NCBI GenBank assembly: GCA_015039365.1
Contig: WION01000046.1
Coordinates: 124,001 to 188,000 of the forward strand
Direction of reading: 5' to 3'
Length of the DNA: 64,000 nucleotides
DNA from: Amanita rubescens
Taxonomy: Eukaryota > Basidiomycota > Agaricomycetes > Agaricales > Amanitaceae
Under the pieces are notes generated by a model. It did no database searches and was not told the origin of the DNA. It saw only the letters and a program-made list of their open reading frames with translations. The stretch's first letter is position 1. The number at the start of each line of letters is the position of its first letter. Shown piece by piece: positions 1 through 64,000 of this stretch. The position numbers and the translations under genes are program-made.

Positions 1-2
1 TA

Positions 3-3000
3 TACATCTCTGATTACATTACTAAAACTGGTTTGAAAACTCATGTAGTATTTGATGCAGTTAAGAGTATTTTCAACAAAAACACAGAATTGTTGAACAA
101 AGACATATCAAATATAGACAAAGCAAGGCAGTTACTTTGCAAAATAGCTAACTTGTTAGCCACCAAAACTGAGATGGGAAGTCCTATGGTTTGCATGTAT
201 TTATTAGATCACCCTGATCATTACACTTCACACACATTTGTTCCCTTTTACTGGAAGACTTTTGTCAATGATGTTCTTCTTAGTTGGAATTCAACAGATC
301 CTGATGTTATGGAGCCTAATCTTAAACTATACATGCAGAATAGGGAAATTGTTGGTTTATCTCCAGTTGATGATTATAAATATCGACCTGAGATGTTAGA
401 ACACTTAAATCTTTATGACTGGGCTACACAATGCTCTAGATTTCGCATTAGTAAAGATCAGAAACAGAAATCAAAAAATGACTGTGCAATTCAATCAGAA
501 CATGATTTTTTTCACGATGATGATAACATTTATTCTAAGTCCCATAAAAAATTGCTCAGATTTTTGAATGATCACCCATTTTATGACACTCATGCTTGCA
601 CTGTTGTAAAACCTAACGACAAGAAAGTTATCAACTTTATAGGCAGCCCTTTGCCACGATCTGACCAAGGTGATAGAGAATTTTATTGCTGTACCATGCT
701 TACCCTGTTCAAACCATGGAGATCAGGACATAATTTAAAGAATGAAACCCAATCTTGGGACAAATCTTTTCAATTACATAATTTTTCAGAATGCCAGCAA
801 CAAATTATGAAAAACTTTAACATCAAATATGAGTGTCTTGATGCACGAGATGACTATAGAACACAATTAAAAAAAGGGGCCACACATACTTTATTCATGT
901 ATGGAGAGCATGATCACGTTGACTCAGGAGATGATGACAACAATGATGATTCTTACAATTGTTCACCTAATCCTGATCTTGATCACTCTCATGACGCATC
1001 CTCACAAATTCCTGTATATGGGACCCAAGAACTGAGACTTCAGAGAGAAGCTGCTGAGATTCGAGCTGTCTTGACACATTCTGGTTGGAACAATCTTCCA
1101 TTTGTTGACAGAAAACAAATAGATCCTTTCATTCCTTCTAGTAGACTCACAGGTTCTCAATGGAAGACTGCCACCCAGTTAAAAAAAAAGAAAATCTTAG
1201 AAGGCTTAACTGCTTTGCATAATATGTCTGCCAAGACAACCACACCATTTCTGGCAAACTTTTTACCAAATCATGTAAAAATTGTGTCAAAGTATTTTTT
1301 GCAGAACAAATTTTACTATACTAGTGAGGAAGATACTATCAAATCTATATGTTCTTTTTACTCTTTAAATGAAGAGCAGGATAGAGCATTTAATATAATC
1401 AGCCATCATGCAATTATTGGAGGATCAGAACAATTGAAAATGTACATTGGAGGTATGGGAGGAACTGGAAAAACACAAGTTATAAAGGCTCTGACTTGTT
1501 TTTTTACAGAGCGTGCTGAACCCTACCGATTCATAACTGTCGCTCCAACTGGAACTGCTGCTGCTTTGCTGTCAGGATCTACCTATCACTCAAAGTTGGC
1601 AATCAATGATTTTAGAAAAAACCCTAGTGAAAAATCTCTGTCAGTGGTACGAGGACAGATGCTAAGGGTTGACTACATCTTTCATGATGAACTATCTATG
1701 CTATCGTGCCATGACTTGTATCGTATTAGTGCTCAATTGGCACACATCTTTAATTGTTCTGATCTACCATTTGGTGGAAAGAACCTGATTGTCTCTGGTG
1801 ACTTTGGACAACTTCCTCCTGTTATTGGGGGAGAAAATACAGCTCTTTATAGCAGAAGCATAGGGCGTTTTGCCAGTCAGTTGAAGTCTCAAGAAGAATT
1901 GATGGGAAAACTCCTTTGGCACCAGTTTACTACTGTAGTTATATTACGAAAGAATATGCGACAAATGGATTGCTCCACAGATGATGATAAACTAAGAACT
2001 GCTCTAATGAACATGAGATTCAAAGATTGTACAGCAGAAGATATCGTTTTTTTAAAATCGAGAATTACTTCTCTTGAGTTAGGTAGACCCTCAATAACTG
2101 ATGAAAAATTCGCCAATGTTTCTATCATTACAGCCAAAAACATTCAAAAAGATGAGATTAACAAATTAGGCTGTGAAAAATTTGCAAAAATGACAGGACA
2201 AGTCTTGACACATTTTTTTTCGGAAGATAATGCAAAAAAAAGGATCCTTGATAATGAAGGTCGCCAACGACAGTCTAAAAAAAAAGTGAAGATAAACACT
2301 ATTTCTTATGAATTACAAAAAGAACTTTGGGAATTGCCACACTCAAGTGCTGATAAGCATATAGCTGGAAAACTTTCTCTTTGTCTGGGAATGCCTATCA
2401 TGATCAAACACAATGAAGCCACAGAACTTTGCATAACTAATGGACAGGAAGCCACAGTGGTAGGATGGCAAACATGCCTAGGTTTCTGGAAACAGTTAGT
2501 ACTAGATACTCTATTGGTGGAACTAACAAATCCACCTACTGCAGTTCAACTGGATGGACTTCCTTTAAATGTTGTGCCTTTGACACGCAATGAGAGAGTA
2601 ATAACTTGCAAGCTGAGAAATGATGACAAATTAACCATCACTCAATCCCAGGTTGAAGTTTTACCTAACTTTGCAATGACTGATTATGCATCACAAGGTA
2701 AAACCAGAAAATACAATGTTGTTGATCTTCGTGATTGTCGCTCTCATCAAGCCTATTATACTACACTGTCAAGAGGTGCAACTGCAGATGGGACTATTAT
2801 CTTACAGAATTTTGATGAAAAAAAGGTGACAGGAAAAGCATCAGGAGCACTGCGTCAAGAGTTTAGAGAACTAGAGTTGCTTGATGAAATTACAAAGCTT
2901 CAAAATATTAATTTCCTTCCTACCAATGTAATTGGAAACACCAGAAACTCTTTGATAGAATCATATAGAAATGAAAAAGGCCATACTTATGTTCCATCCT

Positions 3001-4046
3001 CTGTACACCCCTCGCTTGTCTGGAACTCGTTTGATCCCTTTTTGGAACCTATTGATGATACAATGGATTGGAAAATAATCATAAAAAACAAAAATTCCTT
3101 ACAGACAGAGAATTCTTCATCTATAACAGTTAATGCAACCTCCTTGAAAAGAAAAGGTGAGCATTCAGAACAGGAAGAAAAACCTGCCAAAAAACATCAT
3201 GCAACTCTAACTACAATTCAACATCATATGGCTCCTCCTGTACCTGAGCAATTCAGTTGGAAATTGAATAGCTGTGCTTTTGATGCCTATCTCAGTGTTT
3301 TATATTCCTTATGGTACTCAGACAAACCAAAATGGAGCACTTTTTTAAAGGACTTAAACAGTGAATTCTTAGGACCACTTGCTGAAAACTTTTTAGCAGT
3401 CACTAATGAATCAATCTCCATTAACGCAGCTTGTGATAGTTTGCGGCAAGACTTGGCAGCAATAAACCCTATTTCTTTTTCCTGGGGAAACTTCACTTCT
3501 TTATATGATCTACTGAGCTACACTTTGGAAACTCAGCTGCCAATATTACATTCCATTTTGAATTGTCCAAATGGACATGCAGTCAACAGAAGCAACAGCC
3601 TGTCCACTACCAATAGTTGTTTATTGACATTGTCCATTGCCTTCTATTCAAAAACTCATTCTGTGCAACAGTGGATGGCTAACTTTAAGCATAGCACAGA
3701 GCATAAATGTACTACATGTAATGCCAATCTACATCGCATTTTTAGCATTCTAGAACCAGTCCCCATAATTGCATTTGAATTCTCTGGCCATAAATTAGAC
3801 CTGGAACATACAATTGAAATAATTATCCATAACACCAGAAAACAATACAATTTGAGAGGCATTCTGTACTATAGTAACAACCATTTCACATCACGATTTA
3901 TCTCTCAGGATGGAAATGTATGGTTTCATGATGGCATGATCACTGGAGTTAATATGTCGATGGAAGGAACATTAATAAACAATGATGTCAACTTGCAGAA
4001 ATGCAGGAACAAGAGTGCCTGTGCTGCCATATATGAGGCTATGTAA
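3..4046 (+). CDS. Helitron helicase, C-terminal part, fused to a ubiquitin-peptidase-like domain (5' partial)
   Basis: The frame is open from the window edge, so the N-terminal replication-initiator (Rep) part lies outside. The first residues (YISDYITKTGLKTH) resemble the segment that follows the Helitron-like N domain. A PIF1-family superfamily 1 helicase follows: Walker A GGMGGTGKTQ near nt 1450, DEL box (HDELSML) near 1685, GDFGQLPPV near 1798, an LRKNMRQ motif, and TDYASQGKT near 2690 with TTLSRG after it. Known role: unwinding DNA during rolling-circle transposition. The last 300 residues match the layout of family C19 ubiquitin hydrolases: Cys box NSCAFDAYLSVLYSLW (nt 3266-3310), CxxC pairs, and a His box with LRGILYYSNNHFTSRF and WFHDG near 3860-3930. 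No stop interrupts the frame, so it may be recently active. Peptidase activity is inferred from motifs only. Confidence 0.85.
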   Translation, partial: YISDYITKTGLKTHVVFDAVKSIFNKNTELLNKDISNIDKARQLLCKIANLLATKTEMGSPMVCMYLLDHPDHYTSHTFVPFYWKTFVNDVLLSWNSTDPDVMEPNLKLYMQNREIVGLSPVDDYKYRPEMLEHLNLYDWATQCSRFRISKDQKQKSKNDCAIQSEHDFFHDDDNIYSKSHKKLLRFLNDHPFYDTHACTVVKPNDKKVINFIGSPLPRSDQGDREFYCCTMLTLFKPWRSGHNLKNETQSWDKSFQLHNFSECQQQIMKNFNIKYECLDARDDYRTQLKKGATHTLFMYGEHDHVDSGDDDNNDDSYNCSPNPDLDHSHDASSQIPVYGTQELRLQREAAEIRAVLTHSGWNNLPFVDRKQIDPFIPSSRLTGSQWKTATQLKKKKILEGLTALHNMSAKTTTPFLANFLPNHVKIVSKYFLQNKFYYTSEEDTIKSICSFYSLNEEQDRAFNIISHHAIIGGSEQLKMYIGGMGGTGKTQVIKALTCFFTERAEPYRFITVAPTGTAAALLSGSTYHSKLAINDFRKNPSEKSLSVVRGQMLRVDYIFHDELSMLSCHDLYRISAQLAHIFNCSDLPFGGKNLIVSGDFGQLPPVIGGENTALYSRSIGRFASQLKSQEELMGKLLWHQFTTVVILRKNMRQMDCSTDDDKLRTALMNMRFKDCTAEDIVFLKSRITSLELGRPSITDEKFANVSIITAKNIQKDEINKLGCEKFAKMTGQVLTHFFSEDNAKKRILDNEGRQRQSKKKVKINTISYELQKELWELPHSSADKHIAGKLSLCLGMPIMIKHNEATELCITNGQEATVVGWQTCLGFWKQLVLDTLLVELTNPPTAVQLDGLPLNVVPLTRNERVITCKLRNDDKLTITQSQVEVLPNFAMTDYASQGKTRKYNVVDLRDCRSHQAYYTTLSRGATADGTIILQNFDEKKVTGKASGALRQEFRELELLDEITKLQNINFLPTNVIGNTRNSLIESYRNEKGHTYVPSSVHPSLVWNSFDPFLEPIDDTMDWKIIIKNKNSLQTENSSSITVNATSLKRKGEHSEQEEKPAKKHHATLTTIQHHMAPPVPEQFSWKLNSCAFDAYLSVLYSLWYSDKPKWSTFLKDLNSEFLGPLAENFLAVTNESISINAACDSLRQDLAAINPISFSWGNFTSLYDLLSYTLETQLPILHSILNCPNGHAVNRSNSLSTTNSCLLTLSIAFYSKTHSVQQWMANFKHSTEHKCTTCNANLHRIFSILEPVPIIAFEFSGHKLDLEHTIEIIIHNTRKQYNLRGILYYSNNHFTSRFISQDGNVWFHDGMITGVNMSMEGTLINNDVNLQKCRNKSACAAIYEAM

Positions 4047-4051
4047 AAAAG

Positions 4052-4097
4052 TATGGCCTCGGACCTTGCCACGCAAAGCGGTGGCCCACTCCTCAAG
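4052..4097 (+). repeat. Hairpin-containing motif, copy 1
   Basis: It begins GGCCTCGGACCTTGCCACGC and contains a stem of GCCAC with GTGGC closing over GC-aaa-GC. It lies 6 nt after the helicase stop. A near-identical direct copy is at 7801. A 3' hairpin is typical of Helitron ends, but I see no CTRR(T) end just after it, so assignment to the Helitron terminus is tentative. Confidence 0.4.
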
Positions 4098-4400
4098 TGG
4101 TCAGTTAAGCGCCGGGAGTTGCCGAGGCGCGACTTGCCAAGCCGTGCCAAACAACGCTTACCGTTGCTCGTAAAGGCTTACTCGTGGGGAGGGGCAACCA
4201 CGGTCAGAAAAGCGTGATGATTATGTAAGCTAATATAAGCGAAGAACAGCAGGCCCGATGGCAAATGTTATAACACACCAGAACTGGGCTTCGTGCCGCT
4301 GGAACGAAGGCCCTAATGTGATGTGGGAGGTATGGAGAAGGTATACAGAGTGTTGTTGTAGCCCAGGGGTACAGGACGAGCGAGGAATTTGAGAATTCTA
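4098..4400. other. Intergenic, no gene seen
   Basis: GC-rich spacer between the two transposon genes. I see no supported reading frame, repeat or RNA gene. Confidence 0.5.
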
Positions 4401-7174
4401 TTAATATAATTCCTCCTCACTATCTCCATTGTCTCCCACACGTCCAATGCTCGCTTCAGCTTTGTTCGCCGACTCGCCTGGCACTGCCTCACCATGCAGA
4501 TAACGCTCTACTGCGCTCTTCAGCACCAGGACCTTTTCCGCCTTCAATTTGGGCATATCCTTGGATGGGGGAACTTGACTATCGAATTGACGATGCCACC
4601 GAAGTTGGAGATTGATTTCGGCAACTTTCATGCTCTCTATCGCTTCGGGAGTGGTGCGAGGGCTGACGGATTCCAGTTTTGCAAGGATGGCTTCCTTCCT
4701 TTCTTTTTTGCGTACGTCTAATTCCTTGTTTTTGTGAGCCAATTGTTTATCGTACTCTGCTTGAGCCTCTCGTCGAACTCGCTCATCTCCACGGCGATCA
4801 TTCTCCCGTGCTTTCTTTCGCAACCTTTTCTGCTCCTCTGGGCCCAGGAACTTGGATACATATGAACTAGTGTTGTTTTTCTTGTACATGAGGCGTGAGT
4901 TGAAATGTGATAATGACATGCTGGGAGCACGACGCAAAGAGGTGCGTACAGTTCCCAATGCGCCTTCATTGTCGTCGTTCGTGGTTTTCATGAATGCTGA
5001 CCGGCGTTGAGTAGCCGTTGCTCCGTCAATCTTGCCTCCACTCGCAAACTCTCGTGAAAAGCGGATCCAGGTCTCCATTGCACCATCAAGAAATGAAGCG
5101 AGGAGTCGACGGATGTGAGGATATGTCACGGTATCACTGGAAATCCGCTGAATGACATACACAGCTTCCGGTCGAGTGAATGGAGTTCCATCCATAGTAG
5201 CTGTCTTGTACGTCGCAGACGGTCCAACTACCAGGTCAACATCATTGCGCAGCTTTTGGATATGAGCTATTAGGCTAGTATGCACCAAACCGAGATCTAA
5301 AATGTTTGATTCATTGTTACGCACTGTTCGCAGGTACGGGTGCGTGATACATTGATTATACGCTGCAAAGCAAACAATTTCTTCCTTCGTTTTAGGGCAA
5401 GAGAAGCCACGCAAAACATTTTCTTCGATATTCGTGAGTGTCCGACTATCCTTCTTCAAACGGATTTGTTCTAGGTATGCAACGTACAATGGCTCGTGGA
5501 CAAGGAATTCGCAAGCGGCATCCCCATGGCTGTGGTAGCGGGTGTTGCTGGTATCCGGCCACTGGACTTTGAAGCCAAGTACGTTTTCCATGTGGTAACG
5601 AAGGGAATCATGTTGACCTTTCTTGCTGTCTTTGTGTCGAAAGATGGCCCCAGCTAGGTCAAGAACCTTTTGCGCACCTCCTGCAGAGACGTTGACGGCG
5701 CGGTCCTTCACTTTTGAGTTATCGGAAGTGGCAGCGGCAGCAGCGGTATTATCTTTATTCATCAAAAGTACTGGGCCTTCGATAGCATTTTGTCCCCACC
5801 ATGCTCGAATTCGTGCGTTTCCTCCTTTCATAGCATTAAGTTCCTTATGCATGCAGCAACCAGCCCATACGAAAAAATCAACCGCGTTCTTCTCCGCATC
5901 TGACAGTTGACCAAAAGCGATCTCGCCAACATTAATTCGTAATTGCCGTAACGCTTCGTCCCCAAGAACTTTCTTCTTCTCAACTGGAAGCGTATCCCAG
6001 CCGGCTGGACCTCCCGCTGCCACCATTAGATTGTCCATCATTACGGTAAGGTGAGGAAACAGCTCGCTTGGGGGTAACACTGATAGAGCTTGCTCTCCCC
6101 GTAGCTCACGCTCGGAGAGATGCTTCCAGTCCTCAACGCAACGGGCCAGCTTCTTCTGGTCTTCGGCGTGATCGGTAAGCATTCCTTTTACTTTGGCAGT
6201 GAAAGTCCGTGGATCAGCCTTATTCTGACAAGACTTTATGTCATTGAAGGATGCATATAAGGATGAAATGCGAGATTGCCAGCCATAAAGCTGGGTCTCG
6301 CTTGTGTGGTTAACTTCATGTAATGCTCCTGCAAATCGGGTAACTGGCTGACTGCCGGGAAGCGCATACGTTATATGGTGCGACTGGTAGTTGACGTTTT
6401 TGTGAGTCGTTCCATCTCCACTTAGTGTTACCCCTAACTCATTATTAACCAGGAAACAAACAAAGTGACTCGAGGCGTACCTTCTGCCTGACGGATTTCA
6501 TCTACAAGTTGGACCTCAGCCGCAACGCCTGCCTCCCCAATAATCCGGCGAATACTGCGACTACTGGCACACCCTTCGACCCTGACTCCTAATGCGGAAG
6601 CCACAACATTTACGGCACCATTAACACTTGCGACTGGTACATCCAACTTGGCAACCAGGTCCCGCACCATGCTTCGAGAAGCATCGGTGATGATACCGTC
6701 TTCTTTGAAATTGAATGTGGGTTCCTCCATTGATGCCTCCTTGGCCTTGTCGTTAGCAAGCTTCTTGGCAGCAATAGCACGTCTGACACGCATGACAAGT
6801 GCGTGATTTTGCTTGGTGAGTTTTCCGTGATGAGAATGCAGGTGCTGTAGCTGATCCTGATAATCCTTGTGCTCCGTGGATAGGCTGCTATATTGATTTT
6901 TCAGGGACATGAGTGCCATTTCCTTCTGGGCATTTCTTTTTCGTTCATTGCGGTATTTTCGCTCGTAAGTAATTGCTCTATCCTTCAGAACATCAAGTTG
7001 ATTTGCCAGAGCATCTACACCCCCTGTATGGCTGCTGTTCGAGGGTGTGGTGGGTAGCTCTTGAGGGGGAGGGATGTTTTCGTCATTGGGGTGATGTTTT
7101 GCATGCAGGTTGGCTAACTGATTCTTCTGCTTTGCTGTACGACGCTTAGAGGACTTCCAGCGCTCGCTTTTCAA
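4401..7174 (-). CDS. Two-exon transposase-like protein with N-terminal coiled coil
   Basis: Exons 7174-6481 and 6433-4401 join through a 47-nt GT-AG intron (6434-6480), and the frame stays open. The first exon is basic and then rich in heptad-like K/E/Q/L, suggesting a coiled coil. Across the junction the protein reads EG-VTLSGDGTTHKN. A DGT of this kind is a common first acidic site in RNase H-fold transposases. Further on are the motifs HDSLRYHMENVLGF, HSHGDAACEF and NDDNEGALGTVRTSL, and a strongly charged C-terminal region. I place it with the large agaricomycete families of transposase-like proteins, without a firm family name. The codon at 7174 is TTG and the frame stays open upstream to about 7216 without an ATG, so an upstream exon is likely and the true start is unknown. 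Confidence 0.6.
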
Positions 7175-7800
7175 TGGCCACCATTGGATTTTGCCTTGCC
7201 GTAAGTGGACGGCGCGTCAAGCGCGTCAATCGCGTCTTGGTCTCATTTGCTTAGTAAGCAGATGGCCCCTGACACTGCGGATGTACCACTGGACGTCCAC
7301 CATGTCCACAGGTCAGCCATATGACCAACCAAATATTTATTTTTGACCTTGCCAAATGTAATCTCCATGAAATATTGGCCAATATCACGGCCTATGCCGG
7401 AGATCCAGTGACCAAATTAGTATTGAACCCCCCCATCTTACATATTCAATGAAGAATACATGTATAATATAATTATGAGCCTATGTCTATTAATACATCT
7501 AATGCCATCTTGCGATGCTCAGGTTCTAGATAACATGACAGACGTGAGACAATGCGCCTCTGCCATGGCGCGTCACGTCGGACTTTCAAAAATAGCAGTC
7601 CATTGCCCCTGCCCATTACTCGTATATGACTTCAGATGCGATGCTGAGCAATCAGAAGTCGACAGAACCCCAAACATCCCCACCGACTCGCCATGTCCAA
7701 CTTGACGACAAAGACTAGCACTGATGGAGTCACCGGCCCATCGTGATTCACTCTGCTGCGGATTGACACGAAGTCAGCGCCAGGCTGTGACCCTTAAAAG
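7175..7800. other. 5' flank of transposase-like gene, no gene seen
   Basis: Contains a short duplicated CGCGTCAA block (7212-7230). No coding sequence or clear terminal repeat could be supported. Confidence 0.4.
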
Positions 7801-7836
7801 GCCTCGGACCTGCCACGCGGAGCGGTGGCCCACTCC
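7801..7836 (+). repeat. Hairpin-containing motif, copy 2
   Basis: It begins GGCCTCGGACCTGCCACGCG, in the same orientation as the copy at 4052. The two differ by a few bases and then diverge after CCCACTCCT. The pair brackets the transposase-like gene as direct repeats about 3.75 kb apart. Confidence 0.45.
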
Positions 7837-7862
7837 TGACAAGTTGAGCTTTACACGCGAAA

Positions 7863-9087
7863 GTGAATCTGGACGGTGTGGGTTTGAACTGTGCCCTTCT
7901 CCCACCAACATCATTTCCGCTCGTAATTCCCGTAGTGGCCAATCACCGCTACGTTTTCTATCTATTACTCTCCACTTACCAAATCCAACTCCCGGATTTA
8001 ATCGGTCCTTACCGGGAAGTCGTCAACCTCTGGTACGGCACCACTGCAGGCGATCTAGAATGGTACGACCGCTCTCAAATCACCACCCGCTACGAGTACC
8101 GAATCATCACCAGACACCTCCAACCCCCCCCCCCCCCCCCCAACTCCACCGCCCCTTTGCCGTCGCATTTAGCCTCACCTACCCATCGGGCATGCAGAAA
8201 CAAATCCTGCTTTTCGAGCGGGTACGTCGAGGTATCAGCTTCTTTCCCCGGCCCGAAAAACACTCAAGGATATCGGGCGAGTGAAAAATAGCTACAAGGT
8301 GGACGTTCTCTGACTGCTCCCATACCAACCCCGATATCCACCCACCTCTCGGCTGAGGCGTACCAGAAATCGATATCTTTGAATCGAGAAGGACAAGGTG
8401 ATCCCCACAGGCCAAGCCGCTTCTCAAAGCGCGCAAATCGCCCTGTTCACGCACGATTACATGAATCTGAACAATTCAGAGGATGGATTTGTCGTACTAA
8501 TTTGAGCGAGTCTCGGAGGCGGAATACGTGGTCAAGCCCTAGCGGAGGTGCCTAGTGATATGTTTCAAGGGACTGGAACGGCGTTTCAAACACCACGGGT
8601 GCGTGTTTCTTATCTCTCTACCTCCCCTCTCTCTGAGTTTTGTGATAGTGGCCCTGCTCACTGGCTTCGAGTATTCCATCCAACGGACGAAATGGATTCG
8701 TCACCTGGCAAGTCGACGAATCCCCGACTTACCGCCTCAGATTGCCATGGGCCCTGATATAGCCACCAACGGGACTCAAGTTGGACACTGCCTGATCCCG
8801 GAAGAACCCATATCGATCCTGCTCAAACAAATTAGCTGACGATCGATTTGAAGATGCTGATCTTTCCGAGTCTTTCCGGCGGAGTTGAGGTTCGGTTACT
8901 ATCAGAGGACGGGCAGTATGGATGTGGGGTGTGGTCCGGCTGCGTATCCGGTGAAGGAGAAAATTAATAATCATATGGAGGCGTGTGAGTGTTAGGTTTT
9001 GCGCCAAAATGGGAGAGGGGCACTGACGAGGCTCACAGATCCGAATTCGACGACGTGGCAGCGGCTGATACCGACGAATAGCATTTA
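7863..9087 (+). pseudogene. Decayed KRE6/SKN1-type beta-glucan synthesis-associated protein (GH16 fold)
   Basis: Fragments in shifting frames follow the order of fungal KRE6/SKN1 proteins. NLWYGTTAGDLEWYDRSQIT lies near 8030. CFSSGYVEVSASFPGPKN is at 8205-8265 and GQAASQSAQIALFTHDYMN at 8410-8470. A fragment with AMGPD, GTQVG and LIPEEPISI follows at 8745-8820. The C-terminal FPAEL and GPAAYPVKE pieces are near 8880-8960. A GT-AG intron (8985-9038) leads to TTWQRLIPTNSI and a stop at 9085-9087. These proteins act in the secretory pathway in making beta-1,6-glucan. Several frameshifts and stops mean this copy is dead. The N-terminal cytoplasmic and membrane part is not visible. Confidence 0.75.
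8124..8141 (+). repeat. Poly(C) tract
   Basis: Eighteen consecutive C inside the KRE6-like relic. It is a likely slippage site and a likely sequencing-error site. Confidence 0.9.
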
Positions 9088-10564
9088 AGCATAGGTTTAG
9101 GTTTATCGTCAACATGCAGCACCGAGCGCTAGTTGAACTATTCCATGTCACCACCAATCACGCAATCCAGCGCTTGGGACCTCTCTACTCACGTTGTACT
9201 TGAGGAGACCTCATGCACCCGCCTCAGTAGCCGTCGCGCGATCCGACTCTGGTCAAATTGGGAACGAACGATGTGCCGTTCAGTGGCATGAATGCGGCAA
9301 ACGCCAAACTTTACGGGCCAAGTGGCGAGCGCAACACACTTTCAACTAGAAGGAGAGGAAGGTTTGACCACCGGGATACTTGACCGTGAGTGTCGGTTCA
9401 TCGAGAGGAGCGAGGGTGGAAGTGGCTGCGGATGGAAATGACAGCTGGAGCATTGAATCGTCATCAGGAGCAAGTATCATACAGCACGCATCACTGTAAG
9501 TTCTTCACGTCGTTATTGTAGTCCCATCCCATCGTTGAATTATGTCCCATGTGGCCTTGTATCGGGAGGCATTGATGTGGGGATGCCTAGAACACACGGT
9601 GGTACTACCGTTCCCAGTGAAGACGAAGATGCCAGTGGAACAGGCTTCCTTATCTTTCCCTATTTGGAGAAGCGTGACATAGGAATGCACATCCATCGGT
9701 ATCGAAGGTAGAAAAGCGTGTAAGATTTCTCTCCCTTTGACCCATCTTTGACTCTTACCGTTTCTAAAGATATCGGAAGCGTTCCCCGGCATCGAATGCA
9801 TTCATGTGGGGTATAATACCTGGAAACGCTCTATTTTTAGGAGAACGTAAGATCGAATTGAAGTTGCTTCATTCATATCTGCTATTGCTTCGATGATGTT
9901 CTCTGTTCTTCATCCCTGCAGACATTACGCTTTCACCCAGTCGTCACTCCTAACATTACCGCTAAGTACTCTACAATAAAACAATGAATTAACCAAAGAA
10001 AGAACAATGTGAGCGCGGTCTGGACGGGAGACGCATGTAGCGGACTATGTTTACACAGAATTTTCTTGAAATTTTGAAGAAAGTGAAAGTGAGGTCTGGG
10101 GTCGCACGTTCCCTCTCGTCTAACACTAAGCGACTACTTCATGTCTCTGTATGCGCATGCATGCTTATGGGGCCTGGCCCTCTAAGGCTCTAACCCCCGT
10201 TGAGGGTTCACATAATGATCGCTTCCACCGACTTCCCCACGACTTTAACCCCAGTCCCAATCGTGTGCGATAACAGCAAATATAGAGGAAACTCGGGTTG
10301 ACACCGTTCGTAGAGGCGCAATAGTACGGTGAATATGGATTTGAATGAACTATGATTTTGTGACAATCCGCTGTGCTATCAGACTTCAGGAGAACCTGCA
10401 TAGTAAGGAGAACCTGCATAGTACGCTCCAGGACGCAGATCAGGGCGATCCCCCTTGATAGGCTACAGCGTGGTCCATTTGAGCATCCCGTGTCAAACAG
10501 TACCGGGAAAAAGGGATACCCACTGTGTCAGCGTAAGCCTAATATGCAAGCAAAAGATTAGTAG
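9088..10564. other. Intergenic with a possible kinase scrap
   Basis: On the minus strand near 9505-9560 the frame reads SRYKATWDIIQRWDGT, which resembles the AWDIIQRCW helix of the TKL kinases further right. The rest of the frame shows no kinase motif, so the match is weak. Nothing else could be supported. Confidence 0.25.
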
Positions 10565-11450
10565 TGTTGTCCGGAGAACTCTATAGAGATCTGCGTACGG
10601 GAGGAGGCGGTGAGTATCGATCCCTAGTGGATGGAAGAGTACTGGGATCGGCAGGGTCCTATTTTCACCTGTTTTAGTTTCCCGAAGTCAAAAAACAGAA
10701 TGCTTACGTAAGGTCTTACAGACTGAGGTGTGTTTAGTATATTAGTTCGTTGTCTGGAGAATAACCCTAAATCTGCGTACGGTAGAAGGAGCTGGCTGAA
10801 AAGTACTGGGTCCGGGATTGTAAGAGTCCTATTATGGCGTGTTTCAGTTTCCGGAAGTCAAAAAACGGAATGCTTACGTAAGGTCTTACGGACTGAGGTG
10901 CGTTCAAGTATATTATTAGTTCGTAGGTAAAAGGAATGCTTACGGGTGATGACGTATACTGAAGTACAAAAGGTAAATCATTACGTTGTCTGGAGAGGAA
11001 CTCTAGATCTGCTTACGGAAGAAGCTGTCGAAAAAGTAGTGGGACTGTAAGAGCTCTATTATGGCGTGTTTCAGTTTCCGGAAGTCAAAAAACGAAATGC
11101 TCACAGCAGAAAGCATGACCTGAGGTGCATTTATTTAAGTATATTGGTTTGTAGGTAAAGGGAATGCTTACAGGTGATGACCATGTATACTGATATACAA
11201 AGGTAAGTCATTATGTTGTCCGGAGAAGGGGTCTAGGTCTGCGTACGATAGAAGGAACCTCTGGAAAAGTATCGGGATCGTTAGGGTCCTCCTATCATGG
11301 CCCTGTTTTAGCTTCCCGAATATAAAAACCCGGAAATGCTCACGGGAGGTCTTAACGGCTGAGGTGCATTTAAGTATACTAGTTTGTACCAGGTAAGGGG
11401 AATGCTCACGGGCAGTGATGAAGCAGACTGATATACAAAAGGTAAATGAT
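10565..11450. repeat. Four degenerate tandem repeats of about 180-240 bp
   Basis: Units begin near 10565, 10746, 10983 and 11214, each with a variant of GTTGTCTGGAGA. Later in the unit come CTGCGTACGG, a TTTCAGTTTCCGGAAGTCAA block, AATGCTTACG and AAAGGTAAATCATTA. On the minus strand AATGCTTACG reads CGTAAGCATT, a splice-donor-like sequence that recurs in each unit. Whether the repeats were ever exons is unknown. Confidence 0.7.
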
Positions 11451-12512
11451 TGTCCACAGAACTCAATATGCGCACCACTGGGGAAAGGGTAAATGGATTC
11501 TATGCCATTGAAGAAATTAATAAAATGTAATTCATAAAAGAATTCTGTCTGCGCACTGGGGACGGTGTACGTCGACTTCTGGTGACAGATTGAAACAAAG
11601 CTTTGAATCATCCTGTGAAACTCTTTTTATTGCCCGGGCCCAGTTTTGTCGATGGTAAATCATACTGTAGTCCATTTCAACGACTCAAATTGAACCTGGT
11701 AAAAGGAAATACTTACGCTATGAGAAGATCCACCCGTCTCCAGAAACATTAGCAAATATATTATTTGGAGAAGAGGCGTCTACAAACATTGACAACATTG
11801 CCTTGTTCAACATCCTACAGCGATCTGGTTCAGCCAGTGTCCCAACTCAGTCAAACCAAAGCTCTTACGGATCCATGCTAATACATGCCCAGAACCATTG
11901 GTGAATGTATTATTCAGAGTAGGTCTACGCACAAGGGGAGATGGCAACAGGGGACGTGCTGCTTTCAGTGATGAACTTAATGGGAGAGATTGTGCTCTTG
12001 GGTGCGACGGTGTTCTTGGTAATGTCTCAATGGATCGATGCAAAGCGAGGATCGAATCCTCAATGCGTGCCTTTGATTGGGGAGATGGCGCACTTGGTAG
12101 TGAATCAGAGGATAGACGCCGATGCAGGATGGGATTTGTGATGTTGTTATCAGAGTCCTAAAGCGACGTGATTCAACCCGGATCCCAACGCAATAAACCC
12201 AATGCTTACCATGGGTGATTCAATGTGCGTAGGTGAGTAAAGCCCTCTGGAGGATGTACTTTGGTGTACTGGCGCAACAGATGGTCCTTCGTATATTGGA
12301 TAAATGCCGTAGTTGCGACGTTCTCGTTCAACAAGAGTCGCACTGGTGGTCAAGGTGGTTCCAGCCGATTGCGGATCAAGTGAGTCGTGCAGTGGCAGGT
12401 TGTACGCGGCTGTAATAGGACTCCGCGTGTTAGAAGAGCGGGGGGGATAATGATTTCACTGTACCAGTGATAGATTGGTGCGGTATCTGGAATATATAAG
12501 TGAGGCATAATT
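11451..12512. other. Intergenic, no gene seen
   Basis: Downstream flank of the first kinase gene. Short open frames overlap on both strands without recognisable motifs. Confidence 0.4.
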
Positions 12513-15500
12513 TTAATGGCACCAGTAAAAATAAACGCGCACAATTGATGGAGGATCCTGACAGGTGGTCGGAAACATTAGTAAATTATTCTTCTCAGTG
12601 GATGTTACGATTCGTACCATCTTGGTGGTAGGATCTTGAGATAACAACATCATGTATTTCGTGATATCCTTCATTCTTGGCCGTTTCAACGCATCCCTCC
12701 TCCAGCATCGTTGAATCATGTCCCATGCTCCGTCACTCAACGGTGGATGATGCGGTCGAGGTGGTTGTTCCCCTCGAGCGTGGAGGCCCAAGATTTGTAA
12801 GTCCGTTTTACCAGCAAAAGGAACACTGTCATAATGAATCTGAGGCGATTCAGCACAAGTATCAGCGTATTTATTACGGCTCACTTCGTAAAAAAGACAC
12901 CCGAACGCATAGACATCCGTCATTTGCGTTCTGGCCGGAACATCATTAAGATCGTTATTATCGAAGAACCCGAATAACTCGGGCGCCGAAAAGTTGAGAT
13001 GTTTAGCCCCAGATTGGGTATTCGTGGCGTCCGAGAGTCGGGTCAATCCAAAATCGGCGATTTGAACACGAAGATTAGCATCCAAAAGAATGTTATCCTA
13101 AGAGAATTATCAGCAGTCATATGCAGCACATTTCAAGTTTAATACCCCGCGAAGGTCGCCGTGGACTGCGCCTACTGAATGGATATATTCGACGCCCTGT
13201 GCCACTTCCAGTATCTTCGAAGCGAAGTAAGTGTCAATGAAGGGCCAAAGTAGAGGAACCATACACGTTCTTCTATCTCGAATACTGATGGATCAGCTTT
13301 CTTCCGCCATTGGGCCAGAGTACCATTGGTCATGAAGGGCGAAACAAGGAAAAATTGGGGTACTCTTCCATTCGAAACCTCGTAGATTCCGTAAAACGGC
13401 AGCACAAACTTGTGCTTCAGAGATCCCCACATCAACGCTTCTCGACAAAAGGACTGTTGGAGAACAATCAACAACATCCTTATAAGAACGACGTAAATGA
13501 CTTACAACGTCGTTATCAGACTTGTACAATACTTTCAGAGCGACAATTTCCTCCCGCAGTTTTCCCTCGAAAACGCGCCCGAATCCGCCGCTACCAACGT
13601 AATTGCGCTCGGCTGGCATGTTGACTCCTGTTACGATCAATGACGGTGGGATGACAGGCATCTTTGAGTTGAGTTTGAACATCAATCGCCTCGCTCGCCC
13701 GTTGATGTCTGTGGTTGTATCCGAATTGGACAAGCGACGGTCGCGAAGCAAGTGAAGCAAGAAATCCAATAAGTTCTGGACATCTGGGACTTGGCTAAGC
13801 TGATCCACAACGCCGAGATAGTCTTCTCTAGCCAAGATTCTACACACGAGATTGATGATCGACGCGTTGACGACAGACGTGATGCAAGATCCGGGCTACG
13901 AGCTCTTAAGTACCGTGTGGGCGCACTTTCTGATGTTGCCATACCTTCCAATCCTTAAGAACGAAAAGCAGAAATAGGAGGGGATGACGGTCTGTATCAG
14001 ACATCATCATTTCAGCGATATCTTTCATTGCTGGTCGTTCTGACGGCATCCTCGCCCAGCACCGCTTGATGAGCTCCCATGCTTCATCTTTCAAATGTGG
14101 ATCATCTAGTCGAGGCGGACGTATACCTTGAGAAACAAGGGCCATGATTTGTAAGCCCTGTCTGCCAGTAAAAGGTATGTTATCATAATGGATCTGCGTA
14201 ATTCAATAAGAGAATTTGCGTATGAGTAATAACCCACTTCATAATAAAGACCTCCGAACGCATAGATGTCCGACATTTGTGTCCTGGCTGTACCATCAGC
14301 TGAATGGTCGTCGCCGGCCTCAAGGTGACCAAACAACTCGGGGGCCGCGAAGTGTATATGTTTCGCTCCAGATCGCGTATTTGTTGCATCTGAGAGTCGG
14401 GCTAGCCCAAAATCTGCGATTTGAACGTGAAGATTAGCATCAAGGAGGACATTCTCCTGAGGCGAATGGTCAGTATCTCAAAATAGCTTGTTTCTGGGTA
14501 GAGTACCCCACGGAGGTCGCCATGAACTATGCCCTCCGAGTGAATATATTCGATGCCAAGAGCCACTTCCAGTATCTTTCAGAAGGGTGAGATCAAGGGT
14601 GAGACAACTAAAGAAAAGACATACGCATTCTTCTATCTCGGATATCGATGGATTTGCCTGCTTCCGCCACTGAGCTAGAGTGCCCTTCTCCATATATGGA
14701 GAGATAAGATAGGCTGTTCCATCTTCGTGTTCATCGATTCCCAGGAACGGCAGAACGAATTTGTGCTCTAGCGATCCCCACATCAACGCCTCTCGACAAA
14801 AGGCCAGCTAGAACCGAAAATAAAAAGTTATGTTATAGGATGGACACGTTGGACTTACAGCATCATTATCGGACTTGAACAATATTTTCAACGCAACGGC
14901 TTCCCCCTTCAGCTCGCTCTTGTAAACGCGCCCAAACCCACCACCGCCAATATAATCCTGCTCCGCCGGCTGGCTGACTCCAGTTGCGATCAAGGACCAC
15001 GGTGTGATAGGCTTTTTCGCTATAATCTTGAACATATATCGCCGTGCCCGCTGGTTGAAGTCCACCAATTCATCCTGATTTGGTAAGAGACGATAGTGAA
15101 GCATGTGAAGCATGAAGTCGAGAAGATTTTGGGAGTCTGCGGTACGATTTAGCTTTGCCGCACTGCTGAGGTAGTCTTCCCCGGATAACAACTTGCACAT
15201 GAGGTCAGTGGTGTTGGCGTTTACGACAGACGCGATAGATGATCCGGGCTACTAGGTCTTGAGTAGAATGAACATGCGCTTAGAAATGTTACGCACCATC
15301 TTAGCATTGAGTATAGAGAGAAGCGATGAGAGCGTATGGCTCTCGAGAACATGCTGCATATTGTATGAGGTTTCCATCCTCGCCGGGCCTCTTGGTGAAC
15401 CGCTGTCCCACTGAGTTTCATTTCCGTCACCCAGTTCTTCCATCGCTTCCGAGTCCGAGTCCGAGTCGTCCAAAAGGCCCTCTCCTACTTGTCTAACCCT

Positions 15501-15647
15501 CCAATTCCAACTGACACCGTCAAATACCCACTCTCCCTTTGGTTCTGGTGGTGTGCCCCTCGTAGTGGCTGGCACTCTTACCACGTTCCCAATGACCCCA
15601 TGTGTCGCCGTGACTACCGCAGGCACGTCGCTGAATGGATCGTCCAT
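12513..15647 (-). CDS. Tandem TKL double kinase (K2-K1), 882 aa model
   Basis: Eleven exons: 15647-15297, 15248-14859, 14807-14625, 14575-14507, 14456-14238, 14193-13945, 13895-13506, 13453-13265, 13214-13146, 13097-12885, 12839-12513. All junctions are GT-AG, every exon is a multiple of three, and the sum is 883 codons. Residues 1-117 form an acidic leader ending SLLSILNAKM. Then come module plus kinase 1 (VALK Lys about 238, HGD Asp 328, DFG Asp 346). Exon 6 continues past the kinase with PLLFLLFVLKDW, a module-end remnant. Module plus kinase 2 follows (Lys about 608, HGD 700, DFG 718). Both kinases keep catalytic residues. No signal peptide or membrane segment is seen. Two separate transcripts are the alternative. 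The 49-nt intron at 13896-13944 is the key link. Confidence 0.7.
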
Positions 15648-16039
15648 TGTCGAGTCAACCAGTGCGACCAATGCCGGGGAGAAAGCCCGAGGTATTTGCG
15701 AAGCACTTGAGCGTACCTGTATAGGTTTTCGGCGCTTGATTGCGTGACTGGTGACATGGACATGGATAGCTGTCCATAATTAGTGAAGACGATAAACCTG
15801 AACCCTATGCTAGGGTTCCGACAATGATCGGTTGTTCTTGGGTCGCCGGTTCACCGATGAGTTTGAAGCCTATCGGTTATACTCTATCTACGAATCTAAT
15901 GCCCATTTCTTCATATGCATCATATCTTGTTGTTGACACGATTGCAGCCATTCAACAAACTCCCATCGACCTGACGAAATTATCTTTCCCAGCGAGTTAC
16001 GGTCAGAATAAAACGATATATTTATCATAAACTTTGCAC
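15648..16039. other. Intergenic between the two double-kinase genes
   Basis: Presumed promoter of the K2-K1 gene and 3' flank of K4-K3. The leader frame stays open upstream of the ATG at 15647 to about 15780, so an extra 5' exon is possible. No specific element was recognised. Confidence 0.4.
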
Positions 16040-18917
16040 TCATATCATCAAAATTTCCACTATATCTCTCATTCTCTGCCGCTTCGACGGCTGCATCACC
16101 CAACAACGCTGAACCAACTCCCACATCCCATCACTTATCAGTGGCTCAACCAATCTCGGCGGTCGTTCACCCCGAGTAACAAGACTCAAAATTTGTATCG
16201 CCGGTACATCAAAAAAAGGTTCTTTATTATAATGCATCTAACGAAATTATTCAGCTCAGCCTATTTTACTACAACAACAACAACAACTCACTTCATAATA
16301 AAGACACCCGAAAGCATAAACGTCCGACATTTGCGTTCCGGCAGGGGCAGGATCGTCGTCGTGTTTGGCGACTTCGAATAATTCCGGGGCGACAGATGTC
16401 AGATGTCTCACTCCTGATCCGGCAACTGTAGCTTCAATAGGTCGGGCTGATGCAAAACTGGCGATTTGGACGTGGAGGTTGGCGTCGAGGAGGATGTTGA
16501 TCTGAAACGAATTTCAAACAAAAGCCGTTTTTTTTAAAAGGTAAAAATACCACATGGATATCGCCATGAACGACGCCTTCAGAATGGATGTATTCAAGAC
16601 CTTGAGCGACTTCCAGTATCTTGCATTGAATGAGCATGTATGAATCATCCAACGGAGAAAGAAACCATACACGTTGTTGTATCTCATCCATTGGTGGATT
16701 TGTCTTGTCTCGCCATTCCCTTAGATGACCGTACCGCATAAATGGCGAAACAAGGAACGATTCCGAAGTTGACCCATCTACACAGATTCCTAAAAACGGG
16801 AGCAGAAATCTGTGCTTTAGAGAATTCCACATCAACGCTTCTCGACAAAGGGCCTGCCCACAATCAAATACGTAAGCCATAACGCGCCAATATTGAAAGG
16901 AACTCACGACGTCCGAGTTTCCAGACCTATACAGCACTTTCAGAGCGACGGTTGACCCTCGGAGTTCACCCTTGAAAATGAGCCCAAAGCCACCTGCGGC
17001 AAAGTATTCACGCGCAGCTGGACTGGTGACTCCGGTCACTATCAAAGACTGGGGTATGACGGGTATCTTTGAGATAACTGTAAACATGAATCGCCTTGCT
17101 CGCTGTTCTATATTCACGTTCACGTCTTGGTTTTGTAAGTGGCGTTCGTGAAGCAAGTGAAGCATAAAGTCGATCAAATTCTTGACGTCCGAGGCCTGGG
17201 TTAATTGATCTGCGACGGGAGTATAGTCTTCCCTCAACAATAACTTGAACGTGAGATCGACGATTGTCGCGTTTACGACAGAAGATTCGGGCTAAGATGC
17301 TGTTGAGCGTACTAGTAAGCGCTTTGAAATGTTTCGTACCTGCTTATTATTGAGTAAAGAAAGTAGTGATGGGAGAATATTGTCTTCCCTCCGAGGAACC
17401 TAATATAGATTAGTAGGGAACTATATCTTTTGAGGAACGTGTGTATACGCACTGCGATAATGGGTGTTATCGGCGGCGATGATACTTTTTGCAGCTTTCG
17501 AACATTGGTTGAGGGAGACGCAAATTGAGATATGCTTTCCACGATGTCTGTCATGCTGGGTCGCTTCGATGCTTCCCTCACCCAGCACCGTTGAATCACA
17601 GACCATGCCTCGTCACTAAAGGATGGCTCATCTAGTCGAGGCGGACGTTTATCTCGAAAGACGAGGGCCATGATCTGTAGTTCCTGTTTACCGGCAAAAG
17701 GTATATTGTCGTAATGAATCTAATCAAGTCAGAAAGAAGCATCACGATGATGGGTATGACGACGTACTTCGTAATAAAGACATCCAAACGCATATACGTC
17801 TGACATTTGAGTTCTGGGAGGAACATCGTCGGAATCGTCGTCGCCCGAATCCTCTGAGAGTCCGAATAACTCCGGAGCTGCAAAGTTCAGATGTTTGGCG
17901 CCGGATCGGGTATTCGTAGCATCAGAGAGACGGGTTAATCCAAAGTCGGCAATTTGAACATGAAGATCAGAATCTAAGAGGACGTTCTCCTGAAGAGAAT
18001 GGTCAGCATTCTGATATAGTGCGTTCAATCCAGTAGGGTACCCCGCGAAGGTCGCCGTGGACTACGCCCTCCGAATGAATGTATTCGATTCCCTTCGCAA
18101 CTTCCAATATCTTCCAAAAAATGGAATGAGCATATCGATGGAGAGCGAAAGATAGAAAAAGCCGTACATGTCTTTCCATCTCGGATATTGATGGATTCAT
18201 TTCCTTTCTCCATTGTGCCAGAGTCCCATTTGCCATGTAGGGAGAGACGAGGAAGAATTGGGATTCCTTCCCGTCGTCGAATTCATAGATTCCTAACAAT
18301 GGCAGCACGGACTTGTGCTTCAGGGTCCCCCACATCAGCGCCTCTCGACAGAAGGCTTGCTGAAATACAAGTCAACAAGGTGCGATAGGAACGATGGTAT
18401 GAAAGGGCTTACCGTGTTGTTATCAGACCTGTACAAAATTTTCAACGCAACGACTGCCCCATGTAGATCGCCCTTGTAAACGCGCCCATAGCCACCACCA
18501 CCAATGTAATCGCGTTCAGCAGGCATGCTAACTCCAGTAACGATTAAGGAGTATGGCATGACCGGCGTTTCTGAAACTATTTTGAACATGAATCGCCTAG
18601 CTCGTCGATTGAAGTCCACCGAGTCATTCTGATTTGGTAAAAGACAATTACGAAGGAGATGAAGCAAAAGATCGAGCAAATTCTCTGCGTCGGAGGGACA
18701 GTCTAGTCGTGCCGCGAGGTCGACGTGGTCTTCTCCGGATAGAATCTCGCATACGAGACCGACCGTATTTGCGTTTACAACAGATGTGATGGGAGATTCA
18801 GGCTATATGGGCCATTAAGTAGGGTATATTCCGTTATTTTCAAAAGTTCCGAACCTTCTTATCGTTGAGTATTGATAGTAGGAGTGAGAGGGCATTGTTG
18901 TTGGGATCATCCCGCAT
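16040..18917 (-). CDS. Tandem TKL kinase-pseudokinase (K4-K3), 768 aa model
   Basis: Twelve exons: 18917-18855, 18802-18413, 18359-18168, 18110-18042, 17989-17768, 17719-17453, 17399-17340, 17291-16908, 16853-16671, 16619-16551, 16501-16292, 16237-16040. All are GT-AG, phase 0 and multiples of three (769 codons). Kinase 1 keeps the Lys (about 142), HGD (235) and DFG (253). A 20-residue linker exon reads VPRREDNILPSLLSLLNNKQ, again a module-end remnant. Kinase 2 keeps VALK and HGD, but DFG is SFA (Ser 648), HGDLRG is HGDIHV, and the first loop glycine is Ala, so it is predicted to be a pseudokinase. The chosen ATG is the minimal start. The frame is open upstream to about 19003 without another ATG. 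Confidence 0.7.
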
Positions 18918-19166
18918 GTTATTGAATATCCTTTCGTGTGACCGCTTCAATTTGACTTGATGGAGTCGGCCTGCGCGATGAGATCCTGGGCCTTGAGCGA
19001 TTTAAGCGCTTAACCTGGAGGATGGGAGTCGAATTAGAGTGGGTAGTTGCCATATTGACTGAACGCCAAGTGACGATTGCTGTGTAGAGGTGAGGTGACG
19101 TCACACTCAGTGCCACGTTTCACGATGAGTTGTTGACCACCACGATCTCGTAATGCACGTTGCACC

Positions 19167-19440
19167 GCGCCCTAGGCTGGCTACACGTCTCGGTATGCTC
19201 CTCGGCCCATCTCCTTCTGCCAAAACTAACATGCTCAGGGCGCAGTCTACGCTGTTCAACACGCACGGCTCTGTGTATTTTGAACGACATGTTGGACTTG
19301 GGTCCTGGGCTTGTGATTCATGATACGAGCGAGACAGAGAGCCGTGTTTCATAGTGCCACGGGTGAGGACTCTTTACCGTCGCGGACTGCCCTGTAACTA
19401 ACAATTGGCATGCAGGTTGAGTGGTCGGCGTCATCCAAAA
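19167..19440 (+). repeat. Duplicated segment, copy 1
   Basis: Begins CCGCGCCCTAGGCTG and runs to the GGTTGAG block. It encodes a short frame with NDMLDLGPGLVIHD. Copy 2 starts at about 19443. Between the first and second parts of each copy is an intron-like GTATG...CAG segment. Function unknown. Confidence 0.6.
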
Positions 19441-19664
19441 ACTACCGCGCCCTAGGCTGCCACCCCGTCAATACCTCTCTGTATGTTCCTTGACCCATCC
19501 TCATCTACCAAAACTAACATTTTCAGACTCAAAAAGGTGGACGTGAATGGTCAGGGTGCACGCTGTTCGATATGTACGGCTCTGTGTATTTGAACGATAT
19601 GTTGGACTCGGGCGGGCTTGTGATTCATGATATAAGCGAGAGGAAGGGCCGTGTCTCATAGCGT
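19441..19664 (+). repeat. Duplicated segment, copy 2 (left part; continues at 22291-22375)
   Basis: Homologous to 19167-19440 with a frame reading NDMLDSGGLVIHDISERKG. The copy is cut at 19664 by the LTR element and resumes at 22291 with GCGTCATGGGTGAGAAA. Copy 1 therefore shows the uninterrupted form of the target. Confidence 0.65.
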
Positions 19665-20061
19665 TGAAACGATCAGAAGAAGGCCGATGCGGAAATGCGT
19701 TCGGCCAAAGGGGCTTCGGAGGTCAGTCCTGGGGGTGCCTCAGAGGCAGAGAGGGTGCCGAATGCGAAGGTGAACGAGTGGAAGGTGTCCGAAGCACCGA
19801 GGAACAAAGGGAACGAAAGGAATCGAACTCGGAGCAGTAATGGGGTGATAATTCGCTAACTACAACTACGTACACAATGGTATATATACTACGGAGGCAC
19901 GAGGTGACCATGTGATGAATCCTGCACCGAGTCCGAGGCCTGTGCATGCGTCCGAACACAAACGATCATCCTCCGGGGTCGAGTATAGGCTCGGAGTGCT
20001 TCGGGAAGCTTCGGAAGGTTTCGGAGATCGGTTCCAACGTAGCCGGAATCGGCTCGTTACA
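19665..20061 (-). repeat. 3' LTR (element orientation)
   Basis: 397 bp, apparently identical to 21894-22290. It contains the last 32 codons or so and the stop of the gag frame. Confidence 0.92.
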
Positions 20062-21507
20062 CCTCCTGGGTACTTTTAATACTGACCTCCTGGTCAGGTC
20101 AGAGAGGTCGGATGGTGATAGAAAGTAGAAGGGAAGTGGTGGGTGGGTTCTTCTCGTCTCGCTTTCTTCGATCGTGCAGGCGGTCAAGGCGGCAGTTGGA
20201 ATTTCAGCGGAATCAGGTCTCGGAATGGCAGCTGTTGGGATGCCAGATGGCTCGGAAATGATAAAGACTTCGGCGATGGGGTCGCCGAGGGTTTCCGGGG
20301 TGGCAGAAATTGGCGTAGCAGTGGTGGGGTCATCAGAAGCCTCGGAGGTCTCGGTGGTATCATGCGTTGTAGTGGTAGGAGCGTCGGAGGGTCTGGAGGG
20401 TTCAGAGGGTTCGGAGGGGGTGGTATTAGGGAGCGTGGATTGATTAGGGATCGTGGTGCTAATGTGTATGTGCGTCGGAGTCGTATGTACGTTTTGCAGT
20501 TCTTCAGTATTGACAGGCTCGGCGGTATGCGTTCCGGAGTGGTCTAGAGCTTCCAGGAAGTAGTTGGAGGACACAAATGGCTTCGGAGCGGTCGGCTGTG
20601 TGTACCTCAGCAGCCATACATCGATGCGTTCTTTGAACCATTGTCCGAAGTGGCGGTATTGGAATGCATTCGGTTCGTTGCCGTCCAAAAATTGAATCCG
20701 TCCATTGACTATTTTTATCTTCCCTTGCCTTGCGTATTCATCCCTGATATGGCAGCAGGCCGTCCGATGATTGATATCTCCGCAGAAAATGCATCCGCTA
20801 AGGAGATGGGTGGAAGCTGTGCTCGGAGCGAAGGCAGTGCTCGGAGGGGAAGTAGGGATAGGCGTTGAAGGTGTCGGAAGCGTCGGAACTCGTGGGGTGG
20901 TCATGGCGAGCAAGGCTATAGCAGACCTTGAACTGATAATGAATTGCGCGGCACTATTCATGTCCTTTAGATCATAGCCGTCATCGGGGTGGACATCCGG
21001 GTACTTGATTGTGAGCCGAGTAGTGATATCGGGTCGGAGATCCGGAGGGAATGCGGACATGTACATGATGCTTGCCTCACGGCGTGTCATGCGGCGCTTT
21101 CCGATGAGGTATTGAGCTGTTCCGGAAAATTCCCTGTGATACTCAGCAAGGGCTGTCTCAGATGTGACATTTTGCGCTGAGAAGCGGTCGGAAACGGCGT
21201 GTAGTGCTGCAATAGTGTGGCGGCGATCGGGCTGTGCCTCGGGGTAGATCTCGGAAATCGCTTTCTTAAATGCATCCCAGGTTTTCGGATCCAATAGGGT
21301 GTCCCGAGCAGCTCTCCAGATCTCAGAAGATTTCTCATCGGTGTAGTAGACGGCCCATTTGATCAGTTCAGCATCTCCGGAGCGTTGTCTATCCTCGCAG
21401 ATCATCTCGATATCTTCGAGGTATCTCTCAAGGCCAGCAGCAGTGCCTCGGAAGCAGGGTGCCTCCTTGTTCGTTCGGATGGGCATGCGGCGGCTTGGTT
21501 CGGTCAT
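19966..21507 (-). CDS. Retrotransposon Gag-like protein with CCHC zinc knuckle
   Basis: 513 aa from the first in-frame ATG (MTEPSRRMPIRTNKEAPCF). An upstream open stretch begins with a non-ATG codon. The capsid-like region contains PCFRGTAAGLERYLEDIE, KWAVYYTDEKSSEIWRA and YREFSGTAQYLIG-type helices, typical of fungal retrotransposon Gag. A zinc knuckle CIFCGDINHRTACC (C-x2-C-x4-H-x4-C) follows. The C-terminal part is rich in Thr, Pro and Ser and runs through the polypurine tract into the 3' LTR before stopping. No aspartic protease or polymerase follows. Role by family: packaging of element RNA into particles. Confidence 0.85.
   Translation of the reverse strand: MTEPSRRMPIRTNKEAPCFRGTAAGLERYLEDIEMICEDRQRSGDAELIKWAVYYTDEKSSEIWRAARDTLLDPKTWDAFKKAISEIYPEAQPDRRHTIAALHAVSDRFSAQNVTSETALAEYHREFSGTAQYLIGKRRMTRREASIMYMSAFPPDLRPDITTRLTIKYPDVHPDDGYDLKDMNSAAQFIISSRSAIALLAMTTPRVPTLPTPSTPIPTSPPSTAFAPSTASTHLLSGCIFCGDINHRTACCHIRDEYARQGKIKIVNGRIQFLDGNEPNAFQYRHFGQWFKERIDVWLLRYTQPTAPKPFVSSNYFLEALDHSGTHTAEPVNTEELQNVHTTPTHIHISTTIPNQSTLPNTTPSEPSEPSRPSDAPTTTTHDTTETSEASDDPTTATPISATPETLGDPIAEVFIISEPSGIPTAAIPRPDSAEIPTAALTACTIEESETRRTHPPLPFYFLSPSDLSDLTRRSVLKVPRRCNEPIPATLEPISETFRSFPKHSEPILDPGG
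20062..20077 (-). other. Polypurine tract
   Basis: On the minus strand AAAAGTACCCAGGAGG directly precedes the 3' LTR, the expected site for plus-strand priming. Confidence 0.6.
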
Positions 21508-21874
21508 GATGTTACTGGCAGGCCGAAGCGAAGCGAGCTGTTCTGATGGAAAGCGAGGTGAATTAAGCAAGGGGCTTCAGGGACGAAAGCTATTGATCGA
21601 TCGGAGCTGGATCGGGAGTAGTGGAACGTGTGGGCGTTGTTCGGCTGCTGCTGTGCTGGTGCTGTGGGGCCGAATGGTGAAGGCTACTGCAGTGTAAAGA
21701 GCGGGGAGGGTATAATTGAAGAAAGGTCGGCGGGGTATGGTCTCTGAGCTATGGGAGGGCCGGCAGAGTGCTTGGAGTGGCTCGGAGCAGATTCCAAGTG
21801 ACACCAGAACTTGTCCGATGCTTTCTGTGCAGCAGTTGGGTGAAAGGAATGACCGACGGACTGACCTAAGAGCC

Positions 21875-21891
21875 CCTCGCGGTGGGCTCCA
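21875..21891 (-). other. Primer-binding site
   Basis: On the minus strand TGGAGCCCACCGCGAGG starts two bases after the 5' LTR. It begins with TGG as expected for pairing to a tRNA 3' CCA. I cannot name the tRNA. Confidence 0.55.
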
Positions 21892-21893
21892 GT

Positions 21894-22290
21894 TGAAACG
21901 ATCAGAAGAAGGCCGATGCGGAAATGCGTTCGGCCAAAGGGGCTTCGGAGGTCAGTCCTGGGGGTGCCTCAGAGGCAGAGAGGGTGCCGAATGCGAAGGT
22001 GAACGAGTGGAAGGTGTCCGAAGCACCGAGGAACAAAGGGAACGAAAGGAATCGAACTCGGAGCAGTAATGGGGTGATAATTCGCTAACTACAACTACGT
22101 ACACAATGGTATATATACTACGGAGGCACGAGGTGACCATGTGATGAATCCTGCACCGAGTCCGAGGCCTGTGCATGCGTCCGAACACAAACGATCATCC
22201 TCCGGGGTCGAGTATAGGCTCGGAGTGCTTCGGGAAGCTTCGGAAGGTTTCGGAGATCGGTTCCAACGTAGCCGGAATCGGCTCGTTACA
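21894..22290 (-). repeat. 5' LTR (element orientation)
   Basis: 397 bp, apparently identical to 19665-20061, followed on the plus strand by GCGT, the target duplication. Confidence 0.92.
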
Positions 22291-22375
22291 GCGTCATGGG
22301 TGAGAAATTTACCGTCGCTGGGGCTACTCTGTAACTAACTATCGGCGTGCAAGGTTGAGCGCTTGACCACTCGCC

Positions 22376-23463
22376 TGATCAGTCCGTTGAACTAGATTGA
22401 TTTATCACATGCGGACTGCCAACGTATTGTATCGGTTGCAGCCCGATTGCACACCTCCTCCCAACCGGACTCAAAGCATGCCCATACCCCACTTCCAACC
22501 CACTTCACCTCACGGCCGTCATGAGGTTACGACCCTATCCTCGACCGACATAATGACGAGGAGCTGCACGGCCCACACTCTGATGATTATCACAAAAGCT
22601 GATAACTTCCACGTCAATGCAACGAGCACGTTCCCCTCTCCTCTGCAACTGCTTTCTCGCCCTGTCGCAGAGCAATCCCGATACTATGAAAATTTTCTTC
22701 CGATTTCGCCATGCCCGTATTTGGCATCATTTCTTATACAGAATTTAAGCGAATAGACGGCCGAAGCGCGCAAAGCGTTCGATGGGCAGGAGTAATTGGA
22801 GCTGGTAATCTGAAGAATCAGTCTCGGGTGACCGTGTCGGCGGGCGATCTACTAGAGTGGGCCTCCGCATGTAACAAGTGGCGGTAACCTTTTTATCTGA
22901 CGACGATATCCCCTGGTTGGATTAGATGCTGGCGTATTGAAGAAAGAGATGCGGAGGTGCATGAATGTGTAATTGAGATCGATTACGAGTACCGAGTGCT
23001 GATGATGCACAGATCCCAACTTTGGAGCTTGACGGCGCAACAGCAGTACCGAAGAATATAACTTGACATGGACTAAGCATGGTAGCTATTGCCGGAAAAT
23101 GCGCACACATGATCGCTTGTTATACAGTACAGGCTGGTGATGAGTCAATATCAAGGAATTTGATTCGAGTGGATAGAACGTGATGCGGGCAGAGGAACTT
23201 CTTAGTTGTGCCTTTTTACCTCTAACCTAACCCAACATCCGGCTAATGCGTGTAGGAGACTTCATTGGCTTTCAAAATCCTACCGCAATCATGTTTAGCA
23301 TCCCATTTTTTCAACGGCTTAGAAAAAGAAAGCTCTTACGTGACGTCTTCGTTTTTGATCGGGCTAGTGGGGTTGTTATTTGTAGCTTGAATGATACAAA
23401 CAAAATGAAATTGCGTACTGAAGAAGTAATACCAGATGTTAATGCAATAGGATTGTCAGGTTC
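22376..23463. other. Intergenic and shared 3' flank of the kinase array
   Basis: 22,390-22,800 holds nothing I can support. From about 22,800 the sequence is a diverged copy of flanks also found near 28.3, 34.0, 52.2, 57.1 and 62.4 kb, with shared blocks such as AACTTGACAT, TATACAGTACAGGCT and AGAAAAAGAAAGCTCTTACG. These mark the downstream edge of a duplicated unit. Confidence 0.5.
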
Positions 23464-26400
23464 CTATTGATTTGGTTCAAAAGCAATGCGGCTCAAACGA
23501 AAAAATATGCCTACGTCATGTACGCGTTTTCGTTTTTGAGACACCTGGTGTGGTTTATGGGATATGGGATGTGGGATATATTAGTTATCAAAAGGCGGTT
23601 AGTAGAATGCGCACTTTACTATCGGGTGTCGACGAAGGCGGCAATTCTTCTCGCAAACTTTCATCGTCAGCATTGATTTGGGGAGATACAAATTGCGACA
23701 TCGCTATCATGCTTTCCACAACGTTATTCATTCTTGGCCGACTCAACGGTTCCCTCACCCAGCAGCGCCGAATTACGTTCCACGCTCCATCGCTCAGAGG
23801 CTGCTCGTCTAGCCGAGGTGGAAGTACCCCTCGAGAGACGAGGGTCAAGATCTGCAAGTCCGTTTTTCCGGCAAAAGGTATACTATCATAGTAGATCTAC
23901 TAGACAAGTCAACATCGAAGAAAGATCGGCATATTTGTCATGACGCACTTCATAAAAAAGGCATCCAAACGCGTATACATCCGACATTTGCGTTCTGGGC
24001 GATGGGTCGTCGGATGGATCGTCGTCATCCCCGGAGATTCCGAATAACTCTGGGGCGGCAAAGTTCAGATGTAGTGCTCCCGATCTCGTATTTGTAGCTT
24101 CTGAGAGTCGAGTCAAACCAAAGTCAGCGATCTGGACATGAAAATTATCGTCCAAGAGAACATTCTCCTGGAGCAAAGAGTCAGCGTCGTAACATAGTGC
24201 GTCTGAGGTAGAATACCCCGCGAAGATCTCCATGAAATGCGCCTTCTGAGTGGATGTATTCCATGGCTTGCGCGACTTCCAGTATCTTCGGAGATTTATC
24301 ATTTAGACGTAGAATAAAAACAAGAAATAGGTGAACATACGCGTTCTTCAATAACGGCTATTGGTGGATTTGCTTGTTTCCGCCATCTGGCTAGAGTACC
24401 GTTCTTCATATATGGCGAAACGAGAAAAAATTGTGGTTCTGTTGTGTTTGTGATTTCATGGATCCCTAAAAACGGCAGCACGAACTTGTGCTTGAGAGAT
24501 CGCCACATCAATGCCTCTCGGCAGAAGGCCTGTTGGTCTCCGAATCAGCAACACTTATAACAATGACGCAAAGAGACATACTACTTGGTTGTCGCACTTG
24601 TACAACACTTTCAATGCAACAGCTTTTCCCCGTCGTTTGCCCTTGAAAACGCGCCCAAACCCGCCGCCGCCAATATAATCGCGCTCGGATGGTATGGTGA
24701 CTCCAGTCACAATCAAGGACGGTGGAACGATAGGCATCCTTGAGATAACTTTGAGGATAAATCGTCGTGCTCGCCGTGTAATATCTGCAGTGGTAGCGTC
24801 CTGGATTGATGCACGATGATTAAGAAGATCAAGTATGAAATCCAGCAGTTTACTGGCATCCAAGGGATCATCTATTCGAGTCACAAGGTTGACATAGTCC
24901 TCTCGAGATAGAATCTCGCACATGAGGTCGACGATTATTGCACCTAAAGCAGTGGGATATAAACGCTAGTACTGGTTCTTAAGTGTAGTACATTGCAGGT
25001 CTGAGATGACGCACCTCCATATCTCGACCCTGGAGTATATACGATAGCAATGGAAGGGCGTAGCTGTCAGGATCACATGGCATATTCAATGATGGCACAA
25101 TGTGCGTCTTCGAGAAAAATTCTAACATAAATTGTCTTCCTCGCCGATTCATGTCCACTGTGGAAGAATGCTGATTTAAGATAAGATCGTACTCGAGCAT
25201 TGCCAGTAAGAAATCCAACAGATTCTCGGCATCAGAGGCTCGGTCTAGCTGTGCCACGGTGTTGATGTAATCTTCCCTGGATAGAATGTGGTACCAAAGG
25301 TCGGTCACCAGTGGGTGTACGATATCATTTACCACGACCCACTATTACTACTTTTTAGAGTCATTTCCGGATTAGAAGTGTCACGCACCGGCGAATGATA
25401 GCAGAGGATGTAGAGGAACAATGGAAAAGCATAATCTTCAAGATCGTCTAGATTGGGTGGCGGTTCAATGTATGTCTTTGACATGATTTTCAACACGAAC
25501 AGTCTTGCTCGCTGGTTCGCGTCTGCGTCTTCAAAATCCTCGAAAAACATAATATGATCCGAGTCAAGTACGAAATCCAACAGATTTGTTGCGTCAGCCG
25601 GCGTGGTATGGTCCAGCTGTGCCACAAAATCTGCGCAGTCTTCCAAGGATAGAATGTCGTACATAAGTGCGGGCAGCACCTCGTCTATAACGTGAGGCGA
25701 GATATGAGATGACCGCTGCCAGCTCTTAGGAGCGTTTATCCCAATTTGAAATATTACGCACCTTCTTAGCATCGCCAAGAATAGAGATGATCAAATGGAA
25801 AGTATTGCTATCATCCGGTATGTTAGAGTTGGACGATGGTAAACCTTGGATCCCCGCGATTACTTCCAGTATAAATCGTGTTCCCCGTCGCTTCAAGCCT
25901 GCAGAACCGTAAACATAAGAATAATTTATGCGGTGTATAAACACCAATGGATCCCAGGCCCCTGAGTCATGGTGTAGCCCTGCCGCGAAATTGATGTAGC
26001 CTTCTCTTGATAGAATCCCGTCCATAAGGTTCACAACACCTACCACCAATTCGCTTCTTAAACGACCACAGTCAAGCTATTGACTCTTAAGAAGAATGTA
26101 TCTCGTGTTTCAAATGCTGCGCACCTCCCGACTGTTAAGTATATAGAGAAGAGATTCAAGCATACTGCAGTAAAAGTCATACGGCATGTTGGATGGCGGC
26201 TCGCCACGCATTTTTGAGATAACTGCCGACATAAATTGTCCCGCCCGTTGTTTCATGGCAGGATCGCGATTTGATAAAGAGTAACAACCAAACATATGCA
26301 TTATGAATTTCAACAAGTTTATGGCGTCCGATAATTGATTCACTTGTGAGGCGAGGGTGATGTAGTCCTCCCTGAATAGGATCTCGCTCACAAGGCCGAT

Positions 26401-26926
26401 TGTCATTCCGTTAGCAATGGACGTAACGGGAGGTTCGGGCTATTGGCTCTTAAGCATAATGTGTTCCAGTTTGATATGTTGCGCACCTTATTCTTGAGTA
26501 TAGTGAGGAGTAATGGGAGTGTGTAGCCGACAGGATCATGCGGTATATTGCACAGTGGGACATCATGCGTCCTCGAGATAACTGCCAGCACAAATCGTCT
26601 TGCTCGTCGGTTCATGTCCACGATGGCCGGATCCTGATTTGATAAGGAATAATTGTGAAGCCAGTGCGGTATGAAATCTAACAAATTCTCGGCATCCGAA
26701 TCGTGGTCTAGCTGCGCAGCGAGGTTGATGTAGTTTTCCCCAGATAGAATCTTGTGCATGAGGTTGACCGTCAATGGGCATAGAAGAGATTTAGACTGTC
26801 GGACCTTGGGTAGATACGCTCAGAGGTTGAAATATGATCGCGCACCTTCCTAATGCTGAGTGTAAAGAGAAGCAACGGGAAGGTATCGTCACCGACATCT
26901 TGCGATACCATGCTGTACCCTTCCAT
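23464..26926 (-). CDS. Module-array TKL kinase A, 965 aa model, intact
   Basis: Twelve exons: 26926-26846, 26795-26487, 26439-26125, 26076-25762, 25715-25389, 25341-25015, 24965-24582, 24529-24341, 24285-24217, 24167-23949, 23896-23615, 23544-23464. Every exon is a multiple of three with GT-AG ends. Residues 1-27 are a leader starting MEGYSM. Then come five modules of 103-109 residues. A typical motif is ILSREDYIN, then SDAENLLDF, RRARRF, and a Leu-rich end. A sixth module leads at about 620 into the kinase. The loop is GGGGFGRVF, VALK Lys about 677, FHGD Asp 769, DFG Asp 787, and APELFG follows. The C-lobe has VIRRCWVREP. The tail exon contains SQKRKRVHDVG, a possible nuclear signal. Substrate unknown. 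The last intron is the least certain. Confidence 0.75.
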
Positions 26927-27079
26927 GAGTCAGGTCTTGTAACAAGAGTGTCCTGTTAGGCTGGATAGAATCTGATTGTGCGGTGGGTGGAAAAGAAGCG
27001 AGTTGTTGGAGACGCCTTGAGGCAGTGCACTTGAAGCGGTGCAATATGACCGTGACGGTAGTGGGAATGGTGAGAAGAT

Positions 27080-28060
27080 GTTTAAACCGAGATGAGCATT
27101 GAAGCGTCTCTAGCTTGTCCCTTGTTGAGCTTTCACTGTTGTAGTCGTGAAGACGATGGTGATCGTGATGCGCCAAGCCGCCCCCGCTTGCACGTGCACG
27201 TTCGCGCCACGCCCCTGCTGGCATCCTCCGACAGCTTTCTCACGAGACTCTCCCAACGACGTATAACATTGCAGTGAGACTACTCCGTTCCCGCTACATC
27301 TGCCCTCATATCCCTCCCCTTTCCATTAGGCACCAAGTCATAGACTTTCTACAGCTTTCAAGCCAGACTTAGTGCCACCACCGTTCTCCGCACGACCAAA
27401 CCTTGACCTCCTGCCCAACCTACGCAGGCTTAGACGTGTATTTCACAGCAGATCGAACCGACGTGCGAAGGGCCCATCGAGTATCGCGGAAGGAAGTGCG
27501 GGCATTGCGTTTACGGTTTAATCCTTCAGGGTATCCCTTGATGGTTTATGCTGAAGCACGCTTGGAGGATTACGCGAGTGAGTTGCCCTTCCAGCATTCG
27601 GGTATGAATATTAATGGCGCTGACGTAGCTATCCTGTCAGGTTTCTCAATGACGAAACGGCTCACCACACCTCCACGTTTACTCACTTACATGTTCTCAC
27701 TCACATGCATGCTCCGTCCTCGCCTCGAACTGATTGCAATAATCTTTTACCGTCTCGCAGACGATATGACTACCCACAAGCAGGTGCATCGCAGGTGTAC
27801 GAGCAGGTGTCGGTAGAATTTGAAAATGATGGGTCGGCGCTTTACACCTGTTCTGGGAAAGGATGAACCTGAGCTACGGGTGAATCTAGAGTGGCACCCC
27901 TCCACCAATGGCTGGCGGCACCCGTCAGTTATATGGAAGTGCATTTGGACGCATATATGAGTAAGTCGTTCAAGTTTGAGTCGGAAAAGTGAGTGCTGAT
28001 GAGGGCCAGATCCGAACTTCACACTTGACGAGTTAACTGTGGCCTGTGGCATGTCTGCGG
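27080..28060 (+). pseudogene. Relic of a repeated plus-strand gene of unknown function, copy 1
   Basis: Conserved pieces are FNPSGYPLMVYAEARLEDY (27510-27575), a short intron-like GTATGAATATTAATGG...CAG (27602-27640), then GFSMTKRL. Later come VYEQVSVEFENDG (27785) and ELRVNLEWHPS near 27870. The same pieces recur near 33.6, 51.4, 56.5 and 62.0 kb, always between kinase units. Frames are broken. I do not recognise the family. Confidence 0.5.
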
Positions 28061-29037
28061 AACGAACGGAAATCGAGTTGGACTTTCAAGTTTGCCGCTG
28101 CCTTTCAGAACAACCCCGGTACTATGAATTTTTTTCTTCCCATTTCGCCATGCCCGTATTCAATATTTCTTCTTCAGATTCCTACTACCAAAGCGAATAA
28201 GAAGCGGCAGGAGTAGGAGGAGCTGGTGTTATCCGTGTCGGCCGAGTTCGCGAAGGACGAGTTTTACCCAGGTAACCGTAGTGAGTGATCTACTAGAGTG
28301 GGCCACCGCAAGGAATGACTGGCGACAAACTTTTTATAGCGATGATTTTCATGGCCAGGTTGCGGTTGGTATGCGGGTGTATTGAAGAAAGGGATGAGAA
28401 GGTGCATGAATGCTGGGAGTAATTGGGGCTGGTTGCCGACATCAGATTATGTCGTTTTATGCGCATATACGAGTGAGTTCAGAGTACGAGAAGCGAGTGC
28501 TGATGAGGCGCAGATCCGAACTTCCTTCGAACTTGTCGGCGCAACAATAGCCAGTACCAAAGAATACGCATACATGATCCACTTTCTCCGTTTCCGTTGC
28601 TCTCAGTTGCCAAATTACTGCGACGGGTTTTGTACACACGCGTTCTCTTCACAATTATGCGCACAATGCCTTTTTGTTCATATTCTGCTCGCATTCCGTC
28701 TATTCGATCGCTTAATTGTACAATACAGGTACTTGAAGAGTTAATATAAAGGAATTTGATTCGAGGGATAGAACACAAAGTAACCTATGTCTTTTTACTA
28801 CTAACCCGACCCAACATCCAGCTAATCAATTGCAGGTTCAGCATCCCATTCCCAACGGCTTAGAAAAAGAAAGCTCTTACGTGATGCCTTCTTTTTCGAT
28901 CAGGCTAGTGGGATTGTTATTTGTAGCTTGAACGATACCAATAAAAGGAAATTGTCAGCGTACCAAAGATGTAATACCACATGTAGATCCAACGTGATTG
29001 TCAGGTTCCTTGATTTGGTTCAGGAAAGTAATGCAGC
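28061..29037. other. Shared 3' flank of kinase B
   Basis: Diverged copy of the 22.8-23.46 kb flank, including GAAAAAGAAAGCTCTTACGT at 28862. No gene supported. Confidence 0.5.
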
Positions 29038-32000
29038 TCAAACGAAAAAATTGCCTACGTCTTGTACGCGTTTTCGTTTTTGCGAGGCCTGGTGATGGGA
29101 TACATTAATTTCAACACTTGCTGGGTAGAAAGCCCCAATGTACTCACAATAGTATCGGGTGTTAATGAAGACGGCGATTCCTCTCGCAGACTTGCATCGT
29201 CAGAATTGATTTGGGGAGACACAGATTGCGACATCGCTATCATGCTTTCCACGACCTTATTCATTATTGGCCGTTTCGACGGATCCCTCACCCAGCAGCG
29301 CTGAATCACGTCCCACGCTCCATCGCTCAACCGCTGCTCATCTAGCCGGGGGGGTCAAACACCTCGAAAGACGAGGGACAATATCTGCAAGTCTGATTTA
29401 CCAGCGAAAGGTATTTTATTGTAATGGATCTTGAAAGGAATTAGCACAAAGGATCAGTACGTTTATTGTGACGCACTTCATAATAAAGACATCCAAAAGC
29501 GTAGATGTCTGACATTTGAGTTCTGGGAGGAGTGGCATCGGATGGACTTTCGTCGTCTTCTGATAGTCCAAATAACTCTGGAGCCGCAAAGTTCAGATGT
29601 AGCGCTCCCGATCTCGTATTTGTAGCCTCTGAGAGTCGAGTCAAACCAAAGTCAGCAATTCGGACGTGAAAACCATCGTCCAAGAGGACATTCTCCTGGA
29701 GAGAAGAGTCAGCATCGTAACATGGTGTGTCTGAGGTAGAATACCCCGCGGAGATCGCCATGAACGACGCATTCTGAATGGATATATTCCATGGCTTGCG
29801 CGACTTCCAGTATCTTCCGAGATTTAGACATAGAATGAAAGTAAGAAATAGGTGAACGTACGCGTTGTTCAATAACGGCTGCTTGTGGATTAGCTTGTTT
29901 CCGCCATCGGCCTAGAGTACCGTTCTTCATATATGGCGAAACGAGGAAGAATTGTGGCACTGTTGTGTTTGCGATTTCATGGATCCCTAAAAATGGCAGG
30001 ACGAATTTGTGCTTGAGAGATCGCCACATCAATGCCTCTCGGCAGAAAGCCTATTGGTCTCCGAATCAGCAATATGTATAACTTGAATGACGCAAAGAGA
30101 CGTACTACTTGATTGTCGCACTTGTACAACACTTTCAATGCAACAGCTTTTCCCCGTCGTTCGCCCTTGAAAACGCGCCCAAAGCCGCCGCCGCCAATAT
30201 AATCGCGCTCGGATGGTATGGTGACTCCAGTTACGATCAAGGAAGTTGGTATGACAGGTGTCTTTTGGATAACTTTAAACATGAAGCGTCGTACCCGCCG
30301 CATAATATCCGCAATGTTAGAGTACTGACTTGATATAGGATGATTGCGAAGCATATCAAGCATGATATCCAACAGTCTACCGGCGTCCGAGGTATTGTCT
30401 ATCCGAGTCGCCAGGTCAACGAAGTTATCTCGAGATAGAACCTCGCACACGAGGTCGACGATCGTTGCACCTAAAGGGGATGTGCCAGTGTAATATACGT
30501 GCTGGTGGTTCTTGAGTGTGGTACATTGCAAGTTTGAAATGGCGCACCTCCCTACCCTTGAGTATATATAGGAGCAATGGAAGGGCGTCGCCGTCAGGAT
30601 CGTACGGTCCCATCTCCAATGATGACACAACGTGCATTTTTGAGAAAACTTCGAACATAAATTGTCTTCGTCGCCCACTCATGTCTACTGTGAAAGAATC
30701 CTGATAACGGTTGAAGGGAGTACCATACTCAAGCATCATCAGTAAGAAATCCAACAGATTCTTAGCATCAGAGACTTGGTCCAGTTGTGCTACGGGGTCG
30801 ATGTAATCCTCCCTGGATAGAAGGTGGCACAAAATTTTGATTGTTACTGGGTGTACCGCTTCACCCAACCACTATTAGATCCTGAGAGAGAGAGAGAGAT
30901 TTCCAAGTTTGAAATGCCACGCACCAGAGAATGATAGTCGAGGATGTAGAGGAGTAATGGAAAAGAATAATTTTCAGGAACATCTGAATTTGGCGGTGGT
31001 GCGACGTGTATCTTTGACATAATTTTCAACAGGAATAGCCTTGTTCGCTGGATCATATCCGCATCGTTAAAATCCCTTTTAAAAATAAAACCAAGTACGA
31101 ATTTTACAGATTTGTGGCGTCTCTGGCGTTGTCAAGCTGTGCCGCAATGTCTATGTAGTCCTCCCGGGATAGAATTTCGCATATGAGGTCCCTTATTACG
31201 ACGTCTATTTGGATGGGTGCGAAGAAAGTCGACGGCTACCAGCCCTTAGGAGAGTGCATCCCGGTTTGAAATGTTACGCACCTCAGACTCGTTGAGTAAA
31301 GCGATGATCAATCGGAAAGTCTTGCTGCGGGGATTCCACGGTAGGCTGGAGTCGGAAAATGATATACCTTGAGTCTTCGCAGTCACTTCCAATATGAATC
31401 GGTTTGCCTGTCCTTTCAAGTCTGCGTTATCAAAATTCTGAATTGAAGTATGATAGATAAGCCTGCGCAATATAAACTTGAACAGATTCATGGCCTCGGA
31501 GTTATGGCATAGCCCTGCCTCGGAATAGGTGTTGTCTTCTCTTGATAGAATCTCGCTCATGAGATTTACGGCCAATTCATTTGTTGCAAGATGATATCCA
31601 AGCTATTGGCGCTTAGAATAATGTATCACATGTGAAATGCTGCGCACCTCCACATTTCTAAGTATATAGAAAAGAGATGGGACCATATCGCTATGAGGAC
31701 CATACGGAATGTTCAAGGACTGTGGTTCGCCACACATCTTTGAGATAATTGTCAACATAAGTCGTCTCGCCCGTCGGTTCATGTCTATGGTGGCAGAATC
31801 ACGATTTGGTAAAATATTGCGATCAAGCATATGCGTTATTGATTCCAACAAATTCATGGCGTCCGAGAATTGGTTCACTTGTGAGGCGAGGGTGATGTAG
31901 TAGTCCTCCCTGGATAGAATTTCGCTCACAAGGCTGATTATTATTTCGTTAACAGACGGAACGGGAGATTTGAGCTATCGGCTTTTAAGTATAAGTGCGT

Positions 32001-32477
32001 TCCAGTTTGATATGTTGCGCACCTTCAAGTTGCTGAGTATACCGAGGAGTAATGGAAACAAATAGTCGTCAGGATCATGTGGTATATTTGACGGTGGGAC
32101 ATCATGAATCCTTGAGATAACTGCCAACATCAATCGTCTTGCTCGTCGGTTCATGTCTACGTTGGCCGGATCGTGATTTAATAAGGAATGATTTTGAAGC
32201 CAATGCCGTATCAAATTTAACAAATTCTCGGCATCCGAAACATGGTCTAGCTGCGCCACGAGGTAAATGTAGTTGTTCTTAGATAGAATCTCCTTCATGA
32301 GGTTGACCGTCGATGCGTCACGGTATGGAAGAGTTTCGGGCTATTGGACCTTGGGTGGATATACTGCGGGTTCGAAATACGGTCGCGTACCTTATTGCTG
32401 AGTGTAAAGAGAAGCAACGAGAACTTGAAGGTGTCATCGCTGCCAACATCATGCAACATGATGTTGTACCCTTCCAT
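29038..32477 (-). pseudogene. Module-array TKL kinase B, broken copy
   Basis: Same plan as kinase A: leader MEGYNIMLHDVG at 32477, modules near 32.30, 31.93, 31.58, 31.20 and 30.87 kb, a kinase-linked module (30.48-30.12 kb), kinase exons, and a tail with SQKRKRVQDV. It is damaged twice. Module 4 lost one base near 31,104, giving a TAA. In the C-lobe a conserved CGA (GVR/PPR stretch in kinase D) reads TGA at 29355-29357, consistent with a C-to-T change. Catalytic motifs upstream are intact (VALK, VHGDLRG, IADFGLT). The module 5/4 intron contains a GA run at 30880-30898. It may still yield a truncated product. Confidence 0.75.
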
Positions 32478-32699
32478 GAGTTGCTCCTGATTGTGAGGCA
32501 GTAGGTGCCGTGGAGGCAGTTACTATGCTCGAAGTTGCCTCACGGCGTAGCATGGCAGAGGCTGTATATATACCACATTCAATCCGCGATAACCCGAGGA
32601 AGGATAAGTTCGGGAATCGGGGGGCGCTGACCAATCACGGCCATCCGATCGCGAACTTGAAAAGACCCCGACGCGTCCGACCCTCACGTCTCCCAACCA

Positions 32700-34200
32700 C
32701 GTACAGCCTTGCGAATACTGCGTTCCCGCTGTGTCTGCCCTCAGATTTTTCGCCTTTGTGCTAGGCGCCAAGTCACAGGTATTCGTCAACTTTCAAGTCA
32801 AAGTCAATGCCACCACCGTTCTCTAACGTACCCTCACGATTCGTACTACAAGGGCGCGACCAAACCCTCAACCTTCAGACCACTGGACGACGACTTCCTG
32901 CTCGGCCCACGCAGGCTTGGATGTGTATCTTAAAGCAGATCCAACCGCCGTGTGAAGGGCCCGTCACCATTACTAGTATAATTAGTCTGGGGATCTTAAG
33001 TGCGTCCCACCCGTCTTCCTTCGACATCGTAAAAGCTGACATATAGCGCGTTCCACAACGACCCCGCGTCTTCCGACAGCTTTCTTGCTCTCAACAAGTT
33101 CATTTCTCTCCCCGTTCAACTCTTTCGCTCCCATATCTCTCAAGCACGTATAGCCAGCCTCTTGCAGATGGTGAGACTACTTTGTTCCCAATGCGTCTGT
33201 CCTCACATCCCTCGCCTTTGCACCAGACGCCAATCAGGCCTACATTCCTCAACTTTCATGTCAGACTCGGTACAACTACCACTCTTCAATACCCTTGCAG
33301 CCTTGCACTTCAAGGGCACGATTATACGATCGGCCTTCAGACCACTAGAGTCTAGACGATGACCTCTTGCCCGACCTATGCAGGCTTGGACGCGCATCTC
33401 AAGGCAGATCCGACTGCAGTGTGAAGGGCCCATTACCATTACTGGTCTGATTAATCTGGGAATCTTAAGTGCGTCCCGCTCCTCTTCCTTCAACATCGTA
33501 AAAGCTGATATATACATAAACGTGACATAGCGAAGTTCCAAACCTTGACAACCACATTCCTTGATGAGTTACAGTTCGAGCACGGAAGAGGAGAGTGCGG
33601 GTATTGCGTTTAATCCTTCAGGGTATCCTGTGATGGTTGATACTAAAGCACGCTTGGAGGAGAAAACGAGTAAGTTTCCCTTCCAACATTCAGGTATGAA
33701 TGTTAATGACGCAGACGTGGCTGCCTGTTAGGTTTCTCGACGACGAAACAGCCTCGGGCCTCCACACCTCCGCGTTTACTCAATTACGACCTCGCTCATA
33801 TGTATGCTCCGTCTTCGCCCCGCAAACTCTCGTCGTCCACCGTCTAGCTACTACCCCTCACCATCGTAGCCCTACTCGCGTTTTCGCTTACTTGTCTAGC
33901 CAACCTTCAAGGTCACCACAGAAGCGAAGACCTCCGCATCGACGTAACGGTACGTCTGGCCCTGTCGCCTTAACATGTCACGTTTTACCCAGGTGACCGT
34001 AGCGGGCGAGTGGGCCTTTGGAACTAACGATTGGCAGCACATCTTTTATCTAACTGCAATCTTCGCAGCCAGGCTACGGTTTGATATAGCGGCTGTATTA
34101 AAGAAAGGGATGCGAAGTGTCGGTTACCTGAGAACGTTTTATGCGTGTATACGAGTAAGTCTCATGATTCTTCGAGTTCTGAGTATGGGAACCAAGTGCT
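32700..34200 (+). pseudogene. Relics of the repeated plus-strand gene, copy 2 (5' part present twice)
   Basis: Two tandem versions of the 5' part lie at about 32,700-33,050 and 33,170-33,520, sharing ATTA(A/G)TCTGGG(A/G)ATCTTAAGTGC. The later FNPSGYPVMVDTKARLEE piece follows at 33,610. Stops and shifts occur throughout. Function unknown. Confidence 0.5.
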
Positions 34201-34614
34201 AATGACGGCGTAACAGTGGCCAAGGATATAACTTGATATCAACTAAGCATGAAAACTATCGCATACATAGTCCCTTATTATACAGTACAGGCTATTAATG
34301 AGTTAATATCAAGGATTTTGAATCGAGTGGATAGAATGTGATGCGGGCAAAGCAACTTAGCTACTGACCCGACCCTACGTCCCACTGTTCAATCGCGTGC
34401 AGAAGACTTCATTCGCGTTCGGAATTCTACTGCAATCAGGTTTAGCGTCTCGCAACGGCTTAGAAAAAGAAAGCTCTTACGTGACGTCTTCTTTTTCGAT
34501 TGGGCTAGTGGGATTGTTATTTGTAGCTTGAGCGATACCAGTAAAAGGAAATTGTCAGCATACCGAGGACGATATTGATGCAATTTGATTGTCAAGTTCC
34601 TACAGTGATTAGGT
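34201..34614. other. Shared 3' flank of kinase C
   Basis: Copy of the array flank with TATACAGTACAGGCT (34,279) and GAAAAAGAAAGCTCTTACGT (34,463). No gene supported. Confidence 0.45.
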
Positions 34615-36570
34615 TCAGAAAGCAACGCAGTTCAAACGAAAAAAAAAGCCTACATAATGTACGCGTGTTCGTCTTTGAGAGGCCTGGTGTCGTGTATAGG
34701 ATATATTAGTTAGCAAAATGTGGTTAGTAGAAAACGCCAATTTGCGCACTGTACTGTCGGGTATCGATGATTCTTCTCGCTGACTTGCATTGTCAGTATT
34801 GATTTTGGGAGACACAGATTGGGACATCGCTATCATCATTTCCACGACGTTATTCATTCTTGGTCGTTTCAATGGTTCCCTCACCCAGCAGCGCTGAATC
34901 GCATCCCATGCTTCATCGCTCAGAGACTGCTCGTCTAGCCGGGGTGGAAGTACCCCTGAGAGATGAGGGTCAAAATATGGATGTCTAATTTTCCAGCAAA
35001 AGGTATACTATCATAGTAAATCTAGACAAGTCAGCATTAAAGGAGGATCAGCATAATTGTTATGACCCACCTCATAAAAAAGGCATCCAAACGCGTAGAC
35101 ATCCGACATTTGCGTTCTGGGAGGTGGGTCGTCGGGCGGATTGTCGTCATCCTCACAGATTCCGAATAACTCTGGGGCGGCAAAGTTCAAATGTAGCGCT
35201 CCCGATTTCGTATTTGTAGCTTCAGAGAGTCGAGTTAAACCAAAGTCAGCTATTTGGACATGGAAATTATCATCCAAGAGAACGTTCTCCTGGATAAAAG
35301 AGTCAGCATTGTAACATATGTATCTGATGTAGATTAGTACCCCGCGGAGATCGCCATGAACTGTGCCTTCTGAATGGATGTATTCCATGGCTTGCGCGAC
35401 TTCTAGTAGCTTCCGAGCGTTAGACGTAAAATGAAAATAAGAAATGGGTGAAAGCATACGCGTTCTTCAATAACGGCTATTGGTCGATCTGCTTGTTTCC
35501 TCCATTGGGCTAGAGTACCGTTCTTCATATATGGCGAAACGAGGAAAAACTGGGGTACTGTTATATTTCTGATTTCATGGATCCCTAAAAACGGTAGTAC
35601 GAACTTGTGCTTGAGGGATCGCCAGATCAATGCCTCTCGGCAGAAGGCCTGTTTGTCTCCGAATCACCAATAACTCATAACAATGATACAAAGAGACGTA
35701 CAACTTGGTTCTCAGACTTGTACAACACTTTCAGTGCAACAACCTTTCCCCGTAGTTTGCCCTTGAAAACGTGCCCAAACCCCCCGCCACCAATATAATC
35801 ACGATTGGCTGGTATTCTGACTTTAGTCACAATCAAGGACGGTGGAATGATAGGTATCTTTGAGATAAGTTTGAGCATAAATCTTCGTGCTCGTCGCGAA
35901 AAATCCACAATGGTGGAGTCGTGACTTGATACGCGATGATTAAGAAGCATATCGAGTATGAAATCCAACAGTTGACTAGCATCCGAGGGATCATCTATCC
36001 GAGTCACGAAGTCGACGTAGTCCTCTCGGGATAGAATCTCGCACACGCGGTCGACAGTGATTGTTGCGCCTAACAAGGAAGAGCCCGGAACTGACATGGT
36101 TAAGGCGGTAGTTTGCGTGCTGGGGAATCCAGAGGGGTCGAACGGAGAGGCTGCTTGCAACGTGTGAGAGCCCAGTGGCAAGGATGGAGCATAGGTATTG
36201 TTGGGGATCTTGGTGGTTGCTCCGTGAGGGGTAGTGACGATGATGGTGTATAGATCGAGAGGATCGGAGGAAATGTCGATTCTGTAGCCGACGGGGAGGA
36301 AAGTGTTGAAACCCTGAATAAGATTGGGGTTGCCATGAAAAAGGCGCGAAACGCGCTGTATAACCCCTAGAGTGTCGATGCTGGAGCGAAGTAAAGAGAG
36401 GCAAAAAAGGGTGAACAGACAAGAACGCACACTTCACGCTTAAAGTCATTCATTGTGTCGAGAAACTGTTGGTAGACCTCTGGCTTGTCCCGGAACTGGG
36501 CATTGACGGCGTCTAGATAGCTGAGGGCGTCTGTGACGTTGAGGGGCCTTGCAGTGGGGACCTTGAGCAT
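34615..36570 (-). pseudogene. Sin3 PAH1-TKL kinase chimera, one frameshift in the C-lobe
   Basis: Exon 1 (36570-36431) and exon 2 (36380-35702) join at a phase-2 GT-AG intron of 50 nt, and together they are exactly 273 codons. Exon 1 carries VTDALSYLDAVNAQFRDKP and [12 protein letters not shown]. Exon 2 continues [30 protein letters not shown] and [10 protein letters not shown], which is the paired amphipathic helix 1 domain of the Sin3 corepressor. The same exon then runs into [19 protein letters not shown] and the module-kinase, so the fusion is inside one exon (near 36,070). VALK, VHGDLRG and IADFGLT are present. In exon 11 one base is missing near 34,956 relative to kinase A, giving a stop at 34,936-34,938. 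A SQRRTRVHYVG tail remains downstream. The five upstream modules are absent. Confidence 0.8.
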
Positions 36571-36769
36571 TTCGGCGTCGTGGGTGGTGGGAGAGGGCGG
36601 TGTAATTTACCGTATGTAGCGCCAACTTACTTCAATAGGACCTAACTGAGTTTGAAACGTGTTTAACTGTAAACCTAACTGCTTTTAGCTCCAGGATATG
36701 CAGTGCAAGAACCGTCACTTGTGTCCGAGCGTCGAATTGACTCTCGTCTGCGCCCTGTTGTTGTTAGTA

Positions 36770-36777
36770 GAGTCAGA
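36770..36777 (+). other. 8-bp target site duplication, left
   Basis: GAGTCAGA directly precedes the left inverted repeat of the 14.2-kb element. The same octamer follows the right end at 50972-50979. Confidence 0.8.
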
Positions 36778-36865
36778 CAGATAGGGAGCACTTAGCAAAC
36801 GGCTCCAAACGGTAACCGCCTACCACTAAAAAATGGGTACAGCCGGCGGGCCTTTTGTCACATGA
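36778..36865 (+). repeat. Left terminal inverted repeat
   Basis: Starts CAGATAGGGAGCACTTAGCA and ends near GTCACATGA. It is complementary to 50877-50971 except for an 8-base gap and scattered changes. Confidence 0.8.
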
Positions 36866-36879
36866 CCATAAAACACGTC

Positions 36880-37990
36880 TCATACCAAAGGTGTATGTTC
36901 GGTGACTGATGCACTATAGCTGAGGATAGCAGATAATGGTAAGCTGTACACCAAAGCTAGAAGGCTTGAGTAAGTCTTGCATAGGCTTGAGCATGGTGAC
37001 GGACACACCGTCTCGGCGCATGGTGAGTCTCACACCAAAAGCATATGTTTAGTGACTGACACACCATAGCTAAGGATAGTGGGTGATGGTGAGCCGTACA
37101 CCGAAACCAGAAGGCTTGAGTATGGTGACAGACACACCATAGCTGAGGATAGCGAGTGATGGTGAGCTGTACACCAAAGCCAGAATGGTGACGGACGCGC
37201 CATCTCGGTGCTTGGTGAGTCTCACACCAAAAGCATATGTTCAGTGACTGACGCACCAGTATGGTGACAGACACACCATCTCGGCGTGTGGTAGTCTCGT
37301 ACCAAAAGGATATGTTCAGTGACTGACACACCATAGCTAAGGATAGTGGGTGATGGTGAGATGTACACCAAAGCCAGAATGGTGACGGACGCGCCATCTC
37401 GGCGCTTGGTGAGTCTCACACCAAAAGCATATGTTCAGTGACTGACACACCGTAGCTAAAGATGGCAGGTAGACTGACGCACCATAGCTGAGGATAGCGG
37501 GTGATGGTGAGCTATATACCAAAACCAGAAGGCTTGATATGGTGACAGACGCACCATCTCGGTGTGTGGTGAGTCTCTCACCAAAAGCATATGTTCAGTG
37601 ATTGACATGCCATAGCTGATGATAGTGGGTGATGGTGAACTGTACACCAAAACCAGAAGGCTCGAGTATGGGCCGCTGACAGACACACCATCTCGGCGCG
37701 TGCCAGTGAGTCTTGCACCAAAAGCATATGTTCAGTGATTGACGCACCAAAGCTGAGGATAGCGGGTGATGATGGTGAACTGTACACGAAACCAGAAGGG
37801 TTGAGTATGGTGATGGACGCACCATCTCGGCATTTAGTGAGTCTCACACCAAAAGCATATGTTCAGTGACTGACGCACCATAACTAAGGATAGCGGGTGA
37901 TGGTGAGCTGTACACCGAAACCAGAAGGGTTGAGTATGGTGACGGACACGCCGTCTCGGCATGGACACTCTACAGTGAATGATAGTATGC
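36880..37990. repeat. Left subterminal minisatellite
   Basis: Seven or so copies of a variable unit of about 75-190 bp (commonly 120-160) marked by AAAAGCATATGTTCAGTGA, CACCATCTCGGCG, CACCATAGCTGAGGATAG and AGCTGTACACCAAA. No coding evidence; the frames seen through it are repeat translations. Confidence 0.9.
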
Positions 37991-38037
37991 TGTATTCATG
38001 ATGTCCAATGCACCCTGTTTAAACCCAATCCAAACAT

Positions 38038-41000
38038 CTATACTATATCTAGCATCCGTCTAATGATTAACCTGTTCCACATAGAAATAAAAATTTTCGT
38101 GTACAAGATTGCCCGTTCCTGTGTCATGTAGCTAACTGACTTCCGAATACGAGCAATTCCTCCATTTCCACACTCAGCTGCACTTGAGTTGATTCTGCCT
38201 AGACGAGGATCCACGGCAGCATAAGTTTTCAAGAATGATGCTGGAGAGCATTTTGTATGTCCTTTAGCGTGAAAATCGTCTACAACAAATAGTGTATCTG
38301 CGAAAAAATCTGGTTTGCGAGTTAGACAGTAGGGTGCGAGTGCACAAGCAAAGTCATAGATAACGCGCTTCGGTGCTCTAGGCCAACGCGTAATCATGGC
38401 AGAAAAGACATCGTTACGACCTTCTGCACTCGGAATGCAATGGAAGCCGTAGCAAATGCTATGCGTGCACCACACACACATAATGCCACCTGTCAAACGC
38501 TTCTGACTGTATGTAGAATAATATTTTGAACACTTCCCACCACGCTGAGATGTGTCGGTGTTCGTGTTGTCCTTTAACCATGGGTACTTTGGCCTATGTC
38601 TTATCTGTGGCATGCTGTAGCAACAACCAGTCTGATTGCCATAGTGAGTATACTACAGCTGATTCTTCAGATGTTCAGGCTTACTCGTCTCCAATCCTTA
38701 TCTGTTGCATCAATGTCTGTATCGATGTCTGGCGTAGAATGAATGGCGAGGGCCGTGAGCACATTATTGGTCCGTTCTACCAACCACCGGCACATCCCCA
38801 GTAAGTCCGGAGGATAAGTTTGTGCTCTCTTTTCTTCGAGACGGAGGACGTTGTAAAGCGCAGGTATGACTACGAGCATTGAAGCGTTTTCCTTTGTTGG
38901 CTGGTCCACGAAGCCCGAGAGAACCTCAAGTGCAGATCTAGTCACGATTTGCAACATTGAATCATCGGATGTTATCTATCTGTTCGTTAGATCATATGTT
39001 TGCCGCATGCATTAATATCCAATCCGTACTTGTACAAACAGACTTGCATATTCTTTGCACAATGAGGTGCCGGCATTTATAGCTGCCAAGCTGATACGAG
39101 AATAGAAGCAGGCGGCGAGAGAGTCGTTAACAAGTTTTAATAACCCAAGTGATTTGAAGACAAGTTCAATCAGGCTCGCCGTATCGTGGGCAACCTTTTC
39201 TACAATGCCTACTGTGCTCATGGTGCTCCCCTCAGTCCCGGGATTACGGGCAAAATTGGGGGCCTGAGTCTCCGACGTGGACACTGTGGACATAGTAGAA
39301 GCTGCCGCCAATATAGTACGCATAGCACGACGGAGGTCTGAGTCTGCGATTGGTGCTTGTACGTGATAACGGGAGCCACGGATAAGAGATTTTTCATGAA
39401 CGGTTGTTGGGGGAGTCAGGGAGGGCAATAAATGTTTGCAGTGGAAAGATAGGGAGACACCATCCCATATGACGTCGTCTGGCGTGGGTCCACACTTTGG
39501 GCACTTCATATCACCATCTAGATGCATCAAGGCACTATAGGAGAACCAAGCGTTACGAAAGACAGCTTCGTGAGGAAAGGGCAATAGAGAGCCATAGCAC
39601 AAGTAACGTTTTCGCATCACACTAACCCACGCTGAAAATGGTGTCTCAGATGAAGTGAAATTCGCCGTCTAATCATCTAGCAGATCGTGCGTGAAAAGTA
39701 TAGAGTTGTTCAGGTTGAACAAGCCCAGTTGTAGCCCATCCGGACCAATGAAGCGGCGGAGAAGGGGAGGACACTCCCGACAAAGCTGAACTTCCAACAG
39801 TGCCTGCTGAGCCCCAACAAGAGTGTATACTACACACTCCCGAAGCGCCGTTTGATCCAACAATTGTCGCGTACTTCCACATGTGCAACGTGCTCCATTG
39901 TCCATGCTGATCGTCCCTGGTACTTGAAGGACTGGGTGGGCTCGTTTGTGAGCATTTAGAGAGTCTCCAGGAAGCGACGCCCAAATCGGTGGTGGGACAG
40001 GCAGGTGCGATACGGAAATCATGTTGTTTCTAGCTGATTGTCCACCAACTGGCGAGCAGTCGTCTAGTACACCAAACTTTAGCACGGGAAAAGAAGTTCA
40101 TTTGACAAAAGAACATACCAGGTGCCATTTGCGAGTCAGCGGAAGGGTCACGGGCACTTGGGTCCCGTTGAATTAGTTTCTGTAGGTAATGTCGAGCTTT
40201 TGTGACGTGACTACACCCATCATCGCCGTCTCTGCTGCACCGCCACATACCAGCACCGCTGTCTTGTCCATGGTGGTACACCACGCATCGGTACTTTACG
40301 GCTTGCTGACCTCCAATTGAAACAGAAAACAAGTTGGTTGATGAGTCTTCAACCAACTCCCGTGCAAACAGAACAATATCCAGATCTGCATCAATGGCTA
40401 CTGAGGGAAGAACAGTCATGTAAGTTGATTCGATAAGTAAGATCAAGCCTTGAACACTCACGTGAATCAATTGAAGGGAAATAGAGTTCGCCGTACTCAT
40501 GCAGGAAGCATGTATGGACACAACCATTTTTGCCATTGGGACAGAAACAGACAACGACTGTCTGATGGCCAAATGTCTCGCGTTGGAGGTGGAACCAAGA
40601 ATCCTATGAGAAAAGCATTGAGAATCCTCACTAATCCATCTTTTACAGGTATAACTAACCGTTGCTATCAGCGCTCGGGCGTCCCAGCCCTGAACGATGA
40701 ATAAGTTGGGATTTAAAAGGTAAATTCCCGCAATATCAGCTGTAACTGATTCCACATATTCTTGATAGCCGTGCGGGTGCTCCTGCGGGCCTTTGTCTTT
40801 GTCTGAAGCATCTGAGCTCGGAGGATACCAGGCGGTGGCAGCCATATCGGTGAATGGCTCGACATCTACCTCCTGTGGTGCGCCAATCGATTCGACATCC
40901 ACCGCGTGGCATTGCGCAGTGTCCAAGATATCGTTCCGAGCTTTCTTGAGCTTTTTTGAGTGAGCAGCGTAAGCCCTTGGCCGTTTTTGTGGAGACGACA

Positions 41001-41127
41001 CTTGATAATCACCAGATGGCATCTGCATTTCTGCCGATGAAGGATCATCATCCCAGATATGCGTGGGCGATGGCGGAGGCGTGTCAAGCTCAATAACCTC
41101 TTCTCCTGAGGGGTACATATTGACCAA
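38038..41127 (-). CDS. KDZ-associated transposase-like protein (CxC5/CxC6-type), multi-exon
   Basis: Exon blocks lie at 41127-40463, 40401-about 40121, about 40085-39670, 39620-39012, 38957-about 38690 and about 38643-38038. At least the introns at 40402-40462 and about 38644-38687 are GT-AG. The N-terminus is Pro/Ser-rich. A Cys/His zinc region (CRDGDDGCSHVTKARHYLQK) and CTCGSTRQLL with CRECPPLL follow. Next comes HDLLDDYTANFTSSETPF, then DMKCPKCGPTPDDVIWDGVS. The last exon has MCVWCTHSICYGFHCIP, RVIYDFACALAPYC and VDDFHAKGHTKC, which fits the metal-binding and RNase H-like core of KDZ-linked proteins. Expected role: excision and integration of the element. The junction near 40,085-40,120 is unresolved, so I cannot exclude a break there. 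Confidence 0.7.
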
Positions 41128-41322
41128 CGAGAAAAGGAAGGTTTCAACTTATCCAGGCCCTCATTTTTTCCCCTAACGGATAGCGTCATACTATATTTCC
41201 AATATCATCCTTCGTCATTTTTTCACTGATGGATAGCGTCATCCTAATTTTCTGTTGCTGGCTAAAATTATCCTGTCCCTTATAAGAGTCAGACGACACT
41301 GATCGCTGGACTGCAAATCAAC
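41128..41322. promoter_or_regulatory. Divergent promoter region with repeated GGATAGCGTCAT
   Basis: 195 bp separate the transposase ATG (minus) and the next gene's ATG (plus). GGATAGCGTCAT occurs at 41178-41189 and 41231-41242, 53 bp apart and in the same orientation. It could bind a shared regulator or the transposase. This is inference from position only. Confidence 0.45.
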
Positions 41323-42715
41323 ATGACCAGAAGTCGTAGTTCTCCAAAGAAGAAACGCGGTCCTCGCCACTGCAAAAAATGTCCCGGTTGTCCTCTACAT
41401 AGTCAATGTCCACACGGCTCTGCAGGAAGAGCGGCTCTTGCAAGTATTATTTCGTTTAACTAGTTATAACACTTATACGAAGTTAGGAGAGAGGAGCCGT
41501 GGACTCGAACACTCTGACGTCCTCGGCTACTACCAGGTCAAGTGCAACTTCTGCAACGACAGCCAATGCTGCACCTGATGCCTTGCCTAATTCGGATGCA
41601 AGATGTACCGATGGTGCGCAACACTGTTTATCATCAGCCGGGGCTTCGGCTGCTGGCTCTGGAAGCGGTCCTGATGTGATGCGCACGACTTCGGCCACTA
41701 CCCGACGTTCGGCTCATTTCCCATCAACTCACGGTGCTCCTGATATTGGTAATCGTTCGGCGCCTTATGTTCCGGACATGACTACCACAAATTTTCAGCA
41801 ACTGCTACAGTTGCATGATGCGCTGGAGAAACAGTTATGCACCCCTGCGCCCACGGCCCGGGAGCAGCAGGCCAATGAAGGGGAGTGGTCCAGGAACGAA
41901 ACCGGTTCTTCACCAGCACCAGACCGAGGTGTCAGTGATGGCGACGAATCTGATGCGGATGATTTGAATAGCGACGCGGAACAGGAAAGCTATCAGGTAC
42001 GATACAGCAATTCAGGCCATATGATATCTGACCATCAATCCGTCAATCCGTAGTTCCCTAGCTCAGACCTAGTCACGCCTCTCAGTTCTCAACCAAGTAC
42101 GCCATCTCGTATCCGCGTGACAGCAAAGAACCCAGCATTTGGCTTCGTGGAAGGTGCTATGCGCGGCAACATGAAATTGAGTGAGATCGGCTCATATCAT
42201 ACTCCTTTTTTTCTAATTTTTTTTTAGCAATCCGACACTTAGTGCAGCCGCGTCCTCAGCTGTTAGATAGGGTCCACATCACAAAAATATATCACCGAGA
42301 GATTAAAAACCTCATTGAACGCGTACGTTTCCATCACGAACCTAAGAAGACTGCTAATCATTGATGGAATTAGTGTGAACGTTTTTCTCATGAAACAGGC
42401 TGCTGGTTGGTGTTCGCATGTCAACATAGTAACTCTGGGTCAGCTGCTACACATTTTACGTCGGCGAGCTTCCGCCGTGATGCGAAAGAAGATGCCGTTG
42501 CCATGGTCAGCACTTTCCAAAAAGCAACGAGCGCATTGATGCATGCTAAGCGGACCGAAGCACTTGGGTTGGCGCGGCAGCTTGCAGAGGTTGACGAAGA
42601 GGTCCGTGCCCTTCGATCTCAATTGGCAGAAAAGGACTCGGAACGAGACAAAGAAGTTCGAGCGCTACGAGCTCAATTAGCTGAACAGGGTACAACCAAC
42701 CTCGTATCACTCTAG
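41323..42715 (+). CDS. Element cargo protein with N-terminal Cys cluster and C-terminal coiled coil, 395 aa model
   Basis: Five exons: 41323-41443, 41494-41996, 42054-42180, 42228-42322, 42374-42715. Splice phases add up exactly (1188 nt with stop). The start is basic, MTRSRSSPKKKRGPRH, followed by CKKCPGCPLHSQCPHGSAGR, a compact Cys/His cluster that could bind zinc or nucleic acid. The middle is Ser/Thr/Ala-rich and acidic (low complexity). Next comes KNPAFGFVEGAMRGNMKL, then ETGCWLVFACQHSN and FRRDAKEDAVAMV. The end is a coiled coil with a repeated EVRALRSQLAEK / EVRALRAQLAEQ. It is divergent from the transposase gene across 195 bp, so it may be co-expressed with it. I do not recognise the family. 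Confidence 0.65.
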
Positions 42716-42775
42716 CCTAATTCTATCATTCTACGTGATGAGATCATAGTCGGATAGCTCACTGTTAAGTACGAT

Positions 42776-42890
42776 GTCCTGTAACGATGGAGCGCATCGA
42801 TGCATACTAAGCGGACCGAAGCACTTGGGTTGGCGCGGCAGGTTGCAGCGGTTGATGAAGAGCTCCGTGCCCTTTGATTTATCATTCTAC
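42776..42890 (+). repeat. Degenerate duplicate of the preceding gene's 3' coding part
   Basis: Shares ACTAAGCGGACCGAAGCACT and GGTTGGCGCGGCAG with 42543-42600, then GAAGAGCTCCGTGCCCTT. It lies just downstream of the stop. Not a separate gene. Confidence 0.75.
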
Positions 42891-43329
42891 ACGAGATCTT
42901 GTTGATAGTTAAACAGCGGATGCATCTGCACCCTGTGTTAGGTAACTTCCCGGCAGCCTGATTTGCTAATCAACTTTAAAGCCGGCATGACGCTTGAGCG
43001 TTCCAAAGAGCATCACTCCCCCCCTATTGTTGCTCCACAAACGTCATGCCGATGGCGGACACTCCTTGAACTACTGCCGTTTCTGAGATACGCCCCCTTC
43101 CCGTCAGCTCTGGCCCTACCTCCATTCCAGTACAATCATTATCATGATCATTGATAGTCGATAAGATATGTGCAAGTCGCGATTGATTTGTCGACGAGTG
43201 CTGTCTTGCGACCATCGGTGTGGATTGGGCACCTGTGCGAAAGTGTGCGAATCCCAGTTATTCACTACTACTGGTCAATCAATGAATGTGTGCATCTCGA
43301 TATGTGTCTATTGCGGATCATAATTTATG

Positions 43330-43830
43330 AGTGACATTTTGCAACCACGGGTTTAGTCGTGATCGTGAACGATCGATTGCCTGCTAGCACCGTGTCTTTC
43401 GAGCTTACTATGAACTATGAACTTAAGGCAGTTCACTTTAAGTCGTGATCGAGTGCGTACTTGTGTATTACGGTGAACGATTGATTGCCTGCTAGTACCA
43501 TGCCTTGGCCGCCGAGCTTACTACTATGAAATTAAGAAAGAAGTCGTGATCGAGTGCGTACATGTGTATTACGGCGAACTTCAATCGATTGCCTGCTAGT
43601 ACCGTGTCTTGCAAGCTTACTATGAACTTGTTACTTAAGAAAGTTCACTTTAACATATTGACCGATAGTACCGTAAACGCTTAATACATACTAAGATCGA
43701 GTGCGTACTTGTGTGTTATGGTGAATGATCGACTGCCTACTGCTAGTACCGTATCTTGCGACTTGTACTAGTATGAACTTAAGAAAGTTCACTTTAACAT
43801 ATTGACCATTGAAGAGTACCGTAAGGTCCG
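43330..43830. repeat. Degenerate tandem repeat, unit about 100 bp
   Basis: Recurring blocks GATCGAGTGCGTACTTGTGT, GATTGCCTGCTAGTACC, CTTACTATGAACTTAAG and AAAGTTCACTTTAACATATT appear four or five times with changes in spacing. Noncoding. Confidence 0.7.
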
Positions 43831-44700
43831 TAACGGCTTAATTACAGTAGTAAACCATCAAACGTGCACATTGACTCGGAATCCTTGCCCCAATTTGCAT
43901 AGTACTACTGTCACCACCAGTGTGTCTTGCGACCTCGTGAACTTGTCTATTAGTAGTACCATAACTGCTTAACCATGTACTAATAGGAAGCAATCCAATG
44001 TACCTAATCCTTGCCTCAGCCACCGTTCTATTATCTGGACTTGTGAATAACTTGAAGATGCTCCACTGCAGATCCGAACGCATGGCGTACTTGTGTCGTG
44101 CGACCATATGAACTTCTTTAACTTCGACTTAATGATGAATAACTATAGTACTGTAACTACTAACGGTGTTGCGATCTTGTGAACTCAAGATTCACTTCGA
44201 CTCTTTAGAACTACCGTATCTACTTAATCACGTAGTAAGCAATCCAACATATCCAACAATCCTTGAACCGGTACCCATTGAATCATTCTCTTTAGAACTA
44301 CCGTATCTACTTAATCACGTACTAGTAAGCAATCCAACATACCCAATCCTGATGCTCTGCAAATCACGTTGATGGATGGCATCAACATTGCCGTCCATTG
44401 CACACCTCAGTTGAAATAACAATCCAATGGGCCCGCTCTTGCAACTCCTCTCATAGCAGTTGTCTGTGCCAATTACCCACTTCCTCCCCACTTTCCGAGC
44501 CAGAATCCTACTCTACTACTCTATCATTCACAAAATCCAAGTGGCATTCTATATCGTGTCTCTGAGTTTCGGCGAGCAAGTTTTTTTTTGTCCGGGTTTG
44601 TGTTTGTGTTCATGGTTCAAACAGAGAGCTCTGGCGATGACAAATGTGTATATTTATAAGGGGGTAACTCGGAGGTGTATTAAGTATGTAGGAAACTACT
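43831..44700. other. Noncoding interior of the element with a short duplication
   Basis: TTTAGAACTACCGTATCTAC occurs at about 44205 and 44290, each followed by TTAATCACGTA and AGTAAGCAATCCAACATA. No gene supported. Confidence 0.5.
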
Positions 44701-45835
44701 CTAGTAGGACAACCTAGCTACATGCCCACTTGCCCATGCAGCGCCGTACACCGCAAGCGCTTCCTCTTTGGATGGGAATCTGTTATAAACGGCGCGTGAA
44801 ACACCTGTGACTAACGGAGATGTTTCCATCCTTACATAAAAATGTTAGCTGGCACCGATATCAAAAAATCGAACGTGACTTACCAAGTGGCATATACTCC
44901 CGGTAGACGGCCGCGTGTCACAACAAACCATGTCTTGCTGGCAGTTGATGGCATTTCATGGAACCGAGAGCGGACTTCATCGGGAGTGGGGATGTGGAGG
45001 GTGCTGGAGGGGCCCGCAGATGCCATGGCAGGAGCCGTTGGGAGTGAACTTCCAGAACTGACTTCGGCAGGAGCAGGGGTGGTCTCAGAGACGTGCATTG
45101 CAAGTGGGGTAGGTGACTGTGAGGCCACTGTGCTGGGGGTTGCTGGGCCCACTGCGAGAGAGACGGATGAAGTCTGAGCAGTCTGCGTTGCCGATGGAGC
45201 CCCAGAAACTAATGGTACGGGCAAGGTTTCTTCAGACGGAGGTGGCGAGGCTGCGACTTCGTTAGCCGGCTCTGTCAGATGACGCATCAGGACCTGTGTA
45301 AGTTCTTCAAGAAGGTCACTAACCGTGGATTTCCACTGGGGATTGGCTGGACAAATATGGGAGAGGGTGGTTCCTGCCTGTTTGTTTGTCAGAAAAGTTT
45401 TACATGCCGTCGTAATTGAACCTACCTTTGATAGCCAAGGCAAGCCGGTCAACTGCATCAACGAGCGCAACTAGGATGACAGACAAGGAAGAGGAAGCGA
45501 TTTCCTCTTCCTTGTTTGAGGGACGAGCGGTCATGTCTGAGAAACGAGCCGCCATCTGACGGAGTTTGACCTCGTTCTTATACCTGCCTGGCTGTGTTTC
45601 AGGGTTCAGGTTGAAAATGCGCACGGCAATAGAAAATTTACTGATGGACGTTGCTAGGCCTTCATCAGATACCCGAAATTCTGGGTCTTGTAAATTTGGA
45701 TCACAACGGCCACATTGTTGATGAACTATTGATGAGAGGAGACAAGCCGAGATGACGGATTTGACGTAATGGCTAAAATAGCTGATGGAATACTGATGTG
45801 AGAGGAGACGACCCGAGACGACCGATTTGAAGTAT
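44701..45835 (-). CDS. Protein with C-terminal RNase H1 N-domain (viroplasmin-like fold)
   Basis: Exons about 45835-45426, 45373-44884 and 44830-44701 join with matching phases. The C-terminal 60 residues read TWFVVTRGRLPGVYATW, then VTGVSRAVYNRFPSKEEALA and YGAAWASGH. This matches the small domain found at the N-terminus of RNase H1 and in caulimovirus viroplasmin (PF01693), which binds RNA-DNA or double-stranded RNA. No catalytic RNase H follows. Upstream are CGRCDPNLQDPEF, a helical region and a long Pro/Ser/Thr-rich linker. The first 35 codons or so contain a tandem duplication (LLSHQYSISYF / LLSSIVHQQ region). There is no in-frame ATG before the first clear helix, so the start is uncertain. 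It is divergent from the next gene by about 90 bp. Confidence 0.65.
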
Positions 45836-45924
45836 CACACCATCTCGTACCACCAGTTAACAAAGCGGCAGTCTATCGCTGTATCGTTTCGCCACCTTGT
45901 TTTTGAACTTGCAGAAATAACGTG
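45836..45924. promoter_or_regulatory. Short divergent intergenic region
   Basis: About 90 bp between two oppositely transcribed cargo genes. No clear motif. It is the only room for both promoters unless the minus gene has a further 5' exon. Confidence 0.35.
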
Positions 45925-47586
45925 ATGGACAGTGACTACGATACTGGAGGTCAGTTTGATTGTTGAAGTAAAGAAAACAAATCTAACGACATACAGAGCT
46001 TGATATCGCGCTTATGGAGTATGCTGCTGCTCGCGCCCACGTAAAAGATATGCAGGAGAAGGTAAACGTGCTTGAAGATCTGAAAAAGAAGAGGAAGAAG
46101 GGTTATTCTGCTAGTGAGTATACAGCTCGTGACTACACCGTGTAATGATTGAGTGTTTGATTGTTTAGCTAAATGGACCATGGCAACCGTAAACCTAACA
46201 GCTGCAAAATCCGCAGCTGATAAATTAAAGGCGCGGTTGGATGCGCTGGAGGCGGGAGAAAAAGAGGCCAAGGAGGCCAAGAAAGGCATAGCAGACGCGA
46301 GTCCATCGCCGCCCTCTTGTGGTGGGGAAAGGAATCCTATGCCGGATGGGGCTGATGATCAAGAGAGTGAGGAGATGCGTCTTGGGGTGGCCGAGAAGAA
46401 CATTGGTCAAGACCATAGCGAGACGCGCGCTCCTGCATCCGAGAAGAACATTGGTCGAGACGCCGGTGGCGAGACACGCGATCCTGCATCCGAGAAGAAT
46501 GGTCAAGACGGTAGCGAGACGCACACTCCTGCATCTGAGAAGAAAAAGGATCAGGGGAACAGTGTCAATCAGAAGATCGAGGGGACGCACCTTGACGTGG
46601 CTGAGGCACAAGAGAGCAAGGAGACGCGCGCTCCAGAGATTGGTGATCAGGGGTGCGAGGCCCACAACGGGTCGGAAGTATCTGCACCAACTGAACCCAA
46701 TACGAAAAAAAGGAAGCACGATGATGGAGATGAAGGGACTGCAGCGGCAGAAGGGCATATGGGACCTGGTGAGTTGGGAACCTGATTATGAGTATCTCGT
46801 AGTTGATCGACATGTAGGTCCTCGAAAGATATTCAAAAACAAGGCAAATGGGGAGGAAGTTGATGAAAGTGAGTATTTGACGTTGCAATGTGTTACTGGC
46901 TAACGCACCGCCCAGATAAAATCCTTTCCGAAGTTAACGAGTTCATTCAAAGGCCACTCTCGTCACGGCTGAGCATACCAACACGATTGGCGATACGCAC
47001 TCATCAAGCTCTTGCCCCTACTGCTGCGACAACGTCTCGGTCTCTAGCGCTAAACGTCCTGACAACGAACTGCTGCAATGTCCTTTGTCCATACCACCAA
47101 GAGGTGGATAAAAAAGGAATAACAGACTCCAAATACTTGGTAAATGGAGTGCCGCTGCCCCGGATGATTGCGGAGACGAAGAAAGATGCCAATTCCCTGG
47201 AACATAGGAAACGCCTCGAGGACCGCTTCCTTCATTGCGGTTGCCCGATGGATGCAGTATTGTGGGACTTCTTTTTCTGGAAGTCGCTCACGCTCACAGC
47301 CACGATCAATGATAAGGAAGTAACCGAACCCGTGTTGCGATGGACGCCGAGGGACCGCGCCTTCATTTTGAAGATCTTTGAAGAGTATACATTCTTGAAT
47401 GTTAATGACATATACACAGGAAATAGAAGCCCGGAAGAACACAAGGAGAGGTTGGCCCTCATTCAGGCCCAACGTGCCCTGGACCTCGTTAACCAGTACC
47501 GTGAGAAACGGGGTGAACTAAACTATGTCATAGTACAAGATGATGGAACCGGAGATGACGAAGATGATGGGTCTCTTGAAAAATGA
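45925..47586 (+). CDS. Element cargo protein with acidic repeats, 487 aa model, unknown function
   Basis: Five exons: 45925-45949, 45997-46113, 46169-46768, 46818-46868, 46916-47586. All are GT-AG and the phases sum to 488 codons with the stop. The N-terminal 80 residues are charged and likely coiled coil (MQEKVNVLEDLKKKRKK). The middle holds degenerate repeats of about 16 residues of the type EKNIGQDHSETRAPAS, rich in Glu, Asp and Ser, ending in a KKRKHDD patch. The C-terminal 200 residues look folded, with CCNVLCPYH, YLVNGVPLPRMIAE, FLHCGCPMDAVLWDFFFW and YTFLNVNDIYTGNRSPEEH. I do not recognise the domain. Its place in the element suggests an accessory role, which is inference. Confidence 0.65.
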
Positions 47587-47639
47587 GCACATAGTAGATA
47601 GTATTCGGCTAGAGTAGGCTTGGCAGTATATCAAGACAG

Positions 47640-47980
47640 CCTTCATTCTCCTTCATTGCGGTTGCCCGATGGACGCGGCATTGTGGGACTTCTTTTTCTG
47701 GAATTCACTCACACTCACAGCCACGATCAAGTAACTGAACATGGACGCCGAGGGACTGCACCTTCATTTTGAAGCTTTTTACGCAGTATAGCTTCTTGAA
47801 GGTTGAAGATTTGTACACAAAAAATAGAAGCCCGGAAGAGCACGAAGAGAGGATACTAGCTCCTTCGCATCGTGGACCGGGTTAACAGGGCATGAGAAAC
47901 GAGGTCTGGGAAAACAGGCCGTGTTCATCTCAGACGACAATGAAAATGGAGATGATCTATTACTGATAGTACATTACATG
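47640..47980 (+). pseudogene. Degenerate duplicate of the preceding gene's 3' end
   Basis: CATTGCGGTTGCCCGATGGA and TGTGGGACTTCTTTTTCTGG repeat 47232-47281, followed by decayed versions of the KIFEEYTFLN and NRSPEEH parts. Deletions break the frame. Confidence 0.75.
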
Positions 47981-48129
47981 TCTAGTTAGAGTAGGATTAT
48001 AACATGTAGTTCCAGTTTCTCAAGGCTTTTTCATCCGACGTCAAGGCATTGAAATTTGGGCAATCAATTGCCGATAACCGAGCCGCGGCTTGCCATGCCA
48101 GGCCAAACATCGTCACAGCCACTTCCAAA

Positions 48130-50830
48130 CGTGAAACTGTGTGCCAAACACCATATATACATGTCAGGTAGAACAGTGCACAAAACACCATACCTAATTC
48201 TCATGCAGGATAGTGTGCAGGTTGTCATACTACAAAAATGCCAGTTAGGACAGTGTGTAAAACATAAAATGTCAGGCAGAACAGTGTGGAGAATACCATA
48301 CCTTAATCATCAAGCAGGATAGTGTACAAAATACCATACCTTAATTGTCAAGCAGGACAGTGTACAAAACACCATACCTAAATGTCAGCCAGAACAGTGT
48401 GCAGAATACCATACCTTGATTATCAAGCAGGACAGTGTACAAACCTAAATGTCAGCCAGAACAGTGTGCAGAATACCATACCTTAATTATCAAGCAGGAC
48501 AGTGTACAAAACACCATACCTAAATTTCAGCCAGAACAGTGTGCAGAATACCATACCTTAATCATCAAGCAGGATAGTGTATAAAATACCATACCTAATT
48601 GTCAGGCAGAATAGCAGTGACAACACCATAGTGGAGGTTTCAGCAAGGATGGTGTGTAGAATACCATACCTTAATTGTCAAGTGGCAGGACAGTGTACAA
48701 AACACCATACCTAAATGTCAGCCAGAACAGTGTGCAGAATACCATACCTTAATTATCAAGCGGGATAGTGTACAAAACACCATACCTAAATGTCAAGAAT
48801 ACCATTCCTTAATCATCAAGCAGGATAGTGTACAAAATATCATATGGTTTCAGCAGGGATGGTGTGTAGAATACCATACCTTAATATGATTGTCAAGCAG
48901 GACAGTTTACAAAACACCATACCTAAATGTCAGCCAGAACAGTGTGCAGAATACCATACCTTAATTATCAAGCAGGACAGTGTACAAAACACCATACCTA
49001 AATGTCAGCCAGAACAGTGTGCAAAATACCATTCCTTAATCATCAAGCAGGATAGTGTACAAAATACCATACCTAAATGACAGGCAGAATAGTAGTGACA
49101 ACACCATAGTGGAGGTTTCAGCAAGGACAGTGCACAGAATACCATACCTTAATTGTCACGCATGATAGTGTACAAAACACCATACCTAAATGTCAGCCAG
49201 AACAGTGTGCAGAATACCATACCTTAATTATCAAGCAGGACAGTGTACAAAACACCATACCTAAATGTCAGCCAGAACAGTGTGCAGAATACCATACCTT
49301 AATTATCAAGCAGGATAGTGTATAGAACACCATACCTAAATGTCAGCCAGAACAGTGTGCAGAATACCATTCCTTAATCATCAAGCAGGATAGTGTATAA
49401 AATACCATACCTAAATGTCAGGCAGAATAGCAGTGACAACACCATAGTGGAGGTTTCAGCAAGGATGGTGTGTAGAATACTATACCTTAATTGTCAAGCA
49501 AGACAGTGTACAAAACACCATACCTAAATGTCAGCCAGAACAGTGTGCAGAATACCATACCTTAATTATCAAGCAGGATAGTGTACAAAATATCATATGG
49601 TTTCAGCAGGGATGGTGTGTAGAATACCATACCTTAATATGATTGTCAAGCAGGACAGTTTACAAAACACCATACCTAAATGTCAGCCAGAACAGTGTGC
49701 AGAATACCATACCTTAATTATCAAGCAGGACAGTGTACAAAACACCATACCTAAATGTCAGCCAGAACAGTGTGCAAAATACCATACCTTAATTATCAAG
49801 CAGGATAGTGTATAAAATACCATACCTAAACAGTGTACAAAACACCATACCTAAATGTCAGCCAGAACAGTGTGCAGAATACCATTCCTTAATTATCAAG
49901 CAGGATAGTGTATAGAACACCATACCTAAATGTCAGCCAGAACAGTGTGCAGAATACCATTCCTTAATCATCAAGCAGGATAGTGTATAAAATACCATAC
50001 CTAAACAGTGTACAAAACACCATACCTAAATGTCAGCCAGAACAGTGTGCAGAATACCATTCCTTAATTATCAAGCAGGATAGTGTATAGAACACCATAC
50101 CTAAATGTCAGCCAGAACAGTGTGCAGAATACCATTCCTTAATCATCAAGCAGGATAGTGTATAAAATACCATACCTAAATGTCAGGCAGAACAGTGTGC
50201 AGAATACCATACCTTAATTATCAAGCAGGACAGTGTACAAAACACCATACCTAAATTTCAGCCAGAACAGTGTGCAGAATACCATACCTTAATCATCAAG
50301 CAGGATGGTGTATAAAATACCATACCTAAATGTCAGGCAGAATAGCAGTGACAACACCATAGTGGAGGTTTCAGCAAGGATGGTGTGTAGAATACCATAC
50401 CTGAATTGTCAAGCAGGACAGTGTACAAAACACCATACCTAAATATCAGCCAAAACAGTGTGCAGAATACCATACCTTAATCATCAAGCAGGATAGTGTA
50501 CAAATTGAAATACCATACCTAAATATCAGGCAGAATAGTAGTGACAACACCATAGCGGAGCCTGTTTCAGCAAGGATGGTGCACAGAATACCATACCTAA
50601 ATGTCAGCCAGAACAGTGTGCAAAACACCATATCCAAATGTCAGCCAGAACAGTGTGCAGAATACCATACCTTAATGTCAGGCAAAACAGCGCACACAAC
50701 ACCATAAGCAAGATTCAGCAGGGTTGGTGTACAAGACACCATATCTTATTTGTCACCAAGCAGGAAAGTGTGCAGAAACACCATAGGTAATATTTAGCTT
50801 CAATGGTATTCACAGCACCATACCTAAGTA
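48130..50830. repeat. Right subterminal minisatellite, 75-bp unit with higher-order structure
   Basis: The basic unit is about 75 bp, made of two related halves: CAGGACAGTGTACAAAACAC with CATACCTAAATGTCAGCC, and AGAACAGTGTGCAGAATACC with ATACCTTAATTATCAAG. A larger block beginning CATATGGTTTCAGCAGGGAT recurs at 48841 and 49594, 753 bp apart. A smaller higher-order period near 177 bp occurs at 49.83-50.18 kb. Noncoding. Confidence 0.95.
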
Positions 50831-50876
50831 GGGACTATCGATTACTAATACACTGTAAATTTTGTAATAAGTTTAT

Positions 50877-50971
50877 CACGTGACACGAGCGCAGCCAGCT
50901 GTACCTGTTTTTTGGTGGTAGGCTGTTACGGTGTTACCGCTTGGAACCGATTGCACGTTGCTACCTGCCTC
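50877..50971 (-). repeat. Right terminal inverted repeat
   Basis: Read on the minus strand it starts GAGGCAGGTAGCAACGTGCA and pairs with 36778-36865. Confidence 0.8.
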
Positions 50972-50979
50972 GAGTCAGA
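50972..50979 (+). other. 8-bp target site duplication, right
   Basis: GAGTCAGA directly after the right inverted repeat, identical to 36770-36777. Confidence 0.8.
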
Positions 50980-51079
50980 TGATCGCTGACGCAGGGTCGT
51001 CGCATCCGCCTGCACGTGAACGTTTGAAGTTGAACTGGCACTGAGGTCATTTCTCTCGCAGTTCAACGTTCAACTCTTC

Positions 51080-52130
51080 CACTCCCACATCTCCTAACCA
51101 TGCACTAAGCGCCCTTGAAGTCACGGATATTCCTCACGTTTCAAGTCAAAGTCAATTCCACCACCATTCTCCAACGACCTTGTATTACAAAACCCTCTAC
51201 CTTCAGATCACTAGACGACGACCTCCTTCCCGGCCTATTAATCTTAAGTGCGTCCCACTCGTCTTCCCTTCGACATTGTAAAAGCTGACATATACACAAG
51301 CGTTACATAGCGAAGTTCCAAACCCTCTATTTGACGACCATCACATTCCTTGATGAGCTACAGTTCGAGGGGAGCAGGGGTATTGCGTTTAAGCACGCTT
51401 GGAGAACGCGAGTGAATTTCCTTTCCAGCATTCATGTGTGAGTGTTAATGACGCTGACGTGGCTGCCCTGTTAGGTTTCTCGATGACGAAACAGCCCCGA
51501 GCCTCCGCACCTCCGCGTTTACTCTCTTCAAATAGACTCTCACTCATATGTATGCTCTGTCTTCGCCTCGCAAATCCCTTTCGGACTGACCATCCTTCAC
51601 CGTCTCGCAGACGATGGCTGCCCACATTTGACGACCTACGCATCTCATTCCAGCGTCCTTTCTCCGTCGTCCTCTCATTATCCTGGGCCTACTCACGTTT
51701 CCACTCGCTTGTCTATCCAAGTTTCAAGATCACCGCAGAAGCGAAAGCCTCCGCATCCACGCAACGGCATGTCTGGCGTTGCCTAACATGTCATATAGAA
51801 CAGTCACTGGTATAAATGCAGCTACCCTGTAATCTGGTATCGCAGGAGTATGAGCGGGTGTCGGTCGAATTTGAAAAGGATCGGCAGGCGCTTTACCCTG
51901 GAAATGTTGTACCTGAGCTACGGCTGAACCTAGAGTGGCTCTCTATTTCCAATATCTGGCAGCAACCCATCGATTATATAAATGTGCATTTGGGCGCATA
52001 TACGGGTAGGTCGTTAAGTTTAGGTTTCGAGTCGGAAAAGTGAGCGAGCGCTGATGAGGGCCAGATCCGAACTTGACACTTGAAGACGCCAAGTAACGAT
52101 TGTTGTGTTGAGGCGGGGTGACGTCACACT
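51080..52130 (+). pseudogene. Relic of the repeated plus-strand gene, copy 3
   Basis: Recognisable parts are FPFQHSC and GFSMTKQ (51,415-51,500) and YERVSVEFEKDRQALYPG (51,850-51,905). ELRLNLEWLS and INVHLGAYTG follow to about 52,010. The 3' exon is the best preserved of all copies (open for 75 codons), but the 5' part is shifted. Function unknown. Confidence 0.5.
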
Positions 52131-52617
52131 TGCCACGGCGTTGTTTACTACCACGAAGGCTATGAGGCACAGATCCGAACTTTCGAACTTGATGGCGTGC
52201 ACAATATAACTTGACATAGAGTAAGCATAGAAGCTATCCTGGAAAATACGCATATACGATTGTTATACAGTACGGGTTATTAATGAGTTAATATCAAGGA
52301 ATTTGATTTGAGTGAATAGAACGTGATGCGAGCAGCGGAACTTAGTTGTATCTTTTTACCACTGCTAATCTGACTGAACGTCCAACTGATCAATTGCATG
52401 CAGGAGACTCCATTCGCTTTCGGATTCCTACCCAAATGAGGTTTAGCGTTCCACTCTTAACAGCTTAGAAAACTCTTACATGAAAGTCTCCGTTTTCGAT
52501 CGGGCTAGTGGGGTTGTTATTAGGAGCTTGATCGATACCAATAAAAGGGAATTGACAGCGTACTGAGGAAGTAACACCAGCCGTAATTTGATTGTCAAGT
52601 TCCTACAACAATTTAGT
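52131..52617. other. Shared 3' flank of kinase D
   Basis: Copy of the array flank with TATACAGTACGGGTTATTAA and the ATCGGGCTAGTGGGGTTGTT block (52,499). No gene supported. Confidence 0.5.
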
Positions 52618-55600
52618 TCAGGAAAGTAACACAGCTGGACGGAAATATATGCCTACGTCTTGTACACGTTTTCGTTTTTGACAGGCCTGGTGTGGTGATG
52701 AGATATATTAGTTTCAAAACTTGCTTGGTAGAAAGCGCCAATCTACTCACAATACTATCGCGTAATGATGAAGACGGCGATTCCTCTCGCAGATTTGCAT
52801 CGATTTGGGGAGACACAGATTGCGACATCGCTATCATGCTTTCCACGACATTATTCATTCTCGACCGTTTCAATGGTTCCCTCACCCAGCAGCGCTGAAT
52901 CACGTCCCACGCTCCATCGCTCAGAGGCTGCTCGACTAACCGAGGTGGTCGAACGCCTTGAGAGACGAGGAACAATATCTGCAATTCTGATTTACCAGCA
53001 AAAGGAATATTATCATAATGGATCTTGAAAGAAATTAGCTCGAAGGATATCAGCATGTCTATTGTGACGCACCTCATAATAAAGACATCCAAAAGCGTAG
53101 ACGTCTGACATTTGAGTTCGGGAAGGAGTGTCATCGGATGGACCTTCGCCATCCTCTAACTGTCCAAATAACTCTGGGGCGGCAAAGTTCAGATGTAGCG
53201 CTCCTGATCTCGTATTTGTAGCTTCTGAGAGTCGAGTCAAACCAAAGTCGGCGATTTGGACACGAAAATTATCATCCAAGAGAACATTCTCCTGGAGAGA
53301 AGAGTCAGATTGTAACGTAGTGTGCATGAGGTACAATACCCCGCGGAGATCGCCATGAACTGCGCCTTCTGAATGGATGTATTCCATGGCTCGCGCGACC
53401 TCCAGTATCTTCCAAGTATTAGACATAGAATGAAAGTAAGAAACACGTGAAGGCGTACACGTTCTTCAATAATGGCTATTGGTGGATTTGCTTGTTTCCG
53501 CCACCGGGCTAGAGTACCGTTTTTCATATATGGCGAAACAAGGAAAAATTGCGGTATTGTTGTGTCTTTGATTTCATGGATTCCTAAGAACGGTAGTATG
53601 AACTTGTGGTTGAGGGATCGCCACATCAATGCCTCTCTGCAGAAGGCCTGTGGATCTTTCGCGTCAGCAACCATATTATAACAATAACTCAAAAACATAC
53701 AACTTGGTTATCAGACTTGTACAGGACTTTCAGTGCAACGACTTCTCCCTGTCGTTCGCCCTTGAAAACGCGCCCAAAACCGCCGCCGCCAATGAAATCA
53801 CGATTGGCCGGTATGCTGACTCCAGTCACGGTCAAGGACGGTGGAATGATCGGTATCTTTGAGATAACTTTGAGCATAAATCGTCGTGCTCGCCGGGTAA
53901 TATCGATAGTGGTGTCGGAGTGACTTGATACGCGATAATTAAGTAGCATATCAAGTATGAGATCCAACAAATCACTGGCATCAGAGGGATTATCTATCCG
54001 AGTCACAAGGTCGACGTAATCCTCGCGGGATAGAATCTCGCACACGAGGTCGACAATTGTTGCACCTAACGCAGTGGGAGATAAATCCTATTGCCAATTG
54101 GTTCTTAAGTGTATACATTGCAGGTCTGAAATGGCGCACCTTCATATCTCGATCCTTGAGTATATACGATAGCAATGGAAGGGCGTAGCTGTCAGGATCA
54201 TATGGCGTATCCAATGACGGCACAACGTTCATCTTTGAGAAAACTTCCAAGATAAATCGTCTTCCTCGCCACTTCATGTCCACTGTGGAAGAATGCTGAT
54301 TTGAGAAGAGGGCATCGCACTCGAGCATTGTCAGTAAGAAATCCAACAGACTCTTGGCGTCAGAGGCTTCGTCTAGCTGTGCAACGGGATTGATATAATC
54401 TTCCCTGGATAGAATGTGGTACAAAAGGTCAGTCACCACTGGGTGTACGATATCATCCAGCCACTATTACTACATTTTAGGGAGTTATTCCAGCTTTGAA
54501 GTGTTACGCACCAACAAATGATGGTTGATGATGTAGAGGAGCAATGGAAACGAATGATTTTCAGGATCATCCGGATCGGGCAGGGGTTCAACGTATGTCT
54601 TTGACATGATTTTCAACAGGAACAGTCTTGCTCGCTGGTTCATGGCGTTGCCGAAATCCCTATTAAAAATAAAACCAAGTGTGAAATCTAACAGTTTTGT
54701 GGCATCTGTGGCATGGTCAAGCTGCGCCACGATGTCTACGTAGTCCTCCTGGGACAGGATCTCGTATATCAAGTCCCTAAGTGTGCCGTCCACATCTACA
54801 GGCGCGAAGAAAGGTGTCGGCTACCAGCTTTTAGTAGGTGAGCGTAACTCAATTTGAAATATTGCGCACCTCTTCAGAGTTGAGTATAGCGATGATCAAT
54901 TGGAAAATCTTGCTGTGAGGAATATACGGCGTGCTGGGCAATGATATACCTTGAGACTTTACGGCCACTTCCAATATAAATCGGTTTGCTCGTCCTTTCC
55001 AGTCTTCACCTACGGCCCGGGTATGATAATCAAGCCTTCGCAATATCATGTCCAACAGAAACTCGGCCTCTGAGTCATGTCGTAGCTCTGCCTCGGAATA
55101 GATGTCTAAAATCTCACTCATAAGATTTACTGCCAATTTGTTTGTCGCACGAGGATATCCAAGCTATTGGCCCTTAAACGAATGCAACCAGTTTTTGAAA
55201 AGCTGCGCACCTCCACATTGTTAAGTATATAGAAGAGAGACGAGAGCATATTGCTGCGACAATCGTACGGTACGTTGGACTGTAGTTCGCCACACATTTT
55301 TGAGATAACTGCCTGCACGAATCGTCTCGTCCGTCGGTTCATGTCCATGAGGGAAGAATCGCGACTTGACAAAGAGTGATCAGTATGCAGGAATTCCAAC
55401 AGATTCATAGAGTCCGAGTATTGATTTATCTGTGCGGCGAGGATGACGTAGTCCTCCCTGGACAGAATAATCTCGCTCAAAAGGTCCGTCATTATTTTCC
55501 TCACGCGGGATTTGGGCTATTGGCTCATAAGAATGGTTCGTTCCAGTTTGAAACGTTGCGTACCTTCTCACTGCTGAGTATAGAGAGGAGTAAAGGGAGC

Positions 55601-56018
55601 ATATAGTTGTCAGGATCATACGGTATTTTGGACAGTGGGACATCATGCATCCTTGAGATAGTTGCCAACATGAATCGTCTTGCCCGTCGCTTCATGTCTA
55701 CGTTGGCCAGAAACTGATTAGATAAGGAATGATGTTGAAGCCAACACCGTATGAAACCTGACAAATTCTCGGCATCCGAAATGTCGTCTAGTTGCGCCGC
55801 GAGGTTAATGTAGTGTTCCCTAGATAAAATCTCCTTCATGAGGTTGAACGTCGATGCGCATAAAAGAGATTCAGACTATTGGACCTTGGGTGAATACACT
55901 CCGAGTTTGGAATGCGATCACGTACGTTCTTATTGCGGATCCGGAGTGTAGAGAGTAGCAACTGGAAGGTGTCACCGCTGCCAACATCTTGCGATACCGT
56001 CATGTTGTACCCTTCCAT
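52618..56018 (-). CDS. Module-array TKL kinase D, 947 aa model, intact
   Basis: Twelve exons: 56018-55926, 55875-55564, 55516-55211, 55163-54870, 54820-54512, 54463-54140, 54087-53701, 53647-53459, 53408-53340, 53291-53073, 53023-52751, 52686-52618. All are multiples of three and GT-AG (948 codons). The leader MEGYNMTVSQDVG is followed by five modules of 98-108 residues, the kinase-linked module, and a kinase with VALK Lys about 666, VHGD Asp 758 and DFG Asp 776. FAAPELFG, MSDVYAFGCLYYE and VIQRCWVREP follow. The tail has CQKRKRVQDVG. It is the closest intact relative of kinase A, and module for module the two align. No signal peptide or membrane helix, so a cytoplasmic or nuclear site is likely. 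Confidence 0.75.
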
Positions 56019-56239
56019 GAGTCAGATCTTGTAACAAGAGCGTCCTGTTCTGCTGGATAGAATCTGATTGTGCGGTGGATAGAAGCGTGCTTGGAGACGC
56101 CTCGAGGAGGCAGCGCACTTGTTGAAGCGGTCCAATATGACTGTGAGAAGATGATGTTATCATTTGTAATCCGAGCATCAAACCTCCTCTTGAGCGGCTT
56201 AATTCATTGTTGTAGACGATGGTGATCATGACGCACCGC

Positions 56240-57110
56240 TTGCACGTGCACGTTCCACAATAGCGCCGGGGTCCTCAGACAGCTTTCTCTACTTCGTTCC
56301 CGCTGCGTCTGCCCTCACACCCCTCGCCTTTGCATTAAGCGCCAAGTCATAGACTTCTTTCAAGCCAGACTCAGTGCCACCACCGTCCTCCGCACGACCA
56401 AATCTTGATTTCCTGCCCAACCTACCGCAGGCTTAGATGTGTATTTCACAGCAGATAAGGGCCCATCGAGTATGGCGGAGGGGAGTGCGGGCATTGCGTT
56501 TACTGTTTAATCCTTCAGGGTATCCCTTGATGGTTTATACTAAAGCACGCGCTTGGAGGATTACGCGAGTGAGTTGCCCTTGTATGAATATTAATGGCGC
56601 TGACGTGGCCCTGTTAGGTTCCTCGATGACGAAACAGCTCACCACACCTCCACGTTTACTCACTTACATGCTCTCACTCACATGTATGCTCCGTCTTCGC
56701 CTCGAACTGATCATTGCAATAATCGTTTACCGTCTCGCAGACGATATGACTACCCACGTTTGACGACTGTGGCTACTCCTTAATCTGCTAAAACATGTGC
56801 ATTGCAGGTGTACGAGCAGGTGTCGGCCGAATTTGAAAAGGATGGGCGGATGAATCTGAGCTACGGGTGAATCCGGAGTGGTGCCCCTCCACCGATGGCT
56901 GGCGGCAACCCGTCAATTATATGGATGTGCATTTGGCCGCATATATGAAGTTTGAGTCGGAAAAGTGAGTGCTGATGAGGGCCAGATCCGAACTTGACAC
57001 TTGAATATCGCGTAAGAGGGACGCATAGTTAAGAATGGGAGGCACTTGTACCTTCGAAAAGTAGGCATGTCTGCGGAACGAACGGAAATCGAGTTGCACT
57101 TTCAAGTTTG
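56240..57110 (+). pseudogene. Relic of the repeated plus-strand gene, copy 4
   Basis: FNPSGYPLMVYTKAR at about 56,507, the GTATGAATATTAATGG intron-like block at 56,583, and a TCGGCCGAATTTGAAAAGGA 3' exon piece at 56,822. Closest to copy 1 at 27.1-28.0 kb. Broken frames. Confidence 0.5.
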
Positions 57111-57776
57111 CTGCTTTTCAGAACTCGGTCCTCCGTCGTAAATTAGTACGTAATGCTTGGTGCAACTGTAAGCAACTACAATCTTATATATGATACTACC
57201 ATAAACGGCCTTGGCCCAGCCTCCGCCTTTCTTGACGATAACCTAACCCCGACACACGCCCTAACGCTTTCCGCGACATCTTTTACTCTTCGTCGATTGG
57301 ATGCTTTCCTCCTCCAGCGACACTGAATCATGTTCCATGCCAAATTTCAATCGCAGCTTGAGGTGGAAGCACGCCTCGTGAAACGAGTGTCATGATCTTT
57401 ATGTCCTGCCTGCCCGAAACGAGCTCATGATGATCATTTCCTCTATGAACTAGAGTCATCATTTATACGCGCCTAGAAAATCAATTGCTGCACGAGACTT
57501 CATTCTCTTTCGGAAACCTACAGCAATCACGCTTAGCATCCCATTCCCAGAAGCTTACAAGAAAGTTCTTACACGATGTCTTCGTTTTCGGCCGTGCTAA
57601 TGAAGGAAATTGTTATTGTAGCTTGAACGATACCAGCAAAAGGAAATGCTCACGCTTGATGACTGATAATAGTCGAGGAAATTAGTTAAAAGAAACTGTT
57701 CACGGATCATAGATGAACTCATGAGCGTACTGATAAAGTAGTGCCAGATTTTGATGCAACATCATCGTAAGATTCC
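57111..57776. other. Shared 3' flank of kinase E, with scraps
   Basis: Contains a minus-strand scrap near 57,290-57,400 resembling the end of a kinase C-lobe, and an array-flank block at 57,560-57,650. No gene supported. Confidence 0.4.
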
Positions 57777-60700
57777 TAGTGACAGTGACTTCGTTTACTA
57801 AGCATCCCGACTCGAGCGAAAAGAGTGCCTACGCGTTTTACTCGTTTTCGTTTCTGGGAGGTGTGGTGTGGTGTATTAGATATAAGAGACTTGAAACGGC
57901 GCCAGTGACTCGCAAAATGAAAGGCTCACCGTTGACCCGGGAGGCTGATAGACAATCAAAAACGTTGCTAGTGAAATCGTTAAACGGCCCGCGCACCATA
58001 GCACTGGATGTTGACGAGGGTAATGGTGATGCTCGCGGCGTCTCTGGATAGATACTACTTCCGGGAGACCCATACCGTGACATAGCCATCATGCTTTCCA
58101 CGACATCCTGCATTGTTGGCCGCTCCGACGGTTCCTTCGCCATACACCGCTGAATCACGTCCCATGTCTCTTCACTCAATGGATGCTCTTCTAGCCGAGG
58201 TGAAAGTACACCTCGAGAGACGAGAGTCCGTAAATCCGATTTACCGGCTTGAAAAGGTACTGCACTATCAAAGCGTATCTAGGCAATTCAGCAAGTGTAT
58301 CATTGTGTTTTATATTAGTAGTATGACATACTTCATGATAAAGATGTCCAAATGCACTGACATCCGACATTTGAGTGTCATCGCATGAACCTTCGGCATC
58401 CTCTGACTGTCCAAATAACACTAGGGTTGCATTGAAAAATTGAGATGTAGCGCTCCAGATCGGATATTTGTACCTTCTGTGAATCCAAAGTCAGCGATTT
58501 GCGCATGAAGATCGTCATCTAAGAGGACATTCCCCTGAGGAGAAGTGTCAGGATTGCAACATCGTGTGCTTAATGTAGAATACCCCGTGGAGATCTCCAT
58601 GAACTACGCCTTCAGAATGAATGTATTCCATGGCTTGTGCAACTTCAAACATCTTCCGTCAATGCCTTGGTTAGACTAAAGAAAAGGAAGAACAAGGTGA
58701 AGGCCTACCCGTTCTTCAAGCTGGGCTACCGGCGGATTTGCTTCCGTCCTCCACCGGGATAGAGTACCATTCTTCATGTACGGAGAAACGAGGCAGAATT
58801 GTGGTTCTTCTGGGTCTTCGATTTTATGGACACCTAAAAACGGTAGTACGAACTTGTGCTTGAGAGATCGCCACATCAATGCCTCATGGCAGAACTCCTG
58901 TCACGACTCTACAACCACGCGACAACGATAACATGATGAGGAGACGTACCCCTTTGTCACCAGACCCGCGTAGCACTTTCAGTGCGACAACTCCGCCGTG
59001 TAGTTTGCCCTTGAAAACACGGCCACAAGAACCGCTACCAACGTAATCACGCTCGGCCGGTATTTTGACACCAGTCACGATCAAAGAGGGCGGTATGACA
59101 GGCGTTTTTGAGATGACTTTAAGCATAAACCGTCTTGCACGCCAGGAAATATCCACAGTAGAGTCCCGATACGATGGGGAATGATTATAAAGCATATCGA
59201 GTAAGAGATCCAATAATCTCTTGGCCCTCGATGGTTTGTTTATCAACGTGGCGAATTTGACGTAGTCTTCCCTAGATAAAATCTCGCTTACGAGGTTGAC
59301 CGTCACTGGATTCGCAACGAGTGACGCTGATCCTTGGTCGAGTAAAAAGAGAAGAAATGGAAACGCGCCGCTTTGAGCAAGGTATCGATGATTGGACAGC
59401 GGTATACCGCGCCACAATTTGGATACGACGATTTCCAAGATAAGCCGTCTCGCTCGTCGGGCGATATCAACAGCGTCTGGACCCGGGTTCGACTTGGATG
59501 CGAAATGGGTAAGTAGATTAAGCATCGAATTCAATAAAGCTTCGGCATCGGAAGTATGGTCTAGCCGTGCTACTAGGCTGACGTGGTCGTCCCTTAATAG
59601 CATCTTGCGCACAAGGTCGGTCAACAACTTGAACAAGTCTTCGCTAGGTGATCCAGGCTAATGATGTCTCTTTGGAAGCAGAGCGAATTCAGTGTTTAAT
59701 ACATTGCGCACCTTCTTACTATTGTTGAGGAAATACAGGAGCAATGGGAGGATATAGCTGTCGGGATCGCGTGGTATGAGGCTGGGCAGTCGTACACCCT
59801 GCGTCTTTGAGATAAGTTCCAGCATAAATCGTTGGGCTCGTCGCTTCTTGTCCGTGGAAGCGGAAAAATCCCGTCCTGATGAGGAGTAACCATAGAGCAT
59901 ATACGGTATGAACTCCAAGAGCTTCTCGGTCTTTGATTCACGGTTTAGCCGTGCTGCGAGATCGATGCAGTCGTCCTTTGATAGAATTTCGCTCATAAGG
60001 TCGACCGTTAGCGAATTTGCCTCAATAGGTGATCCAGGCTGTCCGGGATTTTAAGCAGAGTGCATTTTGTGTTTGGAATAGATCGTACCTCCTTGTTGTT
60101 GAGCATATAGAGGAGCAGTTGAAGCGCATTGGCGTGAGGGTCGTACATCATGGATGGTGGTTCACCGTTCATCTTCGAGATGACTGCCAACATAAATTGT
60201 CTTGCTCGTCTGTTCACGTCTACGGTGGTTGGTGAGGGATAATAACGAAGTATACGCGGTGTGAAATTCAATAGATTCTTGGCGTCCGAGACTTGATTTA
60301 TCTGTCCAGCGAGGGTAATGTAGTCCTCCCTCGATAGAATCTCGTTCATAAGCTCGGTCGCCAATGCGTTAGATGATTCGCGCTAATGGCTCCTAAGCAC
60401 CAGAGTACAATCTGTATTTGAAAACCGCGCACCTCCTTATTGTTAAGTACATGTAGAAGCAGTAGGAGCGTGCCATACGGAACATTGGATGGTGGTTCAC
60501 CGTGCATCTTTTCGATCAATCTCAACATAAATCGTTTTGCTCGTCTGTTCATGTCTATGGTGAAAGAACCGTAGTCCGATAACTCGGAATAATAATGAAG
60601 CACATGCGGTATGAAATCTAACAGATTCTTGGCGTTCGAGGTTTGATCTACTTGCGCGACGAGGGCGGTGTGGTCTTCCCTGGATAGAATTTCGGTCATA

Positions 60701-61225
60701 AGGTTGATTGTCATTTTGTTTACAAGGGACGTAATGGGAGGTTTGGGCTGTTAGCTCTTCAGTAAGGCACGTTCTGGTTTTAAATGCGGCGCACCTTATT
60801 GTTGAGTATAGAGAGGAGTAATGGGAAGATATAGCTGTCAGGATCATACGGAATGAGGGACAGCGGGAGGCCATGCCTCCTTGAGATAACCGCCAGCATA
60901 AATCGTCTTGCTCGCCTCTTCATGTCTACGATGTCTGGATCCTGATTTGATTGGGAATAATAATGAAGGAAATGATATATGAAATCCACTAGATTTTCGG
61001 CATCTGAGGCGTGGTCCAGCCGCGCCGCAATGTTGATGTAGTGTTCCCTGGATAGAATCTCGTTCATGAGGTTGATGGTCAATGCGCTTAGAAGAAATTC
61101 GGACTATTGCCCTTGAGTAGAGTGAATTCCGGGTCTAAAATATCGTTGCGCACCTTCTTAATGCTGAGCGTAAAAAGGAGAAAAGGAAAGGTATCATCTC
61201 CGGTCGCAGCAACTGCATGCGACAT
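57777..61225 (-). pseudogene. Module-array TKL kinase E, degraded catalytic region
   Basis: Leader from ATG 61225 (MSHAVAATGDDTF). Modules lie near 61.08, 60.71, 60.36, 60.00 and 59.64 kb, then the kinase-linked module. Here module 5 and the kinase-linked module share one exon (59636 region to about 58950) with no intron between LLFLLDQG and NPVTVNLVSEILS. The loop VGSGSCGRVF and VALK remain. The activation segment is ruined: after IADFGF about five residues are missing, the AAPELFG region is lost and a TAG follows near 58,426. A tail with QKRKRVKRVG is still visible at 57,850. Confidence 0.75.
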
Positions 61226-61299
61226 GATGTTGCACCCTTCTCCGCGACAGCTACCCACTTCTATTTGACTTTACAGGATCGGATTGGGCCGTAAGTGCA

Positions 61300-62400
61300 G
61301 CGAAGCTATTGGCGTGCTAGGAACGTGGCAGGAGAAAGCTGTGAAGCACGTACCAGCGCTTGACTGTGCCTTCCTTTCTTTTCACCTTTCCCACCTGACA
61401 CCTAAACTCGTGTTTCCCTCATGAGTCATCGTATAAATACCAGCCGTTGAGTGTGTGCCCTTTTGTAGACGATAAAGTATGTTTACTGGCACTGCTGTTG
61501 ATGCAGATGAATGATCGATGACGCAAGACGCAGGGACACTGTTGCACCGCCACGTCACTGCACTGGCACGTCGCCCGATCACTACGGCCTTTACTCTTGG
61601 CACATTCAAAGTTCATTTATCTCCTCCCGGTTCAACTCTCCCATTCTCATGTCTTCCAATGCGCAGCCCCGCCATTCCGTCATTCTCCAACGCTCCCTTA
61701 CGGTCTTGTGCAGTACAACCAAACCCTTGACTCTCACCAGGACCTGCTGCTTGATCGGTGCTTGGGCGCGTATCTCAAACAGATCCGGAGTCAATCACCA
61801 CGTGTCCTGGTTCCATCACCCTCAGTGCGTCCCGCTTGTCTTCCTTCATCACTATTGTAAATGCGTAAATATGACGTAGAAACGTTGTAAACTATCTATT
61901 TCACGGCGATCACATTCCTCTTCGAGTCACGGTTCGACCATGAGGTGTATCATAGAGAAGGGGTGCGAATAACGCGTGTAATCCTTGCATTTGGAGAAGA
62001 ACATTGGTGAGTTTCCATTTAGCAATTCGTACGAGTGTTAACGGTGCTAACGTGGCTCCGCCAGGTTTCTCGAAGAAGCAACGCTCCCCATCTCCGTGTT
62101 TGCCCCACTCAATCGCGTTTATTCATTATGTATGCTCTGCCTCTCGTCTCGCAAAGCTTCTTGTCACTCACCATGCTCGACCTCCTCGCTTTTCACTTAT
62201 CGATCCAAGCCTCAAGATTTCCGCAGAAACCAAGACCTCTATATGAACGCAACGGCATGTCATTCATCTCCTCCGGGACTTTATACTCCCCCTCGCGCGT
62301 CATAAAGAACAAGTACCAGTACTTGAAATGTTATTTCACCTTTGCCACGCCCGCATTCAACATCTATCTTACAGAATTCAACCGCCAGACCTAATAAACA
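61300..62400 (+). pseudogene. Relic of the repeated plus-strand gene, copy 5
   Basis: The 5' piece near 61,670-61,860 (CCATTCCGTCATTCTCCAAC) and the GAGTGTTAACGGTGCTAACG block at 62,031 match copies 2 and 3. It is the most diverged copy. Broken frames. Confidence 0.4.
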
Positions 62401-62739
62401 CCTGCAAGGCTCAATGGGAACGGAGGTTATCGTCGCTGTCCTACAGCAATCTTGTTCAGTATTTCTCAAACGGCCGCAGAAAAGTCTTACGATACGTCTT
62501 CGTTTTTCACCAAGCTGCTTTGGCATCAGGAACACACCAGTAAGTTGCCGTTCGTAAGCTTGAACGGTGCCTATAAAAAGAAACGCTCACGGATTTGTGG
62601 CAAGGCTGGTCAAAAATTTTAGCGAAAGAATTTTCATGAAAGAACCCTTCTCAGCGTACCTGCGAACTTGGGATAACAAATGACAATACACTATGATCCC
62701 ACTGATAGCCCGATTGTTGAGCGTGGATCAACGGCCTAT
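62401..62739. other. Shared 3' flank of kinase F
   Basis: Weak match to the array flanks (ACAGCAATCTTGTTCAG, GAAAAGTCTTACGATACGTC). No gene supported. Confidence 0.35.
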
Positions 62740-63885
62740 CTAAACCATGTTCATTTTGCTGCTGCTTTGAAAGCGAATCGCTATTAGAAAATTCTGAGTC
62801 TGCACTGTTGTCGTCTGATTCCTAAAATGATCTGGTTTAGTAGGTATCCTAATTTGAACAAAAGGAATACGCACGTCAATGTAATATGCTCGTTGTCGTT
62901 TTCGGGACGTCTGTGCGGCGCATAGTGAGATATTTTCTGAGAGTTTGACGGCGCAAGAGGAAAATAACTTACAGTCGATAGAGAAAGCTAATAGATAAAA
63001 TATTAGCAAAAATATTAGTAAAAATTCAGCTTGCGCACTGTGCTACTGGGTGTTGGTGAGGGCGACAGTGCTTCTTGCAGTATCTCAACGGGCATGCTTG
63101 CTGTAACTTCCTTCATCGTTGGCCGTTTTAAAGGTTCTCTCACCCAACAGCGCTGAATCAGGTCCCATGCCTCATCGCTCAATGTCTGCTCTGGCAGCCG
63201 AGGTGGAAGTACCCCTCGAGAGACGAGGGTCAAGATCTGCATGTCCGATTTTCCGCCAAAAGGTATACTATCATAGTAGATCTAGAAGGCAAGTTAGCAT
63301 TGATGGAGGATCAGCATATTTGTTATGACGCACTTCATAAAAAAGGCATCCAAATGCGTAGACATCCGACATTTGCGTCCTGGGAGGCGGGTCGTCGGAC
63401 GGATCGTCGTCATCCTCGGAGATTCCGAATAACTCTGGTGCCGCAAAGTTCAGGTGTAGCGCTCCAGACCGCGTATTTGTAGCTTCTGTGAGGCGGATTA
63501 ATTCAGAGTCTGCGATTTGAACGTGAAGGTCATCATCCAAGAGAACATTCTCCTGAAGAGAAGAGTCAGTATTGCGAAATATCGTGTCTTTTGAAAAAAT
63601 ACCCCGCGGAGATCGCCATGAACTGCGCCTACCGAATGAATATATTCCATGCCTTGGAAAACTCCCAAAATCTTTAGATCGTGCGAGTGTTCGGTAAAAT
63701 ACAAAGGAAAGAAATAGATAACGACGTACACGTTTCGTTATCTCATCCATCGATGGATTTTCTTGCTTCCGCCATCTGGCTAGAGTCCCGTTCTTCATGT
63801 ACGGAGAGACGAAGAAGAACTGTGAAATTGCGCCATCTTTGTGTTCATATATTCCCCAAAACGGGAGCGGATGTTTGCGATTCAC
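62740..63885 (-). pseudogene. TKL kinase F fragment with DFG changed to DSE
   Basis: Begins inside the kinase at NRKHPLPFWGIYEHKDG (63,885), so the loop and Lys are missing. Exons follow the usual pattern: LVSPYMKNGTLARWRKQ, a VHGDLRG-type exon (63,650-63,600), ENVLLDDDLHVQIADSELIR (DFG replaced by DSE), AAPELFG, MSDVYAFGCLFYE, WDLIQRCWVREP and a tail with SRKRQRAYYID. Loss of the N-lobe and of DFG means no catalysis. Confidence 0.75.
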
Positions 63886-64000
63886 AAACCGGCCATAATG
63901 GATCTAGGCAATTCAGAAAGAGCGCCCGAGTGTACTTAGTATGACCCACCTCATATCCAAATGCAAAGACGTCCGACTGTTGTGTTCGATCTGCGATATC
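63886..64000 (-). pseudogene. 3' edge of another TKL kinase (G), joined to kinase F
   Basis: On the minus strand DIADRTQQSDVFAFGYE is followed by a GTGGGT donor, an intron and an acceptor at CTAG|ATCCATTATG, the start of a normal exon 11. After those ten bases the sequence switches to the middle of exon 8 of kinase F. The gene continues beyond the window. Confidence 0.65.

Follow-up and report, generated by a model that had tools for sequence, protein, structure and literature searches.

The window analysed here is a 64,000-nucleotide stretch of the Amanita rubescens genome (positions 124001-188000 of contig C396, in an assembly of 75.7 Mb and 786 contigs). Between 36570 and 34750 its minus strand carries a spliced gene that reads in frame from the PAH1 domain of the Sin3 corepressor into a TKL kinase. 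The exon borders given below are predicted from reading frame, GT-AG sites and homology; coordinates without a contig name are those of the window.

36571..36597, minus strand: Sin3-derived start 5' of the ATG, coding in Sin3; an internal Sin3 Met stands at the start of the fusion
36431..36570, minus strand: exon 1, start codon and first half of PAH1, from Sin3 (frame, Pfam, Sin3 alignment)
36381..36430, minus strand: intron 1, 50 nt, positioned as the Sin3 intron and similar to it in sequence
36104..36380, minus strand: Sin3 portion of exon 2, second half of PAH1 and the Sin3 linker as far as QTTA (Sin3 alignment)
36074..36096, minus strand: 23-nt piece that matches Sin3 on contig C24 at 22 of 23 positions, about 400 bp further downstream, after PAH2 (VSLPGSSL)
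36073..36074, minus strand: fusion junction; the kinase side opens with a former TTAG splice acceptor, now read as codons
35702..36073, minus strand: kinase portion of exon 2, one helical module, glycine loop and VALK (frame, Pfam, module count)
35460..35648, minus strand: exon 3, N-lobe
35341..35409, minus strand: exon 4, HGDL catalytic loop
35071..35289, minus strand: exon 5, ADFG, APEL and SDVYAFG
34750..35021, minus strand: exon 6, C-lobe; the window copy loses its frame near 34,956

Exons 1 and 2 together comprise 140 + 679 = 819 nt, or 273 codons, and contain no stop codon. In the spliced N-terminal stretch of 336 residues, Pfam recognises PAH at residues 31-75 (PF02671, 5.4e-19) as well as PK_Tyr_Ser-Thr (PF07714, 3.9e-8); the frame 35466-35011 matches PF07714 once more, while the frame 35007-34615 matched no Pfam family; the three frames scanned gave PAH and kinase families only, and Sin3_corepress (PF08295) was absent from them. 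An earlier, sequence-only reading of this DNA had proposed an in-frame PAH1-TKL chimera, and the stop-free codons with Pfam domains on both sides bear it out. It had also seen no splice site at the junction near 36,070, and the joint at 36074|36073 is indeed read as codons. The window copy has the kinase motifs VALK, HGDL and ADFG, and its reading ends after residue 460 at a stop at about 34937-34935, inside the C-lobe, which is left incomplete, in agreement with the break near 34,956 that the same reading had described.

The identical junction is found on four contigs, C396 (the window), C266, C5 and C147, each of which carries the kinase array, with a kinase order that is broadly collinear as read from the places of the matches. 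Over 4.3 kb the copies on C396 and C266 agree at 99.79% of positions, and these two contigs may be one haplotype assembled twice; the C5 copy is 95.6% identical to the window copy over 3.8 kb, and the C147 copy matches it in pieces at 85-87%. The lesion near 34,956 is common to C396 and C266 and absent in C5 and C147. The C147 copy is broken in its own way, being without the ATP-binding stretch; the C5 copy is open for 544 aa (566 aa if the last intron is kept) and has the glycine loop, VALK, HGDL, ADFG, APEL and RPRM. The proposal that the gene is dead or mis-sequenced was therefore too simple: the allele in the window is broken, but the same lesion stands on two contigs, and the allelic C5 copy is open. 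A genome-wide PAH inventory returned only the Sin3 gene on C24, a second Sin3-like gene (C161/C374/C599) and the four fusion copies, with one PAH per copy. That the chimera is an assembly misjoin or a gene-model artefact is very improbable: the near identity of C396 and C266 would allow it, but the same junction is borne by the diverged C5 and C147, and PAH occurs nowhere in the inventory outside the Sin3 genes and these copies. Among the 30 protein matches listed (287-913 aa, about half of them labelled by species) none carried the label A. rubescens, so an annotated PAH-kinase of that size was not seen for the species.

The Sin3 part of the fusion matches the C24 gene at 85.6% identity over 381 bp that include the intron, and at 81.7% over 71 more bp; the 85.6% match is far beyond chance. 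The C24 gene encodes three PAH domains and Sin3_corepress (PF08295, 4e-35), PAH1 of A. rubescens Sin3 can be aligned along 96 residues to yeast SIN3 chains of solved structure, and in a PAH1 tree the fusion PAH1 stands beside A. rubescens Sin3. The parental gene presumed by the sequence-only reading could thus be found and aligned, with the donor type on C24 and the junction placed to the base. That reading had left the choice between unequal exchange and capture; since the inventory shows PAH only in Sin3-type genes and at the four fusions themselves, an unequal exchange between members of the array is rejected as the source of PAH1, and capture of C24-type Sin3 DNA stands. A retrocopy is likewise rejected, because the donor intron is retained, and the Sin3 stretch was therefore copied as DNA. 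Similarity to Sin3 begins at about 36597, some 26 nt 5' of the fusion ATG; the match over 36571..36597 is marginal when taken alone (score 27 against a shuffled maximum of 28) and is collinear with the strong match that follows it. Since the captured piece starts inside Sin3 coding sequence, the Sin3 promoter was not carried along, and of the "promoter-proximal Sin3 exon" proposed earlier the exon holds and the promoter does not. When 36571-36763 was searched in the genome for the origin of the promoter, the matches were the four fusion copies only.

Silent divergence from C24 is uneven (dS 0.79-0.85 in exon 1 and 0.29-0.33 in exon 2), and the fusion intron differs from the C24 intron by few changes. 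An unsampled Sin3 allele or later conversion may have been involved; C24 may thus not be the exact donor, and the constrained branch described below may partly predate the capture. A short PAH-like frame was seen by eye at C24:586636-586330 (L009, approximate); it runs into a stop shortly before the PAH1 exon of Sin3 and was not among the PF02671 matches of the genome search.

The sequence upstream of the fusion has features of its own. At 36775-36876 lies a repeat, parts of which match 18 other places in the genome; it is found upstream of the C396 and C266 copies only, and for the C5 and C147 copies the match to the upstream query starts only at base 114 of that query. Its absence at C5 and C147 speaks against this repeat as a transposon that carried the Sin3 DNA. 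Also upstream are a likely remnant of a KDZ (Kyakuja-Dileera-Zisupton) transposase and a CxC4 cysteine cluster (38041-38652 and 39015-39668, minus strand), for which the transposase scores 19.7 bits, below its cut-off of 26.6, and CxC4 35.1 bits, above its cut-off of 26.9. Between the fusion and this remnant, a degenerate minisatellite (37061-37962; overlapping rows with periods of 37-160 bp) aligns with C266 in shifted registers.

The kinase side of the joint is best understood by comparison with four neighbouring genes in the window.

23618..26804, minus strand: TKL kinase with 5 module matches; its last module is identical to that of the annotated protein P0140
29175..32376, minus strand: TKL kinase with 6 modules, one of them split over two matches
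52754..55875, minus strand: TKL kinase with 5 module matches
58009..61103, minus strand: TKL kinase with 6 module matches

Homology to the closest neighbours begins at 36073/36074, and the Sin3-derived sequence ends at 36074. In the neighbours TTAG precedes the exon of the last module, and the same bases are codons in the fusion; P0140, an annotated neighbour protein, is spliced at the equivalent point and reads GSRYG-GAIIVDL. The old acceptor may still be used in some fusion transcripts. The gene at 23618..26804 is the closest kinase relative of the fusion in the kinase tree described below. By tblastn, modules of about 85 aa number 5, 6, 5 and 6 in the four neighbours, the kinase-proximal one included, and the fusion retains one. 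The earlier count of five replaced regulatory modules is thus about right if the kinase-proximal module is included in the count. In a low-confidence structure model of P0140 (mean pLDDT 62) the last module, with blocks of 66-91, consists of four helices. The 23-nt piece at the joint, which in Sin3 follows PAH2, suggests that the captured stretch once included PAH2, since lost; a PAH2 query matched Sin3 genes only, and a PAH2 relic was absent from the kinase array. The simplest history that accommodates these alignments seems to be capture of PAH1, PAH2 and linker, joining at the acceptor and a later loss of PAH2; the 23 nt may instead have been captured separately.

We compared the selection recorded in the two parts of the gene. 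The omega of PAH1 is 0.15-0.23 between fusion and Sin3 and 0.75-1.55 among the fusion copies. When parsimony is used to place the changes, 21 silent and 9 replacement ones fall on the branch that separates Sin3 from the fusions (p 1.7e-7 against the neutral ratio) and 4 silent and 18 replacement ones on the tips of the fusion copies, the latter in keeping with the neutral ratio (p 0.62); the contrast between branch and tips has a Fisher p of 0.0003, with nine ambiguous sites (six three-state, three with 2:2 splits) excluded. At 54 conserved PAH1 positions (each at least 90%), 6 are altered in C396, 6 in C5, 7 in C147 and 1 in the donor-type Sin3 on C24, whose sole departure is common to it and the fusion copies; across 123 non-fusion rows the median number of departures is 0 and the 90th percentile 6. 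One of the departures in the open C5 copy is a proline in LIQGF. These comparisons suggest that PAH1 was constrained at first, perhaps partly before the capture, and is now relaxed or diversifying. In the kinase part, omega is 0.25-0.29 for the window and C5 copies against three neighbour genes and 0.25-0.31 between neighbours; for the window copy against the C5 copy it is 0.64, a value that comes from few changes (10 replacement, 5 silent).

With two of the three distinct copies broken and PAH1 drifting, part of the species is probably losing the gene. This raises the question of whether it is a chance chimera without lasting function, in which accidental Sin3 DNA was caught up in frequent recombination of the array and the product has been decaying ever since. 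The broken copies, the neutral ratio of PAH1 changes between copies, the kinase omega between window and C5, and the altered conserved positions are all as such decay would have it, but a copy that is open with every kinase motif looked for, the constraint on the branch to Sin3, a kinase omega against neighbours that resembles that between neighbours, and the similar fusions in other orders described next are not. We regard a purely accidental and decaying chimera as possible but somewhat doubtful.

Homologue searches, which covered proteins of 0.55-1.75 times the query length, found further PAH-kinases. With fusion residues 1-145 as query, one of 30 matches also bears a kinase (P0020, from Suillus lakei), and with the Sin3 part of the Suillus protein as query at least seven carry PAH and kinase among the 120 matches listed of 153, the query included. 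These proteins, whose domains were rescanned, are P0020 (Suillus), P0033 (Tulasnella), P0036, P0037, P0046 and P0051 (Rhizoctonia solani) and P0092 (Ceratobasidium). The four R. solani proteins, of which P0036 and P0037 are 99% identical, keep two PAH domains each. The kinase match of P0020 begins after the glycine loop and the kinase domains of P0033, P0036 and P0051 are partial, so that some of these gene models may be incomplete. The Suillus protein P0020 also has a post-PAH2 piece of Sin3 (57 residues, 35%, E 1.6e-5 without composition correction and 0.005 in a short-query run).

A PAH1 tree was built from 39 of 42 rows named by hand out of 131 domain-bearing ones (P0013, P0018 and P0021 failed the domain filter). 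In it, with a bootstrap that had not settled, the fusions stand beside the Sin3 of their own lineage in Amanita (96/74), Tulasnella (99/97) and Ceratobasidiaceae (99/94), and Suillus is unplaced. The tests reject a single clade of all nine fusion rows (p 8e-18) and a clade of the Tulasnella and Ceratobasidiaceae fusions (p 0.006), but not a clade of Amanita and Suillus (p 0.12). The Sin3 references P0044 (Ceratobasidium) and P0056 (Tulasnella) are partial or short records and could be fusion fragments, in which case the split between the Tulasnella and Ceratobasidium fusions is weaker. The kinase tree is a quick one of 44 hand-picked rows (119 of 255 proteins had near-full kinase domains), in which long branches that meet were flagged and the P0036 row fills 37% of the columns. 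It rejects one clade of the eight fusion rows (p 1e-51), makes the C5 copy sister to the neighbour P0140 (97) inside the Amanita rows (100), and leaves the Suillus, Tulasnella and Ceratobasidiaceae fusion rows in a group without resolved branching. Together the trees point to at least two origins of PAH1-kinase fusions, and probably three or four. Recurrent Sin3-TKL fusion thus looks like a pattern in Agaricomycetes; we found no Sin3/PAH-TKL fusion described in the open-licence PMC literature. That one pairing was gained in parallel is not easily put down to accident alone, which suggests that there can be an advantage in tethering a TKL kinase to partners of Sin3 or in using PAH1 as a bait. 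PAH pieces of Sin3 were also seen joined to other proteins, in P0059 (Blastosporella) and P0029, with an aldo/keto reductase and an F-box protein as partners; if these joins are not gene-model errors, fragments with PAH1 also reach partners other than kinases.

The PAH1 fold has four helices and a cleft in which amphipathic helices of repressors are bound, and a PAH1-kinase would thus be expected to compete with Sin3. In the account that we favour, a Sin3 stretch (PAH1 with its intron, probably also PAH2 and the following linker) would have been copied as DNA into a tandem array of TKL kinases and joined to a kinase gene at the 3' splice acceptor that precedes the last module, displacing four or five upstream modules. 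The product would be a PAH1-linker-module-kinase protein, whose PAH1 docks on amphipathic helices of nuclear regulators, so that the kinase is brought to, or tied down at, the partners of Sin3. There it would compete with Sin3-HDAC and could phosphorylate or recruit. We infer for this protein expression, binding by PAH1, kinase activity and a nuclear site, and we hold capture into the array with PAH1 as a dock on Sin3 partners tentatively, as not quite an even proposition.

The kinase family offers another way to read the same protein. If these kinases are immune-like, PAH1 could serve as an integrated bait that mimics the nuclear target of foreign effectors or viral proteins, binding of which triggers the kinase. 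As in an integrated decoy, the fused domain comes from a host protein, the Sin3 on C24. In Arabidopsis, At4g12020 combines PAH, NLR, kinase and WRKY parts in one protein. One survey lists PAH among the NLR-integrated domains of Arabidopsis and maize, and gives At4G12020 as an NLR-kinase and, separately, an NLR-kinase-WRKY fusion (PMC4759884); other papers describe kinase-fusion proteins with a proposed integrated decoy that confer rust resistance in wheat (PMC10260397) and integrated decoys proposed in NLRs of Sordariales (PMC12258605). Kinase number varies between the array contigs, as read from match places, and many replacement changes among copies are also expected of a bait. Other captures by the family fit as well: at least 13 TKL relatives bear other, non-kinase Pfam domains in a precomputed column among the 120 matches listed of 1164 (P0145, P0148, P0177, P0179, P0182, P0184, P0185, P0188, P0198, P0225, P0231, P0237 and P0243). 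When nine of these proteins were scanned again, the domains that passed the cut-off were HMG box, WD40, GTPase (two), NPHP3_N, C2H2, Zn2Cys6 and homeodomain; the CNH of P0243 lay at the cut-off, and the septin and NACHT labels fell short of it. Against a bait, no foreign ligand is known, the share of replacement changes in PAH1 is no more than neutral (p 0.62), and the open-licence PMC literature yielded no tie of these fungal kinases to defence; we consider this role unlikely. P0184, from A. rubescens itself, is a TKL kinase whose C-terminus bears three HMG-box stretches.

A wider idea, which we also rate as rather improbable, is that PAH1 has been recruited again and again as a bait or docking head, and that nuclear domains (PAH1, HMG, homeodomain, zinc fingers) are taken up by TKL kinases in Agaricomycetes in the way that immune receptors of plants carry integrated decoys. 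If it were true, the Amanita locus would show one such capture within one genome, together with its donor gene, its breakpoint and alleles that are dying. Whichever role applies, one assembly here gives a domain capture with its donor gene, a base-level junction and both open and broken copies, and connects the locus with Sin3-TKL fusions that arose in parallel in other orders. What the large TKL arrays of mushrooms do, so far little explained, thereby becomes testable.

Several known systems resemble this gene in part. It shares PAH1, an intron site and the flanking linker with A. rubescens Sin3, a member of the corepressor family of yeast SIN3, Pst1 and Sin3A/B, but it is without PAH2, PAH3 and Sin3_corepress (PF08295) and ends in a kinase. 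Expanded TKL kinases are reported for Laccaria in PMC2838846, and fungal kinases related to them in PMC3937382; like the expanded TKLs of Agaricomycetes, the fusion has the kinase domain, the kinase-proximal module and a place in a tandem array, and it is nested among Amanita TKLs, but its upstream modules are replaced by a Sin3 fragment. The PAH-kinases of Rhizoctonia, Ceratobasidium, Tulasnella and Suillus likewise have a Sin3-type PAH1 N-terminal to a TKL kinase, and that of Suillus shares with Amanita both PAH1 and a post-PAH2 piece of Sin3; they differ in belonging to other kinase lineages, with an origin separate from at least the Amanita fusion. Wheat kinase-fusion resistance proteins such as Sr43 (PMC10260397) also join a kinase to an unrelated domain, but in a plant, with other domains and with a defence role shown in wheat. 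The Amanita gene is, by this comparison, a fungal TKL kinase with an exchanged N-terminal domain, to which the recurrence of the same exchange adds interest.
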